DNA of 64,000 nucleotides from Thermophilibacter provencensis (lineage in GTDB: Bacteria; Actinomycetota; Coriobacteriia; Coriobacteriales; Atopobiaceae): positions 62,001 through 126,000 of the forward strand of contig NZ_LT671417.1 of assembly GCF_900128445.1 (NCBI RefSeq), written 5' to 3'. Made by a program: the position numbers and the translations under genes. The notes beneath the pieces were generated by a model, which did not search any database, was not told where the DNA came from, and worked only from the letters and a program-made list of their open reading frames with translations. This document shows positions 1 to 64,000 of the stretch, one piece after another (within the stretch, counting starts at the first letter, position 1; the number at the start of each line of letters is the position of its first letter).

Positions 1-858
1 TCATCGCGCCTCTCCCATCGCGGCTGCGACGGGGGTCGCGACCTGCCCGTTCTTCTCGACCCCAACCGCCACGTCGACCATGGCCTCGGCGTCGCCCTCG
101 TAGATGCCGCGGATGACGTCGGGGGTGCACTCCGCCGGAGAGCCGTCGAAGACCTTCTCGCCCGCGCGCAGGCCGACGATGCGGTCGGAGAACTCGAGGG
201 CGAAGTCCACCTGGTGGAGGTTCACGATGCAGGTGATGCCGCGGGAACGCGAGAGGCGACGCAGCTGCTCCATGACCATGCGGGAGCTCTTGGGATCAAG
301 CGAGGCAATCGGCTCGTCGCAGAGCATGATCTTGGGCTCCTGCATGAGGGCGCGCGCAATGCCCACGCGCTGTTTCTGGCCGCCGGAGAGCTGGTCTGCG
401 CGGCGGTAGGCGAACTCGCCGAGACCCACCTCGTCGAGGAGCTCGAACGCGTGGATCTTCTCCTCCTCGGTGTAGAGGCCGAGACTTCCCGCGAGGACGT
501 TCTTGTAGCCGAGGCGTCCGTGCAGGACGTTCTGGATGGCGGTGAGACGATAGACCAGGTTGTAGTTCTGGAAGATCATCGCGATCTGTCGGTGCACCGG
601 GCGAAGCTGCCCACGCGAGAGATGCGTGATGTCCTGCCCGCAGAAGGTGACGGTGCCGTCGGTGGGCTCGATGAGGCGGTTGATGCAGCGCAGGAAGGTG
701 GACTTGCCGGCGCCGGAGGGGCCGATGACGGTGATGAGCTCACCGGGCTCCGCCGTGAAGTCAACGTCCCTGAGCGCGCGCTGCCCCTTGTCTCCGTTGC
801 GCGTCTGGTAGGCCTTGCCGAGACCGGTCACGACAAGCAGCTGGGTGGATGTGTCCAT
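1..858 (-). CDS. phnC: Phosphonate/phosphate ABC transporter ATP-binding protein PhnC
   Basis: ATPase subunit that powers uptake of phosphonate, phosphite or phosphate esters at the inner face of the membrane. The 285-residue protein has Walker A GPSGAGKST at residues 46-54, a Q-loop (IFQNYNL), the ABC signature LSGGQKQRV, Walker B IMLCDEP and the NLHQVDFA switch region typical of PhnC rather than a general ABC ATPase. The stop codon falls on the first bases of the window, so the gene is complete. It follows the binding-protein gene by about 100 nt on the same strand; a PhnE permease would be expected just outside the window. The final 25 residues are a low-complexity Ala/Val tail. Substrate specificity cannot be read from sequence. 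Confidence 0.93.
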   Translation of the reverse strand: MDTSTQLLVVTGLGKAYQTRNGDKGQRALRDVDFTAEPGELITVIGPSGAGKSTFLRCINRLIEPTDGTVTFCGQDITHLSRGQLRPVHRQIAMIFQNYNLVYRLTAIQNVLHGRLGYKNVLAGSLGLYTEEEKIHAFELLDEVGLGEFAYRRADQLSGGQKQRVGIARALMQEPKIMLCDEPIASLDPKSSRMVMEQLRRLSRSRGITCIVNLHQVDFALEFSDRIVGLRAGEKVFDGSPAECTPDVIRGIYEGDAEAMVDVAVGVEKNGQVATPVAAAMGEAR

Positions 859-962
859 GACGCTCCTCTCGAATCAAAGTCGCGGATGCGGCGCCCGACG
901 CTGTGCGCCGGGCGCCGCTGGGAAGGGGCCCGACAGGGAGGGAGGCCGGGCGATGGAGTCTG

Positions 963-2069
963 CTAGGCGAGCGCGCGAATGGGGTCGTACCACTCGTCCT
1001 CGACGGCAATGAAGCCGGCGGTGTCGCCCTTGCTCCAGATGGCACCGGTGCCCTCGGCATCCTCGGGGGCGAAGAGCTGCTCGTTGCCGGCGACCTCGGC
1101 GGACGTCATGCCCTCGAGGATCTTGTCCTTGAGGTCCTCGGGCAGCACGTCGGCGTTGTAGACGATCGGGCCGTTGAGGACGGGGGTGGACTGGATGATG
1201 CCGAACTCCTTGCCCTGGACGCGGTCGAAGGGCTGGGCAGCGCCCTCGGCGACGCCGTAGACGGCGCCGGGCTGGTTCACGGCGTCGCGCTCGCCCTCGG
1301 GGACGGCGAGGTACATGTCGACGTCGATGTCATCGAAGGCGGCCACGTCGGCGTCGCCCTGGAGCAGGTTCACGCAGGAGCCGGGGTGGGAGTTGCCAAA
1401 GAGGACCTGGCTGAAGAAGCCGGGCTGGGCGAGCTCGTCGGTGGAGGTCACCTCGTCGGGGAACTCCGCCATGATGGCGTTGCAGGGCACCTTGAAGCCG
1501 GAGGTGGAGGTCTGCGTGACGAAGCTCATGCGCTTGCCCTTGATGTTCTTGATGGAGTAGCCGGTCGCGCTCTCGGCGTCCTCGTACTCGGCCATCTGGT
1601 CGGCGGGCACGGCGATGCGGCTGTAGTACTTGGCGCCGTCGAGGGTGCCCTCGGTGTCGGCCGTGGTGAAGAGGGAGTGGACGTTGGGGTTCTTCTCCTG
1701 CGCCTGGATGTAGCCCTCGGCGCCGAGGTTGGCCATCTGCGCCTTTCCGGAGGCGATGGCCTCGATGGCGACGTTGTAGTCGGTGGTGGTCATGAGCTCC
1801 ACCTCGACGCCCGCGTACTCGGAGAGGACGCGGCCGAACTCCTCGCGGCCGGCGTCGAACTCGGCGGCGGACTCGTTGGGAAGCCACACCATGGTGATCT
1901 TGTCGAGCGAGGCGGCATCGGTGCTTGCAGCCGCGTCATCGGTGCTCGTGGCGGCGCCGCCCTTGCCGGCATCGTTGCCGCCGCAGCCAACGAGGCCGAG
2001 GCCAAGCGCGGTGACGCCGAGGGCGCTCAGGAACGAACGACGGGACATCGAGGTCTTGTTGAGGTTCAT
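963..2069 (-). CDS. phnD: Phosphate/phosphonate-binding lipoprotein PhnD
   Basis: Extracytoplasmic substrate-binding protein that feeds the PhnC transporter encoded just downstream. The N-terminus carries a twin-arginine-like SRRSFLSALG segment followed by a lipobox ending LVGC, so Cys29 is the probable lipidation site after cleavage. A Ser/Thr/Ala/Asp-rich linker (about residues 30-55) precedes the periplasmic-binding fold, which includes the family segment TTDYNVAIEAI and a phosphate/phosphonate-type PNESAAEFD start. 368 residues, near family length. The 446-nt gap upstream suggests that this gene starts the operon. PhnD and PtxB/PstS-like specificities are not distinguishable here. Confidence 0.9.
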   Translation of the reverse strand: MNLNKTSMSRRSFLSALGVTALGLGLVGCGGNDAGKGGAATSTDDAAASTDAASLDKITMVWLPNESAAEFDAGREEFGRVLSEYAGVEVELMTTTDYNVAIEAIASGKAQMANLGAEGYIQAQEKNPNVHSLFTTADTEGTLDGAKYYSRIAVPADQMAEYEDAESATGYSIKNIKGKRMSFVTQTSTSGFKVPCNAIMAEFPDEVTSTDELAQPGFFSQVLFGNSHPGSCVNLLQGDADVAAFDDIDVDMYLAVPEGERDAVNQPGAVYGVAEGAAQPFDRVQGKEFGIIQSTPVLNGPIVYNADVLPEDLKDKILEGMTSAEVAGNEQLFAPEDAEGTGAIWSKGDTAGFIAVEDEWYDPIRALA

Positions 2070-2515
2070 CGCCGTGCTTCTCCCTTCGGGGCACGTGCCC
2101 CTTCACGTGTTGTTCCGTCCGCATCGCGGACTCCGAGGGAGATGGTATGGACCTGACGGCGGCCCTGGGAGCGCGCCCGGGCATGCCTTACCGGACAATG
2201 ACCGAACTTTACGAAAGTCCGCGCGGGGGCCGGCCGGTCCCCGCGCGGATGCTGACGCTCTCGATACGAAACTCTGACGCGCCTTACCAAAAGCTTGCCG
2301 GCGCGAGGGCTGGACGCAGAACGCGGCGGCAAGTCCACGCGCGGGCAAGCGAGCAGGTAGGCGAGTTAGTTGGTAAGTGACAGCTTCCGACCGGATAGGG
2401 CCCCCGGAAGGGCCCCGTCTGTTCGAAAGCAGTCACTCACTCACCTGCCCACCCATCCGCTCATGTTTGGGATACCGCCAATCTCTAGGGGGCCAGCCCT
2501 CTTGGCTGGGTACGC
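2070..2515. other. Intergenic region between phnD and malY with terminator palindromes
   Basis: 446 nt without a convincing gene. The right part (about 2353-2450) is a nested, imperfect palindrome: outer arms around GCAGGTAGG and CTCACCTGC, and an inner GC-rich hairpin GGGCCCCCGG/AGGGCCCC at 2398-2416. Reading the minus strand this comes right after the malY stop and is the probable malY terminator. The left part should hold the phnD promoter, but no clear -35/-10 pair was seen. Confidence 0.5.
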
Positions 2516-3724
2516 CTAAGCGGAGAAGACGTGACGCTCCAGGCGCCCGAAGGCCTCCTGCACGCGGGAGAGCGGCAGTGCCAGGTTCATGCGAATGTGG
2601 CAGGGGCCGTTGAAGGCGCGTCCGTCCTGCCAGTAGACGCCCACGCGCCAGCCGGCACGCAGGAGCTCGTCGATGCTTCGCCCGTTCTTCTCGCACCACC
2701 GCGTGCAGTCGAGGAAGAGCATGTAGGTGCCCTGCGGCCGGAAGACGTCAACGCCGGGGATGCTGCGCTCGATGAAGTCGCACGCCCAGTCCACGTTGCC
2801 GGCGATCACCTGGTTGAGCTCGTCGGCCCATGCGCGACCCTCGGGGCCATAGGCGCCGATGAGCGCATGCTGCGAGAGCACGTTCATCGAGTTGTAGTGG
2901 GGCTTTGAGCCCTTGGACTCAACGCGGTCGCGCAGGTAGTCGCTATAGATGACGTGGTAGCTGCCGATAAGGCCGGCGAGGTTGAAGGTCTTGCTCGGCG
3001 CGTAGAGCGCAACCGTGCGCTCGCGCGCGTCGTCAGAGACGGACTGCGTGGGGACGTGCGCGCACCCCGGGCGCACGATGTCCGACCAGATCTCGTCGGA
3101 GACGACCACGCAGTCGTGGGCGCGGAAGAGCTCCATCGCCCGCTCGACCTCCCAGCGCTCCCACACGCGCCCGCAGGGGTTGTGCGGCGAGCAGAAGATG
3201 GCCACGTGGATGCGCCCCTCGGCAAGGCGGCGCTCCATGTCCTCGAAGTCCATGCGCCAGACGCCGTCCGCGTCCCGAACGAGCGGCGAGTGCACGATCT
3301 TGAAGCCGTTGTCCTCGAGCGCGTGCGTGAAGCCCACGTAGGTGGGGCTGTGCACGAGTACCGGATCCCCCGGCGCCGCAAAGGCCGTGAGCGCCGAGAC
3401 CACGCCGCCGAGCACCCCGTTCTCGTAGCCGATGTGGCGCGGCTCGAGGTCGCCCATGCCCTTGCGGTCGCGGTGCCAGTCGATGATGGCCTGGTAGTAG
3501 GCATCGCTCGGACGGAAGTAGCCAAAGGTTGGGTACTGGAGCCGCTCCTCGATGGCACGCGTGATTGAGGGCGCCACGGGGAAGTTCATGTCCGCGACCC
3601 ACATGGGGATGGGGTCGAAGCCCTCGTCAGGCGCGGGATATCCCGAGCCCGGAGCGCCGATGGCGTCGAGCGCGAGCGCGTCATGCCCGGCACGGTCGAG
3701 GATGGTCGTGAAGTCATAGGTCAT
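2516..3724 (-). CDS. malY: MalY/PatB-type PLP-dependent C-S lyase (cystathionine beta-lyase)
   Basis: Fold-type I PLP enzyme of the MalY/PatB subgroup, which cleaves cystathionine or cysteine conjugates to a thiol or sulfide, pyruvate and ammonia in the cytosol; some members also act as aminotransferases. 402 residues. Visible family segments are the N-terminal PIPMWVADMNFP, GYENGVLGGV, SPHNPCGRVW (Asn and Cys of the PLP site), VVSDEIWSDIV (Asp of the pyridine-nitrogen contact) and the Schiff-base lysine K245 in APSKTFNLAGL. C-terminal HIRMNLALP supplies the carboxylate-binding Arg. Monocistronic, divergent from the VOC gene at 3797. A role in methionine synthesis fits with the O-acetylhomoserine sulfhydrylase later in the window. 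Confidence 0.9.
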   Translation of the reverse strand: MTYDFTTILDRAGHDALALDAIGAPGSGYPAPDEGFDPIPMWVADMNFPVAPSITRAIEERLQYPTFGYFRPSDAYYQAIIDWHRDRKGMGDLEPRHIGYENGVLGGVVSALTAFAAPGDPVLVHSPTYVGFTHALEDNGFKIVHSPLVRDADGVWRMDFEDMERRLAEGRIHVAIFCSPHNPCGRVWERWEVERAMELFRAHDCVVVSDEIWSDIVRPGCAHVPTQSVSDDARERTVALYAPSKTFNLAGLIGSYHVIYSDYLRDRVESKGSKPHYNSMNVLSQHALIGAYGPEGRAWADELNQVIAGNVDWACDFIERSIPGVDVFRPQGTYMLFLDCTRWCEKNGRSIDELLRAGWRVGVYWQDGRAFNGPCHIRMNLALPLSRVQEAFGRLERHVFSA

Positions 3725-3752
3725 GGGGGGTCCCTTCGCCGCGGTTTTCCTT

Positions 3753-3761
3753 TGCTAGGAT
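3753..3761 (+). promoter_or_regulatory. Extended -10 promoter element for the VOC gene
   Basis: TGCTAGGAT lies 35 nt before the ATG at 3797. Nearly the same nonamer (TGCTAGAAT) precedes yaaA at 60773 and the ATPase gene at 63609 at similar distances, supporting a shared extended -10 class. No good -35 is visible. Confidence 0.45.
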
Positions 3762-3796
3762 ACTCGCAACGGAGCACGCCCGGCATTGGAGGGACC

Positions 3797-4180
3797 ATGA
3801 GAATCGAGCATGTCGCGCTCTATGTCACCGACCTCGAGGGAGCGAGGGACTTCTTCGTCCGCTTCTTCGGCGCCGTCGCTGATGACGGATATCACAACCC
3901 GCGAACGGGCTTTCGCTCCCACTTCCTCACCTTCGACGACGGGGCGCGCCTCGAGGTCATGACCAAGCCGGACATGACGGACGCAGAGAAGGGCCTCGCG
4001 CGCACCGGATGGGCGCATCTCGCCTTTGCAGTGGGCTCCGAGGCCGAGGTCGACCGGCTCACCGCCAAGCTCGTCGCGGCGGGCTACGAGGTCGTAAGCG
4101 GACCGCGCACCACGGGCGACGGATACTACGAGTCTTGCATCCTCGGACCCGAGGGCAACCAGGTGGAGATCACGGTCTAG
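3797..4180 (+). CDS. VOC (glyoxalase/bleomycin resistance) family protein
   Basis: 127-residue single VOC-domain protein made of two beta-alpha-beta-beta-beta units. It opens MRIEHVALYVTDLEGARDFF (first metal-ligand His in the IEHVALYV strand), continues with the second-module GWAHLAFAVGS, and closes GPEGNQVEIT, where the last Glu is the usual fourth metal ligand. The ATG at 3797 is chosen because it follows GGAGGGACC and starts at the conserved domain edge. Members include methylglyoxal lyases, dioxygenases and antibiotic-binding proteins, and the substrate cannot be assigned. It is monocistronic and divergent from malY; downstream is the motif array and IS110 element. Confidence 0.85.
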   Translation: MRIEHVALYVTDLEGARDFFVRFFGAVADDGYHNPRTGFRSHFLTFDDGARLEVMTKPDMTDAEKGLARTGWAHLAFAVGSEAEVDRLTAKLVAAGYEVVSGPRTTGDGYYESCILGPEGNQVEITV

Positions 4181-4215
4181 GGTCGCCGCCCGGCCAACTC
4201 TGACAAAGAGGCCGT

Positions 4216-4284
4216 GCAGTCACCGGGATAGTGTGAAATAATCTCGCTGCGCCACGCAATCACCGGGATAGTGTGAAGCATTTT
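4216..4284 (+). repeat. Left half of 22-nt motif array (two direct copies, 40-nt period)
   Basis: Two copies of a 22-nt motif with core CACCGGGATAGTGTGAA begin at 4216 and 4256, exactly 40 nt apart. The inner copy and its extension (4256-4284) is an exact 29-nt inverted match of 5851-5879 on the other side of the IS110 element. The same four-copy plan recurs at 61549-61773. Confidence 0.9.
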
Positions 4285-4583
4285 CGGCACCCAAAGCCGC
4301 TCTGATATGTAGATCAACCTGTCAAGAGGCAAGACCGTCCCGGCCCGCGGAGGTGCGGGTTGGGACGGTTTCGCTATGCTCCGATCCGGGGCGGCGGCGC
4401 GGCGGAGAGCCGGAAGGCTTCAGCGATCTCCAGTCTGACATCCGCGCGTCGTGGCGCATTCCGATCTGTCCGGCGCGGGGCACCCGCTTTCTAGGATCGC
4501 GCGTCGCCAGGGGCTGCGCATAGCGGCATCGCGGTTCTCCCCATCGCCCGCCCGGCGCCTGCGCCCCGGGGGTCGGCGGTTTG

Positions 4584-5669
4584 TCAGCCCTCGCAGTTGG
4601 CGAGGGCCCAGACGAAGCCGGCGAGCTCGCGCGCGACGGCGACGTTGGCCTTCGCGGGGCGCACGCCCCTCCTCCTCAGCCGCTCCGCCTTCGAGTGGAG
4701 CCTCCGGTTGGCCTCCGCCGCGACGCGAGCGGCCTCCGGGCCTATCCCCCGGCGCGCGGCGACCTCGGTCGGCAGCAGGGGGCTCCATCTGCGCGCGTGG
4801 TGCCAGGCGGCCTCGACGAGCAGCGTCCGGACGTGGGCGTTGCCCGTCCGCGTGATCGGCCCCCGCGCGACCGAGCCGCCCGACGAGCCCTCCGAGGGCA
4901 CGAGGCCGAGGTAGGACATGAACGAGGGGGCCGTCGGGAAGCGCGAGAAGTCGCCGATCTCGGCGGCCACGGAGAAGGCGGTGACGGTGGAGATGCCGCG
5001 CACGGCCGAGAGCCGGGAGACGACGGGGCGCCACTCGTCGGTCGCGGCGAGCGCGGCGATGGCGGCGTCGAGCCGGTCGCGCCGCTGCTCGCAGGCGACG
5101 ACCTGCTGCAGGTACTCCGAGAGCACGAGCCCCTCGGTCGAAAGCGGCAGCTCGATGGAGCGCAGCCAGTCGCGGTGGGCTGCGGTCCAGGCGCTCTTCC
5201 CCGGGTAGACGAGCCCCTTCCTCAGCAGCATCTTGGAGAGCCTGTGGCGTGCCGCCATGAGGTCGTCCCGGGCGTCGGCGCGGGCTCGGGCGAGGTCGCG
5301 GGCGGCCTCCTGCCCGGGCGTCGGGCACCACACCTCGACGACGTTGCCGACCGCGAGCATGCGCGCCAGGAACACGGCGTCGCGCCTGTCAGTCTTCACG
5401 CGGTCCCCGGCCGGCCGGAGCATCTTGCTCACCGCGCCCACCACGCACGGCAGACCGAGGGCGTCGAGGGAGCGCTTGAGGTCGAAGCCGGTGGGGCCGG
5501 ACTCGTAGACGGCCCGCGCGGGCTGCGGCAGGGCCGCCGCCCACGCGGCGACGGCGGCCGCGTCGTAGCCGAACGAGCTCTCCTCGACCTCCCCGGTCTC
5601 CGGGACGAAGGCCGCCGCGGCGATCGAGCGGGCGTGTACGTCGAGGCCGACGCTGGTACGATAGATCAT
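4584..5669 (-). CDS. IS110-family transposase (DEDD recombinase)
   Basis: Catalyses RNA-guided or site-specific strand exchange of its IS. 361 residues with the N-terminal RuvC-like DEDD domain: D10 in VGLDVHA, E56 in YESGP, D94 and D97 in KTDRRDA. After a coiled-coil linker (about 120-210) comes the C-terminal transposase domain with helix-hairpin-helix-like SAVRGISTVTA and the LGLVPSEGSSGG segment holding the catalytic Ser (S262 or S263), followed by RTGNAHVRTLLVEAAWH. Length and motif set are typical and there is no frameshift, so the element may be active. The ATG at 5669 follows AGGAGGTCC, and that site is part of a long-range stem (see 5672-5769). Confidence 0.95.
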   Translation of the reverse strand: MIYRTSVGLDVHARSIAAAAFVPETGEVEESSFGYDAAAVAAWAAALPQPARAVYESGPTGFDLKRSLDALGLPCVVGAVSKMLRPAGDRVKTDRRDAVFLARMLAVGNVVEVWCPTPGQEAARDLARARADARDDLMAARHRLSKMLLRKGLVYPGKSAWTAAHRDWLRSIELPLSTEGLVLSEYLQQVVACEQRRDRLDAAIAALAATDEWRPVVSRLSAVRGISTVTAFSVAAEIGDFSRFPTAPSFMSYLGLVPSEGSSGGSVARGPITRTGNAHVRTLLVEAAWHHARRWSPLLPTEVAARRGIGPEAARVAAEANRRLHSKAERLRRRGVRPAKANVAVARELAGFVWALANCEG

Positions 5670-5671
5670 GG

Positions 5672-5769
5672 CTGGGACCTCCTATGACTTGTGGCGGGCC
5701 TGTCTCACGACTCGAGCCTAACCCACGTCGCCGCTGGCGCGGCCCTTGGTTCATAGAGAGAGGTCCCAG
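5672..5769 (-). ncRNA. Structured leader of the IS110 transposase; possible bridge-type RNA
   Basis: Arms at 5672-5687 (CTGGGACCTCCTATGA) and 5751-5769 (TCATAG...AGGTCCCAG) pair over 9 and 6 bp with a 64-nt loop. On the transcript the proximal arm includes the transposase Shine-Dalgarno, so folding would block translation. IS110 elements are known to encode a guide (bridge) RNA in a non-coding end; this 5' leader and the hairpin-containing 3' end are the two candidate places. Guide loops were not matched to target sequence. Confidence 0.4.
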
Positions 5770-5850
5770 TCGCTCTCTACATATCTTCTAGGGCCACACG
5801 GACACATCGCCATCTGGGCTTTTGCGGGCTTGCTACCACGGAGGCTCGAA

Positions 5851-5919
5851 AAAATGCTTCACACTATCCCGGTGATTGCATAAAAACCTCGGCCGCTTTC
5901 ACACTATCCCGGTGATTGC
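5851..5919 (-). repeat. Right half of 22-nt motif array (two inverted copies, 40-nt period)
   Basis: Two copies of the motif in inverse orientation (TTCACACTATCCCGGTG core) at 5858-5879 and 5898-5919, again exactly 40 nt apart. Positions 5851-5879 are the perfect inverse of 4256-4284, so the IS110 region is enclosed by a 29-bp inverted repeat. Confidence 0.9.
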
Positions 5920-6071
5920 GCGCTCAGCCGTCGCCGAAACGGCAAAGTGCGCCCGAGCGCGCCTCAGCAGAGCCGGAACGGCCATCGAGATAGGCGCCTA
6001 CTGGGAAAACTCGGCAGGGCAAGAAGGGCCTCGATCACCCCGACGTCCATTGCCGGATGTCCGACGCACCT

Positions 6072-6151
6072 GGAGCCAGAGGAGCCCCGCCCCGGATTCT
6101 TGCCGCGCCCTTCGCGGCAAGCTGTCCGAGCGCCGGACCTTCTCTGGCTCC
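6072..6151 (-). terminator. leuB terminator palindrome with repeated inner hairpin
   Basis: Outer arms GGAGCCAGA (6072-6080) and TCTGGCTCC (6143-6151); inner hairpin CTTGCCGCG/CGCGGCAAG (6099-6107, 6113-6121). It begins 16 nt after the leuB stop. About 40 nt of the inner part (6096-6135) recur with two mismatches at 46776-46815, inside the metY terminator. The remaining sequence from 5920 to 6071 has no visible gene. Confidence 0.6.
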
Positions 6152-6167
6152 TGCCAATCCGAAACGC

Positions 6168-7298
6168 CTAGCCCAGGGCCCCCACGATCTTGTCGCCCAT
6201 CGCGGCGGTGCCGAGGACCTTCTCGGCAGGCGTGCCCTCGTCGGCGATGTCCGCGGTGCGCCAGCCCTCGTCGAGCACGCGCGTGACCGCGACGGCCAGC
6301 TCGTCGGCGGCGTCGTCCATCCCAAAGCTGTAGCGCAGCATGAGCTCCACGGAGAGAATCTGCGCTATCGGGTTGGCGATCCCCTGCCCCGCGATGTCGG
6401 GCGCCGAGCCGTGGCTCGGCTCGTAGAGCGCCGTGCCGTCGCCCAGGCTCGCGGAAGCGAGCATGCCGAGCGAGCCCGTGAGCATGGAGGCCTCGTCGGA
6501 GAGGATGTCGCCGAAGGTGTTCTCGGTCACGAGCACGTCAAACTGCGCCGGGTTGGCGATGAGCTGCATCGCGGCGTTGTCCACGTACATGTCCTCGAGC
6601 GTGACGTCGGGGTACTCGGCGGCGATGTTGTGCGCCACCTCGCGCCACATGCGGGAGGTGTCGAGCACGTTGGCCTTGTCCACGGAGTGCACCACGCCCC
6701 TGCGGCGGCGCGCCGCGTCAAAGGCCCAGCGCACCACGCGGTCGACCTCGTACTCGGAGTACTCCAGGATGTCGCGCGCGTACTCACCGCGGGTGCCGCC
6801 CACGCCGGCGCCCTCGACTCCCATCGTGCGCTCGTGGCCGCCAAAGTAGAGGCCGCCCGTGAGCTCGCGGACGATGATGAGGTCAACGCCCGTGAGCACC
6901 TCGCGCTTGAGCGTGGAGGCGTCGATCAGCGCGTCAAACATGCGCACCGGGCGCAGGTTGAGGTAGAGCCCCAGCTCCTTGCGGATGGCAAGGAGCCCCT
7001 GCTCGGGGCGCACGGCGCCCACGCGCGTGTCGGTCCACTTGGGGCCGCCCACCGCGGCGAGAAGAACCGCGTCGGCCGCACGCGCCGCCTCGAGCGTGGC
7101 GGGCGGGAGCGCCGAGACCGGACCGCCGGCCGCCTCGGTGGCGTCGATCGCCGCACCGCCGATCAGATGGTCCTCGCAGACGAACTCGACGTCGTACTTC
7201 TCGCCAAGCGCGGCGAGGACCTTCTTGCCCTCGGCGATGATCTCGGGGCCGATGCCGTCACCCGGCAGGGTACAGACGCGATAGGTCGCAGAAGCCAT
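6168..7298 (-). CDS. leuB: 3-isopropylmalate dehydrogenase
   Basis: Oxidises and decarboxylates (2R,3S)-3-isopropylmalate to 2-oxoisocaproate with NAD, the third step specific to leucine synthesis. 376 residues, family length. Recognisable segments: LPGDGIGPEI at the N-terminus, LNLRPVRMF, the substrate Arg in RELTGGLYFG, VDKANVLDTSRMWREV, the metal ligands in DMYVDNAAMQL and TENTFGDILSDEAS, and the NAD-binding EPSHGSAPDIAGQGIANP. The ATG at 7298 is chosen because the homologous domain starts there and leuD ends 2 nt before it; the open frame continues upstream only as the antisense-free read-through of leuD. Co-transcribed with leuD. Confidence 0.96.
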   Translation of the reverse strand: MASATYRVCTLPGDGIGPEIIAEGKKVLAALGEKYDVEFVCEDHLIGGAAIDATEAAGGPVSALPPATLEAARAADAVLLAAVGGPKWTDTRVGAVRPEQGLLAIRKELGLYLNLRPVRMFDALIDASTLKREVLTGVDLIIVRELTGGLYFGGHERTMGVEGAGVGGTRGEYARDILEYSEYEVDRVVRWAFDAARRRRGVVHSVDKANVLDTSRMWREVAHNIAAEYPDVTLEDMYVDNAAMQLIANPAQFDVLVTENTFGDILSDEASMLTGSLGMLASASLGDGTALYEPSHGSAPDIAGQGIANPIAQILSVELMLRYSFGMDDAADELAVAVTRVLDEGWRTADIADEGTPAEKVLGTAAMGDKIVGALG

Positions 7299-7300
7299 GA

Positions 7301-7807
7301 CTACATCACGCCCTTCTCGGCCATGACGCGCTTGGTGCGCGCGACGAGACCGCCGTCGTTGATAATTTCCTGGATGAACGGGGGGAACGGCTGGGCACGG
7401 AAGACGGCCCCCGTCGTCTCGTCGGTGATGATGCCGGTGTCCGCGTCCACGGAAACCACGTCGCCCTCCGAGATGGCATCGACGGCCTCGGGACACTCGA
7501 GGATGGGCAGGCCCATGTTGATGGAGTTGCGGTAGAAGATGCGCGCGAAGCTCTTGGCGATGACGCAGGAGACGCCGGCCGCCTTGATCGCCACGGGCGC
7601 GTGCTCGCGGCTGGAGCCGCAGCCGAAGTTCTCCTCGGCCACGACGATGTCGCCCGCGCTCACGCGGCTCACGAACGTAGGGTCGAGGTCCTCGAGGCAG
7701 TGCTTGGCGAGCTCGGCCGGGTCCGACGTGTTGAGGTAGCGCGCCGGAATGATGACGTCGGTGTCGATGTCGCGTCCGTAGCGGAAGACGGTTCCCTTGA
7801 ACTGCAT
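7301..7807 (-). CDS. leuD: 3-isopropylmalate dehydratase small subunit
   Basis: Small (swivel-domain) subunit of isopropylmalate isomerase; with LeuC it converts 2- to 3-isopropylmalate. 168 residues. Family marks are [15 protein letters not shown], the substrate-recognition loop [21 protein letters not shown] and [11 protein letters not shown]. The ATG at 7807 follows AGAAAGGACAACG. The gene ends two bases before leuB and is separated from leuC by nearly 700 nt that contain a leuC terminator and an AT-rich inverted repeat, so leuDB is probably its own transcription unit. Confidence 0.96.
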
Positions 7808-7938
7808 CGTTGTCCTTTCTGCCGGGTGCCCGGGTCGTGGGACACGCCCCGCGCGTCGAGAAGAGCGTGCTGTTGGGGAGGAGCCGCCTGACGCAGCTCG
7901 CGTCATCGCGGGGCCTCCGTCGATTCTTGGCTGGCGCC

Positions 7939-7947
7939 ATTCTAGCG
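7939..7947 (-). promoter_or_regulatory. Candidate extended -10 for leuDB
   Basis: On the minus strand CGCTAGAAT occurs about 130 nt before leuD, close to the TGCTAGAAT form seen before other genes in this window. The -35 side (GTAAGA, 18 nt away) is weak. Confidence 0.3.
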
Positions 7948-8197
7948 TCGGCATCGCGACGCTCTTACAAAAAGGGGGATGGGTTCTTCGAGCATTAACG
8001 GAACTACTCTCAGAGCCCGTCCGAAGGGCCGGAACATGACATGGCGGCACGCGAAGGGGGCGCGGCCGCAGCGGACCGTCTGCGGGATTGCGGCCAGCTC
8101 CGCCTCACCCGGGCTGCTTCGTCGGCTTAGACGCCCGGACCCGGCGCCCCTCTCGCCAGGCCCACCCATCGGGCAGCGCTCCGTATAATTCATTTAT

Positions 8198-8287
8198 TTA
8201 TTACATGGATAAGCATGTAGGAACGGCTGTCCCGGGCCGGGATTATGCCAAGGCGCCCCAGTTCCTACATGCTTTTCAATGTAATAA
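8198..8287. repeat. AT-rich 27-bp inverted repeat between leuC and leuD
   Basis: Arms 8198-8224 and 8261-8287 match as inverse repeats with two mismatches (TTATTACAT...GCATGTAGGAAC) around a 36-nt GC-rich loop. The arms are far more AT-rich than the surroundings. This, plus the leuC terminator at 8420-8481, accounts for most of the 689-nt leuC-leuD gap (7808-8496); no gene was seen in the rest. It may be a miniature mobile element or a terminator. Confidence 0.7.
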
Positions 8288-8419
8288 AGAATCGAACTGA
8301 AGAGAGCGCTCGGACCAAGCGGCCACAAGACGCCGGGGGCGGACAGGGTGACCGCCCCAGCCCGAAAGAAAAGACGACCGATGGGGCGCGCGCGAGAAGG
8401 GCGGTGGAGAAGAGAAACC

Positions 8420-8481
8420 CCGGCCCCAATCCAGGCGAGCCGCGCGGCCCACCCGAAGGGCTGCGGCTCTGGAGGGGCCGG
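8420..8481 (-). terminator. leuC terminator
   Basis: Starts 16 nt after the leuC stop. Outer arms CCGGCCCC/GGGGCCGG (8420-8427, 8474-8481) with inner complementary blocks AGCCGCG and CTGCGGCT and a TTCG-type apex near 8455. No clear U-tract. Confidence 0.6.
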
Positions 8482-8496
8482 GATTTCCGGCGGGGC

Positions 8497-9759
8497 TTAC
8501 AGGTCGGATGGCAGTGCGATGTGGCCCGCGACGGCCGAGGCGGCCGCGACGGCGGGACTCGCCAGGTAGACCTCGGAGGTGGGGTCACCCATACGTCCCA
8601 CAAAGTTGCGGTTGGTGGTGGAGACGCATCGCTCCCCCGCCGCAAGGATGCCCATGTAGCCGCCGAGACACGGGCCGCACGTGGGAGTGGAGACCACGCA
8701 GTGCGCGTTGATGAAGATGTCCATGAGCCCCTCGTGCACGCACTCGAGCCAGACGCCCTGGGTCGCGGGGATCACGATGCAGCGCACGCCATCGGCGACG
8801 GTGCGCCCGCAGAGGACGTCGGCGGCGGCGCGCATGTCCTCGATGCGGCCGTTGGTGCAGGAGCCGATGACCACCTGGTCGATCTTGATGTCGCGGCTCT
8901 CTGCCACCGGGTGCGTGTTGGAGGGCAGGTGAGGCCAGGCGACGGTGGGCACCACGTCGGCGGCGTCGATGTGGATGACCTGCTTATAGGCAGCGTTGGG
9001 GTCGGCGTGGTACTCGACGATGGGGCGCTGGGAGCGGCGGCTCACGTACTCGCGGCACTTGTCGTCAACCTCGAAGAGGCCCGCCTTGCCACCGGCCTCG
9101 ATGGCCATGTTGGCAATGGTGAGGCGGCCCTCCACGGAGAGCTCCTCGATCGTGGAGCCCGCGAACTCCATCGCGCAGTAGAGCGCGCCGTCCACGCCGA
9201 TCTTGCCGATGACGTGCAGGATGATGTCCTTGGCCGACGCCCCCTCAGGCAGCTCCCCCTCGACCTCGATGCGAATGGTCTCGGGCACCTTGAACCACGC
9301 GCGACCGGTGGCCATGCCCACGCCGGCGTCCGTAGAGCCAACGCCAGTAGAGAAGGCGCCGATGCCGCCGTAGGTGCAGGTGTGGGAATCGGCGCCGATC
9401 ACGAGGTCGCCAGGCACCACGATGCCTCGCTCGGGAAGAAGCGCGTGCTCGATGCCCATGCAGCCCTGCTCGTAGTAGTGCGTGATCTGGTACTCATGGG
9501 CAAAGTCGCGCGTGACCTTGGTCTGCTCGGCGCTCTTGATGTCCTTGTTGGGGGCATAGTGGTCGGGCACGAGGCAGATCTTGTCCTTGTCGAAGACGCC
9601 GGCCCCGATCTCGCGCACCGTCTTGATGGCAATGGGCGCCGTGATGTCGTTGGCGAGAACCAGGTCGAGGTCGCACTCGACGAGCTGCCCGGGGACGACC
9701 TCCTCGAGCCCCGCGTGCGCCGCAAGTATCTTCTCCGCCATCGTCATGGGACGTGCCAT
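8497..9759 (-). CDS. leuC: 3-isopropylmalate dehydratase large subunit
   Basis: Large subunit of isopropylmalate isomerase carrying the [4Fe-4S] cluster. 420 residues, the short HacA/LeuC2-like form rather than the about 470-residue proteobacterial one. Cluster ligands are seen in [12 protein letters not shown] and in [13 protein letters not shown]; other family segments are [35 protein letters not shown] and [21 protein letters not shown]. The ATG at 9759 follows GGAAGGAGAGAC. Between it and leuA lies a perfect palindrome, so leuC probably has its own promoter in 9854-9959. Confidence 0.96.
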
Positions 9760-9776
9760 GTCTCTCCTTCCGATGA

Positions 9777-9853
9777 GCTGGCGGGAGGTTGTCCCCGTGC
9801 TCAAACAGCTTTGCTTCGCAAAGAACTGCGCGCGGGGACAACCTCCCGCCAGC
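9777..9853 (-). terminator. Perfect 21-bp palindrome upstream of leuC
   Basis: Arms 9777-9797 and 9833-9853 (GCTGGCGGGAGGTTGTCCCC and its inverse) enclose a smaller hairpin CTTTGCTTCGCAAAG. It lies 18 nt before the leuC start on the leuC transcript, so it could act as a leader structure or attenuator rather than a plain terminator. Confidence 0.55.
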
Positions 9854-9959
9854 GTCAGCTCGATACAACTCTCAACAACGTAAGACTCACAACCAAAACC
9901 CTCGGTAAGAGCTAGCGACAAGGACGTGAACGCCATCTCGTCGCAGAGACGTTAACGCA

Positions 9960-10044
9960 GGCCGTTCGGGGCGAGGTTTTTCTTCCCAGCGACTTCTGAG
10001 CGCAGCGAAGTGAGCTGGGAAGAAATACCTCGCCCCGAACGGCC
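9960..10044 (-). terminator. leuA terminator, nested palindrome
   Basis: Begins 7 nt after the leuA stop. Outer arms 9960-9977 and 10027-10044 (GGCCGTTCGGGGCGAGGT and inverse, 18 bp perfect) with an inner pair TTCTTCCCAGC/GCTGGGAAGAA (9980-9990, 10014-10024). Confidence 0.65.
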
Positions 10045-10050
10045 GGACCG

Positions 10051-11586
10051 CTACCTGCCTTCCTTCGAGCGCGAGGTCTGGATCATGCGGTTGATGGCGT
10101 TCACGTACGCCTTCGCGCTCGAGACGATGATGTCGTTGTCGGCGCCGCGGCCGGTGTAGACCTTGCCGTCCTCGGCCGTGATGCGCACCGTGACCTCGCC
10201 AATGGCGTCGATGCCGCGGGTGATGGCCTTGACGGAGAACTCCGCGAGGTCGCCGTGGACCGCCACGACCTTGTCGATGGCCTGGTAGGCGGCATCGACG
10301 GGGCCGGTGCCAGTGGCGGCGACCACGTGCTTCACGCCCAGCTCGTCGGTGATCGTGGCCGTGGCCGTGGGGATCAGCGGGTCGCCGCAGGAGACCTGGA
10401 GCGCCTCGAGCGTGTAGACGGCCGCGACGTCGCGCTGGCGCTCCTGGACCATGGACTCGAGGTCCTCGTCGTAGACCTCCTTCTTCTGGTCCGCAATCTC
10501 CAGGAAGCGCTGGTAGACCTCGTCGAACTCCGCATCCTCGAAGGTGTAGCCGAGCTCTGCCAGACGGTGGCGCAGCGCGGCGTGGCCGGAGCGCGCCGAG
10601 AGGATGATCTCGGAGCCGGCGGCGCCCACGTCCGCGGGGTCGATGATCTCGTAGGTGTTGCGGGCCTTGAGGACGCCGTCCTGGTGGATACCCGAGGAGT
10701 GCGCGAAGGCGTTGGCGCCCACGATGGCCTTGTTGGCCTGGACGTTCATGCCCGTGATGCGACTGACGAGGTGGCTCGCGCGCGTGAGCTCCTGGGTCAC
10801 GACGTCGGTGTGGGCGTCGAGCTCGTCGCCGTGCATCTTGATGGCCATGACGACCTCCTCGAGCGCGGTGTTGCCGGCGCGCTCGCCCAGGCCGTTGATC
10901 GTGCACTCGATCTGGCGGGCGCCGTTCTTCACTCCCTGGAGGGCGAGCGCCGTGGCCATGCCGAGGTCGTTGTGGGTGTGCACGGAGATGATGACGTCCT
11001 CGATGCCGATGACGTTGTCGCAAAGGCCCTTGATGCGGCGACCAAAGTCCTCGGGCAGCTGATAGCCCGTGGTGTCGGGGATGTTCACGACGGTGGCGCC
11101 GGCCTTGACCACGGCCTGGATCACGCGCTCGAGGAAGGCCTGGTCCGCGCGCCCCGCGTCCTCGGCGTAGAACTCGACGTCCTCCACGTACTTCTTGGCG
11201 TACTCCACGCAGTGGATGGCGCGCTCGACGCACTCGTCCTCGGTGATGCGCAGCTTGTCGCGCAGGTGGGAGGGCGAGACGCCGATGCCGGTGTGGATGC
11301 GCGGGCGCTTGGCGCACTTGAGCGCCTCGGCCGCGCGGTCGATGTCCTTCTCGACGGCGCGCGTGAGGCCGCAGACCACGCAGTCGTCGCCCGCCAGCCG
11401 TCCGATCTCCTGCACGGAGCGGAAGTCGCCCGGCGAGGAGATGGGGAAGCCCGCCTCGATGACGTCAACGCCCATGCGGATGAGCTGCTGGGCGATGACG
11501 AGCTTCTCCTCGGTGTTCATGGACGCGCCGGGGCTCTGCTCGCCGTCGCGCAGGGTGGTGTCAAAGATGTGAATCTTCCTGGTCAT
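10051..11586 (-). CDS. leuA: 2-isopropylmalate synthase
   Basis: Condenses acetyl-CoA and 2-oxoisovalerate, the committed and feedback-inhibited step of leucine synthesis. 511 residues, the shorter LeuA1-type. The catalytic TIM barrel opens [18 protein letters not shown] (metal-binding Asp, Arg) and contains [13 protein letters not shown] (metal His pair) and [15 protein letters not shown]; the linker has [12 protein letters not shown]; the C-terminal third is the LeuA allosteric dimer domain that binds leucine. The ATG at 11586 is at the family start. A leucine-rich leader peptide and terminator lie 64-250 nt upstream, so expression is most likely controlled by attenuation as well as feedback. 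Confidence 0.96.
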
Positions 11587-11649
11587 GTGAGTGCCTTTCT
11601 ACGATGCCTTCGCGGGGGGAGGGCCGCAGCGCGGCGGGGCTGAGCACAC

Positions 11650-11684
11650 AAAAAGTGCCCCGTCCCCTCAGGGAGACGGCGGCA
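11650..11684 (-). terminator. leuA attenuator terminator
   Basis: On the minus strand GTGCCGCCGTCTCCC, loop TGA, GGGGACGGGGCAC then TTTTT: a classic intrinsic terminator between the leader peptide stop (11714) and leuA (11586). GC-rich blocks AGCGCGCGC and GCGCGCGCC between 11685 and 11725 can form the competing upstream hairpin. Confidence 0.8.
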
Positions 11685-11713
11685 CAGCTGGCGCGCGCAG
11701 GGGTGTGCTGACC

Positions 11714-11836
11714 CTAGCGCGCGCTGGTTAGGTCGAGTAGGTTGGCCATGGCAAGCAGGAGATCCCGGCTGCCGAGAAGCACGAGCGCGGACGCGCGCTC
11801 GGTGACTCGATTGACAGCAGCCCCATGCCGTACCAT
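11714..11836 (-). CDS. leuL: leuA leader peptide (leucine attenuator)
   Basis: 40-residue open frame ending 127 nt before leuA. Nine of residues 18-36 are leucine (pattern LVLLGSRDLLLAMANLLDL), including two CTA codons, a density expected only of an attenuation leader. The ATG at 11836 is preceded by AGGGGG at a good distance. The reading frame ends just before a GC-rich hairpin region and the intrinsic terminator at 11650-11684. Ribosome stalling on Leu codons when charged tRNA-Leu is scarce would favour the antiterminator. Too short for most gene callers. The promoter is not certain: TTGACC occurs just before the start, and the 11837-12101 gap shows no other gene. Confidence 0.8.
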   Translation of the reverse strand: MVRHGAAVNRVTERASALVLLGSRDLLLAMANLLDLTSAR

Positions 11837-12101
11837 TGCCGGACCCCCTTGACGGTCAAGCGCCCCCAGCGGGCGCGATACGTCGCACTATGCCATAGAT
11901 GACGCTACGGTCCACATTAGGATTCGGACCCGAAACAATCGATTCCGCGGACGGCGCGCGGCGACGGACGGGCGGCGCGTTCTTCTCGCCGTGCGCGCTA
12001 CCCCCCCTCTTTAGCACGCACGGGCAGACGCAGGGGTCTCGCCATCTGGCGCCTGACGGAGTACCCTGAACGAGTCAGGACGCCACCGCCAGGGAGGAAC
12101 C

Positions 12102-12929
12102 ATGTACCGCCTCATCGCCGCCGATCTTGACGAGACGCTGCTCGACTCCGGCCATCACGTACCCGAGCGCGTCCGCGCCGCGATCTCCGCCGCCCGCAGG
12201 CTCGGGGCGCGCTTCGTCCCCGCGACGGGACGTCCCTTCGCCTCGGTGGCTGGAACGCTTGACGAGCTGGGGCTGCTCGGTGCGCCGGGCGAGTACGTCC
12301 TCTCCTTCAACGGCGGCGTCATCACCGAGAACTCCCGATCCAAGCCGCTTACCTCATGCGGGCTCGACCCGCAGCGCGCCGAGGAGCTCTACGCGTTCGG
12401 GGCCCGGCACGGGTTCTGCATGCACCTCTACACGCTCGACCACGTCTACGTGCGCAACTACCTTCCCGAGGAACGCGCCTACATCGGCGGGCGCATGAAC
12501 ATCGTTGAGACGGACGAGAAGGACCTGGGCTTTCTCGCCCAAACGGGGGAGCACGTGGTCAAGCTCCTCTTCATGAGCCTCGACATGGACCTCCTGCACT
12601 CGACCGCGGACCACCTTGCGGGGCTGGGGCTCACGGAGGGACTTGAGGTCGTCTACTCCTCGAACCGCTACCTTGAGTTCAACGCCCCGGGCGTCAGCAA
12701 GGGGGCCGGCCTGCTCGAGCTCGCTCGGATGCTCGGCATCCCGCCCGAGGAGACGATGGCCATCGGCGACAGCTCGAACGACATCCCCATGATTCGCGCC
12801 GCCGGCCTCGGCGTTGCCGTGGCAAACGCGACGGACGAGACCAAGGCGGCCGCAGACTACGTTTGCCGGGAGAATAACGACGTGGGCGGCGTCGCCGAGG
12901 CGATCGAGAGATTTGTCCTTCGCGCATAG
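12102..12929 (+). CDS. Cof-type HAD-IIB hydrolase
   Basis: Cytosolic haloacid dehalogenase-superfamily phosphatase of the Cof/YidA group, which dephosphorylates sugar phosphates, nucleotides or pyridoxal phosphate. 275 residues. Motif I is AADLDETLLD (nucleophile D8, acid D10), motif II lies in PATGRPFAS, motif III Lys is in SKGAGLLEL and motif IV is AIGDSSNDIPMI; the segment between (about 85-190) is the C2B cap. AGGGAGGAACC precedes the ATG at 12102. Monocistronic. The specific substrate cannot be predicted. Confidence 0.9.
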   Translation: MYRLIAADLDETLLDSGHHVPERVRAAISAARRLGARFVPATGRPFASVAGTLDELGLLGAPGEYVLSFNGGVITENSRSKPLTSCGLDPQRAEELYAFGARHGFCMHLYTLDHVYVRNYLPEERAYIGGRMNIVETDEKDLGFLAQTGEHVVKLLFMSLDMDLLHSTADHLAGLGLTEGLEVVYSSNRYLEFNAPGVSKGAGLLELARMLGIPPEETMAIGDSSNDIPMIRAAGLGVAVANATDETKAAADYVCRENNDVGGVAEAIERFVLRA

Positions 12930-13211
12930 GGCGCGCACGCGCTCGCTCCAAGATTCTCGCCAGCGCTCAGTTTCTCTATCCCTAGGGTGACCGTAAGCTA
13001 ACGGTATGTCGCGCCTCATCGCAAAAATGTGGTAGGGGGTATGTTCCTCCCCCTTTCCGTTATCCTGTTTGAAATAATTTTTTGAATCTTTAAGATCGCA
13101 GTGAGAAACATTTTCCGAGATGTTTGTACCGTTAGCAGAAAAGTACTTAAATCTATATATTGTCTCCGTATCATATTGAGCATCGTATCTGGCGCTATCC
13201 GAGGAGGGGCT

Positions 13212-14453
13212 ATGAGACTTGCCGACCACGTCGAGCTCTTCTCTTTGGGAGGCATTCCCATGGCGGGCAACCTGGAGACGGGCGGGGTCATTGGCCTCAC
13301 GCGCGCAGGCGAGACGCTCTGCCGGAAGATGTCGGAGCGCGATGCCATGACGCGCGAGGTTCCCGCCGAGTGCGAGTCGCTCGTGGAGCATCTGCAGCGC
13401 GGGGGCTACCTCGCCTCCTCAGAGCGTCCCTCGACGGGGCGGGGTCACGTGCGCTCCGCATACCTGCACGTTACGCAACGCTGCAACCTTCGCTGCAAGT
13501 TCTGCTACTCGGAGGGCGATGACAGGAACCTCCTGCCAGACCCCTCGGCAGAGAGCCTGGCCAGGGCCATCGGTCTGCTCGCCTCGCTTGGGACAAAGCG
13601 CCTCGTCATATCGGGAGGCGAGCCGTTTCTCCGCGACGACCTCCCCGACATCGCCCGCTCCGCCTCAATGGCAGGCATCGAGGAGATAGTCGTCCTCACC
13701 AACGGGCTGCTCGTCAGCGAGAAGAACGTGGCATCGCTTGCCGGGGTCGTGAGCTGCGTCGGCGTCGCGTTCGACGGATGCTCGAACGACGCCACAGCCC
13801 ATCTGCGCGGGGGGCAGAACTTCGACCAACTCGTCGCCGCAGTCAAGACGATTCGCACGGCGGGAATCGCGGCGCGGGTCCTTCCAACGATTCACGGACG
13901 CAACCTGGGAGACATGGGCCGCTATCGGGACATCGCGCGCAAGCTGGGGGCAAGCGTCGGGTTCAGCATGCTCACCGCACCCCTCTCCGAGCTCGGCGAG
14001 TTCGCGATTGATGACGGCCAGCTCGCCGATCTGGGCCGGGCCGCCGCCGATGACGGGCTGGACTACGGGGACGACCTGCCCGGGGGAGGCTCGCTCGGGG
14101 TGCGCAGGTCCTGTGGGGCGGGCGTCCGAACGCTCAGCGTGGCAGCTGACGGGACGGTCTATCCCTGTCACATGCTGCACGACCGTCGCCTCGCCATGGG
14201 CGACGCCTTTTCCGACGATGCCGAGAGGATTATGAGCGGCGAGGCGGCGCGCCTGTTCGCCAGCCTTGACGCCAGAACGTTCGATAGCTGCGACGCCTGC
14301 AGTCGGCGCCCGATGTGCGGCGGAGGGTGCCGCGCGCGGGCGCTCATGTCCACGGGCAGCCTCACCGGGCGCGATCCGTACTGCGCTCTCCCAAGCGCGT
14401 ACTACGACCGCCTTGGCGAGCGCCTGCGGCGGCGATTCGCCGAAGGGAGGTGA
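13212..14453 (+). CDS. Radical SAM/SPASM peptide-maturase-like enzyme with N-terminal PqqD-like domain
   Basis: 413 residues. Residues 1-75 resemble the PqqD-like RiPP recognition element (ETGGVIGLTRAGETLC followed by a winged-helix-like LVEHLQRGGYL). The radical SAM core carries the CX3CX2C motif CNLRCKFC (C91, C95, C98) and the SAM-binding VISGGEP. The C-terminus is a SPASM domain: CGAGVRTLSVAADGTVYPC, then CDACSRRPMCGGGC matching CX2CX5CX3C, and a last Cys in DPYCAL, giving two auxiliary clusters. Such enzymes install thioether or C-C crosslinks in short peptides. The ATG at 13212 follows GAGGAGG. A 22-residue open frame starts 5 nt after the stop. The locus and its upstream region (12930-13211) are AT-richer than the neighbours, suggesting transfer. 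Confidence 0.9.
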   Translation: MRLADHVELFSLGGIPMAGNLETGGVIGLTRAGETLCRKMSERDAMTREVPAECESLVEHLQRGGYLASSERPSTGRGHVRSAYLHVTQRCNLRCKFCYSEGDDRNLLPDPSAESLARAIGLLASLGTKRLVISGGEPFLRDDLPDIARSASMAGIEEIVVLTNGLLVSEKNVASLAGVVSCVGVAFDGCSNDATAHLRGGQNFDQLVAAVKTIRTAGIAARVLPTIHGRNLGDMGRYRDIARKLGASVGFSMLTAPLSELGEFAIDDGQLADLGRAAADDGLDYGDDLPGGGSLGVRRSCGAGVRTLSVAADGTVYPCHMLHDRRLAMGDAFSDDAERIMSGEAARLFASLDARTFDSCDACSRRPMCGGGCRARALMSTGSLTGRDPYCALPSAYYDRLGERLRRRFAEGR

Positions 14454-14458
14454 TTTGC

Positions 14459-14527
14459 ATGCTGTTCGAGATCGAGGGGCGCGGTGGATTCTGCTTCACA
14501 ATCGCAGGAATTACTATCGGCTGGTAA
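14459..14527 (+). CDS. Candidate RiPP precursor peptide, 22 residues
   Basis: Short frame squeezed between the radical SAM gene (5-nt gap) and the DUF2975 gene (10-nt gap), with a near-perfect ribosome binding site GGGAGGTGA. The peptide reads MLFEIEGRGG (1-10) then FCFTIAGITIGW (11-22), with a single Cys12 between two Phe and a C-terminal Gly-Trp. The acidic/polar N-terminal part could be the leader bound by the enzyme's PqqD-like domain and the hydrophobic rest the modified core. I do not recognise the family. The alternatives are a translational-coupling leader for the downstream membrane protein or a signalling peptide. Confidence 0.6.
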   Translation: MLFEIEGRGGFCFTIAGITIGW

Positions 14528-14537
14528 GGAGATAAGC

Positions 14538-15026
14538 ATGCCTGAGAAGCTCATTGCCAACTATCAAAAGGCAAGAATAGCCTCGCTTGTTGGAGCTATT
14601 GCTCTCTATGTTTTGGGGACGAGTTGCATCGCAACCTTACTGATTTACCTCATAGCTGTGTTTCAGATAGGGGGAACGGCGGAGCATCTGTTCCGCGCAT
14701 TAATCCCAATATGCTCGCTGCTATCAATTTCGATATCAGTTATTATGCTCGCCGAGTTTTTCCGTCACTTCTTTACGGACTACTCCCCCTTCAATCGTCG
14801 CCAATCAGTTCGGCTAATATGCGCTGCAGTTGCCCTTTCGATAAAAACGTTTCTTGACGGCCTTCTTCCCTCATTTGAAGAAACAGCACTGTCCGCAGGC
14901 ATTACGCTCGTGCCCCAGTCCGGCCTTGACCTCAAGGTCGTCGTGATGGTCGTCTTTCTCGTCTGCCTTGCGATGGTCGTTCGGTATGGAGATGCCCTCA
15001 AAGAAGACTCCGATGCTTTCGTTTAG
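14538..15026 (+). CDS. DUF2975 family membrane protein
   Basis: 162-residue integral membrane protein with four predicted helices (about residues 13-40, 52-77, 90-115 and 130-152 from start MPEKLIANY). The arrangement with a small Cro/CI regulator directly after it is the well-known DUF2975/YozG-like pair, whose function is not established. The ATG at 14538 follows AAGGAG, 10 nt after the stop of the 22-residue peptide, so the four genes from 13212 are probably one operon. Base composition is clearly lower in GC than in flanking housekeeping genes. A role in export of, or immunity to, the peptide is possible but unsupported. Confidence 0.75.
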   Translation: MPEKLIANYQKARIASLVGAIALYVLGTSCIATLLIYLIAVFQIGGTAEHLFRALIPICSLLSISISVIMLAEFFRHFFTDYSPFNRRQSVRLICAAVALSIKTFLDGLLPSFEETALSAGITLVPQSGLDLKVVVMVVFLVCLAMVVRYGDALKEDSDAFV

Positions 15027-15067
15027 TATTGTTAAACGAAATGAACGCCGTTCTGGAGGTGAAAAAG

Positions 15068-15337
15068 TTGCCTATCGTCATGCGACTTGACCGTGTCATG
15101 GCCGAGAGGAAAATCACGTCGACGGAGCTTGCCAAGAGAGTTGGCACCTCTACGGTCAACCTCTCCAACATCAAGAACGGCCACATCAGGGGAATGCGCT
15201 TCTCCACGCTTGAGGCCCTGTGCCAGGTCCTCAACTGCAAGCCGGGAGACATCATCGACTACATGACCCCCGAGGAGGAGCAGGCCGAGCGCACCCTCGG
15301 CGAGATTCGCGAGAGGAACTACGAGAAGCGAAGCTAG
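15068..15337 (+). CDS. YozG-like Cro/CI family transcriptional regulator
   Basis: Short DNA-binding protein (89 residues) with one HTH: IVMRLDRVMAERKITSTELA, recognition helix region TSTVNLSNIKNG, and the CQVLNCKPGDIIDY ending typical of the HTH_26 group. I place the start at a TTG at 15068 because GGAGGTG lies 7 nt before it and the family starts with this strand; an in-frame start further upstream is possible but has no ribosome binding site. The tail is acidic and charged. It probably regulates its own operon (13212-15337). Confidence 0.8.
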   Translation: MPIVMRLDRVMAERKITSTELAKRVGTSTVNLSNIKNGHIRGMRFSTLEALCQVLNCKPGDIIDYMTPEEEQAERTLGEIRERNYEKRS

Positions 15338-15370
15338 CGGCTAGTCACTCTTCTTGCTCCGGCATGCCAC

Positions 15371-15422
15371 GCGCCGCACCGCCCCGCTCGCCCACCCTCG
15401 GCGTGCGATGGTGGTGCGGCGC
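15371..15422. terminator. Bidirectional terminator between xre and nudC
   Basis: Arms GCGCCGCACC (15371-15380) and GGTGCGGCGC (15413-15422) between two convergent genes. Confidence 0.5.
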
Positions 15423-15452
15423 CTCGTACTTATCGCCGACCCGCGGCAGGGG

Positions 15453-16352
15453 CTACTCCCAGGCAGCCCTTCCCATGAGGCGGAAGCGCTCGATCATCTC
15501 CCCGGTCATGCTCGCGCGGTCACCCGTGCGCTCCAGGGGGATCTCATCGCGCCTGAACCAGCGGGCCTCCTTGAGCTCGGAGTGGTCCACCCGCAGGGCG
15601 TCATCGCCATCCACCTCGCACCAGAAGCCGACCATGATCGTGTCGGTAAAGCTCCAGGGCTGGCTCTTGTAGAAGCGCAGGTTCTTGACGGAAAGCCCGA
15701 CCTCCTCCATGACCTCGCGGCGAACGGTCCCCTCGAGGGGCTCGCCGATCTCCGTGAAGCCGGCGACGAGCGCCCAGAGCGCGGTGGTTCGTCCCGCGTA
15801 GCGCGTGAGCACGATGCGGTCGTCCGCGGGGTCATCGCCGCGGCTCACCACCGCGCAGATGACGCCCGGGCAAATCTTGGGATACACGATCCTGGCGCAC
15901 TCGGGGCACACGATCTCCCGGCTCGCGGGGGCGAGCTCCGTCGGCGCCCCGCAGCGCCCGCAGTAGCGGTTCTCGCGATACCACCGGTCCAGCTGGGACG
16001 CCGTGGCTGCGGCAAAGAGCAGGTGCTGCGGCTCGGCTCGACGCAGCCAGTTGACGGACTCGTACGTGAAGCCGGCCGGCGCCGCCACCCTGTCGTCGAG
16101 GGCGAGGAAGAGCCGCTCGTCCCCCAGCGAGAAGAGATACGTCATCTTGGCGGGCCTGCGCGGGTAGTCCCCCAGACGCGGCAGCTCGATCTCCTCCCCC
16201 GCGTCGCCCGCGTCGGCGTCGCCGCCTCCCACGTGCGTCACGTGCGTGAGGCAGCCGCCCTCGCGGAAGTGCAGGACATAGGAGCCGTCGCCCGGCTCGT
16301 GCGGCTCGAAGTGGTTGTCGAAGACGTGCTCGGCGCCGAACTCCTGAATCAT
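15453..16352 (-). CDS. nudC: NAD(H) pyrophosphatase / NAD-RNA decapping hydrolase NudC
   Basis: Hydrolyses NADH to NMNH and AMP and, in known members, removes NAD caps from RNA. 299 residues. The N-terminal NUDIX-like domain is followed by a zinc ribbon (YCGRCG and VCPECAR) and the catalytic Nudix box GFTEIGEPLEGTVRREVMEEVG. The NudC-diagnostic SQPWSFTDTIMVGF follows the box. A Gly/Asp-rich insert (about residues 43-52) precedes the zinc ribbon. The ATG at 16352 is the most upstream good start. Convergent with the xre gene and separate from the EamA gene. Confidence 0.92.
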   Translation of the reverse strand: MIQEFGAEHVFDNHFEPHEPGDGSYVLHFREGGCLTHVTHVGGGDADAGDAGEEIELPRLGDYPRRPAKMTYLFSLGDERLFLALDDRVAAPAGFTYESVNWLRRAEPQHLLFAAATASQLDRWYRENRYCGRCGAPTELAPASREIVCPECARIVYPKICPGVICAVVSRGDDPADDRIVLTRYAGRTTALWALVAGFTEIGEPLEGTVRREVMEEVGLSVKNLRFYKSQPWSFTDTIMVGFWCEVDGDDALRVDHSELKEARWFRRDEIPLERTGDRASMTGEMIERFRLMGRAAWE

Positions 16353-16524
16353 GGCCTCTCCCGTCAGTCGAAGATGCGTACAGGATAGCCCCGACCCGCG
16401 CTGAGAAGGGCAGGGTTGGGCAGCCCTCAGCTAATTCACGTTGTCGATATGGGGGCTGTGCCGGCGGGAAGGCGCGGCCCGCCGCCAGAGCCACAAAAGT
16501 CGCAACGCGCGCCGCGACGCGACG

Positions 16525-17457
16525 TCACCCCCGTGCCCGCCTCCTGACGCCGAGCTCGCTCACGAGCACGGCCACGAAGATCGTGCCGAAGCCAAGCGCA
16601 ATCCGCGGCGTCACGAGCTCCCCGTAGAAGAGCACGCTCGCCACCACGGCAAAGACGCTCTCGAGGGAGAGCAGCAGCGACGCCTGGGCGGGCGGCACGT
16701 GCGCCTGGCCCAGGTTCTGGAACACCATGCACACGCACGAGGACAGAAGCACCAGGTACGCGAGCGAGAGCCACGTGTCCGGGGAGGCAAAGACCTCGGG
16801 CGCGGGCGGGGCCTCCAGGACGAGCGCCGTCCCGAGCGCGACCAGCGCGCTGACCGCGAGCTGCACCACCGTGAGGGTCATCACGTCGTGCGCCGACGAG
16901 AAGCGCGCCACGAGCACGATGTGCACGGCAAAGAGCACCGCCGCCACGAGCGTCATCCAGTCGCCGCCGCTCATGATGAGCGAGAGGTCGTCGCCGAGCG
17001 CGACCAGCCCCACGCCCACGATGGCGAGAACCGCAGCGAGCACGTTCCCCCCATCGGGGCGCCGGCGCGTGACCAGCCAGTTAATGAACGGCGTCATCAC
17101 GCAGTAGGTGGCCGTGAGGAAGGCGTTCCTGCCCGGCGTGGTGTCATCGAGGCCGATGTTCTGCACCACGAAGGCCGCTCCGGACGCCAGGCCCAGGATC
17201 GCGCCCATGGCGAGGTGGCTGCCGTCGAGGTTGTCCCGCAGGCGCCGCCAGAAGAGCGCCCCCACGATGACGGCGGACGCGGCGAAGCGTATGCCCATGA
17301 GCCACGCGGGCGGGATGTTGTCCAGCGTGTCCTTCATCACCACGAACGAGCCGCCCCAGATGGCAGCGCATGCGGCGAGGGAGAGCTTCCAGGCCCACTG
17401 GGGCACGGCGGCCTCCCCGTGCCGCGCGCCCGGACCGATGTTCTTCTCGATATCCAT
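16525..17457 (-). CDS. EamA-family (DMT) transporter
   Basis: Integral membrane exporter of the drug/metabolite superfamily, 310 residues with about ten helices in two EamA repeats (about residues 22-155 and 165-300). Visible marks: WGGSFVVMKDTLDNIPP in helix 1, the first-repeat end TTPGRNAFLTATYCVMTPF, and the second-repeat QASLLLSLESVFAVVAS. The ATG at 17457 (MDIEKNIG) is used because the open frame upstream encodes only Arg/Pro-rich sequence without family character. Substrate unknown. Divergent from the Fe-S scaffold-like gene at 17736. Confidence 0.88.
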   Translation of the reverse strand: MDIEKNIGPGARHGEAAVPQWAWKLSLAACAAIWGGSFVVMKDTLDNIPPAWLMGIRFAASAVIVGALFWRRLRDNLDGSHLAMGAILGLASGAAFVVQNIGLDDTTPGRNAFLTATYCVMTPFINWLVTRRRPDGGNVLAAVLAIVGVGLVALGDDLSLIMSGGDWMTLVAAVLFAVHIVLVARFSSAHDVMTLTVVQLAVSALVALGTALVLEAPPAPEVFASPDTWLSLAYLVLLSSCVCMVFQNLGQAHVPPAQASLLLSLESVFAVVASVLFYGELVTPRIALGFGTIFVAVLVSELGVRRRARG

Positions 17458-17735
17458 GGTGGGAAAGTATAGCGCGACCGAGCGGCGCCGGACGGCTCGA
17501 GGCGGGTCCCGCGATGCACGGCGCCGCGTTAGGGGGTCCCTCGCCGGGACGGGAAGAGGGGCGCGGCACGCGCTGGCAGATTCGTGCCGCTTCGTCCCTC
17601 TCGCCCCGGCGTTTTGCCGTAAACTTAGATGCGGGCTGCCCATTGGGCCGCCGCATGGCTCTGGCCGGTCTGAGGGGACCGGTTCGTTCGCGCCGGGGCA
17701 TGGCACCGGCACAGATTCATGGAGAGGAGCAATAC

Positions 17736-18470
17736 ATGCAGTATTCCGCAGAAGTCGAGAATATGTGCCCCGTCGCCAAGGGCGCATATCACGGCCCCGC
17801 GCCCATCCCCGAGGAGGGCAAGTGGGTCCAGGCCAAGGAGATCAAGGACATCTCCGGCCTCACGCATGGCGTGGGCTGGTGCGCGCCCCAGCAGGGTGCC
17901 TGCAAGCTCACCCTCAACGTCAAGGAGGGCGTCATCGAGGAGTGCCTCGTCGAGACCCTCGGCTGCTCCGGCATGACCCACTCGGCGGCCATGGCCTCCG
18001 AGATCCTCCCGGGCAAGACCATCCTCGAGGCCCTGAACACCGACCTCGTCTGCGACGCCATCAACGTCGCCATGCGCGAGCTGTTCCTCCAGATCGTCTA
18101 CGGCCGCTCCCAGACCGCCTTCTCCGAGGACGGCCTGCCCGTCGGCGCCTCCCTCGACGACCTCGGCAAGGGCCTGCGCACGCAGGTCGGCACCATGTTC
18201 GGCACCAAGGCCAAGGGCGCTCGCTACCTCGAGCTCGCCCAGGGCTACGTCACCCGCATGGCGCTCAACGAGAACAACGAGATCATCGCCTTCGAGTTCC
18301 TGAACCTCGGCAAGTTCACCGAGGCCCTCAAGGCCGGCAAGACCGCCGAGGAGGCCATCGCCGGCGCCATGGGCCACTACGGCCAGTGGGAGAACGCCGC
18401 CAAGTACATCGATCCGCGCACGGACGAGGAGACCCACACGGTCGCCAACGTCTTCCCCGTTCACGAGTAG
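17736..18470 (+). CDS. Iron-sulfur cluster assembly scaffold-like protein (GGGtGRT partner)
   Basis: 244-residue soluble protein with an IscU/NifU-like signature: GWCAPQQGACKL, then GCSGMTHSAAMASEIL with the cysteine-containing loop, and ALNTDLVCDA. It is always found, in genomes I know of, beside the GGGtGRT gene that follows here by 18 nt. The ATG at 17736 follows GGAGAGGAGCAATAC. Codon use is strongly biased to C/G-ending codons, as in highly expressed genes. The biochemical role is not established; scaffold function is inferred from the fold and cysteines. Confidence 0.8.
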   Translation: MQYSAEVENMCPVAKGAYHGPAPIPEEGKWVQAKEIKDISGLTHGVGWCAPQQGACKLTLNVKEGVIEECLVETLGCSGMTHSAAMASEILPGKTILEALNTDLVCDAINVAMRELFLQIVYGRSQTAFSEDGLPVGASLDDLGKGLRTQVGTMFGTKAKGARYLELAQGYVTRMALNENNEIIAFEFLNLGKFTEALKAGKTAEEAIAGAMGHYGQWENAAKYIDPRTDEETHTVANVFPVHE

Positions 18471-18488
18471 AAAGGGAGGGAAAACCAA

Positions 18489-19493
18489 ATGGCAGTTTCG
18501 TTTGAGGGCTATGAGCGCCGCATCGACAAGATCAACAAGGTGCTCGCTGAGAACGGCATCTCCTCCCTCGAGGAGGCCGAGCAGATCTGCCTCGACAAGG
18601 GCGTGAACCCGCGCGAGATCGTCGAGGGCGTCCAGTCCATCGCGTTCGAGAACGCCAAGTGGGCTTACGTCTGCGGCTGCGCCATCGCCATTAAGAAGGG
18701 CGCCAAGAGCGCCTCTGAGGCCGCCGCCATGATCGGCGAGGGCCTCCAGGCCTTCTGCGTCCCCGGCTCCGTCGCCGAGGACCGCAAGGTCGGCAAGGGC
18801 CACGGCGACCTGGGCGCCATGCTCCTCGGTGACGACACCGAGTGCTTCGCGTTCCTGGCCGGCCACGAGTCCTTCGCCGCCGCCGAGGGCGCCATCGGCA
18901 TCGCGCTCAACGCCAACAAGGCCCGCAAGAAGCCGCTGCGCGTCATCCTGAACGGCCTCGGCAAGGACGCCGCCCAGATCATCGCCCGCATCAACGGCTT
19001 CACCTACGTGAAGACCCAGTTCGACTACTTCACCGGCGAGCTCAACATCGTGGAGAAGATCCCCTACTCCGACGGCCCGCGCGCCGAGGTCAACTGCTAC
19101 GGCGCTGACGACGTCCGCGAGGGCGTTGCCATCATGTGGCACGAGAACGTCGACATCTCCATCACCGGCAACTCCACCAACCCGACGCGCTTCCAGCACC
19201 CGGTTGCCGGCACCTACTTCAAGGAGCGCGTGCTCGCCGGCAAGAAGTACTTCTCCGTCGCCTCCGGCGGCGGCACCGGCCGCACCCTGCACCCGGACAA
19301 CATGGCCGCCGGCCCCGCCTCCTACGGCATGACCGACACCATGGGCCGCATGCACTCCAGCGCCCAGTTCGCCGGCTCCTCCTCGGTGCCCGCGCACGTT
19401 GACATGATGGGCCTCATCGGCATGGGCAACAACCCCATGGTCGGTGCGACCGTCGCCTGCGCCGTCGCCGTCAACGCCGCTCTCAACGAGTAG
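18489..19493 (+). CDS. GGGtGRT protein
   Basis: 334-residue member of the GGGtGRT family, named after a motif seen here as SGGGTGRTLHPDNMAAGP near residue 260. Other conserved-looking stretches are GCAIAIKKGAKSA, GKGHGDLGAMLL, and GNNPMVGATVACAVAVN at the C-terminus. It lies 18 nt after the scaffold-like gene with AAAGGGAGG before its ATG, so the two are translated together. The family is common in anaerobes, with no demonstrated function; a link to Fe-S metabolism is inferred only from the neighbour. Codon use suggests high expression. Confidence 0.88.
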   Translation: MAVSFEGYERRIDKINKVLAENGISSLEEAEQICLDKGVNPREIVEGVQSIAFENAKWAYVCGCAIAIKKGAKSASEAAAMIGEGLQAFCVPGSVAEDRKVGKGHGDLGAMLLGDDTECFAFLAGHESFAAAEGAIGIALNANKARKKPLRVILNGLGKDAAQIIARINGFTYVKTQFDYFTGELNIVEKIPYSDGPRAEVNCYGADDVREGVAIMWHENVDISITGNSTNPTRFQHPVAGTYFKERVLAGKKYFSVASGGGTGRTLHPDNMAAGPASYGMTDTMGRMHSSAQFAGSSSVPAHVDMMGLIGMGNNPMVGATVACAVAVNAALNE

Positions 19494-19499
19494 CGATGA

Positions 19500-19526
19500 T
19501 GACAATGGTGACAGGGTAAACTGTCA
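19500..19526 (+). repeat. REP-like 27-nt repeat, copy 1
   Basis: Matches the family core TGACAAAGGTGACAGGG...CTGTCA with one change (TGACAATGG). Six nt after the GGGtGRT stop. Confidence 0.75.
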
Positions 19527-19529
19527 CGC

Positions 19530-19563
19530 TACGGGCCGTCACCCCCGGGTGGCGGCCCGTTTT
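19530..19563 (+). terminator. Terminator of the GGGtGRT operon
   Basis: ACGGGCCGTCACCC/GGGTGGCGGCCCGT stem followed by TTT. Confidence 0.75.
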
Positions 19564-19564
19564 A

Positions 19565-19591
19565 TGACAAAGGTGACAGGGTAAACTGTCA
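19565..19591 (+). repeat. REP-like 27-nt repeat, copy 2
   Basis: Exact family consensus, directly downstream of the transposase stop and followed by a second CTGTCAGG half. With the inverted copy at 20488-20514 it brackets the transposase gene. Confidence 0.8.
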
Positions 19592-19593
19592 GG

Positions 19594-20366
19594 TCATCTG
19601 TCAGGTTCTTCTCGCCCGCCCAACAGGACATGGGCTATGGTCCCGCGCCCCATGCCGGTCAGGCGCTCGATCCACCGAATCGAGAAGCCCTTCTCGCCCA
19701 GGAGTCTGATGGCGGCGTCCCTTCGGGCCCTCGAGAGCCTCTTGACGTCTCCCGGCGCGCCCAGGCCGGCGGCGGAAAGCACCTCGGTCGCCACGCAGAG
19801 CCGCGCGTTCTCGTCCATGCCGCGCCCGAGCCTCGGCACGTAGACCACGCCCCCGTCATCCGAGCACAGCGCGATGAACCCTTCCGGCCCCTGGACCATG
19901 TCAAGCACCGTTTCCGTCCGCGCAAGGCCGGGTGCGCCCAGGTACTCCTGATAGCTGCTCCACCGATACTCCCCGCCGGGCACACGCCCGCCCGCTCCGG
20001 GTTCAGGTGCACATACCGCACGGCGGCCAGAAGATAGCGGTCCCCCTCAATCGGCTCGCTGAAGAATCGTTCCTGAAAGACGTGGCCGACATGCCCGGTC
20101 CGCTCGTTGAAGTACCGCGCATAACGGGACAGCAGCATCCTCATAGCCTCGCTCATCCTGCCTTCCGCGTCCTCGAGGACCATGTGAACGTGATTCTCCA
20201 TGAGGCACCACGCAATGATCTTCACGCCAGCTGCGGACGAGCTTTCTCCCAGCATGCGCACGAACGTCGCGCGATCATCGTCGCTCTCAAAGATGATCTG
20301 CTTTCCGTTGCCCCTTGCAACAACGTGATAATACCCTGACTCCGATTCCCTTCGCGCTGCCCTCAT
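19594..20366 (-). pseudogene. REP-associated tyrosine transposase (Y1_Tnp), frame-disrupted
   Basis: RAYT-type HUH transposase of the IS200/IS605 superfamily. The N-terminal part in one frame starts MRAARRESESGYYHVVARGN, contains the HUH pair in CLMENHVHMVLED and the Tyr-containing MLLSRYARYFNER, then RYVHLNPERAG; the continuation EYRWSSYQEYLG and a C-terminal helical DNA-binding-like domain are in another frame. The break is near 19975-19990, in a run of G/C. It may be inactivating, a programmed slip, or a sequence error. The ATG at 20366 follows AAAGGGGGAGGG. REP-like repeats flank both sides. AT-rich DNA without genes lies upstream (20367-20487). Confidence 0.8.
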
Positions 20367-20487
20367 CCCTCCCCCTTTCGTCCCGAGATGAGGCACATCA
20401 TCGCATATGAGTCAATAATTTTATTCAAGTTATATATTTAGCTATTAAAATACTATGAAGTTTTGTGTCACATTTCGGTTAGTTTCA

Positions 20488-20514
20488 TGACAGTTGACCC
20501 TGGCACCTTTGTCA
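20488..20514 (-). repeat. REP-like 27-nt repeat, copy 3 (inverted)
   Basis: TGACAGTTGACCCTGGCACC..., one mismatch from the family; inverse orientation relative to copies 1 and 2 across the transposase gene. Confidence 0.75.
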
Positions 20515-20550
20515 GGTTGTACCGGTTTCGGCGAACGGCGTTGCGAGCGG

Positions 20551-20578
20551 CCGCGATTGTGGTAGAGTACCCGCTTGA
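20551..20578 (+). promoter_or_regulatory. Promoter of the DUF1893 gene
   Basis: TTGCGA, 16-nt spacer, TAGAGT; the -10 ends 35 nt before the ATG at 20614. Confidence 0.55.
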
Positions 20579-20613
20579 TCTGAATTCACCCGCGGACTGG
20601 GAGGATTGAAGAT

Positions 20614-21048
20614 ATGGACGCCACCGACCTCGACCTTGCACGTGCCCTGCTTATCGCCAACAAGGACGCCACCCTCGTGGCCGTTCGCGGCGACGAGATC
20701 GTCGTCTGCCGCGATCGCGGCGTGAAGCCGCTTCTCAAGATGGTCGCCGAGGGCCGCAGCCTCAAGGGCTTCTCCGTCGCCGACAAGGTCGTCGGCAAGG
20801 CCCCCGCGCTCCTCTATGCCGTACTCGGTCCCGAGGCGGTCTTCTCCCCCGTCATGTCTTGGACTGGCCGCGCGGTCCTTCTCGCCGCAGGCATCTTCGT
20901 CAGCCACGACGTCCTCGTCCCCCACATTAGCAACCGCGCCAAGAGCGGTCAGTGCCCCATGGACGAGTCCGTCACCAACATCTGGGAGCCCTACGAGGCC
21001 GTCGGCGTGCTCGAGGAGCGTGCCCGCCAGATGGCGCTCATGGCATAG
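20614..21048 (+). CDS. DUF1893 domain protein
   Basis: 144-residue soluble protein of the DUF1893 family, which has a cytidine-deaminase-like fold. The family segments LARALLIANKDATLVAVRG, RGVKPLLKMV and DKVVGKAPALLYAVLG are present, and the C-terminal half carries two cysteines around SGQCPMDESV. The ATG at 20614 is preceded by GGGAGGATTGAAG. Isolated gene with its own promoter and a perfect-palindrome terminator. No reaction is established; a deaminase-like activity is only a guess from the fold. Confidence 0.8.
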   Translation: MDATDLDLARALLIANKDATLVAVRGDEIVVCRDRGVKPLLKMVAEGRSLKGFSVADKVVGKAPALLYAVLGPEAVFSPVMSWTGRAVLLAAGIFVSHDVLVPHISNRAKSGQCPMDESVTNIWEPYEAVGVLEERARQMALMA

Positions 21049-21073
21049 CGTCCCCATCATACGCAAGACGAGC

Positions 21074-21105
21074 GCGGGGCGAGAAGAACGTTCTTCTCGC
21101 CCCGC
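21074..21105. terminator. Perfect 16-bp palindrome after DUF1893
   Basis: GCGGGGCGAGAAGAAC immediately followed by its inverse, no loop. Lies between convergent genes. Confidence 0.65.
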
Positions 21106-21112
21106 ATCCTGT

Positions 21113-21153
21113 GTGACAGGGTCGTCCTGACAAACGACCCTGTCACCTTTGTC
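21113..21153. repeat. REP-like repeat, hairpin form
   Basis: GTGACAGGGTCGT (21113-21125) and ACGACCCTGTCAC (21134-21146) form a stem and the right arm continues with CTTTGTCA, giving the REP-like core in inverse orientation. Sits 13 nt after the pspA stop on the minus strand. Confidence 0.75.
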
Positions 21154-21166
21154 AACCTCTGTCAGG

Positions 21167-21847
21167 CTAGAGGCCCATCTCGGCCTTGAGACGGGCGAGC
21201 TCGTCGTCGACGGCCGCGTCATCAGTCGCACCCGCGTACTTCTGTGCAAGCGCCTCCGCGTCGTCGACGGGCTCGGTGTTGAGCTCGGCAATGGCGTCGG
21301 CCGTGTCGAGCATCCGGTCCGCCTTCTCCTCCATGCGGTTGAACGCCTCGATGGCGCTCTCGGCCTTATCGGACCCGGAGGTGTAGCCGGCGACCTTCTC
21401 CTGCGTCTTGGCGACCGCCATCTTGGCCTTGATCGTCTCGCGGCGGCCCTTGAGGTCCTCGATGTCGCTCACGAGCTTGTCGTGCATCTGACGCATCTTG
21501 TCGGCGTTGGCCTTTGCGGCGTCGGCAGCCTTCTGAAGCTCGGCGCCAGCCGCCTCGAGCTTCTGCTTCTTGGCGAGAAACACGCGGGCGTCGTCCTCGT
21601 TGCCGGCCTTGAGGGCCTTCTTGGCGAGGTCCTCCATGCGGGAGACCTCCTTCGCGTTGGCGTCAGCGGCGCGCTTGGTGCGGGCCTCCTCGGCCATGAC
21701 GCCGGCCGTCTCGCGCTTGACGTCGGCAAGCGACTCGGTGAGGTCGACGAGGTACTGATCGACCATCTTGGCCGGGTCCTCGGCCTTGTCGAGCAGCTCG
21801 TTGATGTTGGCCTTCACGATGGTTGCGAAGCGGTCAAGAATGCCCAT
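21167..21847 (-). CDS. pspA: PspA/IM30 (Vipp1) family envelope-stress protein
   Basis: ESCRT-III-like membrane remodelling protein that polymerises on the inner membrane face under envelope stress. 226 residues, typical length, nearly all helical: MGILDRFATIVKANINELLD (amphipathic helix 0 and helix 1), then a long coiled coil rich in Ala, Lys and Glu (about 60-160), and a shorter acidic C-terminal part. The ATG is at 21847, 12 nt after the TPM-like gene ends, so it is transcribed with that membrane protein (22927-21860). No PspF or PspBC homologues are seen nearby. Confidence 0.92.
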   Translation of the reverse strand: MGILDRFATIVKANINELLDKAEDPAKMVDQYLVDLTESLADVKRETAGVMAEEARTKRAADANAKEVSRMEDLAKKALKAGNEDDARVFLAKKQKLEAAGAELQKAADAAKANADKMRQMHDKLVSDIEDLKGRRETIKAKMAVAKTQEKVAGYTSGSDKAESAIEAFNRMEEKADRMLDTADAIAELNTEPVDDAEALAQKYAGATDDAAVDDELARLKAEMGL

Positions 21848-21859
21848 GGCGGTTCCCTT

Positions 21860-22927
21860 CTAGTCCTTGTCCTCGTACTTGTCCGCGAGGTCCTCCACAT
21901 CCTTATCCCCGAACTTCTCGAGCGGGGTGTTGAGAATGTCCTCCATCCTCTGCTTCTCCTCGGCCTCCTTGGCCCTGCGGCGCTTCACGACATACGCGAT
22001 GCCAGCTCCGGCCGCAACAACCAGGATGGCGCCTCCCACGACGAGCGTCGTGGTCCTGCCCTGCTGCTCCTCCTCTGCCGCGGACATGATCCTGTCCGCG
22101 GTGCTGGAAAAGGCATCCGAGAAGACCCCCTCGTCAGAGCTTGCGTTGTTGTACGCATAGTTGAGCTCGTCTGCCAGGATGTCGAGCGCCTCGGTGTCCA
22201 TTATGGCCGAAGCTGCGGTACCGACCGTGTACCCGCAGTTGAAGGTGCCATCCCCTGCGTCACAGAACACAAGGAGGAAGTGCCCCTCATCCTGGAAGAG
22301 CTCTCCGTAGAGCTGCTCAGCCCGCGCGGTCAGCTCGTCGACCGAGGTCGTCGTGCCATTGGGGAGGATATAGACATACGGCTGGACGCCCGTCTTGTCA
22401 TAGAACTCCTCGAGCCCCTCGGTGAGGCGCCCTGCGCTGTGAATCCAGTCGCCGTCCGCGTCCGTGTAGTAGTCCGTGCGCGTCACCGCATCGGCCGGGA
22501 GCTTCTCGCGGACCGTGGCGGACGCCTGTCCCTCGGAGTGGCCCGTAACGTACGCACCGGAGCCATAACGGCCGCCCCCGCAGGTCGAGAGGCCAGTGGT
22601 GAGCAGCGCGATGAGCAGGGCAGCCAGGATGAGCCCCATGATGCCGCCCATGCAGCCGCCGCAGCCGCCTCCCATGGCCGCGCCTCCCGGCATGGGCGAG
22701 CGGCGAAAGCCTCCGAAGCCGCCGAAGAACGGAACGCCCACGTGAATGTGGGGTTGCGGCATTGGACCGCCGCCGGGCCGGGGGCCACCCGCCGGCCGCG
22801 CGCTGCGGCCGCCGCCAAAGCCCCCAAAGCCACCGGAGAAGCCGCCTGACCTGCGTCCTCCACCGGAGAACCCGCCAGACCTCCCGCCGCCGGAAAAGCC
22901 TCCACCGCCTCCGCCGGACCTGCCCAT
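21860..22927 (-). CDS. TPM-domain membrane protein with Gly-rich N-terminus
   Basis: 355 residues. The first about 90 residues are Gly/Arg/Phe/Ser repeats (GGGFSGGGRSGGFSGG-like). A cysteine-rich helix follows (MGGGCGGCMGGIMGLILAAL, around 95-125), then an extracytoplasmic domain with TPM-like features (FYDKTGVQPYVYILPNG, ELFQDEGHFLLVFCDAG), a second transmembrane helix (TTTLVVGGAILVVAAGAG) and a charged cytoplasmic tail. TPM proteins act in photosystem repair in plants and have unknown roles in bacteria. ATG at 22927 preferred over GTG at 22933 because GAGGAGGTG lies at the right distance. Likely operon partner of pspA. Confidence 0.75.
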   Translation of the reverse strand: MGRSGGGGGGFSGGGRSGGFSGGGRRSGGFSGGFGGFGGGRSARPAGGPRPGGGPMPQPHIHVGVPFFGGFGGFRRSPMPGGAAMGGGCGGCMGGIMGLILAALLIALLTTGLSTCGGGRYGSGAYVTGHSEGQASATVREKLPADAVTRTDYYTDADGDWIHSAGRLTEGLEEFYDKTGVQPYVYILPNGTTTSVDELTARAEQLYGELFQDEGHFLLVFCDAGDGTFNCGYTVGTAASAIMDTEALDILADELNYAYNNASSDEGVFSDAFSSTADRIMSAAEEEQQGRTTTLVVGGAILVVAAGAGIAYVVKRRRAKEAEEKQRMEDILNTPLEKFGDKDVEDLADKYEDKD

Positions 22928-22997
22928 GCGCACCTCCTCGATCGACTCCGCTGCCTAGAGTATGCCCCAACGCGGCCCCGAGGCCTCCTGACAAAGG

Positions 22998-23110
22998 TGA
23001 TGACAGAGGTGACGGGTGATGACAGAGGTGACGGGTGATGACAGAGGTGACGGGGGAAACTGTCATGAGACTAAGGTCTCATGACAGTTTCCCCCGTCAC
23101 CTCTGTCATC
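22998..23110. repeat. Three 19-nt tandem repeats merging into a 35-bp perfect palindrome
   Basis: TGATGACAGAGGTGACGGG is repeated at 22998, 23017 and 23036 without gaps. The last unit forms the start of a perfect inverted repeat, arms 23037-23071 and 23076-23110 with loop TAAG. The core GACAGAGGTGACGGGGGAAACTGTCA is split here as GACAGAGGTGACGGGG plus AACTGTCA and is a variant of the REP-like family. It follows the stop of the gene at 23115 by 4 nt. Confidence 0.85.
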
Positions 23111-23114
23111 CCCC

Positions 23115-23417
23115 TCAGCCCTGCATGCAGGACCAGAGGGAGAGAAGGACGACAATCGCGAGTCCGAGCACCACGACGTAGACGCAGCCCACCGTAAGCC
23201 CCGCCTTGAGGGCGCCGAGGGCCATCCAGACGCGTTCGCTGGTTGTGAGGCGGACCTCGGGCTCCCTGCGACCGCGCGGGCGCTCTCCCGGCGCCTCGGC
23301 TCTCTCACGCACGCGCGCAGGTGCGTGACCAAGGAGCGACGGCCGCTCCACCGCCGACATGTCGGCGATGACGCGGCCGTCGTCCTCGAAGTCGTCCGTG
23401 CGCCTCCTGCGAGCCAC
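23115..23417 (-). CDS. Small hypothetical membrane protein
   Basis: 100 residues, not recognised. Residues 1-60 are charged and Arg-rich (MARRRRTDDFEDDG..., RERAEAPGERPRGRREP); residues 63-95 form a hydrophobic stretch (LGALKAGLTVGCVYVVVLG, LAIVVLLSLW), one long or two short membrane helices, ending CMQG. It lies 6 nt after oppF on the same strand and may simply be the last gene of the opp operon. No known domain seen. Confidence 0.6.
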   Translation of the reverse strand: MARRRRTDDFEDDGRVIADMSAVERPSLLGHAPARVRERAEAPGERPRGRREPEVRLTTSERVWMALGALKAGLTVGCVYVVVLGLAIVVLLSLWSCMQG

Positions 23418-23423
23418 CGTGAC

Positions 23424-24458
23424 CTACTTGTCGTAGAGATGGCAGGAGACGAAGTGTCCCGGCTCCAGCTCTCGCTGCTCGGGCGCGATCTCCTTGCAGC
23501 AATCCTTGGCAAACGGGCAGCGGGTGTGGAACTTGCAGCCCTTGGGCGGGTTTGCCGGCGAGGGGATGGAGCCCTCGAGCACGATGCGGTTCTGCTTGGC
23601 CTTGGGGTCCGGGATGGGGATGGCCGAGAAGAGCGCCTTGGTGTACGGGTGCAGCGGGTTCTTGAAGATGTCCGCAGTATAGCCGTACTCCACCATGCCG
23701 CCCAGGTACATGACTCCGACCGCGTCCGAGATGTGCTCGACGACGGAGAGGTCGTGGCTGATGAAGAGGTAGGTGAGCCCGCGCTCCTCCTGCAGGTCGT
23801 GCAGGAGGTTGATGATCTGCGCCTGGATGGAGACGTCGAGCGCCGAGACCGGCTCGTCGCAGACGATGAACTCGGGGTTCAGGGCGAGGGCGCGTGCGAT
23901 GCAGATGCGCTGGCGCTGTCCGCCGGAGAACTCGTGCGGGTAGCGCATCTTGTGGAATGGCTGCAGGCCGCACTCCTCCATCACCCGGTCGATGTAGTCG
24001 TCAAGCTCATCCTTAGGAACAAGGTTATGCTCGCGAACCGCCTCGCCCACAATCTCGGAGATAGGAAGTCTCGGAGAAAGGCTCGAATACGGGTCCTGGA
24101 AGATGATCTGCATCTTGGTGCGGACGTCGTGAAGCTCTTTGGCACTGAGGCTGTAGACCTCGCGACCGTTAAAGAGCACGTCGCCACCGGTCTTCTCGCC
24201 CGCGAGGCGCAGGATGGTACGCCCCGTGGTGGACTTGCCGCAGCCGGACTCGCCCACGAGGCCCATGGTGTGGCCGCGACGTAGCTTGAAGGAGACGCCA
24301 TCGACGGCCTTGACCTGGCCGACGACCCGGTTGAACATGCCGCCCTTGATGGGGAAGTACTTCTTGAGGTCGTTTACCTCGAGGATGATGTCCTCGGTGC
24401 CGGGCGCGGCGGGGGCCTTGGTGGACGTGACGTCCACAGTCGCGTTCGTGGAAGCCAT
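23424..24458 (-). CDS. oppF: Oligopeptide ABC transporter ATP-binding protein OppF
   Basis: Second ATPase of the oligopeptide importer. 344 residues: Walker [11 protein letters not shown]-loop [12 protein letters not shown], signature FSGGQRQRI, Walker [14 protein letters not shown]-loop [10 protein letters not shown]. The C-terminal oligo_HPY region [10 protein letters not shown] is followed by a cysteine set ([15 protein letters not shown]...VSCHLYDK) that in OppD/F proteins binds an Fe-S cluster. Its ATG overlaps the oppD stop by one base (TAATG), giving coupled translation. Confidence 0.95.
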
Positions 24459-25687
24459 TACTTGTCCTCCCCCTCGTTGTCGGAACCGCCCGCGATGATG
24501 TCGTCGAGCACGGCGGCGGTTTGCTTGGCGGCGTCGGCCGACTTGTCGTCATAGTAGCGGTAGCAGCTCACCTCGTGCGTGGGCGAGAGCCGCACCATAT
24601 GCGGATAGGCGCCATCGCAGGCCTTGACGCAGAGCTCGCAGCGGTCCTTGAAGTAGCAGTAGTTGGGCATGTTAACCGGGTTGGGGACCTTGCCCGGGAT
24701 GGAGTAGAGGCGCTCCACCTTCTTGCCCACCACCGGCTTGGAGGCCATGAGGCCGATGGTATAGGGATGGGCGGGGTGGTCGAAGATCTCCTCGGCGGTG
24801 CCGCGCTCGACGATGCGGCCGGCGTACATGACCACCACGTAATCCGCCATCTCCGCCACGACGCCGAGGTCGTGCGTGACGAGGATGATCGAGGAGTTGA
24901 TCTTCTCCTTGAGCGAGCGGAGAAGGTCGAGGATCTGCGCCTGGATAGTCACGTCGAGGGCGGTGGTGGGCTCGTCGGCGATGATGATGCGCGGGTTGCA
25001 GGCGAGCGCGATGGCGATCATGATGCGCTGACGCATGCCGCCCGAGAGCTCGTGCGGGTACATCCCGTAGACGCCCTCGGAGTTTGCGATGCCGACGGTC
25101 TCGATCATCTCGATCGCGCGGGCCTTGATCTGCTCCTTGGACCAGTCCTTGCCGTCGTGGAGGGCGATGACCTCCTCGATCTGCTCGCCCACCTTGAAGA
25201 CCGGGTTGAGCGAGGTCATGGGCTCCTGGTAGATCATGGAGACCTCGGAGCCGCGGATCTTCTGCATGGCCTCCTCGGGCGCCTTGGTCACGTCGATGGC
25301 GTGGTCGCCGAGGTTGAGGCGGATGGAGCCGCCCGTGACCTGGCCCTGCGGGCGCTGCAGGAGCTGGATGAGCGAGAGGCACGTGACGGACTTGCCGCAG
25401 CCGGACTCGCCCACGACGCCCACGGTCTTGCCCACGGGGACGTCATAGGACACGCCGTCGACGGACTTGACGACGCCCGTGTCGGTGAAGAAGTACGTGT
25501 GCACGTCGTCGAACTCGACCGCGTTGCCCGGGTCGCGCATCTCGCACGCGTACTCGGAGGGATCGGCGTTCTTGCGCTTGCGCTTCTTCTCGTACTCCTG
25601 CGTGATCTTGCGGTTTTCCCTGGAGATGCGGCGGGACTCCTTCGCGGAGAGGTAGCCCGCCTCCTTCTTCTTCTCGGAACCAAACAT
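24458..25687 (-). CDS. oppD: Oligopeptide ABC transporter ATP-binding protein OppD
   Basis: First ATPase of the importer, 409 residues. A charged N-terminal extension of about 55 residues ([20 protein letters not shown] and onward) precedes the ABC domain with [40 protein letters not shown] and [11 protein letters not shown]-terminal [15 protein letters not shown] is the oligo_HPY region, then [16 protein letters not shown] with Fe-S-type cysteines. The gene is 13 nt after oppC. Confidence 0.95.
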
Positions 25688-25700
25688 TGGCTGCCCCTCC

Positions 25701-27380
25701 CTAGCGGTTCATCTTGGGGTCGAAGGCGTCGCGCAGGCCGTCGCCCACGAAGTTGAAGCCAAGGACCGCAAGCAGCAGGCAGATGCCGGCGGGAATCCAG
25801 ATGAACCAGTAGTTGGTCATGACGAAGGCGTTGTTGACGTCGGAGATGATGTTGCCCCACGAGGCGAACGGGAACTTCACGCCCAGGCCAAGGAACGAGA
25901 GCGTGGCCTCGGTGATGATCGTGGAGCCCAGGCTCATGGTGCAGGAGACGATCAGCTGCGGCATGACGTTGGGGATGAGGTGACGGACGATGCGGTGCGG
26001 AATCGAGATGCCCGTGGCCTCGGTGGCGAGCATGAACTCCTGCTCGCGGAGGGACAGGATCTGGCCGCGCACGAGGCGCGCGATGGAGGGCCAGGACAGG
26101 AAGCCGAGGATGAGCATGAGGTAGATCATGCGGATCCACGGGTCGAGGCGCATGGCGTCCATCGCCGAGCCGAGGATGATGATGATCGGCATCGAGGGCA
26201 GGCAGTAGAAGATGTCGACGATGCGCATGATCAGGTTGTCCACCCAGCCGCCGAAGTAGCCGGAGATGCCGCCCATGATGACGCCGAGGCCGGCGGCGAT
26301 AAACACGACGATGAAGCCGATGATGAGCGAGACGCGGCCGCCGTACATGAGGCGCGTGAGCATGTCCATGCCGTTGCCGTCGGTGCCGAGCCAGTGCTCG
26401 GCCGAGGGGCTCGCATAGCGGTCGTAGACCAGGTTCTCCGTGGTCTCGGTGACGTTGTAGACCTTGGAGTAGGCGTCATAGGAGATCGTGTAGGTGTGCT
26501 CGGCGCCGCTGGCGTCGGTGTAGGCGACGTCGCTCACGTCTGCGGAGACGGCGGTGAGCAGCGCCTCGCGAAGGTCGTCGGGGATGACGGTGTTGCCGTC
26601 GGAGGCCGAGATCACGAACGGGCTCACCATGGCGACGGTGGCACCGGAGGCGTCCATGACGTTGCCGGACTCGTCGAACGAGTAGGTCTGGCCGTCAGCC
26701 TCGAAGGTGTTGCCGGCGGCCTGGGCCTCGGCTGCCTCCTCCGCGGCGTTCTCCTCGCCGCCCTCGACCACGACGACGCCCTCCTCGGTCACCTCGGGGG
26801 CGGGGGCGGCGTCGCCGGCCGCAGTCGCGTTGGAGACGGCCGTGATGGCGGCGATCTGGAAGTCGAAGGAGAGCGCCGACGCGCCGGACGGAACGCTCAC
26901 GACCTCGGTGGAGGCGTAGGCCACGACCTCGCCGCCCTGCCTGAACACATAGAGGTCGGGCGCGGGCTGCTCGATCGTGTAGGTCACGCCGCTACGCTCG
27001 AAGGACGTCGCGCCGGAGCTGATGGCCGTGTTGGCGCTGGACTGCACGAGGGCGCCGAAGTCGGCGTCGGGCGCGGCGGAATAGCGCAGCGAGGTGGTCT
27101 CGGTGATGCCCGCGTACTGTGTGTTGAGCTTCGTCATCGTGGAGAACGTCTGGTCCTGGCCGTAGGGGCTCACCAGACCACCGATGAACGAGAACACGAA
27201 CATCACAACAAGAATGACGAGGCCAACGACCGCAAGTCGGTTACGGAAGAAGCGCTTGGCGATAAGCGCGCCCGGCGAGAGCACCTTCACACGACGGTCG
27301 TCGTTAAGGGAGTACTCCTGCGCATCGTCTCTCGACTGATCGTTCTTCTCGGCGGGCATGCCGTTCTTGGAATCGCTCAT
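25701..27380 (-). CDS. oppC: Oligopeptide ABC transporter permease OppC with large extracytoplasmic insert
   Basis: Inner-membrane permease. 559 residues compared with about 300 usual. After a cytoplasmic N-terminus and TM1 (VVGLVILVVMFVFSFIGGLV) there is a stretch of about 280 residues, rich in Ala, Ser, Thr, Asp and Glu, that includes an EE/EA-rich low-complexity part, before HWLGTDGNGMDMLTRLMYGGR where normal OppC resumes; then five helices with the EAA loop EQEFMLATEATGISIPHRIVRH. Similar insertions occur in some Gram-positive OppC proteins; function unknown, perhaps contact with OppA. 17 nt after oppB. Confidence 0.93.
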   Translation of the reverse strand: MSDSKNGMPAEKNDQSRDDAQEYSLNDDRRVKVLSPGALIAKRFFRNRLAVVGLVILVVMFVFSFIGGLVSPYGQDQTFSTMTKLNTQYAGITETTSLRYSAAPDADFGALVQSSANTAISSGATSFERSGVTYTIEQPAPDLYVFRQGGEVVAYASTEVVSVPSGASALSFDFQIAAITAVSNATAAGDAAPAPEVTEEGVVVVEGGEENAAEEAAEAQAAGNTFEADGQTYSFDESGNVMDASGATVAMVSPFVISASDGNTVIPDDLREALLTAVSADVSDVAYTDASGAEHTYTISYDAYSKVYNVTETTENLVYDRYASPSAEHWLGTDGNGMDMLTRLMYGGRVSLIIGFIVVFIAAGLGVIMGGISGYFGGWVDNLIMRIVDIFYCLPSMPIIIILGSAMDAMRLDPWIRMIYLMLILGFLSWPSIARLVRGQILSLREQEFMLATEATGISIPHRIVRHLIPNVMPQLIVSCTMSLGSTIITEATLSFLGLGVKFPFASWGNIISDVNNAFVMTNYWFIWIPAGICLLLAVLGFNFVGDGLRDAFDPKMNR

Positions 27381-27397
27381 GAGTTACACCCGCCTTC

Positions 27398-28384
27398 CTA
27401 GGAAATGCGTACGCGGGGGTCGACCACCGCGTAGAGGATGTCGGTCAGGAGGTTGGAGAGCAGCGTGATGATGGCGATGAACGTGAGGAAGAACATCGTG
27501 TACGGGATGTCGCCTCCGGTCATGGCCTGGTATGACGTGTAGCCCGTGCCCGGGATCATGAAGAGGGTCTCCGTGATGAGCGCACCGGAGAAGAGGCCCG
27601 GAAGCGAGCCGCCGATGACGGTCACGAGCGGGATGAGCGTGTTGCGGAAGGCGTGCTTGTAGATGACCTTGCGCTCGGGCAGGCCCTTGGTGCGCGCCGT
27701 GCGGATGTAGTCGGCATTGAGCACCTCGAGCATGTTGGTGCGCGTGTAGCGCATGAGCGAGCCGATCTGGATCACCGTGAGCGTGACCACGGGCATGATC
27801 ATGTGGTTCACCATGTCAAGCGCCTGGCCAACGGCATCGAGCTGGGCGAAGTCACGCCCCATGAGGCCGTAGAGGTCAAACCAGCCGAGCCCGACCGAGA
27901 AGATCAGCTTGAGCAGCGTCGCGAAGAAGAAGGTGGGCAGCGAGATGCCCGCGAGCGCGACGGCGGAGATGATGTAGTCGGCCTTGGAGTACTGGTGGGT
28001 TGCGGCCAGGATGCCCAGCGGCACAGCGATGGCAGTCGAGAGCACGAAAGCGATGCCACCCATCGCGAACGAGATGCCAATGGTGTTCTGGAACTCGGTC
28101 AGGACCGGCACGTTGAACTTCCAGGAGTCACCGAAATTGCCGGTCATGAAGTCGCCGAGCCAGGTGACATATCCGATGGGCACCGGCTGGTCGAGGCCAT
28201 ACTGGGCGTTGAGCTGGGCCATCCACTCCTCGAAGGACTTGGCGCCCGGCGCCTGAGAGAGCTGCATCGCCATGGTCTCCACGTAGGAGGACGGCAGCGC
28301 GCGCATCAGGCCATAGATGATGAAGGTCACGCACAGCAGGATGATGACCGAGATTCCGATGCGCTTGACGATATAGGTTCTCAC
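27398..28384 (-). CDS. oppB: Oligopeptide ABC transporter permease OppB
   Basis: 328-residue permease of the importer with six membrane helices. The N-terminus MRTYIVKRIGISVIILLCVT and RALPSSY are typical; the EAA cytoplasmic loop is LNADYIRTARTKGLPERKVIYKH (shown partly: ADYIRTARTKGLPERKV). Near the end GGSLPGLFSGALITETLF and PGTGY match the family. It starts about 200 nt after oppA, with a strong hairpin between, so its expression relative to oppA is probably reduced. Confidence 0.95.
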   Translation of the reverse strand: MRTYIVKRIGISVIILLCVTFIIYGLMRALPSSYVETMAMQLSQAPGAKSFEEWMAQLNAQYGLDQPVPIGYVTWLGDFMTGNFGDSWKFNVPVLTEFQNTIGISFAMGGIAFVLSTAIAVPLGILAATHQYSKADYIISAVALAGISLPTFFFATLLKLIFSVGLGWFDLYGLMGRDFAQLDAVGQALDMVNHMIMPVVTLTVIQIGSLMRYTRTNMLEVLNADYIRTARTKGLPERKVIYKHAFRNTLIPLVTVIGGSLPGLFSGALITETLFMIPGTGYTSYQAMTGGDIPYTMFFLTFIAIITLLSNLLTDILYAVVDPRVRIS

Positions 28385-28530
28385 GTCGCAAACGCTCCTC
28401 TCACTTGTGCCCGCCCATTCGCGGGCAGAAGAGACCCCGTTTCTGCGCTGGAAGGCGCAGCCTCTCTGTCTTCCAGCACGGGAAGGAGGTCTCTCAATCC
28501 AACAGGGGACCAGCCCCTAGCGATGGCGCG

Positions 28531-28559
28531 GGGCGCGACGGCACTCTGCCGTCGCGCCC
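28531..28559 (-). terminator. Hairpin between oppA and oppB
   Basis: Perfect 13-bp stem GGGCGCGACGGCA/TGCCGTCGCGCCC with a 3-nt loop, 26 nt after the oppA stop. A second, looser pair CTGGAAG/CTTCCAG and AGAGACC/GGTCTCT lies at 28430-28495. Likely partial terminator that raises binding protein over permease. Confidence 0.6.
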
Positions 28560-28584
28560 AACGCGTTCAACTTGGGAAAGGGAC

Positions 28585-30837
28585 CTACTTGAGCTCGAGC
28601 TTCTCGATCTCATCCTTCCAGGTCCAGTACGGGGTCTGGTCCTGGACGACGGAGTCGATGTTCACGCGCTCAGAGGAAACGAGGGTGCACTCGCTACGCT
28701 GGTAGACGGGCAGCTCGACGCCCCAGTCGAGGATGATGTCCATGGCCTCCTTGTAGATGGCCTTGCGGCTCTCGGTCTCGAGCGTCTGGCGGCCGGCCTC
28801 GATGAGCTCGTCGAGGTCAGCGTCGTTGATGCAGTAGTAGTTCGTGGAGCCCTGGCTGTGATAGAGCTGGTACATGTCGGGATCGGCCGTGGACTGCCAG
28901 GCAGCGCACCACATCTCGGCCTCGCCAGACTGGTAGGAGGCAAAGAGGTCGGAGGCGTTGGCGATGTCGTTCACGATGAAGTTCATGCCGATCTCGGAGA
29001 AGGCGTTCTTGGCCTCCTGCAGGATCATGAAGGTGGGGTGGTCGCCCTGGCCGCCACCGCCGATGTTGCACTGGTACTCGAGCTTGGCGCCCTCGGGGGC
29101 AGCGGTGAGCATGCCGTCGGCGACGGTGTAGCCAGCTGCCTCGAACCAGGTGAGCGCGCCGGCCTTGGCGGCCTCGATGCGCTCGTCGTCGCTCATGCCG
29201 TCGGTGAAGAGCGGGTTGCCGGAGGCGTCGGTGGAGTAGCAGACCGCGTAGCCCGGATCGGTCTCGTTGGGGGACGCCCAGGAGGACGTGGAGATCGGGT
29301 AGTTGAGGACCGACGCGGTGTCGCCGTAGTAGGAGGCGACGCCGGAGGCGCGGAACGGCGAGATCAGGGTGCAGATGGCCTTGCGCAGCGCCTTGGAGGC
29401 GTCGGAGGCGGGGTCGCCCGCGACGTTCACCTTGTTGGCGGAGATGGCCAGGTAGCCGTAGCCGCGGTAGTCGTGCAGGAAGGTGGTGATGACGTCGCCG
29501 GAGGTGGAGTCGTTGCCGTTGATCTCCTTGATCTGGCCCTCGACCTCCATGGAGTAGGACGGCTGGGAGATGTCCAGCGTGCCGGCCTGGACGCCGGTCA
29601 CCATGTCGGCCTCCTGCGACTCAACGAGGTTGAGGTGGGCGGTCTTCGGGGCGCCCTTGTAGTACTCCTCGTTGGCGGACATGTGGACGGTGCCGGAGGT
29701 GTAGTCGTCGAACTTGAAGGCGCCGGAGCCCATGGGCTGGCCGTTGAGGCCACGGGCCTTGGAGAGGTCGCCCTTGGTGAAGCCGAAGGAGTTGTTCTCG
29801 TAGTCGTAGAGCGACTCGTCGCCGTAGTACTTGTAGGAGCACGGGGCGATGGAGAGCTGATAGATCATCGTCGCGTCGACGCCGTTGGTGACGACGGACA
29901 TGTTGTAGTCGTCAACCTTGACGATGCCCGCAACGTTCGGCGCGGCCTCGCCGGTCTCGACGCCCTGGGTGCCCATGTTGTAGACGTCCTCGGGGATGAG
30001 CTCGGAGAGGGGGGTGCCGGCGGTCTCGGCCTCGCACGCGGAGAAGTTCCAGTCGTAGTTGGCGCCGATGGCCTCGAAGAAGTCGGTGGCGGTGGCGTCG
30101 GCGGGCAGGTCGGGGTAGGCCCAGCCAGCTGCGGCGGAGGCAACGTCGGTGGCGCCGTTCTCCATCATGTAGTCGACGATCTCCTGGGCGAACTTGGCGC
30201 CGCCGTCGTCGACGGCCGCCCAGAAGGCATCCTGCTGCTCCTGGGTGAAGTAGGTGAAGTCGGTGTTCTCGCGGCCGGCGTTGCCGATGAGCGAGGCCAG
30301 CGTGGCCATGCCGGAGCGGTACTCCGCGAGGCCCTTGATGTCGTTGGAGTAGAGGGTGGCCGACCCGTCATAGGTGGGGTCGAAGTAGGAGTAGAACGTG
30401 AAGATGATGTCGTCCACCGTCATGTTGGAGCCGTCGTGGAACTTAAGGTCGTCACGAAGCTGGACGTTGTAGTTGACGGTGCCGTCGGCGTTCTCGACCA
30501 TCTCGATGTTGGCCGGGCCGGTGTAGGTGTACTCGGTGCCGTTGTACTCCTTGGTCTCGCCCTCGATGCCGTTGTAGACGGGCTCGGCCATGCGGTCGGT
30601 CGCGAGGAGCGTGATGTTGTTGAAGCTCACGACGTCCTGGTCGGCCGCAGAGGCGGTGAACAGCGGGCAGAACTTGCCCTCAAGGCCGTTGGTGGACGCA
30701 ACGAGGGTGCCTGCGTGATCGGAGCCGCCCTCGCCGCCGTTGCTGGCCTCGCCGCCGTTGCCGTTGCAGGCGGCAAGGGCGAGCGCGCCCATCGTGGCTG
30801 CGGAGAGCCCGAGCATCCTTCTTCTGGTTACGAGCAT
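28585..30837 (-). CDS. oppA: Oligopeptide-binding lipoprotein OppA/DppA-like
   Basis: Substrate-binding protein of the importer, anchored outside the membrane. 750 residues, longer than the usual 540-600. Starts MLVTRRRMLGLSAATMGALA with lipobox ALAAC (Cys24) and a Gly/Asn/Ser linker. SBP_bac_5 features are the VNYNVQLRDDLKFHDGSNMT segment and the following TVDDIIFTFYSY, LNGQPMGSGAFKFDDYT, and the late YQLYHSQGSTNYYCINDADLD. First gene of oppABCDF. Upstream (30838-31045) is an AT-richer region with palindromes suited to regulation. Peptide length preference cannot be inferred. Confidence 0.93.
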   Translation of the reverse strand: MLVTRRRMLGLSAATMGALALAACNGNGGEASNGGEGGSDHAGTLVASTNGLEGKFCPLFTASAADQDVVSFNNITLLATDRMAEPVYNGIEGETKEYNGTEYTYTGPANIEMVENADGTVNYNVQLRDDLKFHDGSNMTVDDIIFTFYSYFDPTYDGSATLYSNDIKGLAEYRSGMATLASLIGNAGRENTDFTYFTQEQQDAFWAAVDDGGAKFAQEIVDYMMENGATDVASAAAGWAYPDLPADATATDFFEAIGANYDWNFSACEAETAGTPLSELIPEDVYNMGTQGVETGEAAPNVAGIVKVDDYNMSVVTNGVDATMIYQLSIAPCSYKYYGDESLYDYENNSFGFTKGDLSKARGLNGQPMGSGAFKFDDYTSGTVHMSANEEYYKGAPKTAHLNLVESQEADMVTGVQAGTLDISQPSYSMEVEGQIKEINGNDSTSGDVITTFLHDYRGYGYLAISANKVNVAGDPASDASKALRKAICTLISPFRASGVASYYGDTASVLNYPISTSSWASPNETDPGYAVCYSTDASGNPLFTDGMSDDERIEAAKAGALTWFEAAGYTVADGMLTAAPEGAKLEYQCNIGGGGQGDHPTFMILQEAKNAFSEIGMNFIVNDIANASDLFASYQSGEAEMWCAAWQSTADPDMYQLYHSQGSTNYYCINDADLDELIEAGRQTLETESRKAIYKEAMDIILDWGVELPVYQRSECTLVSSERVNIDSVVQDQTPYWTWKDEIEKLELK

Positions 30838-31011
30838 CTTTCCCTACCTTCCTCCCATGTGGGGATCGTCTTCAACCGGCGCACTTCCCCGAGCGCGTCC
30901 GGCGTAGAGCCTCGGTACAGGATACCTAGTATCTCATACTCCGGGTGAATGTTACTTTTTGGAAATCTTAAAAGCGACTGGAGCGGTATCGCTTTCACGC
31001 ACTGGTTACAA

Positions 31012-31026
31012 ACTGGTTTCACCAGT
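31012..31026. promoter_or_regulatory. Candidate operator upstream of oppA
   Basis: ACTGGT-TTC-ACCAGT inverted repeat with further ACTGGT at 31001 and GCGACTGG at 30975, all within 175 nt upstream of oppA. Regulator unknown. Confidence 0.35.
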
Positions 31027-31045
31027 CGCGGACCTGCTGCAGTCG

Positions 31046-31093
31046 CGTGACAGGGGGACGGAGGATTTGTCACCGCTCCGTCCCCCTGTCACG
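31046..31093 (-). terminator. 18-bp palindrome overlapping the GNAT stop
   Basis: CGTGACAGGGGGACGGAG (31046-31063) and its exact inverse (31076-31093). The stop codon of the gene at 31089 is inside the right arm. Related in its GTGACAGGG start to the REP-like family. Confidence 0.65.
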
Positions 31094-31664
31094 CCGTCTC
31101 GTCGGATTCCCGGAGCTCCCGCCACTCGTCCTCGAGGATTGCCATGAGAACGTCGTCGCAGTAGGTGCCGCCGGGCAGGAGCATGGCGTCGCGCAGGACT
31201 CCCTCGCGACGAAACCCGGCGCGCTCGTAGACGCGCTCCGCGCGCGGGTTGATCGAGAAGACGTCCAGCTCGAGGCGGTGCATGCCCAGCTCCGCAAAGG
31301 CGTAGTCGCGCGTGAGGGCGCATGCCCAGGAGCCGAGCCCCCGGTCGCGGCCCGCCGCGCCGAAGATGCAGATCCTGAAGTTGGCGCCTCTCGCCCGCCA
31401 GTCAATCTCGTTGATGACGCTCTCCCCCAGGACGGCGCCCTCGGGCGAGAAGATCAGCAGGTCACGACGGTCCGGGTCATCCACGCAGCGCAGGAAGAAG
31501 CTCGTGGCCTCGTCCTTCTCATACTGGTCCCCGCTGCCCGTGAGATACGCGGCCTCCGCGTCGAGCGTCGAGAGCCCCGCCCAGTAGGCGTCCGCGTCCC
31601 CGGCGCGGGCGAGCCTGAGCACGTGACCGTCCGCCCGCTCCCAGCATACGTCGACCTTCTCCAT
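31089..31664 (-). CDS. GNAT family N-acetyltransferase (RimJ/RimL-like)
   Basis: 191-residue cytosolic acetyltransferase of the Acetyltransf_3 type. N-terminal strand LRLARAGDADAYWAGLS, central GESVINEIDWRARGANFRI, the acetyl-CoA loop region FGAAGRDRGLGSWACALTRD (Q/RxxGxG/A-like) and the terminal NPRAERVYERAGFRREGVLR are all as in RimJ/RimL and SpeG-like proteins. The ATG at 31664 is chosen as GGAGGG lies 7 nt before it; an ATG 12 nt upstream in frame is possible. Substrate unknown: ribosomal protein, polyamine or antibiotic. Confidence 0.88.
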   Translation of the reverse strand: MEKVDVCWERADGHVLRLARAGDADAYWAGLSTLDAEAAYLTGSGDQYEKDEATSFFLRCVDDPDRRDLLIFSPEGAVLGESVINEIDWRARGANFRICIFGAAGRDRGLGSWACALTRDYAFAELGMHRLELDVFSINPRAERVYERAGFRREGVLRDAMLLPGGTYCDDVLMAILEDEWRELRESDETA

Positions 31665-31675
31665 GCGACCCTCCA

Positions 31676-31710
31676 TTTGTGAATTGGGGACTGTCCCCAA
31701 TTTACACAAA
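31676..31710 (-). terminator. Palindrome between MFS and GNAT genes
   Basis: TTTGTGAATTGGGGAC (31676-31691) opposite GTCCCCAATTTACACAAA (31693-31710); the MFS stop codon lies in the right arm. Confidence 0.55.
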
Positions 31711-32922
31711 CAGCTTCTGGACGTCGGCGCGGGCGCGCCAGACCGTGGCCCAGCACACGGCGAGCGCGCAGCCCGCCGCGAGCGTCATGCACGCCCGCAC
31801 GTCCAGCACCTCCCCCAGCGCCCCCACGACCAGCGTGAGAACGCTGCGCCCCGCCATGACGATCGCGCCTTCGAAGGCGTTCATGCGGGCGCGCAGCTCG
31901 TCGGGCAGGTAGGTCTGCACCGCCGCCTGCCGCAGCGTGGCGCTGTTGATGCCGCAGAAGCCCACCACCGCGCGGTTGGTCAGCATGAGCGGGTACGGCA
32001 GCCACAGCAGGACCATGTCCATGAGCTCGTAGAGGTTGTAGACGCCAAAGCAGATGCCGAACTTGCGCTCGTCGGGGACGCGGAGGCGATACTGCACGAC
32101 GCCGCCCAGGCTGCGCCCGATAAACTCCGCCACCGAGAAGAGCGCGTAGAGCGCGGGCGAGAGCCCCGGCGCGGTGGAGAAGTACGCCACGAGCAGCGGC
32201 GCGTAGCCGCTCGCGACGCCGTTGGTCACGGCCTGGTAGGCGTACATGTTGGCGAGCCCGCGCTCGCCTCGCAGATAGCGGGCCGCCTCGCGGACGTCGG
32301 CCCACCACAGCGCCAGCGACGCGCGCTCGCCGTTCATGCGCCGCTCCTCGCGGACGCGGATGCGACTCTCCACGGCCGCTGCCGCCGCGGAGAGGCAGCC
32401 CTGCGCCACGAGCACCCAGCCCACGCCCACCGTCTCGTAGAGCACGCCCGCCACCGGCATCATCACGACGTTCATGACCGGGTAGAGCATCGACGAGACC
32501 GTGTAGCCGCGCTGCTCCATGCCCTGGGGGATCAGCTTGGGGTACATGGAGTTGTACGCCAGCTCGTCAAACGCGCCGAGGGAGGAAATGATCAGCGAGA
32601 AGACGAGGTAGCCCACGTACGAGAAGCTGAAGTGCATCAGATACAGCCCGGCGAGCGCGTAGAGGACGGCGTTCACGCAGTCGCCCGCCACGAGGAAGGG
32701 CTTGCGCGGAAGACGGTCCATCCACGGCGCGGCCGCGATAGGCACCACGAAGTACGGCACGAGCTGGATGGCCAGGACGAGCGCCGAGGCGAGCGTGGAG
32801 CCCGTCTCGTCGAAGACCAGAAACGAGAGCGCGAAGCCGCCCGCGACGCTGCCGATGGCCCCGAGCGCGGAGGCCACGGTCACGAGCGTGAAGTCGCGCG
32901 TCCAGAGGGTGGTCGCCGCCAT
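31702..32922 (-). CDS. Major facilitator superfamily transporter
   Basis: 406-residue MFS permease with about 12 helices. Helix 1-2 region TLVTVASALGAIGSVAGGFA, the loop 2-3 motif-A-like AAPWMDRLPRKPFLVAGD, and a central cytoplasmic loop with the charged VESRIRVREERRMNGERA. Resembles the drug/macrolide-efflux type (MFS_1/MFS_3) rather than sugar carriers. The ATG at 32922 follows GGACGGTGAG. Substrate unknown. Confidence 0.88.
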   Translation of the reverse strand: MAATTLWTRDFTLVTVASALGAIGSVAGGFALSFLVFDETGSTLASALVLAIQLVPYFVVPIAAAPWMDRLPRKPFLVAGDCVNAVLYALAGLYLMHFSFSYVGYLVFSLIISSLGAFDELAYNSMYPKLIPQGMEQRGYTVSSMLYPVMNVVMMPVAGVLYETVGVGWVLVAQGCLSAAAAAVESRIRVREERRMNGERASLALWWADVREAARYLRGERGLANMYAYQAVTNGVASGYAPLLVAYFSTAPGLSPALYALFSVAEFIGRSLGGVVQYRLRVPDERKFGICFGVYNLYELMDMVLLWLPYPLMLTNRAVVGFCGINSATLRQAAVQTYLPDELRARMNAFEGAIVMAGRSVLTLVVGALGEVLDVRACMTLAAGCALAVCWATVWRARADVQKLFV

Positions 32923-33135
32923 GTCTCACCGTCCTTCTCGTTGTCCATCTTTAGTATGGCGGCCACTTAAGCGAGAAGTGAGATGGCGTTTTGGGAAAAT
33001 GCGTCAAGCATATTGGTGCTGACAGAGGCTAAGTCGATGTTCATGAGAGAAATCGGCGGCATTGGGTACAATCCCCACACCGCAGCAGGGCTCCGCATCG
33101 TCGGGCCGCGCCCTCCGAAAGGAGGTGACGGCCTC

Positions 33136-33255
33136 ATGGACCTTTTGATTGCTCTCCTCAAGCTGGCTGGGGCAGTGCTCAGCCTTGCCGCAGGTGTCAT
33201 CAGGTTTCTGTCCGCGACGAGCGAGTCAGGCGACGAAACGGACGGGGACCGTTAG
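33136..33255 (+). CDS. Small hydrophobic peptide (type I toxin-like or signal-peptide-like)
   Basis: 39-residue frame with an ideal ribosome binding site AAAGGAGGTGA 7 nt upstream. Residues 1-25 are a hydrophobic helix (MDLLIALLKLAGAVLSLAAG then VIRFL); residues 26-39 are acidic and polar (SATSESGDETDGDR). A 12-bp terminator overlaps its stop codon, so the transcript is very short. Not recognised as a known family. Composition suits a membrane-damaging type I toxin, whose antisense RNA would have to lie at the same place, or a precursor of an exported peptide read by the Xre/TPR regulator encoded convergently at 33328-34527. The 213 nt upstream (32923-33135) show nothing else definite. Confidence 0.6.
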   Translation: MDLLIALLKLAGAVLSLAAGVIRFLSATSESGDETDGDR

Positions 33256-33275
33256 CCACTGAACTAACGGTCCCC
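33244..33275 (+). terminator. Terminator of the 39-residue peptide gene
   Basis: GGGGACCGTTAG (33244-33255) and CTAACGGTCCCC (33264-33275), 12-bp perfect stem that includes the TAG stop. Confidence 0.75.
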
Positions 33276-33327
33276 TGAAGTCCTATCGGGCGCGGCCCCC
33301 ATTCCACTGCGGGCCCTGCCGTCCCTC

Positions 33328-34527
33328 TTATTGTACCCCGCTCACGCCGTCGTATTCAACGACCGCGGGGAGCTTGAGCGGGAAGTCGCGCTCGAGCTCG
33401 AAGGCGGCGCGGTACTGGCGGTTGGCCGTGTGCCACTCGAGGACCCACGGCAGGTGGAACGCCGCGAAGCCGATGGGCAGCTCCGCCCGGCAGCGCGCAA
33501 AGACGGCGAGCAGCGCCTTGCCGTACTCGGGGCGATGCAGGTAGTCGGGGTGCTCCAGGCGAAAGCGCACCACGTCGCAGAGTTCGCCCGCAAGGTCATC
33601 CCCCACCTCGGTGCGCGGCTCGCGCTGCGCCTCGGGCACGCGGTCGAGCGCCGCGAGCGCCTCGTCGCGCCGGCCCAGGCCCTCGCAGCACACCGCGAGC
33701 TTGTGCAGGTCGAGCGCGCTCGGGTCATCGAGCGTCGAGAAGAACGCGTAGGCCCGCTCGAAGTGGCCGCACTCGGCATGGGCGGACGCGGTGTTGTAGG
33801 AGATCGTCCGCAGCATGTCCTTCTCGCCCAGCGTGCGGGCCAGCCGGCTGGCGACGCGATACTCGACCTCCATGTTCTCGAAGTCAAGCTGGTTGCAGTA
33901 GCAGTTGCCCAGGCAGACCTTGGCCGAGAGCATCACGCGCGCCCGGCCCTCCCGCGCGGCCAGCTCATAGGCCTGTCGGAGGAGGTCGATTGCCGGGACG
34001 TAGTTCTTCTCGCCGCTCTCGTAGGCCGCCGCGCCGGCCTGAAGGTATGCGTACGCGCAGGGGTTGAGCCTGAGGGCGTCGTCAAAGCGCCCCTGTGCCA
34101 GACGCTGCAGGCCCAGCAGCCTCCCGTCGAGAAGGACCTCGAGCTCGGGCTCCACCGGCCGGGCGGGCTTGGCGAGAAGCCCCTCGAGCAGCGTCGCCTC
34201 CGCCACGAGCGGGCTCGTCGCAAGGTCGGCCGCGAGGTCGGCGAGCTCCGCGGTGAGCGCCGGGAACGCCGCCTCGTCAAAGGAGAGGAGGGCATCGTAG
34301 CCGCGGTCCAGCACGTCGCGCGCACGGGCGAGAAACGCCTCGTCGTCGTGCCATGCGATGCCCAGGCGCTCGAGCAGAGCGCCCGTGACCTCCGGGCTGG
34401 GGTCGGCCTCGCCGCGCTCGATCTTGGACAGGTACGAGACAGCGCAGATGCCGTGCGCAAGGCCCTTGAGGCTCCAGTCGCGCGCGAGGCGCTCGCGGCG
34501 GACGAGCGCACCGACCCCGGCGATCAC
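33328..34527 (-). CDS. Xre/TPR (RNPP-like) transcriptional regulator
   Basis: 399 residues. N-terminal Cro/CI HTH (about 4-60): VGALVRRERLARDWSLKGLA, recognition part CAVSYLSKIERGEADPS. The rest is helical repeats resembling TPRs (for example ALRLNPCAYAYLQAGAAAYE, LLRQAYELAAREG, YNTASAHAECGHFERAYAFF). This architecture is that of Rgg/PlcR-like peptide-responsive regulators. Start is GTG at 34527: it shares a GTGA overlap with the stop of the membrane protein gene upstream, and the HTH begins at once. An open frame further upstream is only a shadow of that gene. Confidence 0.8.
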   Translation of the reverse strand: MIAGVGALVRRERLARDWSLKGLAHGICAVSYLSKIERGEADPSPEVTGALLERLGIAWHDDEAFLARARDVLDRGYDALLSFDEAAFPALTAELADLAADLATSPLVAEATLLEGLLAKPARPVEPELEVLLDGRLLGLQRLAQGRFDDALRLNPCAYAYLQAGAAAYESGEKNYVPAIDLLRQAYELAAREGRARVMLSAKVCLGNCYCNQLDFENMEVEYRVASRLARTLGEKDMLRTISYNTASAHAECGHFERAYAFFSTLDDPSALDLHKLAVCCEGLGRRDEALAALDRVPEAQREPRTEVGDDLAGELCDVVRFRLEHPDYLHRPEYGKALLAVFARCRAELPIGFAAFHLPWVLEWHTANRQYRAAFELERDFPLKLPAVVEYDGVSGVQ

Positions 34528-35042
34528 GCGGGCTCCCAGGCGGTGTCGAGGCAGGCGCGGCGCAGCGTCACGAGCGCCACGACCGAGACCGCCTCGCAGG
34601 CGAGAAACGCGAAGTCCGCCGCCGCCGGCGCCGACCCGCCCGTGGCGAGAAGGACGACCTCCCCCACCGCGGCGACGAGGCCCAGGGCGGCCGCCACGAC
34701 GCAGCGTCGCGGCAGCGCGCCCACGGTCTCGTCCCGCACGTAGACGCGCACGCGCTCGCCGGCGACGGAGAACCTGCCCATGCCCCAGAGCACCGCCACC
34801 ATCGACACGAACTGCGCGATATACGGAAGCACCACGTAGGGGCAGCCGGAGAGCCCCGCCGGGTTGGCGAGCGACGCGCCAAGCACGGCGAGCGCCGCCG
34901 CGCCGCACGCCGCCCACAGCGTGACGACGAGGCGGCGCCGGTCCTGCCCTCCGGCAAGACGGACGTGGTCGCCGAGGTAGGCCATCTTGCCGTTGTCGTC
35001 AAGACCAAAGTCCTTGAGCCGCTCGCGCGCCTTCTTCCTCAC
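34524..35042 (-). CDS. Hypothetical four-helix membrane protein
   Basis: 172 residues, not recognised. A basic N-terminus (MRKKARERLKDFGLDDNGK) precedes helices at about 39-58 (LVVTLWAACGAAALAVLGAS), 68-87 (YVVLPYIAQFVSMVAVLWGM), 110-130 (VVAAALGLVAAVGEVVLLAT) and 138-160. Starts with GTG (35042). Translationally coupled to the Xre/TPR regulator through a 4-nt GTGA overlap, so it probably works with it, perhaps as a sensor or as a peptide exporter component; this is inference. Confidence 0.65.
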   Translation of the reverse strand: MRKKARERLKDFGLDDNGKMAYLGDHVRLAGGQDRRRLVVTLWAACGAAALAVLGASLANPAGLSGCPYVVLPYIAQFVSMVAVLWGMGRFSVAGERVRVYVRDETVGALPRRCVVAAALGLVAAVGEVVLLATGGSAPAAADFAFLACEAVSVVALVTLRRACLDTAWEPA

Positions 35043-35062
35043 GTTCTTATCGCCCCTCCTCT

Positions 35063-35094
35063 TGCGTGCAAAAGTGACTGTCCCCTTTGCACGC
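35063..35094 (-). terminator. Hairpin after the M3 peptidase gene
   Basis: GCGTGCAAAAG/CTTTGCACGC with 11-nt loop, adjoining the peptidase stop. Confidence 0.55.
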
Positions 35095-36797
35095 TACAGG
35101 TCGTAGGACTCGAGCCAGGCAGTGGCGCGCTCGCAGATGGAGCGGAGGCACCCCTCGTCGAAGGGCGAGGTCATGCCCGCATGGGCGAGAAGGTCCGTGA
35201 AGGCACGCGTGCCGCCCTGGCGCGTGTAGGCCATGTAGTGCTCCCAGGCGCCGGAGAAGTCGTCCTGCGACATCGCCCAGAACTCGAGCGCCACCGTCTG
35301 CGCGAGACAGTAGTCGATGTAGTAGAGCGGGTTCTCGTAGATGTGGCTCTGGCGCTGCCAGCCCTCCCCCTCGGCGTAGAAGGGGATGTCGCCATCGAGG
35401 CGCATCCACGGCATGTACTCGCCGAGCAGCCGCCGCCAGGTGGCGTGGCGCTCGGCGGGCGTCATCTCGGGGTGCTCGTAGACCTCGTGCTGGAAGTGGT
35501 CGACCATCGTGCCGTACGGGATGAAGGTGATGGCGCCGGCAAGGTGCGCGTAGCGATACTTGCGCGCGTCCTCGCCGAAGAACTCCTCCGCCCACGGCCA
35601 CGCCATGAACTCCATGGACATGGAGTGGACCTCGCAGGCCTCCGTCGAGGGCATGGAGAGGCCGATGGGCGTCTTGTCCGTGTTCATGTAGTAGGAGAAC
35701 GCGTGGCCCGCCTCGTGGGTGACCACCTCGACGTCGCCCTGCGTGCCGTTGAAGTTGGCAAAGATGAAGGGCACGTCGTAGTCCGGGATCTGCGTCATGA
35801 AGCCGCCGCCGGCCTTGCCCTCGGTGGAGAGCACGTCCATGAGGCCGCGATCGAGCATCATGTCGAAGAAGGCGCCGGTCTCGGGGCTGAGCGCGCGGTA
35901 GAACGTGCGACCGGCCTCGAGGACGTCCTCGGCGGTGCCGCGCGGCACGGGGTTGCCGGAGCGGAAGGAGAGCGCCTCGTCGGCAAAGGAGAGCGGGTAC
36001 TCCACGCCCAGGCGCTCCGCCTGCGCGCGGTAGACCTTATCTGCCAGCGGCACCACGTAGGCGCGCACGGCCTCGCGGAAGCGCTCCACGTCCTCGCGCC
36101 CGTAGGAGAGCCGTCCCATGCGGTCATAGCCGAGCGGCAGGTAGTTCTCGTAGCCAAGCTTCCTGCCCATGGCGTCGCGCACGTGCGTGAGCTCGTCGTA
36201 GATGCGGTCAAGGTCCGCCTGGCGCTCCTTGTACCAGGCGCCCTCCGCCTTCCAGGCCGCTAGGCGCTGGGCGTCGTCGGCGGACTTCTTGAACGGCGTG
36301 AGCTGCGAGAGGGTGTAGGTGCCGCCCTCAAAGGGGATCTGCGCGGAGGCGATGAGCTTCACGTACTCCTGCACGAGGGCGTTCTCGCGCTTCATGTCCT
36401 CCACGATCTGGGGCTTGATGGTGCGGCGCTCCTGCTCCGCCTGTGCAAAGAGCAGCGTGCCGTACTTCTCCTCCAGCTGCGCGCGAAAGGGCGTGGCGAG
36501 AAGCGCCGCGGTGAAGGCGTCCGCGGCAGACTGCAGCTCGGGCTGGGCCTCGTCCCAGAAGGACGCCTCGCCGTCATAGAACTCGTCGCGCGTGTCGATG
36601 ACGTGGCGGATCATGGCAAGCTCGGCGGCCGTCTGCGTGTGACGGTCGAGCCGGTCCTTCTCGAGAAACGCGGCCTCCGCGGCGTCGAGGCTCTCGGCGG
36701 ACGCCAGCGCCTCGGCGAGGCGGGCGTACTCGGCCTTCACGGCCTCGAGGTCAGGGCGCTCGTAGGGCATGTCCTTGAACTTCACGGCATCGCTCAT
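35094..36797 (-). CDS. M3 family oligoendopeptidase (PepF-like)
   Basis: Zinc metallopeptidase that trims short peptides in the cytosol, a fitting partner for Opp uptake. 567 residues. The zinc motif HEAGH lies in DVEVVTHEAGHAFSYY, with the third ligand Glu in MPSTEACEVHSMSMEFM; YYIDYCLAQTVALEFW and MPWMRLDGDIPFYAEGEG are typical M3B sequence. Length and organisation match the M3B oligoendopeptidase of actinobacteria and clostridia. The ATG at 36797 follows GGGGAGGAGCCCAC. Single gene, divergent from DegV. Confidence 0.93.
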   Translation of the reverse strand: MSDAVKFKDMPYERPDLEAVKAEYARLAEALASAESLDAAEAAFLEKDRLDRHTQTAAELAMIRHVIDTRDEFYDGEASFWDEAQPELQSAADAFTAALLATPFRAQLEEKYGTLLFAQAEQERRTIKPQIVEDMKRENALVQEYVKLIASAQIPFEGGTYTLSQLTPFKKSADDAQRLAAWKAEGAWYKERQADLDRIYDELTHVRDAMGRKLGYENYLPLGYDRMGRLSYGREDVERFREAVRAYVVPLADKVYRAQAERLGVEYPLSFADEALSFRSGNPVPRGTAEDVLEAGRTFYRALSPETGAFFDMMLDRGLMDVLSTEGKAGGGFMTQIPDYDVPFIFANFNGTQGDVEVVTHEAGHAFSYYMNTDKTPIGLSMPSTEACEVHSMSMEFMAWPWAEEFFGEDARKYRYAHLAGAITFIPYGTMVDHFQHEVYEHPEMTPAERHATWRRLLGEYMPWMRLDGDIPFYAEGEGWQRQSHIYENPLYYIDYCLAQTVALEFWAMSQDDFSGAWEHYMAYTRQGGTRAFTDLLAHAGMTSPFDEGCLRSICERATAWLESYDL

Positions 36798-36895
36798 GTG
36801 GGCTCCTCCCCTGGGGAAGCCACCCGACGCGGGGTGCGCGGGGGCAAGTTCGGCTATGATTCGAGATGGTATTGTACCCGTCAGAGGAGTTTTCC

Positions 36896-37780
36896 ATGCC
36901 TAGCTACGTTCTCAGCTGCTGCTCCACTGCCGACGTCACGCGCGAGTGGCTCGACGACCGCGACATCAAGTACCTCTACTTCAACTACTACCTGAACGGC
37001 GAGATGTGCAAGGACGACTTCGGGGCAACCAACTCCCCCGCCGAGCTCTATGCCAAGATGCTCGCTGGCGCCGAGGCCAAGACCTCGCAGATCAGCGCCG
37101 GCGACTACATGGCGCACTTCGAGCAGTACCTCTCTCAAGGGCTCGACGTGGTGCACCTGACGCTCTCCTCCGGCATCTCGGGCACCTACAACTCCGCCTG
37201 CGCGGCACGTGACCAGCTGGCCGAGAAGTACCCGAACCATCACGTCTATGTAGTTGACTCGCTCGCTGCCTCGTCGGGCTACGGCCTGCTCATGGACCGG
37301 CTGGCTGGGCTGCGCGACTCCGGCATGGGCGCCGCGGAGCTCGCCGCCTGGGCAGAGGAGCACAAGGGCGAGGTCCAGCACTGGTTCTTCTCGTCCGACC
37401 TGACGTTCTTCATTCGCGGCGGCCGCATCTCCAAGGCGGCCGGCCTCGTGGGCGGCATGCTCAAGATCTGCCCCTTGATGGACGTGGCGCCGGACGGGTC
37501 GCTCGCCGTCAAGGAGAAGATCCGCACCAAGGCCAAGGCCATCAATCGTGTGGTGGAGAAGATGGTCGAGCTCGCCGAGGGCGGGCGCGACTATTCCGGC
37601 AAGTGCTTCATCAGCCAGTCCGAGTGTCTCGCCGACGCGCAGGAGGTGGCGCGCCGCATCGAGGAGACCTTCCCCAGGCTCGACGGCAGGGTGGAGATCT
37701 TCCCCATCGGCGCCACCATCGGCGTGCACACCGGGCCGGGCACCGTGGCAACGTTCTTCTGGGGCCAGCGGCGGGCGTAG
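36896..37780 (+). CDS. DegV family fatty-acid-binding protein (FakB-like)
   Basis: 294 residues. DegV/FakB proteins carry a fatty acid to a kinase for acyl-phosphate formation. Family segments: STADVTREW at the N-terminus (Ser-Thr-Ala-Asp), KTSQISAGDYMAHFEQYL (TSQPS-like loop), HLTLSSGISGTYNSA with the carboxylate-binding serines, VVDSLAASSGYGLL, FFIRGGRISKAAGLVGGML and the terminal GPGTVATFFWG. ATG at 36896 after AGAGGAGTTTTCC. A -10 TATGAT is at 36855. No FakA-like kinase in the window. Confidence 0.9.
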   Translation: MPSYVLSCCSTADVTREWLDDRDIKYLYFNYYLNGEMCKDDFGATNSPAELYAKMLAGAEAKTSQISAGDYMAHFEQYLSQGLDVVHLTLSSGISGTYNSACAARDQLAEKYPNHHVYVVDSLAASSGYGLLMDRLAGLRDSGMGAAELAAWAEEHKGEVQHWFFSSDLTFFIRGGRISKAAGLVGGMLKICPLMDVAPDGSLAVKEKIRTKAKAINRVVEKMVELAEGGRDYSGKCFISQSECLADAQEVARRIEETFPRLDGRVEIFPIGATIGVHTGPGTVATFFWGQRRA

Positions 37781-37802
37781 ACACCGCGCGCGGACTCCTT
37801 GG

Positions 37803-37836
37803 GGCGGTCGCCGGCTCGGCGGCCGCCTTCTTTCTT
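37803..37836 (+). terminator. degV terminator
   Basis: GGCGGTCGCCG/CGGCGGCCGCC stem followed by TTCTTTCTT. Confidence 0.75.
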
Positions 37837-37876
37837 GTTGCGGGCGGGCCCCTCCCTGACGGCGGCCGGCGCGACG

Positions 37877-38662
37877 CTACAGGGGAATCGAGAAGAACCT
37901 CTCGTAGAGGGCAATCTCCTCAGGGGTATCCAGGCTCGAGGCAAACGTCACGTGCCCGGGGCGGGCCTCGCGCGCGAGGAGGCCCTCCTCGGCGAGGCGC
38001 GCGCGCAGCTGGCGGGCCGTCCCCGCGCCGCCGTCGAAGAAGCGCGCCTCCGGCCCCAGGACATCGGCGATCTGCCGGCGCACGAAGGGGTAGTGCGTGC
38101 AGCCGAGCACCACGGCGTCAACGGCACCCGCGTACGGGCCCACGAAGCCGCGAATCATCTCCGAGAGGTCGGGCGCGCCGAGGTCGCCGCGCTCGATGCG
38201 CGCGGCGAGGCCCGGGCACGGGACCGAGATGACCTCGCACTCCCCTCCCCAGGCGCGCGCGAGCTCGTGGTACTTCTCCAGCCGCAGCGTGACCTCGGTG
38301 GCCATCACGAGGACGCGCCCGTGCGGGAGCGCCCTGGCGGCCGGCTTGAGCGCGGGCTCGATGCCGACGATCGGAACGGCCGGATGCGCGGCGCGCAGGC
38401 GCGCCGCGGCCACGGACGTGGCGGTGTTGCAGGCGATGACGATCGCCTTCGCGCCGTCCGCGAGAAAGCGCTCGGCAATCGAGCGGGAGAGGTCGAACAC
38501 CTCGTCCTCGGTCTTCTCGCCGTAGGGCGCGTTGGCAGAGTCGCCGAAGAAGCGGAAGTCCTCATGCGGCAGCTCGGCCACGAGGGACCGCAGGACGCTG
38601 ATGCCGCCCACGCCGGAGTCGAAGACCCCCACAAAGCCGTCCACGCGCACCTCCTCCAGCAC
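37877..38662 (-). CDS. murI: Glutamate racemase
   Basis: Interconverts L- and D-glutamate for peptidoglycan. 261 residues. Both catalytic cysteines are visible, in IVIACNTATSVA and in VVLGCTHYPF, together with FDSGVGGISVLR at the N-terminus and GDSANAPYGEKT. Cofactor-independent Asp/Glu racemase family. The ATG at 38662 gives a short extension (MLEEVRVDG) before the conserved FVGVFDSG; a later start is possible. Single gene. Confidence 0.95.
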   Translation of the reverse strand: MLEEVRVDGFVGVFDSGVGGISVLRSLVAELPHEDFRFFGDSANAPYGEKTEDEVFDLSRSIAERFLADGAKAIVIACNTATSVAAARLRAAHPAVPIVGIEPALKPAARALPHGRVLVMATEVTLRLEKYHELARAWGGECEVISVPCPGLAARIERGDLGAPDLSEMIRGFVGPYAGAVDAVVLGCTHYPFVRRQIADVLGPEARFFDGGAGTARQLRARLAEEGLLAREARPGHVTFASSLDTPEEIALYERFFSIPL

Positions 38663-38750
38663 GTCGCCTACGGGTTATAGGATACCCAATGTGACAGCGG
38701 CGCGCCCCTCGGGCATACTGGGAGCACGCCGCCGGCGTCGGGGCCGCGCA

Positions 38751-38779
38751 CCTGACGAGCGACCCCGTCACCTTTGTCA
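38751..38779 (-). repeat. REP-like half repeat
   Basis: CCTGACGAGCGACCCCGTCACC followed by TTTGTCA: a variant half-copy of the REP-like family just upstream of the gene at 38794 (shown pieces: CGACCCCGTCACCTTTGTCA). Confidence 0.6.
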
Positions 38780-38793
38780 TGAGAGGAGCGCGC

Positions 38794-40575
38794 ATGCCCC
38801 AGGGACACGGTCCCTTCGACCAGATCTTCTCCGAAGCGTTCGGCACCAGGTTCGAGTCGCTCGCCCGGTGGAGCCGCCGAGCGCTCGTCGTGCTCGCCGT
38901 CGTGCTCGTGCTGGCGCTCGCTGCCTGCTACTGGTGGTTCCACCCCGCAATCAACCTGGGAAGCAGGCAGGTCTGGACCTGGATCATCGCCGTCGCGGCG
39001 CTCGCGGCGGGCGGCCTCTGGGTGGCCTCGCTGCGCTCCTCGAGCCGCAGCGCGCTCCTGCGCCGCCTCATGGTCGTCCCCGCCAGCGTCGTCGCCGCCT
39101 TCGTGCTGGGCGTCCTTCTCGGCCAGCCCTTCATCCCGGGCAACGCCGAGCGCTACGCCTCCGTCCTCACCACCACGGAGGGCACCTTCGCGGAGGACAT
39201 CGAGGAGGTCGACTACTCGGAGGTGCCCGTCATCGACCGCGACTCGGCGATCATCCTCGGCAACCGCGCGATGGGCTCCATCCCCGAGTACGTGAGCCAG
39301 TTCGAGATTGCGGACACCTACAGCCAGATCAACTATCAGGGCCGTCCCGTGCGCGTGAGCCCGCTCGCCTACGCCGACCTCTTCAAGTGGCTCTCGAACC
39401 GCGACACGGGCATCCCCGCCTACGTGCTCGTGGACATGGCATCGCAGGAGACCCAGGTCGTGCGCCTCGAGCGGCCCATCATGTACTCGGACTCCGAGCC
39501 GCTCGCGCGCAACGTCGACCGCCACGTGCAGCTGCGCTACCCAACCTACCTCTTCGACCAGAAGTCCTTCGAGCTCGACGAGGACGGCAACCCCTGGTGG
39601 GTCTACCCCGTCCAGCGCCGCACGATCGGCCTCTTCGACGGCACGACCATCGCGCGCGTCGTCCTCGTGGACGCCTGCACCGGCGAGACTGAGGACTATG
39701 CGATCGAGGACTGCCCCGCGTGGGTCGACCGAGCCTACCCCGCCGACCTCATCATCGAGCAGTACAACTGGAGCGGCGCCTACTCCGGAGGCTGGCTCAA
39801 CTCCTGGCTCGGCCAGCAGGGCGTGGTGCGCACCACCCCGGGGACCAACGGGGAGCTCGGCTACAACTACCTCGCGCAGGGCGAGGACATCTACCTGTAC
39901 TCCGGCGTCAGCTCGGTCACGGCCGACAGCTCCAACGTTGGCTTCATCCTGGTGAACCAGCGCACGGGCGAGTCGCACTACTACCCCGTTGCCGGCGCGA
40001 CGGAGGACTCCGCGATGGCCTCGGCAGAGGGGCAGGTTCAGAACCTCGGCTACCAGTCCACGTTCCCGCTCCTGCTCAACGTGGCGGGTCAGCCCACGTA
40101 CTTCATGAGCCTCAAGGACGACGCGGGCCTCGTGAAGATGTACGCGATGATCAACGTGGAGCAGTACCAGACCGTGGCCACGGGCTCCACGGTGGCCGAG
40201 TGCCAGGAGGCGTACCTCGACATGATGGCGGACGCGGGCGTCCTTGGCGAGGACGAGGCCGCGGCCGCCTCCGACAAGCGGGACGTCGAGGGCGTGGTGG
40301 AGACGATTGCGCAGGCCGTCGTGGACGGCAACTCCCACTTCTACGTCACCCTCGTGGGCGATGACGCCATCTACGACTTCGCGCTGCCGGGAATGCTGGA
40401 GATCGTCACGTACCAGCCCGGGGATGCCATCTCGTTCACCTGCACCGAGTCCGACCGCGTGATGACGGTTACGTCGCTTGGCGAGAGGGACGAGGCGGAT
40501 GCCCCCACGGACCCCGATGGGACAGCCATCGAGGGCACGGCGGAGACCCCTCCCCAGGAGGGGCAGGAGGGCTAG
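38794..40575 (+). CDS. Large membrane-anchored protein of unknown function
   Basis: 593 residues, not recognised. Three hydrophobic segments near the N-terminus (about 30-50 ALVVLAVVLVLALAACYWWF, 63-80, 95-115 VVPASVVAAFVLGVLLGQPF) are followed by about 400 residues likely outside the membrane and an acidic Pro/Thr/Glu tail. The soluble part has repeated beta-rich motifs such as SPLAYADLFKWLSNRDTGIP, QLRYPTYLFDQKSFELDEDG, NPWWVYPVQRRTIGLFDGTT and HYYPVAGATEDSAMASAEGQ, reminiscent of PepSY-like folds. Start ATG 38794 chosen over 38779 for its GAGAGGAG. Codon use is ordinary. Single gene with a clear terminator. Confidence 0.65.
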   Translation: MPQGHGPFDQIFSEAFGTRFESLARWSRRALVVLAVVLVLALAACYWWFHPAINLGSRQVWTWIIAVAALAAGGLWVASLRSSSRSALLRRLMVVPASVVAAFVLGVLLGQPFIPGNAERYASVLTTTEGTFAEDIEEVDYSEVPVIDRDSAIILGNRAMGSIPEYVSQFEIADTYSQINYQGRPVRVSPLAYADLFKWLSNRDTGIPAYVLVDMASQETQVVRLERPIMYSDSEPLARNVDRHVQLRYPTYLFDQKSFELDEDGNPWWVYPVQRRTIGLFDGTTIARVVLVDACTGETEDYAIEDCPAWVDRAYPADLIIEQYNWSGAYSGGWLNSWLGQQGVVRTTPGTNGELGYNYLAQGEDIYLYSGVSSVTADSSNVGFILVNQRTGESHYYPVAGATEDSAMASAEGQVQNLGYQSTFPLLLNVAGQPTYFMSLKDDAGLVKMYAMINVEQYQTVATGSTVAECQEAYLDMMADAGVLGEDEAAAASDKRDVEGVVETIAQAVVDGNSHFYVTLVGDDAIYDFALPGMLEIVTYQPGDAISFTCTESDRVMTVTSLGERDEADAPTDPDGTAIEGTAETPPQEGQEG

Positions 40576-40580
40576 GGCGC

Positions 40581-40613
40581 GGCGTCCCGGCTGAGGCCGG
40601 GGCGCCGTTTTTT
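40581..40613 (+). terminator. Intrinsic terminator
   Basis: GGCGTCCCGGC/GCCGGGGCGCC stem then GTTTTTT. Confidence 0.85.
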
Positions 40614-40668
40614 CTGGTGCGCCGCTCGCCCCCGCATCCTCACCATTCGCGGTATATCGCATATTACT

Positions 40669-40692
40669 GTACTATGTCTATCGAAGTAGTAC
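40669..40692 (+). promoter_or_regulatory. PadR-type operator overlapping a -10
   Basis: GTACTA-N12-TAGTAC inverted repeat 38 nt before padR; TACTAT at 40670-40675 is a possible -10. Suggests autoregulation by the PadR protein. Confidence 0.5.
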
Positions 40693-40729
40693 GTTAGACT
40701 AGGCTCAAAGACGGACGAGGAGGTGACCC

Positions 40730-41080
40730 ATGGCGGGCAGAGACGCGGAGAGCGACCTCATCAGGGGCAACATCGACGCCATCGTTCTCAACGCCCTCAC
40801 GAGCGGGGACTCCTACGGATACGAGATCTTGAAGGACGTGGCCAGCGCGAGCGACGGCGCCTACGAGATGAAGGAGCCCTCGCTGTACACGAGCCTCAAG
40901 CGCCTCGAGGGGCAGGGGCTCGTGGAGAGCTACTGGGGCAGCGAGTCCCAGGGGGCGCGTCGCAAGTACTACCACATCACCGAGGGCGGGCGCGGGGAGC
41001 TCGCCGAGGCCACGGCGCGGTGGGTCCGCGCCCGGACCATCATCGACCGACTCCTCAGTCAGGACGGAGGCGCCACATGA
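40730..41080 (+). CDS. PadR family transcriptional regulator
   Basis: 116-residue winged-helix repressor of the short PadR-s2 type. LIRGNIDAIVLNALTSGDSY at the start, the wing/recognition region MKEPSLYTSLKRLEGQGLVE and ARRKYYHITEGGRGEL are all canonical, followed by a dimerising C-terminal helix. GGAGGTGACCC precedes the ATG. The stop overlaps the next start (ATGA), the usual gene pair of a PadR regulator with a DUF1700-like membrane protein. Confidence 0.9.
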   Translation: MAGRDAESDLIRGNIDAIVLNALTSGDSYGYEILKDVASASDGAYEMKEPSLYTSLKRLEGQGLVESYWGSESQGARRKYYHITEGGRGELAEATARWVRARTIIDRLLSQDGGAT

Positions 41081-42162
41081 GCGGCATCAGCGACATCAGG
41101 ATGTACGTCGAGCACCTCTTCGAGGGACGCACGCTCGACGCGGAGACCATCGAGCTCAAGGAGGAGATCTACGGCAACCTCGTGGCGCGCTACGAGGACT
41201 ACCTCGCGCAGGGCATGGGCGAGGCAGAGGCGTATCGTCGCACCTGCGAGGCCGTGACGAGCGTCGAGGACGTCATGGGCGAGAAGGACGGCGATGCCGC
41301 GGCCGAGCCCACAGTCGTGGCGCCTGCGGTCGCCGCCGCGGAGGAGACGGGCGCCAGGGAGGACATCCCGCCCGCGCCCACGGCGGAGGCGGACGCCCCG
41401 CAGAAGAGGCGCTGGTCGACGGGGGTAATCGCTGCCGTTGCGATCGCGTGCGTGCTGATTGCGGGCATGGTCGTGGTGACGGCATTCAACCTCCTGAGGA
41501 CGGACGACGCCCGCAATGCCTACAACAGCTCGACGGACGCGACCGTCCAGCAGGTGGACGAGCCGGACGGAACCACCCACACGGACCAGAACCGAGGTGA
41601 CACCGTCACCACGAACACGCAGGCACCCAGCACGACCACCACGCAGCAGCCGCAGGACGGCCCCGTCGACAGCGATATCCTGCTCGTGACCGACGAGCTG
41701 GACGACCTCATCCGCTCAAACGACCCGAGCTCCTACGCGTCCCTCGCCCAGGGGTCTGCCCTCGACGTCATGGCCTCCCTTCCCCTCGGCTACCATGTCG
41801 CGTCCGCGGAGGCAGGCGCCCAAGCCGACGAGCTCCTCACGGAGTATGACTTCGGCAAGGACGAGCGGCTCGTGTACTTCGACGACGACGCCGTCGAACG
41901 GGCCCTCACCTATGATGCGGCAGTTGTGTTCTGCTCGATGCCCGGCGTCAACACCTGGACGGTCACGCTCGTCGAGACCGACCTCGAGGACCGTGACGTC
42001 GATGTGGACCGCTACTCCTTCAGGCGCTCCGACCTCGAGCACCTTCTCGGCGTGACGCTCGACGAGAGCCAGCTTGGACCCTCTGCCTGGAGCTCCGTGC
42101 GCGACCAGCTCATGTCAAAGCGGGTGTGGGACGAGGCCACGGACCGCGCCGAGCGCGACTAG
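41077..42162 (+). CDS. PadR-linked membrane protein (DUF1700-like N-terminus)
   Basis: 361 residues. Residues 1-70 form a soluble helical domain (RMYVEHLFEGRTLDAETIEL, YEDYLAQGMGEAEAYRRTCE) like the DUF1700 proteins that accompany PadR. One transmembrane helix at about 112-134 (GVIAAVAIACVLIAGMVVVT) leads to a Thr/Gln/Asp-rich linker and an extracytoplasmic domain of about 170 residues (DILLVTDELDDLIRSNDP onward) which I do not recognise. Start overlaps padR by 4 nt. It probably responds to envelope conditions together with PadR; function not known. Confidence 0.75.
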   Translation: MSGISDIRMYVEHLFEGRTLDAETIELKEEIYGNLVARYEDYLAQGMGEAEAYRRTCEAVTSVEDVMGEKDGDAAAEPTVVAPAVAAAEETGAREDIPPAPTAEADAPQKRRWSTGVIAAVAIACVLIAGMVVVTAFNLLRTDDARNAYNSSTDATVQQVDEPDGTTHTDQNRGDTVTTNTQAPSTTTTQQPQDGPVDSDILLVTDELDDLIRSNDPSSYASLAQGSALDVMASLPLGYHVASAEAGAQADELLTEYDFGKDERLVYFDDDAVERALTYDAAVVFCSMPGVNTWTVTLVETDLEDRDVDVDRYSFRRSDLEHLLGVTLDESQLGPSAWSSVRDQLMSKRVWDEATDRAERD

Positions 42163-42172
42163 GCTCGTCGAC

Positions 42173-42229
42173 TGTACACGTGCGGCGCTTTTGGCCTTCC
42201 GAAGGGGGCCAAAGTGCCGCACGTGTACA
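42173..42229 (+). terminator. 23-24-bp palindrome
   Basis: TGTACACGTGCGGCGCTTTT... at 42173-42196 opposite GGCCAAAGTGCCGCACGTGT... at 42207-42229, one indel in the stem; 11 nt after the preceding stop. Confidence 0.65.
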
Positions 42230-42248
42230 CCCGTCCCGAGCACGCATC

Positions 42249-42299
42249 CTCCCGTTCTGTCACAATCAGGGACCGGAACTGCCCCAGACAGAACGGGAG
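42249..42299 (+). promoter_or_regulatory. Inverted repeat covering the ribosome binding site of the FKBP gene
   Basis: CTCCCGTTCTGTC (42249-42261) and GACAGAACGGGAG (42287-42299), 13-bp perfect; the right arm contains the GGGAG ribosome binding site 4 nt before the ATG at 42304. Folding in RNA would hide it. Confidence 0.5.
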
Positions 42300-42303
42300 A
42301 ACC

Positions 42304-42732
42304 ATGAGCAACGAGGGCAAGAAGGTCAAGGTCCACTACGTCGGCACGCTCGATGACGGCACGAAGTTCGACTCCTCGCGCGACCGCGGCGAGCCGCTCG
42401 CCTTCACCTGCATGGCCGGCCAGATGATCAAGGGCTTCGACGAGGCCGTGCGCGAGATGGAGGTCGGCCAGGTCGTCGACGTGCGCCTCGAGCCCGCCGA
42501 GGCCTACGGCGAGCGCGACGAGCGCCTCATCCAGACCGTCCCCGTGTCCGCCATGCCCGGTGCGGAGGCCCTCTCCGCCGGCGACCGCGTCATGCTCACC
42601 GCGCCGACCGGCCAGCCCTTCCCCGCCGTGGTGACGGTGGTGGAGAACGGCAACATCACCTTTGACATGAACCACGAGATGGCCGGCAAGACACTCAACT
42701 TCAACATCGAGCTCATCGAGGTCGAGGGCTAG
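42304..42732 (+). CDS. slyD: FKBP-type peptidyl-prolyl isomerase (SlyD-like)
   Basis: Cytosolic prolyl isomerase/chaperone, 142 residues. The FKBP half contains KVKVHYVGTLDDGTKFDSS and GQMIKGFDEAVREMEVGQVV; the inserted-flap (IF) chaperone domain (about 70-120, EAYGERDERLIQTVPVSAM) is characteristic of SlyD, and NHEMAGKTLNFNIELIEVEG closes the FKBP fold. No histidine-rich metal-binding tail as in E. coli SlyD. ATG 42304 is used as the family starts there. Confidence 0.92.
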   Translation: MSNEGKKVKVHYVGTLDDGTKFDSSRDRGEPLAFTCMAGQMIKGFDEAVREMEVGQVVDVRLEPAEAYGERDERLIQTVPVSAMPGAEALSAGDRVMLTAPTGQPFPAVVTVVENGNITFDMNHEMAGKTLNFNIELIEVEG

Positions 42733-42753
42733 CACAGGCGCCCATGCGGCACC

Positions 42754-42790
42754 GGCCCGTGACGTCGCAAGCGTCACGGGCCATTCTTTT
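42754..42790 (+). terminator. slyD terminator
   Basis: GGCCCGTGAC/GTCACGGGCC stem (42754-42763, 42773-42782) then ATTCTTTT. Confidence 0.85.
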
Positions 42791-42794
42791 CCTC

Positions 42795-42823
42795 TTGACA
42801 CGAACATTTGTTTGCAATATGGT
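42795..42823 (+). promoter_or_regulatory. Strong promoter upstream of the toxin-antitoxin genes
   Basis: TTGACA, 17-nt spacer, TATGGT. It is the best sigma-70-type promoter in the window. The first gene is 190 nt further on; the leader 42824-43012 holds no recognised gene. Confidence 0.65.
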
Positions 42824-43012
42824 TGTGCTACGGCCAGCGAAGGAATGCTGGGAGGCGCGCGACGGCGGGTCGCGGCCGCAGCGACGAGCGCATTGGATGG
42901 GTCGCCGAATCCGAACGTTCAGGTAGCGACCATCTCACACGAACAACCCAGTCTGATTCTCCCGTTTGTAGGGGCCATTTGCCCTTGAGTAATATAGGGG
43001 AAAGGTTATAGT

Positions 43013-43393
43013 ATGAGGTGGAACGTACAGACCGAATTAATTCGAAGCTGGCTTGATTCGCTCGACGAGCCCGTTGCGCTACGCGCTGCGGAAGCTCTAG
43101 AAGCCCTTGCCGCAGACGGCCCCGCGCTCGGACGTCCTCTCGTGGATTCCATCCACGGATCTTCGATTCACAACCTAAAGGAGCTGAGGCCAAGATCAGC
43201 CGGAAGGAGCGAGATAAGGATTCTCTTCGTCTTCGATGAAGACAGAAACGCCGTGACGCTTTTGGCGGGAGATAAGGCTGGCTTCCTCAAGCGAGGGCCG
43301 AAGTGGGGCAAGTGGTACAAGAAGGCAATACCAGAGGCAGAGCGACGCTATAGACGCTATCTCGAATGGAAGGATAACGGTGGACACACTTGA
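43013..43393 (+). CDS. HigB/RelE-type (Gp49-like) toxin
   Basis: 126-residue protein of the phage-derived Gp49/HigB group, ribosome-dependent mRNA interferases. Segments include WLDSLDEPVALRAAEALEAL, the GSSIHNLKELRPRSAGRSEI strand pair and IRILFVFDEDRNAVTLLAGD with the KAGFLKRGPKW end, as in HigB toxins; the basic Arg residues in the ELRP/GRSEIRI region are probable active-site residues. GGGGAAAGG lies before the ATG. It overlaps the antitoxin start by 14 nt. DNA here is AT-richer than the surroundings, consistent with acquisition. Confidence 0.88.
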   Translation: MRWNVQTELIRSWLDSLDEPVALRAAEALEALAADGPALGRPLVDSIHGSSIHNLKELRPRSAGRSEIRILFVFDEDRNAVTLLAGDKAGFLKRGPKWGKWYKKAIPEAERRYRRYLEWKDNGGHT

Positions 43394-43682
43394 CGACTTT
43401 ATTGCCCGCAGGGGCTTTGACCGGGAGGAGATTCACCGGGAGGCGCTCAAGCTCATAGCGGAGTGCCGAGCCTACGAGCTGCAGGAGGCGCGCAAGGCAG
43501 AGCACCTCACGCAGACGGACGTCGCCGAGCGCATGGGCATCAGCCAGGCGCGCGTCTCGGAGGTCGAGAGCGGTGACATCGGCTCGCTCAAGGTGAGCAC
43601 GCTCATGCGGTATGCCGAGGCGCTCGGCGGCACCTTCGAGGCCCTCATCCAGATTGGTGACAAGACCATCCGGCTCGCATGA
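43380..43682 (+). CDS. HigA-type Xre antitoxin
   Basis: 100-residue antitoxin and autorepressor. HTH in the C-terminal half: EHLTQTDVAERMGISQARVS, followed by EVESGDIGSLKVSTLMRYAE and ALGGTFEALIQIGDKT, typical of the XRE antitoxins paired with Gp49-like toxins. Starts at GTG 43380, inside the toxin's last codons, so translation is coupled. The N-terminal helix region (DFIARRGFDREEIHREALKL) likely contacts the toxin. Confidence 0.9.
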   Translation: MDTLDDFIARRGFDREEIHREALKLIAECRAYELQEARKAEHLTQTDVAERMGISQARVSEVESGDIGSLKVSTLMRYAEALGGTFEALIQIGDKTIRLA

Positions 43683-43728
43683 GCGCGGAGGGCGAGAAGG
43701 ACGAGGGGACGTCCTTCTCGCCCCGCGC
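43683..43728. terminator. Bidirectional terminator between higA and lacZ
   Basis: GCGCGGAGGGCGAGAAGGAC (43683-43702) opposite GTCCTTCTCGCCCCGCGC (43711-43728); both stop codons adjoin it. Confidence 0.75.
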
Positions 43729-46707
43729 CTACTCCCAGGAGACGAGGTAGCTGAGCTCGTAGTCCTCGCGGCAGTCGAAGCGATACTCCGGACGCGTGGC
43801 CGGGCCGCAGCTTCCCGTTCCGATGCCCATCTGGAAGGCCTGGACGGTCAGGTAGGTGCCCGTGCGGACCTCGTCCTCACGGTGGAGCATCCCGCGCAGC
43901 TCCTCGTCGGAGTAGGGCTTGACCCCCAGCTCGAAGGGCCGCGAGACGGCCGTGATCTGCACGCGACGCTCCCCGTCCGAGAGTCGGACGTACTGGCAGT
44001 CCATGCGGTTGCCGCTCTCCTGGGGCCGGATGTTGGGCTCGGTCATGTCCTCCACCCGGCAGCTCACGCGCGCGACCTGCGCCTGCTCGCACATGTCACG
44101 GTAGGACTCGCCGTTGCGCCCGAGGTAGTCGACCTCGTCCCAGGAGGGGTCAAGCCGGTAGCACATGCCGAAGCGCGGCAGGTCACCCCGCCCGCGCTCG
44201 CAGTGGAGACGAGCGGTCACGAGCACGCCCGCCGCCACCGCCTCGTACGTTGTGGTACAGAGGAACTGGTGGCGGGGCAGCGCGAGGCGCGTCGTGACGA
44301 CGACGCTCCCCTCGCCGCGAGAGACGCCCACGACCTCGCGGCATACGTCGTAGAACTCCTCGAGAGGCCGGTTTCCCGCGAGGTCGCGGTCGTTGTCCGT
44401 GGAGACGCGCGTCAGAAGGAGCGGCTCGGCCGCGGGAGCCATCACGCCGGGCAGAGCCAGGCCCTTCTCGCCGACCTCGCAACCCTCCGGGAACGACGCG
44501 CGGCGCTCGAGCAGGCCCGCGTCCAATGGCGCCATCTCGGTGAGCGCCATCTGCTCGCGTGACACCTCCTCGCCCGTCTCACGTCGGGTGACCGACACCG
44601 TGACCCATCTCATCCGGTTGCGCCGCAGGCCCTCGTCCTCGTCGGCCGCCCCCTGCTCGGTCGGCCGCACCAGGAGGGACTGCTGTCGGAGCGGGTCGAC
44701 GTCGCACACGAGCTCCGCAACGCCCCCGTCGCTCCACTCGAAGCGCAGGGTGAACGCATCCCCCGGCGTGAAGGAGGTCGCGTTGAACACCATGAAGAAG
44801 TCCCCGCCCACGTGTCGCACGCGGAGCGGCCGATAGGCGTGGCGCACCACGCGCGCGCCCGTCGAGGGCGTGCGGTCGGGATAGAAGATCCCGTCGCAGC
44901 AGAAGTTGCCGTCGTGCTCCCACTCGCCGTGGTCGCCGCCGTAGGTGTAGCCGCCGCCCTCGTGCAGCACCGCATGGTCGGCCATCTCCCACACGCAGCC
45001 GCCCGCGAGCGCCTCATGCGCGTAGATCTGCCGCCAGTAGTCCTCGATGCCGCCCGGGCCCACTCCCATGGCGTGCGCATACTCGCAGAGTACGTACGGC
45101 CGGTCGTTGAGCCGCCGCACGCTCGAGCGGCCCTCCCCCACCGATATCACGCGCTCGACCGTGGGATACATCTCGCTTCCAACGTCGTACGCGCGCCGGC
45201 GCGAGTGAATGGCGCCCTCATAGTGCACCGGCAGGCCCGAGCGCGAGCGCAGCAGCTCGTACATGGCGTCGGCGTTGCAGCCGCCTCCCGACTCGTTGCC
45301 CAGGCTCCACATGATCACGCAGGGATGCAGCTTGTCCCGCTCGAAGAGGCGGTCGGCGCGGTCGAGGTAGCGCTCCCGCCAGCGGGCGTCACGCGTGATC
45401 CGGCCGTGGCTCGGCGGAACCCTCCCCACGAGCGCCCCGTGGGTCTCAAGATCCGCCTCGTCAATCACGTAGACACCCAGCTCGTCGCAGAGCTCGAGGA
45501 GCAGGGGGTCGGGAGGGTAATGAGAGGTGCGAATGGTGTCGATGTTGTGCCGCTTGCAGAGGAGCGCGTCACGCTCTATCTGCGCGGGGGTCATCGCGTA
45601 GCCCGCCTCGGGCGTGGTGTCGTGATGGTTGACGCCGTGAAGCTTGACCGGCCGCCCGTTCACGAGCAGCCGTCTGCCGTCAACCCGCACCTCGCGAAAG
45701 CCCACGCGACAGCGGACGCACTCGGACGCCGTCTCAACGTAGAGGTCGTAGAGAGCGGGGGTCTCCGCCGTCCACTCGCGCACGTCGAGCCCGTCAAAGG
45801 AGAGCTCGACCCTCCGGTCATGCGTCGAGGCGGCAGCCGTCCGCTCGAGCCCATGGCCCCGCAGCGTGACGCGCGCCTCGCCATCGTCGAGGAGGGTCAC
45901 GCCCACGCAGAGGCGGTAGCGCACCCTGCCCGCACGCTCTTCTCGCCTCACGGTGGTCGAGACGTCCCAGACGCTCGAGAGGGTCACCTCGCGCAGCAGC
46001 ACGTCGCGGAATATCCCGTTGTTGCGGAACATGTCCTGGCACTCGAGGTAGCTCCCCGTGCACCAACGCCGCACCACGACGAGCAGCTCGTTCTCGCCGA
46101 CGCGCTGGAACGGGGTGAGGTTGAACTCCGCGGTGTTGTGCGAGCCCTCCGCGTAGCCCACGCGCCTGCCGTTGCAGTAGAGGTCGATGCAGCTCGCCAC
46201 GCCGAGGAACGAGACGACGTGCCCGGACGCCATCTCATGCGACGAGAGCCCGAAGACGGTCCGATACACGCCGACGAAGTTGTACTCGTCGACGGGATGG
46301 TACACGCGCGGCCCGACGCTCCCCTCGCCCATGAGCGAGAAGACCGGCCCCACCGGCTCCGTCGTGGGAATGCGCGGCGGGTCGAAGGGGAACTGATAGC
46401 GAAGGTTCACGTAGAACGGCCGGTCGTAGCCCTGGAACTGCCAGCAGCCGGGCACGGAGACGCGGCCCCACGCCACGGCGTCGGTATCCAGCTCGTCCGG
46501 CAGCTCGGCGGGGCGTGGGTAGAAGCGGAAGTCCCACTCCCCGCTCAGGCACCGCACAAGCGTGGAGCCGTAGCGCCGCTCGACCGTCGTCACCGCCTCG
46601 CTCGAGGCGCGATTGGGATACGGAACGAAGTAGCTCCGCCCCGGCAGCCGGTTGACCTCCAGGACTCGAGCATCGGCATAGTCAACCTTGTCGAGCTCGT
46701 ATCTCAT
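43729..46707 (-). CDS. lacZ: Beta-galactosidase, GH2 (LacZ type)
   Basis: Hydrolyses terminal beta-galactosides; no signal peptide, so intracellular. 992 residues, full length. Order: sugar-binding domain (WQFQGYDRPFYVNLRYQFPF), immunoglobulin-like domain, TIM barrel (GVNHHDTTPEAGYAMTPAQI; acid/base Glu in CVIMWSLGNESGGG; nucleophile Glu in PYVLCEYAHAMGVGPGG), then the C-terminal small-chain domain (PLRVRHVGGDFFMVFN to FGMCYRLDPSWDEVDYLGRN). Start at 46707 (MRYELDKVDY) with GGAGGGG upstream; the frame extends further without family character. No lactose permease or regulator adjoins it. Confidence 0.95.
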   Translation of the reverse strand: MRYELDKVDYADARVLEVNRLPGRSYFVPYPNRASSEAVTTVERRYGSTLVRCLSGEWDFRFYPRPAELPDELDTDAVAWGRVSVPGCWQFQGYDRPFYVNLRYQFPFDPPRIPTTEPVGPVFSLMGEGSVGPRVYHPVDEYNFVGVYRTVFGLSSHEMASGHVVSFLGVASCIDLYCNGRRVGYAEGSHNTAEFNLTPFQRVGENELLVVVRRWCTGSYLECQDMFRNNGIFRDVLLREVTLSSVWDVSTTVRREERAGRVRYRLCVGVTLLDDGEARVTLRGHGLERTAAASTHDRRVELSFDGLDVREWTAETPALYDLYVETASECVRCRVGFREVRVDGRRLLVNGRPVKLHGVNHHDTTPEAGYAMTPAQIERDALLCKRHNIDTIRTSHYPPDPLLLELCDELGVYVIDEADLETHGALVGRVPPSHGRITRDARWRERYLDRADRLFERDKLHPCVIMWSLGNESGGGCNADAMYELLRSRSGLPVHYEGAIHSRRRAYDVGSEMYPTVERVISVGEGRSSVRRLNDRPYVLCEYAHAMGVGPGGIEDYWRQIYAHEALAGGCVWEMADHAVLHEGGGYTYGGDHGEWEHDGNFCCDGIFYPDRTPSTGARVVRHAYRPLRVRHVGGDFFMVFNATSFTPGDAFTLRFEWSDGGVAELVCDVDPLRQQSLLVRPTEQGAADEDEGLRRNRMRWVTVSVTRRETGEEVSREQMALTEMAPLDAGLLERRASFPEGCEVGEKGLALPGVMAPAAEPLLLTRVSTDNDRDLAGNRPLEEFYDVCREVVGVSRGEGSVVVTTRLALPRHQFLCTTTYEAVAAGVLVTARLHCERGRGDLPRFGMCYRLDPSWDEVDYLGRNGESYRDMCEQAQVARVSCRVEDMTEPNIRPQESGNRMDCQYVRLSDGERRVQITAVSRPFELGVKPYSDEELRGMLHREDEVRTGTYLTVQAFQMGIGTGSCGPATRPEYRFDCREDYELSYLVSWE

Positions 46708-46749
46708 CGCACACCCACCCCTCCGGTAAAAGCACCGTCCGAGCCAGGA

Positions 46750-46833
46750 GGCCCGGCGGGCTCTTCTCGCCGCGAGTTCTTGCCGCGCCCTTTGCGGCAA
46801 GCTGCCCGAGCGCCGAGAAGAGCCCGCCGGGCC
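46750..46833 (-). terminator. metY terminator, 20-bp palindrome with repeated inner hairpin
   Basis: GGCCCGGCGGGCTCTTCTCG (46750-46769) and exact inverse (46814-46833), enclosing CTTGCCGC/GCGGCAAG. The inner 40 nt (46776-46815) match 6096-6135 in the leuB terminator with two differences. Six nt after the metY stop. Confidence 0.7.
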
Positions 46834-46838
46834 ACCCC

Positions 46839-48122
46839 CTAGATCGTGGCGAGCGCCTGCTCGATGTCGGCGATAAGGTCCTCGGTGCCCTCGAGGCCGC
46901 ACGAGAAGCGCACCATGGCGGGCGAGATGCCGGCCGCGGCCAGCTCCTCGTCGGTCATCTGGCGGTGCGTGGAGGACGCCGGGTGCAGGCAGCAGGTGCG
47001 GGCGTCGGCCACGTGCGTCTCGATGGCGGCGAGGCTCAGGGCGGCCATGAACTTCTCGGCAGCCGCGCGGCCGCCGGCCAGCTCAAAGGAGACCACGCCC
47101 GAGCCGCCCTCGGGCAGGTACTTCTGTGCGAGGGCATGGTACGGGTCGGACGCGAGATGCGGGAAGCGCACGGAGACGACCTTGTCGCTCTTCTCGAGGT
47201 ACTCCGCCACGGCCAGGCCGTTCCTGAAGTGCTGCGGCATGCGCACGTGCAGGCTCTCGAGGCCAATGTTGAGGTAGAAGGCGTTCTGCGGGCTCTGGAT
47301 GGAGCCGAGGTCGCGCATGAGCTGCGAGGTTGCCTTGGTGATGAAGGCACCGGCCTGACCGAACTTCTCGGCATAGACGATGCCGTGGTAGGACTCGTCG
47401 GGGGTGGTGAGGCCGGGGAACTTCTCGGCGTGCGCCATCCAGTCGAAGTTGCCCGAGTCCACGATGGCGCCGCCCACGCCCACGCCGTGACCGTCCATGT
47501 ACTTGGTGGTGGAGTGGGTCACGATGTCGGCGCCCCACTCGATGGGACGGCAGAAGACGGGCGTGGCGAAGGTGTTGTCCACGATCAGGGGCACGCCGTG
47601 GTCGTGCGCCGCCCTGGCGAAGAGCTCGATGTCGAGCACGTCGAGCGCGGGGTTGGCGATCGTCTCGCCGAAGACGGCGCGCGTGTTGGGACGGAAGGCC
47701 GCCGCGAGCTCCTCCTCGGTCGCCGTGGGCGAGACGAACGTGGACTCGACGCCCATCTTGGCCATGGTGTGGGCGATGAGGTTGTAGGTGCCGCCGTAGA
47801 TGGCCGAGCTCGCCACGATGTGGCTGCCCGCCTCGCAGATGTTGAAGAGCGCGAAGAAGTTGGCCGCCTGGCCGGAGCTCGTGAGCATGGCCGCGGCGCC
47901 GCCCTCGAGCGCGCAGATCTTGCCCGCGACGCCGTCATTGGTGGGGTTCTGAAGGCGCGTGTAGAAGTAGCCCTCGGCCTCGAGGTCAAAGAGCTGGCCC
48001 ATGTGCTCGGACGTGTCGTACTTGAACGTGGTGGACTGGACGATGGGAATCTGGCGCGGCTCGCCGTCGCCGGGGGTGTAGCCGGCCTGGACGCAGCGGG
48101 TCGCGATGCTCTGGTCTGCCAT
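46839..48122 (-). CDS. metY: O-acetylhomoserine sulfhydrylase
   Basis: PLP enzyme that makes homocysteine from O-acetylhomoserine and sulfide, or methionine from methanethiol. 427 residues. N-terminal ATRCVQAGYTPGDGEPRQIP and IVQSTTFKYDTSEHMGQLFD, YTRLQNPTNDGVAGKICALE, the Schiff-base Lys in VTHSTTKYMDGHGVGVGG, and the C-terminal TCCLHPASSTHRQM are all typical of the MET17/MetY group rather than MetB/MetC. ATG at 48122 follows GAGGAGTCCC. With MalY this gives two sulfur-amino-acid enzymes in the window. No SAM riboswitch was seen upstream. Confidence 0.95.
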   Translation of the reverse strand: MADQSIATRCVQAGYTPGDGEPRQIPIVQSTTFKYDTSEHMGQLFDLEAEGYFYTRLQNPTNDGVAGKICALEGGAAAMLTSSGQAANFFALFNICEAGSHIVASSAIYGGTYNLIAHTMAKMGVESTFVSPTATEEELAAAFRPNTRAVFGETIANPALDVLDIELFARAAHDHGVPLIVDNTFATPVFCRPIEWGADIVTHSTTKYMDGHGVGVGGAIVDSGNFDWMAHAEKFPGLTTPDESYHGIVYAEKFGQAGAFITKATSQLMRDLGSIQSPQNAFYLNIGLESLHVRMPQHFRNGLAVAEYLEKSDKVVSVRFPHLASDPYHALAQKYLPEGGSGVVSFELAGGRAAAEKFMAALSLAAIETHVADARTCCLHPASSTHRQMTDEELAAAGISPAMVRFSCGLEGTEDLIADIEQALATI

Positions 48123-48220
48123 GGGACTCCTCTCGGGTAGGTGCCGCGGTTGCGGCACCCCCATGATATTCCCAGTCGCCCGCTCGCGTTTCGCGCGGCG
48201 GCAAAGTGGAAACACGCGCA

Positions 48221-48303
48221 GGGCACCTGACAAAGGTGACAGGGCCAACTGTCATGAACTCGTCGTTCATGACAGTTGGCCCTGTCACCTTTGTCAGGTG
48301 CCC
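48221..48303. repeat. REP-like repeat as a 39-bp perfect palindrome
   Basis: Arms 48221-48259 and 48265-48303, identical over 39 bp with a 5-nt loop; each arm contains TGACAAAGGTGACAGGG and CTGTCATGAAC. Lies 3 nt after the rpiR-type gene's stop and 98 nt upstream of metY, so probably its terminator. Confidence 0.9.
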
Positions 48304-48306
48304 CCG

Positions 48307-49188
48307 TCAGGCGCCGAAGACCTCGCCCGGGACGCCCTTGTCCTCGCCGAGCGACTTCCAGAGCAGGCCCGCGCGCGCCTCGAAGTTGGGCACGTCAGAG
48401 CAGAGCAGCAGGAAGATGACCTCGATGATGAAGTTGATCGAGTTGTGAGAGAAGGGCAGGTTGCTGTTGAGCATCCTGTCGAGGGTGGCCGCCTGCAGGA
48501 CGCACGTCGCCCGACACGCGAGGGGCGAGTCGGGGATGTTGGTGATCACGATGGAGGGGGTCCTCGAGTCGATGACGTTGTCCATCATCTTGTTGAGACG
48601 CTTCGAGTGACCGGACTTGGAGATGAAGACGATCACGTCGCGAGGCGTGAGGGAGAGCGAGGAGAGCATCATCGCCTCGGTCGTGGGGGCGCAGTGCGTC
48701 CTGAGCCCGAGCTGGGCGATGAGGAACGACGCCGAGAGGGCGGCGGGGATGGTGTTGCCCACGGCGGCAAAGACGATCGAGTCCGCCTGCTCGAGGAGGT
48801 GCACCGCCGCGATCAGGTCCTTCTCGTCAACGAGCCTCAGGGTGTCGTGAAGCTCGCGGCTCTTTGCGCTGAGGACGGTCTCCATCGCGCCCCGCGGGTC
48901 GTCGAGCGCGATGCGCATCGAGGGGAGCTCGCCGGCATCCGCCGCGACGCCGTTCTCGTGCTGCATGGCGTCGCGAAGCTTGGTGAAGCTCTCGTAGCCG
49001 AGATGGCGCACGAAGCGAGAGACCGTCGCGGCAGACGTCTCGCTGCGCGCCGCGATCTCACGCGTAGTCATGGAGGGAATGTCACCCTGATTGGCCATCA
49101 TGAAATCGGCGATGAGCTTCTCGCTCTCGCTCATGCGGTCGTACAGGGAACAGATCTCGTTGATGACGCTGCCTCTACGCTGCTGCAT
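48307..49188 (-). CDS. RpiR/MurR family transcriptional regulator
   Basis: 293 residues: N-terminal RpiR HTH (about 1-75; MSESEKLIADFMMANQGDIP, ARSETSAATVSRFVRHLGYE) and C-terminal SIS sugar-phosphate-binding domain (LLEQADSIVFAAVGNTIPAA, DVIVFISKSGHSKRLNKMMD, VITNIPDSPLA). ATG 49188 is chosen over the one 30 nt upstream because a GGTGGGAG site and the domain edge fit. Final gene of the PTS/aldolase run on the same strand, so it is the likely regulator, sensing a ketose phosphate. Confidence 0.9.
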   Translation of the reverse strand: MQQRRGSVINEICSLYDRMSESEKLIADFMMANQGDIPSMTTREIAARSETSAATVSRFVRHLGYESFTKLRDAMQHENGVAADAGELPSMRIALDDPRGAMETVLSAKSRELHDTLRLVDEKDLIAAVHLLEQADSIVFAAVGNTIPAALSASFLIAQLGLRTHCAPTTEAMMLSSLSLTPRDVIVFISKSGHSKRLNKMMDNVIDSRTPSIVITNIPDSPLACRATCVLQAATLDRMLNSNLPFSHNSINFIIEVIFLLLCSDVPNFEARAGLLWKSLGEDKGVPGEVFGA

Positions 49189-49229
49189 GGTGCTCCCACC
49201 CCTCAGGTTGGGGGACATGATAGCAAAGA

Positions 49230-49250
49230 GGGGACCCGGCGACGGGCCCC
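49230..49250 (-). terminator. Hairpin between aldolase and rpiR genes
   Basis: GGGGACCCG/CGGGCCCC with GCGA loop, followed on the minus strand by CTCTTT; probably partial terminator after the aldolase. Confidence 0.6.
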
Positions 49251-49301
49251 CTCCTGTCTCACGTCAGCGAAATAACTGGAACGCCGTGCGGTTCTTCTCG
49301 C

Positions 49302-50204
49302 CTACGCGAGGTCCTGACGCCACTGCGGGGTGACGGGGTCGCGATAGTACTTCGCGGCGCCCACGCAGTTGAAGAGGTCCATCTTGTGACGGATGACGGC
49401 CTTACCGGCCTCGATGCACTCCGGGAAGAGGTTGTTGGGATCCCAGCCGGAGCCCTCCTGCGAGAGGATCTCGCGAGCCTTGATGAAGAAGGCGCTCTTG
49501 TAGTCGGAGGAGATGTTCACCTTCTGGATGCCGATCTCGACGGCCTCGGCGATCTCGGAGTCGGGGTTGCCCGAGCCGCCGTGGAGGACGAGCGGAAGGT
49601 CCACCTTCTCCTTGATTGCCTTGAGCACGTCCATGCGCAGCTTCGGCGTGACGCCCTTGGGATAGAGGCCGTGGCAGGTGCCTATGGCGACGGCGAGGGT
49701 GTCCACGCCGGTCTCCTCGACGAACTTCTTGGCGTCGTCGGGGTCGGTGTAGATGACCTCGGTCATGCCGCCCTCGATGGAGGTGCCGGTGTCACCGATG
49801 GTGCCCAGCTCGCCCTCGACGGAGACGTTGACCATGTGGGCGTAGCGCACGACCTCGGCGGTCTTGGCGATGTTCTCCTCGAAGGGGAGCGCGGAGCCGT
49901 CGATCATGACGGAGGTGAAGCCGTCGTGGATGGCGCGCATGATGCTCTCGATGCTGTCGCCGTGGTCCATGTGGATGACGAAGGGCACGGGGCTGTTGGA
50001 GCAGCGGGCGACCATGTACTTCACGAAATCGTCCTTGCAGTACGCGAGCTCGGTGGGGTGCACGGCGATGATCGCGGGGGCGTCCATCTCCTCGGCGGTC
50101 TCGACCACCGTGCGGAACAGGTTGCTCTCGGAGACGTTATAGGCGCCCACGGCGAAGTGGTTGGCCTTGGCCACCTCGAGCATCTGTGACATGTTGATGA
50201 GCAT
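49302..50204 (-). CDS. Class II ketose-bisphosphate aldolase (GatY/KbaY/FbaA-like), copy 1
   Basis: Zinc-dependent aldolase that splits a ketose (bis)phosphate to dihydroxyacetone phosphate and an aldehyde. 300 residues. Zinc and catalytic features: FVIHMDHGDSIESIMRAI (catalytic Asp, first His), SVEGELGTIGDTG, GTCHGLYPKG (second His), LPLVLHGGSGNPDSEIAEAV (third His, phosphate loop) and VNISSDYK. Start ATG 50204 follows AAGGAGAAAACAG. Its sister gene lies upstream at 50294; the two are clearly diverged, so different substrates or a hetero-oligomer are possible. Confidence 0.92.
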   Translation of the reverse strand: MLINMSQMLEVAKANHFAVGAYNVSESNLFRTVVETAEEMDAPAIIAVHPTELAYCKDDFVKYMVARCSNSPVPFVIHMDHGDSIESIMRAIHDGFTSVMIDGSALPFEENIAKTAEVVRYAHMVNVSVEGELGTIGDTGTSIEGGMTEVIYTDPDDAKKFVEETGVDTLAVAIGTCHGLYPKGVTPKLRMDVLKAIKEKVDLPLVLHGGSGNPDSEIAEAVEIGIQKVNISSDYKSAFFIKAREILSQEGSGWDPNNLFPECIEAGKAVIRHKMDLFNCVGAAKYYRDPVTPQWRQDLA

Positions 50205-50293
50205 CTGTTTTCTCCTTAGTCGTTCCTTGGTTGAAACCATATGTCCCAGCCCCTGGCGGGGCGTGAAACCAGTCCGGGCGGGCGCCTCCCTCC

Positions 50294-51154
50294 CTAGCGC
50301 GCCCTGCCGGCAGATCCGGAGATCTCGATGTAGTGCTTGATCGTCGCCACGCCTGCACGCCAGCTGTCCTCCACGAGCATGGGGTAGTCATAGCCGGGGT
50401 TCTCGGCGAGCGCACGAGCAACGAACTCGCGCTGGGCGATCATGTAGTCGGTTCCCACGTTTATCTTGTTGATGCCGGCCTCGACGGAGCGGCGCATGTT
50501 GTCGTCGCCCGCACCGGAGCCGCCGTGGAGCACGAGGGGCGTGCCGGTGGCCTGCTTGATCTTCTCGACGATGTCGAAGTGGAACGTGGGGACGTAGCCC
50601 TCGGGGTAGTCGCCATGCGTGGAGCCATACGAGACCGCGAGGCAGTCGACTCCGGTCGCGCGGATGAACTCAATGGCAACATCCGGGTCGGTATACATGT
50701 CGTCATCGGTCAGAAGGGCGCCCGACTCGTCGATGCGTCCCATGTTGCCGACCTCCGCCTCGACGGAGGCGCCGTAGATCTGGGCGAGCTCAACGATCTC
50801 GCGCGTGATGCGCGCGTTCTCCTGGGCGTCGTAGGCAGAGGCGTCGCACATGACGCTCGAGAAGCCCTCGTGCAGGCAGCGCTTGAGGTGCGCGATGTCG
50901 CTGCCGTGGTCGAGGTTGATCGCCACGGGGACGTGGGCGGCCTGCGCCATCTTGATGATCGGGCGCGTGAGGATGTCGCAGTCGAAGAACGACTTCACGT
51001 GGTCCTGGAGCAGATCGATGATGATCGGGGCATCCATCTCCTCGGCCGCGGTGATGACGCCGCGCGCCGTCTCCAGGTTGAACGCGTTGATGGCCATGAC
51101 GGCATAGCCCTCGGCGTTGGCCTTTGCGAGCATGCCCTTCATCGACTCGTACAT
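50294..51154 (-). CDS. Class II ketose-bisphosphate aldolase, copy 2
   Basis: 286 residues, same family as the gene at 49302. VAINLDHGSDIAHLKRCLHE (catalytic Asp and His), SVEAEVGNMGRIDESG, SYGSTHGDYPEGYVP, LVLHGGSGAGDDNMRRSVEA and KINVGTDY. The AEVGNMG and GAGDDN variants set it apart from copy 1 and resemble the uncharacterised aldolase group often found in PTS operons. Located between the IIC gene and copy 1. No 1-phosphofructokinase in the operon, so these enzymes may cleave the PTS product directly. Confidence 0.92.
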   Translation of the reverse strand: MYESMKGMLAKANAEGYAVMAINAFNLETARGVITAAEEMDAPIIIDLLQDHVKSFFDCDILTRPIIKMAQAAHVPVAINLDHGSDIAHLKRCLHEGFSSVMCDASAYDAQENARITREIVELAQIYGASVEAEVGNMGRIDESGALLTDDDMYTDPDVAIEFIRATGVDCLAVSYGSTHGDYPEGYVPTFHFDIVEKIKQATGTPLVLHGGSGAGDDNMRRSVEAGINKINVGTDYMIAQREFVARALAENPGYDYPMLVEDSWRAGVATIKHYIEISGSAGRAR

Positions 51155-51187
51155 GCGCTGACATCCTTTCGTGATCTGTGACTCGAT

Positions 51188-51216
51188 GCGGGAGGGCCGG
51201 GGAGAGGCCCTCCCGC
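51188..51216 (-). terminator. Hairpin between IIC and aldolase genes
   Basis: GCGGGAGGGCC/GGCCCTCCCGC, 11-bp stem, 7-nt loop. Lies 22 nt after the IIC stop on the transcript; probably tunes downstream expression. Confidence 0.55.
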
Positions 51217-51237
51217 GGGGATGGTGCTAGAGCGTGC

Positions 51238-52365
51238 CTACGAGAGGCTGAAGCCGGAGAGGTCGACCTCCTGCTCCTCGTCGTCCTCGGGGACGTCGAG
51301 GTCGTTGACCTGCTCGGGGGTGAGGCGCTTCTTGATGAGCACCAGCAGCACGGCGGTCACGCAGGAGCCCACGAGCAGGGCGACGACGGCCCAGAGCGGG
51401 TTGGTCATGGCCGGGATGACGAAGACGCCGCCCGAGGGAACCATGGACTCGACCCCCATGGAGAAGGAGATGGCTCCGCAGACGCCGCAGCCGATGGAGG
51501 TGGAGATGACGGTGCGGACGAGGTCGTTCATGGCGATGGGGATGACGCCCTCGGAGATCATGCAGATGCCCATGGGGAAGGCGACCTTGATGTTCTCCTC
51601 CTCGGTCTGCTTGAAGATCGGCTTCTTGATGGCCTTGGAGAGCAGCCAGCCGAGCGTCACGCCGATGGGCGGGACCATGGCGGCGAGGACCTTGATGCCC
51701 TCGGGGCCGTAGATGCCGTCGGCCATGAGGCCGTCGCAGATAAGGTTCGGGACCTTGGAGATGGCTCCGCCGTAGTCAAGGCAGCCGATCCAGCCGATCA
51801 CGAAGCCGTACAGGGCCTTCTGGCTCTGGTCGAGGCCGGTGATGAAGTTGGTGAGGGCGGCGGTGAACATGGTGAGCGGGCCGCCGAGGACGAAGAACAT
51901 GATGAGCGCGCCGAGCATCGCGGAGAGCAGCGGGATGATCATCATGGGCATGAGCGCCTGGGCCCACTTCGGAACCTTGAGGTAGGACTCGATGACGAGG
52001 GCGATGTAGCCCACGATGAGGCCGCCGATGAGGCCGCCGAGGAAGCCCGCGCCGAGGAACGACGCGATCTCGCCCATGAGGAAGCCGGGGGCGATGCCGG
52101 GACGGTCGGCGACGGAGTAGGCGATGTAGCCGCCGATGAAGGCCGGGATGAGGCCCATGCCCATGCCGCCGAGCGTGGTGAACGCGGACGGGACGGTCAT
52201 GGAGCCGATGTCGTCAAGCGACGAGATGGTGGTGCCGCCGGTCAGGTTGCCGATGGCGATGAGCAGGCCGGACGCGACGATCAGCGGAAGCAGGTAGCTA
52301 ATCGCGGTGAGCAGGTGCTTCTTGATCTCAGCAATGGTGAACTTGCCCTTGAGCTTGCCACTCAT
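51238..52365 (-). CDS. PTS fructose-type transporter subunit IIC
   Basis: 375-residue membrane channel of a Fru-family PTS. Typical FruA-IIC parts: LLTAISYLLPLIVASGLLIA, GLIPAFIGGYIAYSVADRPG followed by APGFLMGEIASFLGAGFLGG, VAFPMGICMISEGVIPIAMN (the GxxxxTEGAIPF-like substrate motif, here with Ser-Glu-Gly) and a C-terminal acidic tail. About nine helices. Translated after IIB with a 42-nt gap. Exact sugar (fructose, mannose, or another ketose) unknown. Confidence 0.92.
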   Translation of the reverse strand: MSGKLKGKFTIAEIKKHLLTAISYLLPLIVASGLLIAIGNLTGGTTISSLDDIGSMTVPSAFTTLGGMGMGLIPAFIGGYIAYSVADRPGIAPGFLMGEIASFLGAGFLGGLIGGLIVGYIALVIESYLKVPKWAQALMPMMIIPLLSAMLGALIMFFVLGGPLTMFTAALTNFITGLDQSQKALYGFVIGWIGCLDYGGAISKVPNLICDGLMADGIYGPEGIKVLAAMVPPIGVTLGWLLSKAIKKPIFKQTEEENIKVAFPMGICMISEGVIPIAMNDLVRTVISTSIGCGVCGAISFSMGVESMVPSGGVFVIPAMTNPLWAVVALLVGSCVTAVLLVLIKKRLTPEQVNDLDVPEDDEEQEVDLSGFSLS

Positions 52366-52407
52366 TGATGCTCCTCTCTGTGCATTTCGGGCGTGAGCCG
52401 AGGCGCG

Positions 52408-52716
52408 CTAGGCGTTGAGGCTCTCCTCGATCTTGTTGATAATCTGCTTGGACGCCTTGAGGACCACGGAGGTCGGGACCTCCATGACGCGCTTGCCCTC
52501 GAAGCGCGAGCGGTCGATCTTGATGTCGACGGCCAGGATGACGGCGTCGGCCTCGGCAATCTCCTCCGGCGTGAGCTCGTCCTCGACGCCGATGGTGCCC
52601 TGGGTCTCCACGTGGATCTCGTGACCGAGCGACTGGGCGGCCTTGACGAGCTTCTCCTTGGCCATGTAGGTGTGCGCGATGCCGGACGTGCAAGCGCAGA
52701 CTCCCACGAGCTTCAT
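52408..52716 (-). CDS. PTS fructose-type transporter subunit IIB
   Basis: 102-residue phosphotransfer domain. MKLVGVCACTSGIAHTYMAK includes the phosphoryl Cys in the ACTSGIAHTYMA P-loop; ETQGTIGVEDELT is the other IIB(Fru) hallmark. ATG 52716 follows GAGGGGGAGAACC. Separate gene rather than fused to IIC. Confidence 0.95.
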   Translation of the reverse strand: MKLVGVCACTSGIAHTYMAKEKLVKAAQSLGHEIHVETQGTIGVEDELTPEEIAEADAVILAVDIKIDRSRFEGKRVMEVPTSVVLKASKQIINKIEESLNA

Positions 52717-52798
52717 GGTTCTCCCCCTCTGCTTCATACCTGTTTACCTGTCTCGGCGCCGGGCGGACTGCCCCGGACGCCGTTCTCGCCGAAACGAG

Positions 52799-53293
52799 CT
52801 AGTCGTCGTAGTCATCCGGGCTGGACTCGAGCAGCGCGAGCATCTCCGCCGGCGTCTTGACGGCGTGCAGCTTCTCCGCGAAGCTCTCGTGCGCGAGCAG
52901 CATGGCGACGTGCTGCAGCAGCTTGATGTGCAGCACGTCGGAATCGCCGTCGGTGACGGCGAACAGGATGACCACGGTGACCGCCTCGTCCTCGAGCGAC
53001 TCCCACTCGATCGGGTTCTTCGACGTCCCGATCGCAAGCGCGGTCTGGTTGACGCCGGAGGACTTGCCGTGCGGGATGGCGACGCCCATGCCGATGCCGG
53101 TCGGGCCCTGCTCCTCGCGCCACAGCACGTCATCAAAGAAGCTCTTCCGGTCGTTCAGCTTGCCCTGCTCCTCGAGCAGGTCGGTCAGACGGGTCAGCAT
53201 CTCCTCCTTGCTGCTGACGCCAAGGTCGAGCGCGATGAGCTTCTCGTCGATGACGTTGGAGATGTTGAACTCCTGGCTGGTTCCCTCTGCCAT
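52799..53293 (-). CDS. PTS fructose-type transporter subunit IIA
   Basis: 164-residue PTS EIIA type 2. Phosphoryl-accepting His lies in MGVAIPHGKSSGVNQTALAI; VTVVILFAVTDGDSDVLHIK and LLQHVAMLLAHESFAEKLHA follow as in the family. First gene of the operon; a palindromic GTTTCA/TGAAAC site lies 35 nt upstream. Confidence 0.95.
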   Translation of the reverse strand: MAEGTSQEFNISNVIDEKLIALDLGVSSKEEMLTRLTDLLEEQGKLNDRKSFFDDVLWREEQGPTGIGMGVAIPHGKSSGVNQTALAIGTSKNPIEWESLEDEAVTVVILFAVTDGDSDVLHIKLLQHVAMLLAHESFAEKLHAVKTPAEMLALLESSPDDYDD

Positions 53294-53327
53294 ATCGTTT
53301 CCTCCTCTCTGTGTGTTGACCCCCTCG

Positions 53328-53359
53328 TTGTTTCATAACTATAGATTGTTCTGAAACAA
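53328..53359 (-). promoter_or_regulatory. Operator 1, TTGTTTCA-N16-TGAAACAA
   Basis: 8-bp perfect arms at 53328-53335 and 53352-53359, AT-rich spacer with TATAGATT. Just upstream of the PTS IIA gene. Likely bound by the RpiR-family regulator of this locus (inference from position and the matching second site). Confidence 0.6.
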
Positions 53360-53595
53360 ATTACGTTGTTTCTTCGAATTCGCGGGTAAGCGGTCAATTC
53401 TGGGGCGTGAGCGGTACCTTACTTCCCCCTTACGGTCCAAGGGTGCCCCATCCGGTGAGCAATGCCGAATATTGCCAGTTGTTTTACTGGTAATTGAGCG
53501 TGCTCAGGCCCTTGTTCGCCAACGCCTCGCCACCGTCATCCCTGCCGTCCACCGCCCGTTCTCCTACGCTCACGCCGCTTGTGCTCTTTCTCTGT

Positions 53596-53622
53596 GTTTC
53601 AGATACATACTATTAGTGAAAC
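53596..53622 (+). promoter_or_regulatory. Operator 2, GTTTCA-N15-TGAAAC
   Basis: Same half-sites as operator 1, 28 nt before the ROK gene. The 357-nt region 53294-53650 between divergent genes holds both sites and no other gene. Confidence 0.6.
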
Positions 53623-53650
53623 GTTATACATCGAGGGAAAGGACAGCGGG

Positions 53651-54544
53651 ATGGGCGAGAGGCTTCTTGGGGCGCTTGAGGCCGGCGGCACCAAGATGGT
53701 GTGCGCAGTCGGTTACGGAGACGGCACGGTGCTGGAGTCCGAGCAGATTCCCACCACGACGCCCAACGAGACCTGCGCCGCGATCGTCGACTGGTTTGCC
53801 GAGAAGAACGTCGAGGCGCTTGGCATCGGCGCCTTCGGCCCGACGGCCGTCAACCCCGCCTCCCCGCGCTACGGCCAGATCCTCGAGACCCCCAAGACCG
53901 CCTGGCGCTACTTCGACCTTCTCGCCACGCTCTCCGGAGCGCTCGGCATCCCCTGCGGGTATGACACCGACGTCAACGTGGCCTGTCTCGGCGAGGCGAC
54001 GTTCGGCTGCGCGCGCGGCCTCGACGCGGTGGTGTACCTCACCATCGGAACCGGCGTGGGCGCCGGGGTCATGATCGACGGCAAGCTCGTCCACGGCATG
54101 CTCCACCCCGAGGCGGGCCACGTCCTCGTCACGCGCGACCCGCGGGAGACCCTGCCCGCCGACGAGAGCGGCTGCCCCTATCACGCCAGCTGCCTCGAGG
54201 GCCTCATCGCAGGCCCCGCCATCAAGAAGCGCTGGAACGGCAAGAGCGCCGGCGACATGGCCGATGACGCCGAGGCGATGGACCTTCTCGCCGGCTATCT
54301 CGGCCAGGCGCTCGCCACCTACGTCCTGTGCTACTCACCCAAGCGCATCATCATCGGCGGCGGCGTGGCAGACCACACCCCCATCGTCCCGCTCGCGCGG
54401 GCCAAGACGCTCGAGGCCCTGGGCGGCTACATCGTCACGCCCGAGCTCGAGGACGTCGACTCCTACATCGTGAACAACAGCCTCGAGGGCCGCCAGGGCA
54501 TCATGGGCTGCCTCGAGCTGGCAAGAAGGGCGCTCGAGTCATAA
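53651..54544 (+). CDS. ROK family sugar kinase (fructokinase-like)
   Basis: 297 residues. LGALEAGGTKMVCAVG is the ATP-binding start; GIGAFGPTAVN and GYDTDVNVACLGEATFG (sugar site and catalytic Asp) follow; the IGTGVGAGVMIDGKLVHG and the zinc-site cysteine pattern with ESGCPYHASCLEGL match the GmuE/YdhR/ScrK-like fructokinases of the ROK family. ATG 53651 follows GGAAAGGACAGCGGG. Divergent from the ketose PTS and sharing its operator type, so the sugar is probably the same ketose or its hydrolysis product. Confidence 0.9.
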   Translation: MGERLLGALEAGGTKMVCAVGYGDGTVLESEQIPTTTPNETCAAIVDWFAEKNVEALGIGAFGPTAVNPASPRYGQILETPKTAWRYFDLLATLSGALGIPCGYDTDVNVACLGEATFGCARGLDAVVYLTIGTGVGAGVMIDGKLVHGMLHPEAGHVLVTRDPRETLPADESGCPYHASCLEGLIAGPAIKKRWNGKSAGDMADDAEAMDLLAGYLGQALATYVLCYSPKRIIIGGGVADHTPIVPLARAKTLEALGGYIVTPELEDVDSYIVNNSLEGRQGIMGCLELARRALES

Positions 54545-54548
54545 GGGG

Positions 54549-54622
54549 CGACCTGACAAAGGTGACAGGGTCATCTGTCATGATTTTTCATGACAGATGA
54601 CCCTGTCACCTTTGTCAGGTCG
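54549..54622. repeat. REP-like repeat as a 35-bp perfect palindrome
   Basis: Arms 54549-54583 and 54588-54622 with TTTT loop; each arm has TGACAAAGGTGACAGGG then TCATCTGTCATGA. Between convergent ROK and fumC genes, so a bidirectional terminator in effect. Confidence 0.9.
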
Positions 54623-54639
54623 TCTCTGCCGGGCTGGCA

Positions 54640-56037
54640 CTACACCATCTGCTCGGGGTGGAAGACCTCGTCAAAGCGCTCGGACGTGAGCAGCCCCAGC
54701 TCCAGGCAGGCCTCCTTGAGCGAGGTGCCCTCGGCAAAGGCCTTCTTGGCCACGCGCGCGGCGTTGTCGTAGCCGATGTGGGGGTTGAGGCTCGTCACCA
54801 GCATGAGCGAGCGGTGGAGGTTCTCGTCCATCTTCTCCCGGTTGGCGCGGATGCCGCTCGCGCACCGCTCGTCGAAGGAGACGATCGCGTCGGCGAGGAG
54901 TCGCACGGACTGCAGGTAGTTGTATGCGATCACCGGCATGAAGACGTTGAGCTCGAAGTTGCCCTGTGACGCCGCCATGCCGATCGCCGCGTCGTTGCCC
55001 ATCACCTGGACGGCCACCATCGTCACGGCCTCGCACTGGGTGGGATTCACCTTGCCCGGCATGATGGAGCTGCCCGGCTCGTTGGCCGGAATCGTAATCT
55101 CTCCGAGGCCGAGGCGCGGGCCCGAGGCGAGCCAGCGCACGTCGTTGGCGATCTTCATCATGTTGGCGGCAAGGCCCTTGACGGCACCGTGGGAGAACAC
55201 GAGCGCGTCCTTGCCCGTGAGCGCGCGGAACTTGTTGGGGTCCGTCTCGAAGGGCAGGCCAGTGAGCTCCGCAAGCTCCGTGGCCACCGCCTCGTCAAAG
55301 CCCTCGGGGGCGTTGAGGCCCGTTCCCACCGCGGTGCCGCCGAGCGCCAGGCGATAAAGGCCCCCCATCGCGGCGAGAAGCTCCTCGCGCGAGCCCTCGA
55401 GCAGGCCGCGCCAGCCGGAGATCTCCTGAGAGAACGAGATGGGGACCGCGTCCTGCAGGTGCGTGCGGCCGCTCTTGACCACGCCGGCGTTCTCCTCCTC
55501 GAGGCGGCGCAGCGTGCTCACGAGCTGGTCGATCGCGGGGAGCAGACGCTCGGTCACCGCGACCGCCGCGGCAACGTGCATGGCCGTCGGGAAGGTGTCG
55601 TTGGAGGACTGGCTCATGTTGACGGAGTCATTGGGGTGGAGCGCCTTCTCCAGCACCACGCCCCTCTCGCCAGCGAGCTGGTTGCCGCGGTTGGCAAGCA
55701 CCTCGTTCATGTTCATGTTGGACTGCGTGCCAGAGCCTGTCTGCCACACCACGAGCGGGAAGTCCTTGTCGTGCTCGCCTGCGAGCACCTCGTCGGCAGC
55801 CTCGCAGATGAGGTCGCGCGCCTCGGGAGCGAGGCGTCCGAGGCTCCAGTTGGCCCGCGCCGCCGCCTTCTTCACCAGCGCGAACGCACGAACGATCTCC
55901 TCGGGCATGCGCTCGGTGCCAATGGGGAAGTTCTCGTGGCTGCGCTCGGTCTGCGCGCCCCAGAGCGCATCCGCGGGAACGCGCATCTCGCCCATCGAGT
56001 CGCGCTCGATGCGCCAACCTTCGTTCTTCTCGGCCAC
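54640..56037 (-). CDS. fumC: Class II fumarate hydratase
   Basis: Hydrates fumarate to malate. 465 residues, no cofactor. [69 protein letters not shown] and the signature [19 protein letters not shown] (catalytic Ser in the SS loop) are all present. It follows the CHAD gene by 3 nt on the same strand. In an anaerobe it probably runs in a reductive C4 branch or in amino acid catabolism. Confidence 0.97.
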
Positions 56038-56040
56038 CTG

Positions 56041-57390
56041 CTAGTCCTCCCCGTCCTTCTCCCCGTCATCCCGGGCCTCGTCGGCGCGGCTGTCCGCCTC
56101 CATGCGCTCGAGCCCCGAGGTGATCGCGGAGACGATCTCCGCCTGGTCGCGACCAACGACGCCGAGGTCGGCGCGTACGCCACGGAAGCGCGGGCTCTTC
56201 GAGTACTCCTCCGCGAGGCGGCGGTTGCCCCAGGCGTCCGAGAGGGCGCCCAGCTCACGCTGGATCTCGTCCATGTACTCGCTCATGACGGCGCGGTCCG
56301 GGCCGAGCACGGCTCCCAGCCGCTCCGCGACGTAGTGCATCTCCTTGGCGTCCCGACGTGCGGAGTAGACCGCGTCGCCGTCGCGAAGGTCAAGTCCGAA
56401 GAGGTCCTCGTCGAGCTCCGCGAACTCCGCGTCGAAATGCTTCCGCAGGTCGTCGGCAGAGAGCCCGCGCTCGGAGACCTTCGACTTCCAGCTCACGTGC
56501 GCGAGGTCCTTGGCGATCTTGACGAGCTGCTTGCCGGAATGGCGCTTGCGCATGAGCGTCACCAGCGAGGCGCACTCGAGCGAGCGCTCCTTAGCGCACG
56601 CCATCGGAAGGAGGCTGTTGTCGCCGAGCTCGCCGCTCTCCACGAGGCCGTCAACGCTCTGGGAGAGGATGTCGAGGGCTCGAAGGTGCGCCGAGGCGAC
56701 CTGTAGCTCCTTGAGGACGTGCTCGCAGCGGCGGTTCTGCTTCTTCGTCTGCCACGGCGCGATGAACTGCAGGAGCGACCTCATGCGCCTGAGGCCGATC
56801 CTGAAGCGAAGCAGCCCCTCGGGGTCCTCTGGCTTGGAGAGAAACGCCTCGGAGAGGGCGACGAGGTCGCGCGCCGCACCGCCGATCTCATGCTCGACGA
56901 TGGCGAGCTCGTCCCACGTCCGGGTCTCGGGACCGGCGACAAACCACAGGAGCCTCCCCGTGCCGGAGAAGCCCTCCGGAAGCGCGATGGCCGCGGCCGC
57001 GCCCTTCCCAAAGCCGGGCGAGCCGCCCAGAAGCCGTGCCGAGAGCTGGTCAACGAAGGGCGCGTGCCCGACGGCGATCACGATCGGCCCCTCGGCATCC
57101 GAGAGCTCGGCAAGAAACGCCGAGACATCCTGGGCGTAGAGCGACTCGTGGACCTCGATGTCCTCGACGTCGATTGCGTCGGCGACGATCTGCGCGGTCT
57201 CGAGCGCGCGAATCGCCGGGCTGCTCCACACCGCCGCCTCGGCGTCCTCCCCGAGCAGGGCAAAGGTGCGCGGGTAGGCCGTCTTGAGAGAGCGTGCCCC
57301 CGAAGCCGTGAGCCTGCGGTCGAGGTCCGTTCCCGAGGCAGACGTCGCCTCGGGGTCTCCGTGTCGAACGAGAACCAGCGTCTTGACCAT
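56041..57390 (-). CDS. SixA-like histidine phosphatase fused to CHAD domain
   Basis: 449 residues. N-terminal histidine phosphatase (about 1-160): LVLVRHGDPEA with the RHG catalytic motif, WSSPAIRALETAQIVADAI, and VIAVGHAPFVDQLSARLLGG with the second His. C-terminal CHAD domain (about 200-420), helical with many His/Arg/Lys positions (VHELRVGxxR-like FRIGLRRMRSLLQFIAPWQT, HVLKELQVASAHLRALDILS). CHAD domains bind polyphosphate. A very acidic tail ends the protein. ATG 57390. Role could be phosphohistidine or polyphosphate turnover. In operon with fumC. Confidence 0.8.
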   Translation of the reverse strand: MVKTLVLVRHGDPEATSASGTDLDRRLTASGARSLKTAYPRTFALLGEDAEAAVWSSPAIRALETAQIVADAIDVEDIEVHESLYAQDVSAFLAELSDAEGPIVIAVGHAPFVDQLSARLLGGSPGFGKGAAAAIALPEGFSGTGRLLWFVAGPETRTWDELAIVEHEIGGAARDLVALSEAFLSKPEDPEGLLRFRIGLRRMRSLLQFIAPWQTKKQNRRCEHVLKELQVASAHLRALDILSQSVDGLVESGELGDNSLLPMACAKERSLECASLVTLMRKRHSGKQLVKIAKDLAHVSWKSKVSERGLSADDLRKHFDAEFAELDEDLFGLDLRDGDAVYSARRDAKEMHYVAERLGAVLGPDRAVMSEYMDEIQRELGALSDAWGNRRLAEEYSKSPRFRGVRADLGVVGRDQAEIVSAITSGLERMEADSRADEARDDGEKDGED

Positions 57391-57518
57391 GTGTCCCCCG
57401 TCCTTCGCTGCCAACGACTCTTCAGCATAGACCTTAGCCGTTCGCCGAGTTCTCGGCTTCGGGGAGCGGTTTTCAGAGATGTGACACGACTGGCAGACCG
57501 GGAGGGCGCCGTGCGAAG

Positions 57519-57554
57519 CGGGGCTGCGGCAGCCCAGCGGCCGCCGCAGCCCCG
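57519..57554 (-). terminator. Hairpin downstream of htpG
   Basis: CGGGGCTGCGGC/GCCGCAGCCCCG, 12-bp perfect stem. 134 nt after the htpG stop. Confidence 0.5.
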
Positions 57555-57687
57555 TCTCTCACAACATCCTCGACAAGCAGGCAGGTCGAGATCTCGGACC
57601 CGTGCCATGCGCCCGTTTACCAGCGCCCGACGGCACGCGACCGCAACGGGCCCCATCCCGCGGCGCCGGCGCGGCGCGGGGCGAGGG

Positions 57688-59712
57688 CTACATCAGCTCG
57701 CAGACCTGGGTGGCAAAGGCCACGGGGTCCTCGGGCAGGATTCCCTCGACGAGCAGGGCCTGGTTGTAGAGCAGGCCCGCGTAGAGCTTGACCTTCTCGG
57801 CGTCGCCGGCCTCCTGCGCGGCGCGGAGCTTCTCGAAGACCGGGTGCTTGGCGTTGACCTCGAGCACGCGGACGGCCTTGGGGGCCTCCCCGGCCTCGGG
57901 GCCGGCGGCAAGGACCTTCTCCATCTCGAGGCTGAGCGGGCCCTCGGAGGTAATCACGGCCGGCGCGCCGTCGGCGGCGAGGCGCGTGGACACCGCGACC
58001 TTCTCGACCTGGCCTTCCAGCGCGTCCTTCATGGCGTCGAACAGGCCCTCGTTTGCCTTGGTGGCCTCCTCGGCCTCCTTCTTCTCCTCGTCGCTCGCGA
58101 GGTCAAGGTCGCCGGAGGTCACGTTCTTGAGCTCGACGGTGCGGTCCTCGACCTCGGGCTCGGCGCCGTCGGCCACGGCCTTCTCGGCCGCCTCGCGCGC
58201 GGCATCGTCCTCGTAGGTCTTGGGCAGGCCCTTGGCCGTGAAGTCGCGCATGGCCTGGAAGCAGAACTCGTCCACGTCCTGCGTGGCCAGGAGCACGTCA
58301 TAGCCCTTGGCCAGCACCGCCTCGACAACGGGCATCTTGGCCAGGCGCTCGCGGTCGTCGCCGGCAGCGTAGTAGATCGCCTTCTGGCCGTCCGCCATGG
58401 CGGCGACGTACTCCTGGAGCGTGACCATCTTCTGCTCTCGCGCGCTCCAGAAGAGGAGCAGCCCGGCGAGCTCGTCCTTCTTCATGCCGTAGCTGGAGTA
58501 GATGCCGTACTTGAGGCCGCGGCCGAAGTTCTCGAAGAACTTCTCATAGGCCTCGCGGTCGTTATCGCGCATGGACTCGAGCTCGCCCGTGATCTTCTTC
58601 TCGATGCGGCGGGCCATGGCCTGAAGCTGGCGGGTCTGCTGGAGCGTCTCGCGGGAGATGTTGAGGGAGACGTCGGCGGAGTCCACCACGCCGCGGACGA
58701 AGTTGTAGTAGTCAGGCAGGAGGTCAGCGCACTTCTCCATGATGAGGACGTTGGAGCTGTAGAGCTCGAGACCCTTCTCGTAGTCGCGGCTGTACAGGTC
58801 AAAGGGCGCCTGGCCGGGGATGAAGAGCAGCGCGTCGTACTCGAGCGTGCCCTCGGCGTGCAGGCTGAAGGTGCGGGCGGGGTCCACCCAGTCGTGGAAG
58901 GTGGACTTGTAGAACTCGGCGTACTCCTCGTCCGTGACCTCGGAGCCGCGCTTCTTCCAGATGGGGGTCATCGAGTTCACGGTCTCGAGCTCGGTGTAGT
59001 CCTCCCACTCCGGCTTGTAGTCGTCGCCGGCGTCCGCGGGCTTTTCCTTCTCGCGGCTCTTGGTCACGAGCATCTGCACGGGGTAGCGGACGTAGTTGCT
59101 ATAGCGGCGGATGAGCTCGCGGAGCTTCCACTCGCTGAGGAACTCGTCGTAGTTGGCCTCCTCGGCGTTCTCCTTGAGCGCCATGATGACGGAGGTGCCG
59201 GGCTCGCTGCGGTAGGCGGGGTCGTCGGCGGAGACGGGCTCGATCGTGTAGCCCTCCACGCCATCCGAGGTCCAGCGGCTGCACTCGTCCGAGCCGTACG
59301 CGCGGCTGATAACGGTGACCTCGCGCGCGACCATGAAGGCGGAGTAGAAGCCCACGCCAAAGCGGCCGATGATGTCCACGGCGTCGCCCTGGGCCTCGGC
59401 GTTGGCGGCCTTGAACTCCTCCGAGCCGGAGTGGGCGATGGTGCCGAGGTTCCTCTCCAGCTCCTCGGCCGTCATGCCGATGCCGTTGTCGGAGACGGTA
59501 ATGGTGCGCGCATCCTTGTCAAAGGCCACGTTGATGGCAAGGTTAGCCTGATCGACCTGCACGGAGCTGTCCGTCAGGCTCTTGAGATAGAGCTTGTCGA
59601 TGGCATCCGAGGCATTGGACACCAGCTCGCGCAGGAAGATCTCGCGGTTGGTGTAGATGGAGTTGATCATGAGGTCGAGCAGCTTCTTGCTCTCTGTCTT
59701 GAACTTGCGCAT
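57688..59712 (-). CDS. htpG: HSP90-family chaperone HtpG
   Basis: ATP-dependent cytosolic chaperone, 674 residues. N-domain ELVSNASDAIDKLYLKSLTD, DNGIGMTAEELERNLGTIAH and GRFGVGFYSAFMVA form the GHKL ATP site; the middle domain includes LYVRRVLI-like GLELYSSNVLIMEKCADLLP and GVVDSADVSLNISRETLQ with the catalytic Arg nearby; a C-terminal dimerisation domain ends MPEDPVAFATQVCELM-like EDPVAFATQVCELM. An acidic stretch (VADGAEPEVEDR...SDEEKKEAEEA) is inserted around residue 530. No CIRCE or HAIR element was seen upstream. Confidence 0.96.
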   Translation of the reverse strand: MRKFKTESKKLLDLMINSIYTNREIFLRELVSNASDAIDKLYLKSLTDSSVQVDQANLAINVAFDKDARTITVSDNGIGMTAEELERNLGTIAHSGSEEFKAANAEAQGDAVDIIGRFGVGFYSAFMVAREVTVISRAYGSDECSRWTSDGVEGYTIEPVSADDPAYRSEPGTSVIMALKENAEEANYDEFLSEWKLRELIRRYSNYVRYPVQMLVTKSREKEKPADAGDDYKPEWEDYTELETVNSMTPIWKKRGSEVTDEEYAEFYKSTFHDWVDPARTFSLHAEGTLEYDALLFIPGQAPFDLYSRDYEKGLELYSSNVLIMEKCADLLPDYYNFVRGVVDSADVSLNISRETLQQTRQLQAMARRIEKKITGELESMRDNDREAYEKFFENFGRGLKYGIYSSYGMKKDELAGLLLFWSAREQKMVTLQEYVAAMADGQKAIYYAAGDDRERLAKMPVVEAVLAKGYDVLLATQDVDEFCFQAMRDFTAKGLPKTYEDDAAREAAEKAVADGAEPEVEDRTVELKNVTSGDLDLASDEEKKEAEEATKANEGLFDAMKDALEGQVEKVAVSTRLAADGAPAVITSEGPLSLEMEKVLAAGPEAGEAPKAVRVLEVNAKHPVFEKLRAAQEAGDAEKVKLYAGLLYNQALLVEGILPEDPVAFATQVCELM

Positions 59713-59829
59713 GCGGCGCTCCCCTTTCGTGCTGCCTTGTTGAACGAAGGGTAGTGTACCCGTTTTTAGATAATCTCAGTCTGAAGCGCTTAGATATACA
59801 AAAAGAAAAGAGGTCTGGCCTTCCGACTC

Positions 59830-60672
59830 CTAGTCGAGAAGGACCGGCCCGAGGAAGTCGGCGTCAAAGGGGATGGCATCCGACAGGCCAAGGGGCCCGT
59901 CGGAGGCGACCACAAGATAGTTGTCCTCCCCCGCATGGTCGTCGTCCGTGGCGAGCGCCACCTCGACGCGCGAGAAGACCGTGAGCGACGTTGCCACGAA
60001 GGAGCGGAGGAAGCTGACGTCGGCGCCTCCGTCGCGCGAGACCACGTTGGCGAGCAGCACCCCGCCGGAGGCGAGCGAGCGCCGGGCGGCGCGCAGGGCG
60101 TCCACGGTGGCGAGCGAGCGTACCGGATCCGCGCCGACGAAGGCGTCGAGCACCACCGCGTCGTAGGGGCCCGCCCCGCGCCCGAGGAACGCGCGCCCGT
60201 CGTCGCGTATGACGCGCAGGTCCCCACCGTCCGCCCGGGCCCGGGCTATGGCATCGTCGAGGAAGAACCACCTGCGAGCGATGTTGATGACCGCGGGGTC
60301 TATCTCCACCACGTCGGTCCGGACCCCCGGATGCCCCGAGGCGACCATCTTGGGGAAGGCAAACCCTCCCCCGCCGACAACAAGTACGCGGCGGGCGGCG
60401 GAACGCAGGTCAAAAAGCCGCCCGAAGGCGCGATAGTACTCGAAGACGGGCTCCATCCTCCTGTCCCCGAGATAGGTCGCGGACTGGTAGACGCCTCCGC
60501 AGCGCAGGACGCGCACGCGGGCGCCATCGCCCCTGATGGTATACACGAGCGCAGGGCCGCCCATGGTGCGAACGACGTGCGGGTCGAGCAGCCGAACGCG
60601 GACGGCCGCGCCGAGAGCCGCGACGGCGGCGACCGTCGCCGCGACGAGCCTCGTGCGCCTCCATCCCCTCAT
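59830..60672 (-). CDS. Membrane-anchored spermidine-synthase-like methyltransferase-fold protein
   Basis: 280 residues. One N-terminal membrane helix (about 7-28, LVAATVAAVAALGAAVRVRL) then a Rossmann fold of the spermidine synthase/fused-SAM type: VLVVGGGGFAFPKMVASGHP (motif I), VVEIDPAVINIARRWFFLDD, VIRDDGRAFLGRG, DAVVLDAFVGADPV. Unlike true SpeE the Asp-rich polyamine site is not evident, so polyamine synthesis is doubtful. ATG 60672; alternative upstream frame sequence has no family features. Divergent from yaaA. Confidence 0.75.
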   Translation of the reverse strand: MRGWRRTRLVAATVAAVAALGAAVRVRLLDPHVVRTMGGPALVYTIRGDGARVRVLRCGGVYQSATYLGDRRMEPVFEYYRAFGRLFDLRSAARRVLVVGGGGFAFPKMVASGHPGVRTDVVEIDPAVINIARRWFFLDDAIARARADGGDLRVIRDDGRAFLGRGAGPYDAVVLDAFVGADPVRSLATVDALRAARRSLASGGVLLANVVSRDGGADVSFLRSFVATSLTVFSRVEVALATDDDHAGEDNYLVVASDGPLGLSDAIPFDADFLGPVLLD

Positions 60673-60729
60673 GCGACCCCCGTCCCGCGAGATGCCTCGC
60701 GACCATGATATGCCGCACGCCCTCCCCGC

Positions 60730-60738
60730 TGCTAGAAT
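60730..60738 (+). promoter_or_regulatory. Extended -10 of yaaA
   Basis: TGCTAGAAT, 34 nt before the GTG start; identical nonamer at 63575. Confidence 0.5.
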
Positions 60739-60772
60739 CTCCCCGAAACGCACGTGCCTGACAGGAGGAACC

Positions 60773-61534
60773 GTGGCGCTCAGGATCATCACCTCCCCCG
60801 CGAAAAAGATGCGCACCATCGACGCCCCGCCGCTGCCCCGAAGCGAGCCCGCCCTCCTCGCGAGGACGAGGCTCCTCCTCGAGGCGCTTCGCCGGCTCTC
60901 GCCCGCAGAGGCGCAGGAGCTCTGGGCATGCAGCGACCGGCTCGCCGCACTCAACTACGACCGGCTGCAGCGCATGGACCTCGATCGCGACCTCACGGCG
61001 GCGGCGGTCTCCTACGAGGGAATCCAGTATCGGCACATGGCCCCCGAGGTAATGAGCGACGGAGAGCTCGCCTGGCTCGATGAGCACCTGCGCATCCTCT
61101 CGGGCTTCTACGGGGTGCTCCGCCCGCTTGACGGCGTGACGCCGTATCGCCTGGAGATGCAGGCCCGGCTGGCTGTCGGCGGCGCGCACAACCTCTACGA
61201 GTTCTGGGGGCCGGACCTCTATGACGCGCTCGCCGCCGAATGCGACCTCATCGTCAACGTTGCCTCGGTCGAGTACTCCCGCGCCGTCACGCCATGGATG
61301 CGCCCGGGCGGCCCCAAGGTGCTGACCTGCCTCTTCTGCGTCGAGCGCGCGGGGCGCCTCCGCCAGCCGGCCACCGAGGCCAAGGCGGCGCGCGGCACCT
61401 TCATCCGCTGGTGCGCGGAGAGAGGGGTCGAGGATGCGACAGAGCTTGCCGCGTTCTCCGAGCGCGGCTACCACCTTTGCGCCGACGACTCGGACGATCA
61501 GACGCTCGTGTTTGTCCGGGACTCCTCGGCATAG
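60773..61534 (+). CDS. yaaA: YaaA family peroxide-stress protein
   Basis: 253 residues of the DUF328/YaaA family, DNA-binding proteins that limit Fenton damage. LRIITSPAKKMR at the start, YDRLQRMDLDRDLTAAAVSY, LRILSGFYGVLRPLDGVTPY followed by RLEMQARL, NLYEFWGPDLYDAL, and late KAARGTFIRWCAERGV are all family sequence. Start is GTG at 60773 after AGGAGGA. Single gene. Confidence 0.92.
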   Translation: MALRIITSPAKKMRTIDAPPLPRSEPALLARTRLLLEALRRLSPAEAQELWACSDRLAALNYDRLQRMDLDRDLTAAAVSYEGIQYRHMAPEVMSDGELAWLDEHLRILSGFYGVLRPLDGVTPYRLEMQARLAVGGAHNLYEFWGPDLYDALAAECDLIVNVASVEYSRAVTPWMRPGGPKVLTCLFCVERAGRLRQPATEAKAARGTFIRWCAERGVEDATELAAFSERGYHLCADDSDDQTLVFVRDSSA

Positions 61535-61548
61535 GCCGCAATGGTTGT

Positions 61549-61773
61549 GCAATGAGCGGGATAGTGCGAAATATCCTCGTGATTCCGTGCAATCGCCGGG
61601 ATAGTGTGAAGCCATTTTGACCACTTTTTTGGAATAGGCTCTTAAAAATAATTTTTAAATCAAATTACCTGCGGTTTTCTTGAACGACCATCTCTGCAGT
61701 CGGAAAAACGCTTCGCACTATCCCAACAATTGCAGGACGAAGCGCCATTTTTTCGCACTATCCCCCTGACTGC
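61549..61773. repeat. Second four-copy 22-nt motif array, without IS
   Basis: Direct copies at 61549-61570 and 61589-61610, then inverted copies at 61712-61733 and 61752-61773: in each pair the copies start exactly 40 nt apart, as at 4216-5919. Core GGGATAGTGYGAA. The 101 nt between the halves are AT-rich (61611-61711) and hold no gene. It spans 225 nt between yaaA and the TerB gene. Confidence 0.9.
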
Positions 61774-61839
61774 ACAGCCACGCTCCACGTGAACGCCGGG
61801 CCGGCGCGTATGATTGACCCACGAGGAAGGAGGAGCGGG

Positions 61840-63405
61840 ATGACGGACATTGACGCGCTCATTCAGCAGATCCTGGCCGCAAGCCGGGCCAAAGGCGGAC
61901 GCGCCGTCACCGGCACCCGAACCTACTCCGACGAGCCCATCCTCATGCGCGGCTCGCAGCTCAGAAGCTACATCCCCGACGAGATACGGCAGATGCGCGC
62001 GCTCGCGCGCCGCCCCGAGGCCCGGTCGTGGTCCGAGGCGCGCCTCTTCGTGGAGCAGGCCCGCCTCATGGCGGACTACGTGGACGACTGCCCCTTTGCC
62101 GGAACGTTCTCGAGCTACTTTCCCACCTACGACGCGATGGACGACCGGCAGCTCAGGGGCTACTTCACCTGGCGCGCACACGTGCGCGAGGGCGACATCC
62201 AGCAGACCTCGACATCGTTTGCCTATGTGTACCTCTACGAGCTCATTAACGGCATCGGCGTCGAGCCCGGAGAGCAGGGGTTCCGCGCCATCGAGGCGTA
62301 CTGGAAGGCATACCGAGAGCTTGACTCGAGCCTCGACCGCTACGTCCGTCCCTGGCTCGTCGACTACGCCGCCTACCATGCGCTTGACCAGCGGCTTGCG
62401 CTCCCCTACGCCAACTCGGAACACGACGAGGCGGTCATGGCGCTCATGGGCGCCGAGGCCGACGTCTTGTCCCAGGCGCCCGAGACCCCTCGCAAACGGC
62501 ACCGCTCCCCCGCGAGCTTCCCCGTCAATCCCAGCGATGACCAGGTGCTCTTCTCCGCCCTCGACCAGCTCTCGACCTATCGCCCCGCTGGCTCGCGCCT
62601 CTATCACGACAGCCCGGATGAGCTTCGCGCCGTTAGCTGTGCCGTCTTTCGGCGGCTCGTACGCTACTATCACACGAACCGCAAGCAGGGCCTCGTGGAG
62701 TCGCTCTTCGGCACGCGGCAGACCTTGCCTCACCTCATGTTCGCCTCGGCGGTGTTCTATCCTGCCGGACGGCATGAAGACTGCACCTACGACCTTGGCA
62801 GGACCAGGCGCTACGAGTGCAGAAACGGTCTTTGGACCTGCACGGCCCTGCATGACGGAGGCGGGAGGAGCGCCAAGCTCGGCCAGATCCTCAGGGCCGT
62901 CGACCGGCAGCTCCGCGTCGCGCTCGACTACCCCCACCCCCTCAAGGAGCACGGGGACCCCAAGTACCTCACGCAGATGATCGAGCGCGTGATCGCAGAG
63001 TACCTTGCATGGAGGCGCGACCATGAGCCCCGACGCGTGGAGATAGACCTCTCAAAGCTCGCGGGCATCCGCTCCGCCGCCGCAGAGACCCGCGAGGCAC
63101 TGCTGATCGACGAGGAGCGCGAGGCGGAGGCCGCGACACGGAGTGGGACCGCAGCGGCGCCCGAGCCCGCCACTGAGCAGGCCGAGAAGGGCGAGGAACT
63201 TGGCCTCACCATCGAGGAGCTGGCCCTTCTCGAGGCCCTCCTCGCCGGACAGGCCCCGAAGGCGGCATCTGCCGACCTGCTTGCCGACGACATCAACGAG
63301 AAGCTCCTCGACCTCGTGGGAGACGTCGTGATCGAGTTTGACGAGACGGGAGCGCCCCGCCTCGTCGAGGACTACGTCGAGGACGTGCGCAAAGCGCTCG
63401 GCTAG
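61840..63405 (+). CDS. TerB-N/TerB-C domain protein
   Basis: 521 residues. The N-terminal half resembles the TerB_N domain (RSWSEARLFVEQARLMADYV, FPTYDAMDDRQLRGYFTWRA, TSFAYVYLYELINGIG, FRAIEAYWKAYRELD), the C-terminal part TerB_C (KYLTQMIERVIAEYLAWRRD, LTIEELALLEALLAGQAP, EKLLDLVGDVVIEFDETGAP). Between them is a helical segment. Such proteins occur with a DUF2791-type ATPase and a helicase in BREX-linked or Ter-linked islands, and the next gene is that ATPase. ATG 61840 follows GAAGGAGGAGCGGG. TATGAT at 61809 may be its -10. Function unproved. Confidence 0.8.
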   Translation: MTDIDALIQQILAASRAKGGRAVTGTRTYSDEPILMRGSQLRSYIPDEIRQMRALARRPEARSWSEARLFVEQARLMADYVDDCPFAGTFSSYFPTYDAMDDRQLRGYFTWRAHVREGDIQQTSTSFAYVYLYELINGIGVEPGEQGFRAIEAYWKAYRELDSSLDRYVRPWLVDYAAYHALDQRLALPYANSEHDEAVMALMGAEADVLSQAPETPRKRHRSPASFPVNPSDDQVLFSALDQLSTYRPAGSRLYHDSPDELRAVSCAVFRRLVRYYHTNRKQGLVESLFGTRQTLPHLMFASAVFYPAGRHEDCTYDLGRTRRYECRNGLWTCTALHDGGGRSAKLGQILRAVDRQLRVALDYPHPLKEHGDPKYLTQMIERVIAEYLAWRRDHEPRRVEIDLSKLAGIRSAAAETREALLIDEEREAEAATRSGTAAAPEPATEQAEKGEELGLTIEELALLEALLAGQAPKAASADLLADDINEKLLDLVGDVVIEFDETGAPRLVEDYVEDVRKALG

Positions 63406-63555
63406 CAGCGGCCCACGAGAACCTCGGACCCATCGGCGAAGCCATAGCCACCGCGCGAGCCTTTGCGTGGGCAATCGCGACCGCCCCCTCGAAAGGCGCA
63501 GCAGCCGCGCAGGAGGCCTGCGACTGCGCACTTCCGCGCAACCCTACGGGAGCCC

Positions 63556-63583
63556 TTCCATAACCGAACACGTGTGCTAGAAT
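63556..63583 (+). promoter_or_regulatory. Promoter of the DUF2791/BrxD-like ATPase gene
   Basis: TTCCAT, 16-nt spacer, TGC-TAGAAT extended -10 (63575-63583), 25 nt before the ATG. The 203-nt gap after the TerB gene shows no other feature. Confidence 0.55.
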
Positions 63584-63608
63584 GATTCTTCCACCGGGAG
63601 GAGGGCAC

Positions 63609-64000
63609 ATGACAGACGCACCGAGGGTCCCCAAGCGCATAGCAGCGGTCATCATCAACTCGCTCAAAGGCGGCGTCGTGCCGCGCATCGGTCTGCCCTA
63701 CATCACGGTGGGGCGCGAACGGGAGATCCAGGCGCTCCTGCATGACCTCGACCTCGTGGCGGACGGCGGAGCCAGCTTCCGCTTCCTCGTAGGCCGGTAT
63801 GGCGCGGGCAAGAGCTTCCTCCTGCAGACCATCCGCACGCATGCGATGGGCAACGACTTCGTGGTTGCGGACGCCGACCTCTCCCCCGAGCGGCGCCTCC
63901 AGGGCGGCCAGGGCCAGGGCCTTGCCACCTACCGCGAGCTCATCCGCAACCTCTCCACCAAGACGCGCCCCGAGGGCGGTGCTCTGGCGCTCGTGCTGGA
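63609..64000 (+). CDS. DUF2791/BrxD-like P-loop ATPase, 5' part
   Basis: First 130 residues of a protein cut by the window end. AVIINSLKGGVVPRIGLPYI and VGREREIQALLHDLD, then Walker A GRYGAGKSFLLQTIRTHAMG (about 62-70) and the DADLSPERRLQG segment are typical of the DUF2791 ATPases, which include BrxD of type 2 BREX systems. GGAGGAGGGCAC precedes the ATG at 63609. It forms a pair with the TerB gene; a DEAD/DEAH helicase would be expected next if this is the known three-gene arrangement. Confidence 0.8.
   Translation, partial: MTDAPRVPKRIAAVIINSLKGGVVPRIGLPYITVGREREIQALLHDLDLVADGGASFRFLVGRYGAGKSFLLQTIRTHAMGNDFVVADADLSPERRLQGGQGQGLATYRELIRNLSTKTRPEGGALALVL

Follow-up and report, generated by a model that had tools for sequence, protein, structure and literature searches.

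What does a frame of only 22 codons encode, when it starts 5 nt past the stop codon of a gene for a radical SAM/SPASM enzyme? The question is raised by a locus of Thermophilibacter provencensis, contained in a stretch of 64,000 nucleotides referred to here as the window. A sequence-only reading had proposed that the frame encodes the substrate of the enzyme, with Cys12 or Trp22 as the possible site of a thioether or C-C crosslink. The best explanation of the locus is a compact RiPP cassette of four genes (a maturase, a 22-residue precursor, a membrane protein and an XRE regulator), in which the enzyme very probably cross-links the peptide. The enzyme-precursor pair is also found in scattered Bacillota, and none of the protein-family libraries searched describes it.

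The enzyme and the short frame beside it

The first part of the locus comprises the following features:
13212-14453, plus strand: radical SAM/SPASM peptide maturase of 413 aa with an RRE-like N-terminal domain (about residues 1-70), based on the open reading frame, motifs, profiles and a structure model
14443-14453, plus strand: ribosome-binding site AAGGGAGGTGA of the precursor gene, overlapping the enzyme stop; the motif also precedes the precursors of relatives
14459-14527, plus strand: precursor peptide MLFEIEGRGGFCFTIAGITIGW of 22 residues, conserved beside the enzyme and constrained at the codon level; leader about residues 1-11 (14459-14491), core residues 12-22 (14492-14524)

The enzyme is encoded once in the T. 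provencensis genome. Its C91-x3-C95-x2-C98 motif and its seven-cysteine SPASM pattern (C301...G314-x4-C319...C360-x2-C363-x5-C369-x3-C373...C391), both recognized from the start, are invariant in all 27 aligned enzyme sequences, and the protein scores above the Pfam cut-offs for both Radical_SAM and SPASM. The Pfam search gave no PqqD match in the window enzyme. In an AlphaFold2 model (pLDDT 90, pTM 0.88), a strand-strand-strand-helix-helix arrangement (residues 7-63) precedes the radical SAM and SPASM regions. The top PDB match of the model is CteB (5wgg, 5why; E about 1e-19, Z 28.4, rmsd 6.5 over 375 residues), in an alignment that begins at model residue 6. Since the N-terminal domain of CteB is a precursor recognition element (PMC8172795) and the alignment includes this region, the model suggests that the window enzyme is likely to carry an N-terminal precursor recognition domain as well. 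NCBIfam names no specific family for the window enzyme. The best model for three divergent enzymes of the family is StsB (NF045574), with 108 bits for the window enzyme and 102 and 132 bits for the other two against a cut-off of 625, which is far enough below the cut-off to indicate relatedness only. Scores also fall below the cut-offs for the PapB ranthipeptide model (NF047865; 75, 92 and 102 bits, cut-off 340), the WgkB tryglysin maturase model (NF050035; 92, 92 and 106 bits, cut-off 650) and, for the window enzyme, the mycofactocin maturase model (TIGR03962; 66.7 bits, cut-off 265), and the window enzyme is far under the cut-off of the PqqE model.

Is the short frame a gene? A frame of 21-65 residues starting with MLF lies behind 70 of 83 distinct homologous enzymes. 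An automatic rule (a Cys-containing frame of the MLF/MQF type behind the enzyme, preceded by a ribosome-binding site, Gly not being required) matched 69 of the 83, and L121, where the precursor overlaps the end of the enzyme inside a longer frame, was added; the remainder are the frameshifted L117, L009 at a contig edge and 11 enzymes without the frame. Applied to 77 loci, the rule matched 64; on the reverse strand it matched none of them, and shuffles gave 0.6 of 77, so that the frame occurs far more often than chance would allow. The pN/pS ratio is 0.55 in frame and 0.90-0.96 in the other frames for the set of 22-residue precursors, and 0.42 in frame against 0.97-1.02 for the set with two cysteines. 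In both sets, which are independent of each other, constraint at the amino-acid level is confined to the proposed frame, and the short frame is a real gene. A search for the frame beside homologous enzymes had been set beforehand as a check, and the proposal passed it, codon-level conservation being present. The window frame and the precursors of relatives have no match in NCBIfam or Pfam, even at E 10; Rfam gave no match, and no inverted repeats that could serve as an operator were found 5' of the enzyme. The apparent frameshift in the L117 precursor may stem from faulty sequencing of a draft genome or mark a decayed gene.

A scan of contigs and searches of whole genomes recovered homologues from Atopobiaceae (mostly at about 57-86% identity), Coriobacteriaceae, Eggerthellaceae, Lachnospiraceae, Bacillaceae and Paenibacillus. 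At E <= 1e-60, 67 of 396 Coriobacteriia genomes, about one in six, encode the enzyme; at E <= 1e-90, it is encoded by 2 of 193 genomes in one Bacillota family and by 2 of 299 in another. It is thus sporadic in these Bacillota families and common in Coriobacteriia, which are frequent inhabitants of animal and human guts. A precursor gene of this length would escape ordinary gene callers. Plasmids gave no match, and viral contigs a single distant radical SAM match and nothing else. Across the genomes compared, the precursor gene is tied to the enzyme in two phyla, since the frame lies beside the enzyme throughout Coriobacteriia and again in Bacillota. The pairing of enzyme and substrate, as proposed from the window, is strongly supported, and it is highly likely that the enzyme modifies the peptide, whose MLF-type leader would be bound through the probable N-terminal recognition domain.

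Homologous enzymes lacking the frame had been named in advance as evidence against the pairing. Such enzymes exist: for 11 of the 83, a search of the coding strand over about 1 kb found no precursor. However, ten of these 11 loci are coriobacterial and lack the downstream membrane-protein gene as well, and this joint absence looks like the loss of a unit and not like evidence against the pairing. The loci that have kept the enzyme in this way are L015, L087, L091, L095, L098, L099, L104, L106, L112 and L113. At L015, L087 and L095 the XRE gene alone is left, 260-320 nt behind the enzyme.

The membrane protein and the regulator

Two further genes follow the precursor in the window:
14538-15026, plus strand: four-helix DUF2975-like membrane protein, candidate receptor or immunity protein, based on a structure model and co-occurrence with the precursor
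15029-15337, plus strand: small XRE-type regulator (HTH_26, by Pfam), the true start probably being a later ATG (15041 or 15080)

The window membrane protein reaches 20.5 bits with DUF2975 (PF11188), under the gathering score of 27; a Lysinibacillus homologue, encoded upstream of its enzyme, reaches 35.4 bits. The model of the window protein (pLDDT 90) has four long predicted helices and no significant match in the PDB, which does not imply a new fold. The regulator scores 76.1 bits with HTH_26 (PF13443), above the gathering score of 22. Coriobacterial loci have the enzyme gene first, then the precursor, the DUF2975-like membrane protein and, usually, the small XRE regulator, in differing chromosomal settings. 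The membrane-protein gene accompanies the precursor in 63 of 63 coriobacterial loci and is found in 0 of 10 where the precursor is missing (the counts include L117 and L121 but neither the loci of Bacillota type nor two loci truncated at the end of the contig or of the retrieved sequence). On this comparison, the precursor travels with the membrane protein in Coriobacteriia. Such strict co-occurrence, usually with a small regulator behind, suggests a peptide signalling or immunity circuit. No leader peptidase, exporter, dehydrogenase or further tailoring gene is found among the genes of the coriobacterial cassette; general cell machinery would therefore need to supply the leader peptidase and the exporter.

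How might such a circuit operate? The product, or a trimmed form of it, may be recognized by the membrane protein, and the XRE protein would then be freed or held depending on peptide level, by analogy with SdpI/SdpR. That the DUF2975-like protein senses the mature peptide, leading to immunity or to release of the XRE protein in the SdpI/SdpR manner, is a tentative proposal, in which the peptide would be a putative toxin or signal. DUF2975/XRE pairs also occur without such radical SAM enzymes.

In the Bacillota loci, genes for an ABC ATPase with an ABC-2 permease, for a CAAX-type protease and for a small membrane protein follow the precursors, along with a second ABC exporter. Such exporters, permeases and proteases are typical of RiPP clusters. 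Two Bacillota genomes (L019 and L128) have a DUF2975/XRE pair upstream of the enzyme. In a locus of the Eggerthellaceae group (L109), which groups with the Bacillota loci on the tree, two precursors are followed immediately by an ABC ATPase gene. Three Bacillota loci (L016, L021 and L022) contain 2-4 tandem, diverged precursors within about 500 nt 3' of a single enzyme, with their own ribosome-binding sites. Elsewhere in the window, at 19594-20396 on the minus strand, lies a short transposase-like frame (YHVVARGNGKQIIF, ENHVHMVLE) in two overlapping frames, probably frameshifted, which we take to resemble REP-associated tyrosine transposases.

Two classes of precursor and the predicted bond

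The residues on which the predicted chemistry depends are:
14492-14494, plus strand: Cys12 codon, predicted thioether donor
14507-14509, plus strand: Gly17 codon (Cys+5), turn residue or alternative acceptor
14519-14521, plus strand: Gly21 codon (Cys+9), most likely acceptor

Among 76 distinct precursors, 75 begin with MLF and one with MQF, and Cys is present in all 76, in keeping with Cys12 as the reactive residue. The GGF and the terminal Trp expected from the window peptide as a conserved pattern are not conserved, the last residue in relatives being V, Y, F, T, M, L, N, W, I or A, and Trp22 was for this reason rejected as a modification site. The precursors fall into two classes. In the larger (49 of 76; for example MLFYSEADPRSVCYPIGFNGSCFAIGF, from a relative), two Cys are spaced 8, 9 or 10 residues apart, and Gly is at Cys+4 in 49 of 49 for both of them (C-x-x-hydrophobic-G), although the search rule had not required Gly. 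The other 27, including the window peptide, have one Cys and end at Cys+10; Gly is at Cys+9 in 27 of 27, at Cys+4 in 11 of 27, and at +4 or +5 in all 27. Positions Cys+3, +6 and +8 are near-invariant hydrophobics. On the enzyme tree, the one-Cys rows form a single clade (support 100/98) nested among two-Cys rows; the clade also includes L009, whose contig stops before the precursor. The one-Cys form is thus most simply derived, by one loss of the second cysteine (Cys2). Within this clade, position +9 has undergone no change, position +4 at least 10 (with 7 switches between Gly and non-Gly) and position +5 at least 4. The joint loss of Gly+4 and Cys2 has a Fisher p of 1e-9, a figure that ignores relatedness. 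To judge from the alignments, the window peptide is a reduced form, with a single Cys, within a far broader family of twin-motif precursors that has a membrane protein and a regulator of its own. The precursors of L013 (Olsenella profusa) and L065 (MLFESMNCACCLHIGRFHIGY and MLFESMNCACCLQIGRFHIGY), inside the one-Cys clade, carry three clustered Cys (C-A-C-C), a variant that a single-bridge model leaves unexplained.

Which bond would the enzyme form? On balance, conservation points to a sactipeptide-type thioether from the Cys sulfur to a Gly alpha-carbon; with Gly as the acceptor, a link to a beta- or gamma-carbon is impossible and only an alpha-carbon thioether can be formed. In the one-Cys class Cys2 has been lost, yet the Gly of the second motif (Gly2) is invariant and that of the first (Gly1) has been freed. 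This fits bonds from Cys1 to Gly2 and from Cys2 to Gly1 across an antiparallel hairpin; bonding of each Cys to its own Gly would predict that Gly2 was freed once Cys2 was lost, the opposite of what is seen. The acceptor of the one-Cys class may then be the invariant Gly at Cys+9 (Gly21), an assignment made with some reserve, and the bond would close a hairpin with strand C-F-T-I, turn A-G and strand I-T-I-G. A two-residue turn at +4/+5 would set +3 opposite +6, +2 opposite +7, +1 opposite +8 and Cys opposite Gly+9. The leader would dock on the N-terminal domain, a SAM-derived radical would take the Gly alpha-hydrogen, and the Cys sulfur would close the thioether with the auxiliary cluster as electron acceptor. 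For SPASM sactisynthases, alpha-hydrogen abstraction followed by thioether closure with an auxiliary cluster is established chemistry. The ancestral two-Cys product would be an antiparallel pair of C-x-x-hydrophobic-G blocks, with Cys1 joined to Gly2 and Cys2 to Gly1; we know of no sactipeptide in which the acceptor precedes its Cys, as in the latter bond. The cross-strand topology would follow from constraint in one clade only, and it is possible that Gly+9 was retained for recognition or C-terminal processing instead. Cross-strand charge pairing between +2 and +7, used as a test of the hairpin, gave no clear signal.

Alternatively, each Cys could bond to its own Gly at +4, giving two unnested rings in sequence and, in the window peptide, a Cys12-Gly17 ring. 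The C-to-G spacing is exactly 4 in 98 of 98 motifs, with an inter-motif spacing that varies from 8 to 10, StsB is the top NCBIfam match, and streptosactin itself has two unnested alpha-thioether rings, Cys25-Ser28 and Cys31-Gly34 (PMC8172795). However, it was Gly1 and not Gly2 that was freed by the loss of Cys2, the nearby Gly of the one-Cys class shifts between +4 and +5 at constant peptide length, which is more turn-like than acceptor-like, and the spacing in streptosactin is 3. Small rings of this kind are in our view rather unlikely. A different radical reaction (a beta- or gamma-carbon thioether at the conserved Ile/Val, a C-C bond or an epimerization, with the Gly serving as turns only) is an improbable alternative. 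A CteB-like fold leaves the bonded carbon unfixed: CteB is a SCIFF maturase, and NCBIfam calls the SCIFF family thioether-forming with no carbon specified. The near-invariant hydrophobics would also be accommodated, but the strictest feature of the precursors is an invariant Gly at a fixed distance from each Cys, and the PapB scores are just 75-102 bits. A small redox cofactor as the product, made from the peptide as PQQ is from PqqA and mycofactocin from MftA, is very unlikely: precursor size, the PqqE/mycofactocin-like SPASM enzyme and the exporter-less cassette would fit, but genes for a peptidase, a dehydrogenase or other tailoring steps are absent from the cassette, the last residue of the peptide is free to vary, the mycofactocin and PqqE scores are far under their cut-offs, and the Bacillota relatives have export and protease genes. 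That the frame, very short and tightly spaced between two genes, is instead a regulatory or translation-coupling leader for the membrane-protein gene is likewise very improbable given the amino-acid constraint, the Cys/Gly pattern fixed across phyla, the different downstream genes of Bacillota (ABC transporters) and the tandem copies there, as many as 4, each of which has a ribosome-binding site.

We thus favor, as fairly probable, a RiPP in which Cys12 is joined by a thioether to a Gly alpha-carbon, likeliest that of Gly21. The resulting hairpin, with its one bridge, would be sensed by the membrane protein and regulator, or these would confer immunity against it. A wider picture is speculative and doubtful as a whole: a widespread RiPP family, so far not described, with an ancestral product of two antiparallel blocks stapled at both ends by Cys-to-Gly alpha-thioethers, reduced in Atopobiaceae and Coriobacteriaceae to a single-bridge hairpin of about 11 residues; in Coriobacteriia it would act as an exporter-free signal or toxin with its own membrane receptor and XRE regulator. 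With natural one-bridge and two-bridge forms in the same family, the choice of acceptor for each Cys by such enzymes could be tested directly.

Relation to known systems

The open-access papers searched contained nothing describing MLF / C-x-x-hydrophobic-G precursors, which may be listed elsewhere under another name, and the section on new pathways in PMC9062424 describes no similar cluster. By motif, the closest known system is streptosactin (GggA/GggB; StsB), where a short precursor likewise adjoins a SPASM radical SAM enzyme and contains two Cys, each with a Gly (or Ser) acceptor at a fixed short distance. The family described here differs in an enzyme far under the StsB cut-off, a C-to-G spacing of 4 instead of 3, the MLF leader and the one-Cys derivative, and its partners are DUF2975-like and XRE proteins, whereas those in streptococci are quorum-sensing regulators. 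The SCIFF maturase CteB is the nearest solved fold, at about 19% identity; it shares the radical SAM and SPASM parts and, as predicted for the present enzyme, an N-terminal recognition domain and peptide thioether chemistry. The precursors of SCIFF maturases differ in sequence and contain six Cys.

The predicted cross-strand hairpin, from Cys to alpha-carbon, resembles type I sactipeptides such as subtilosin A, thurincin H and ruminococcin C. The hairpin spacings of ruminococcin C, 7, 8 and 13 (PMC8172795), are comparable to the Cys+9 proposed here; the predicted single bridge with an invariant Gly as acceptor, the 11-residue core and the transporter-less coriobacterial cassette set the present family apart. 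In Bacillus subtilis, the membrane immunity protein SdpI, on binding the peptide toxin, sequesters the autorepressor SdpR (PMC1626106). The likeness, a small polytopic membrane protein and a small repressor encoded beside a peptide, is one of working principle and not of family membership, the partners here being a DUF2975-like four-helix protein and an XRE regulator.
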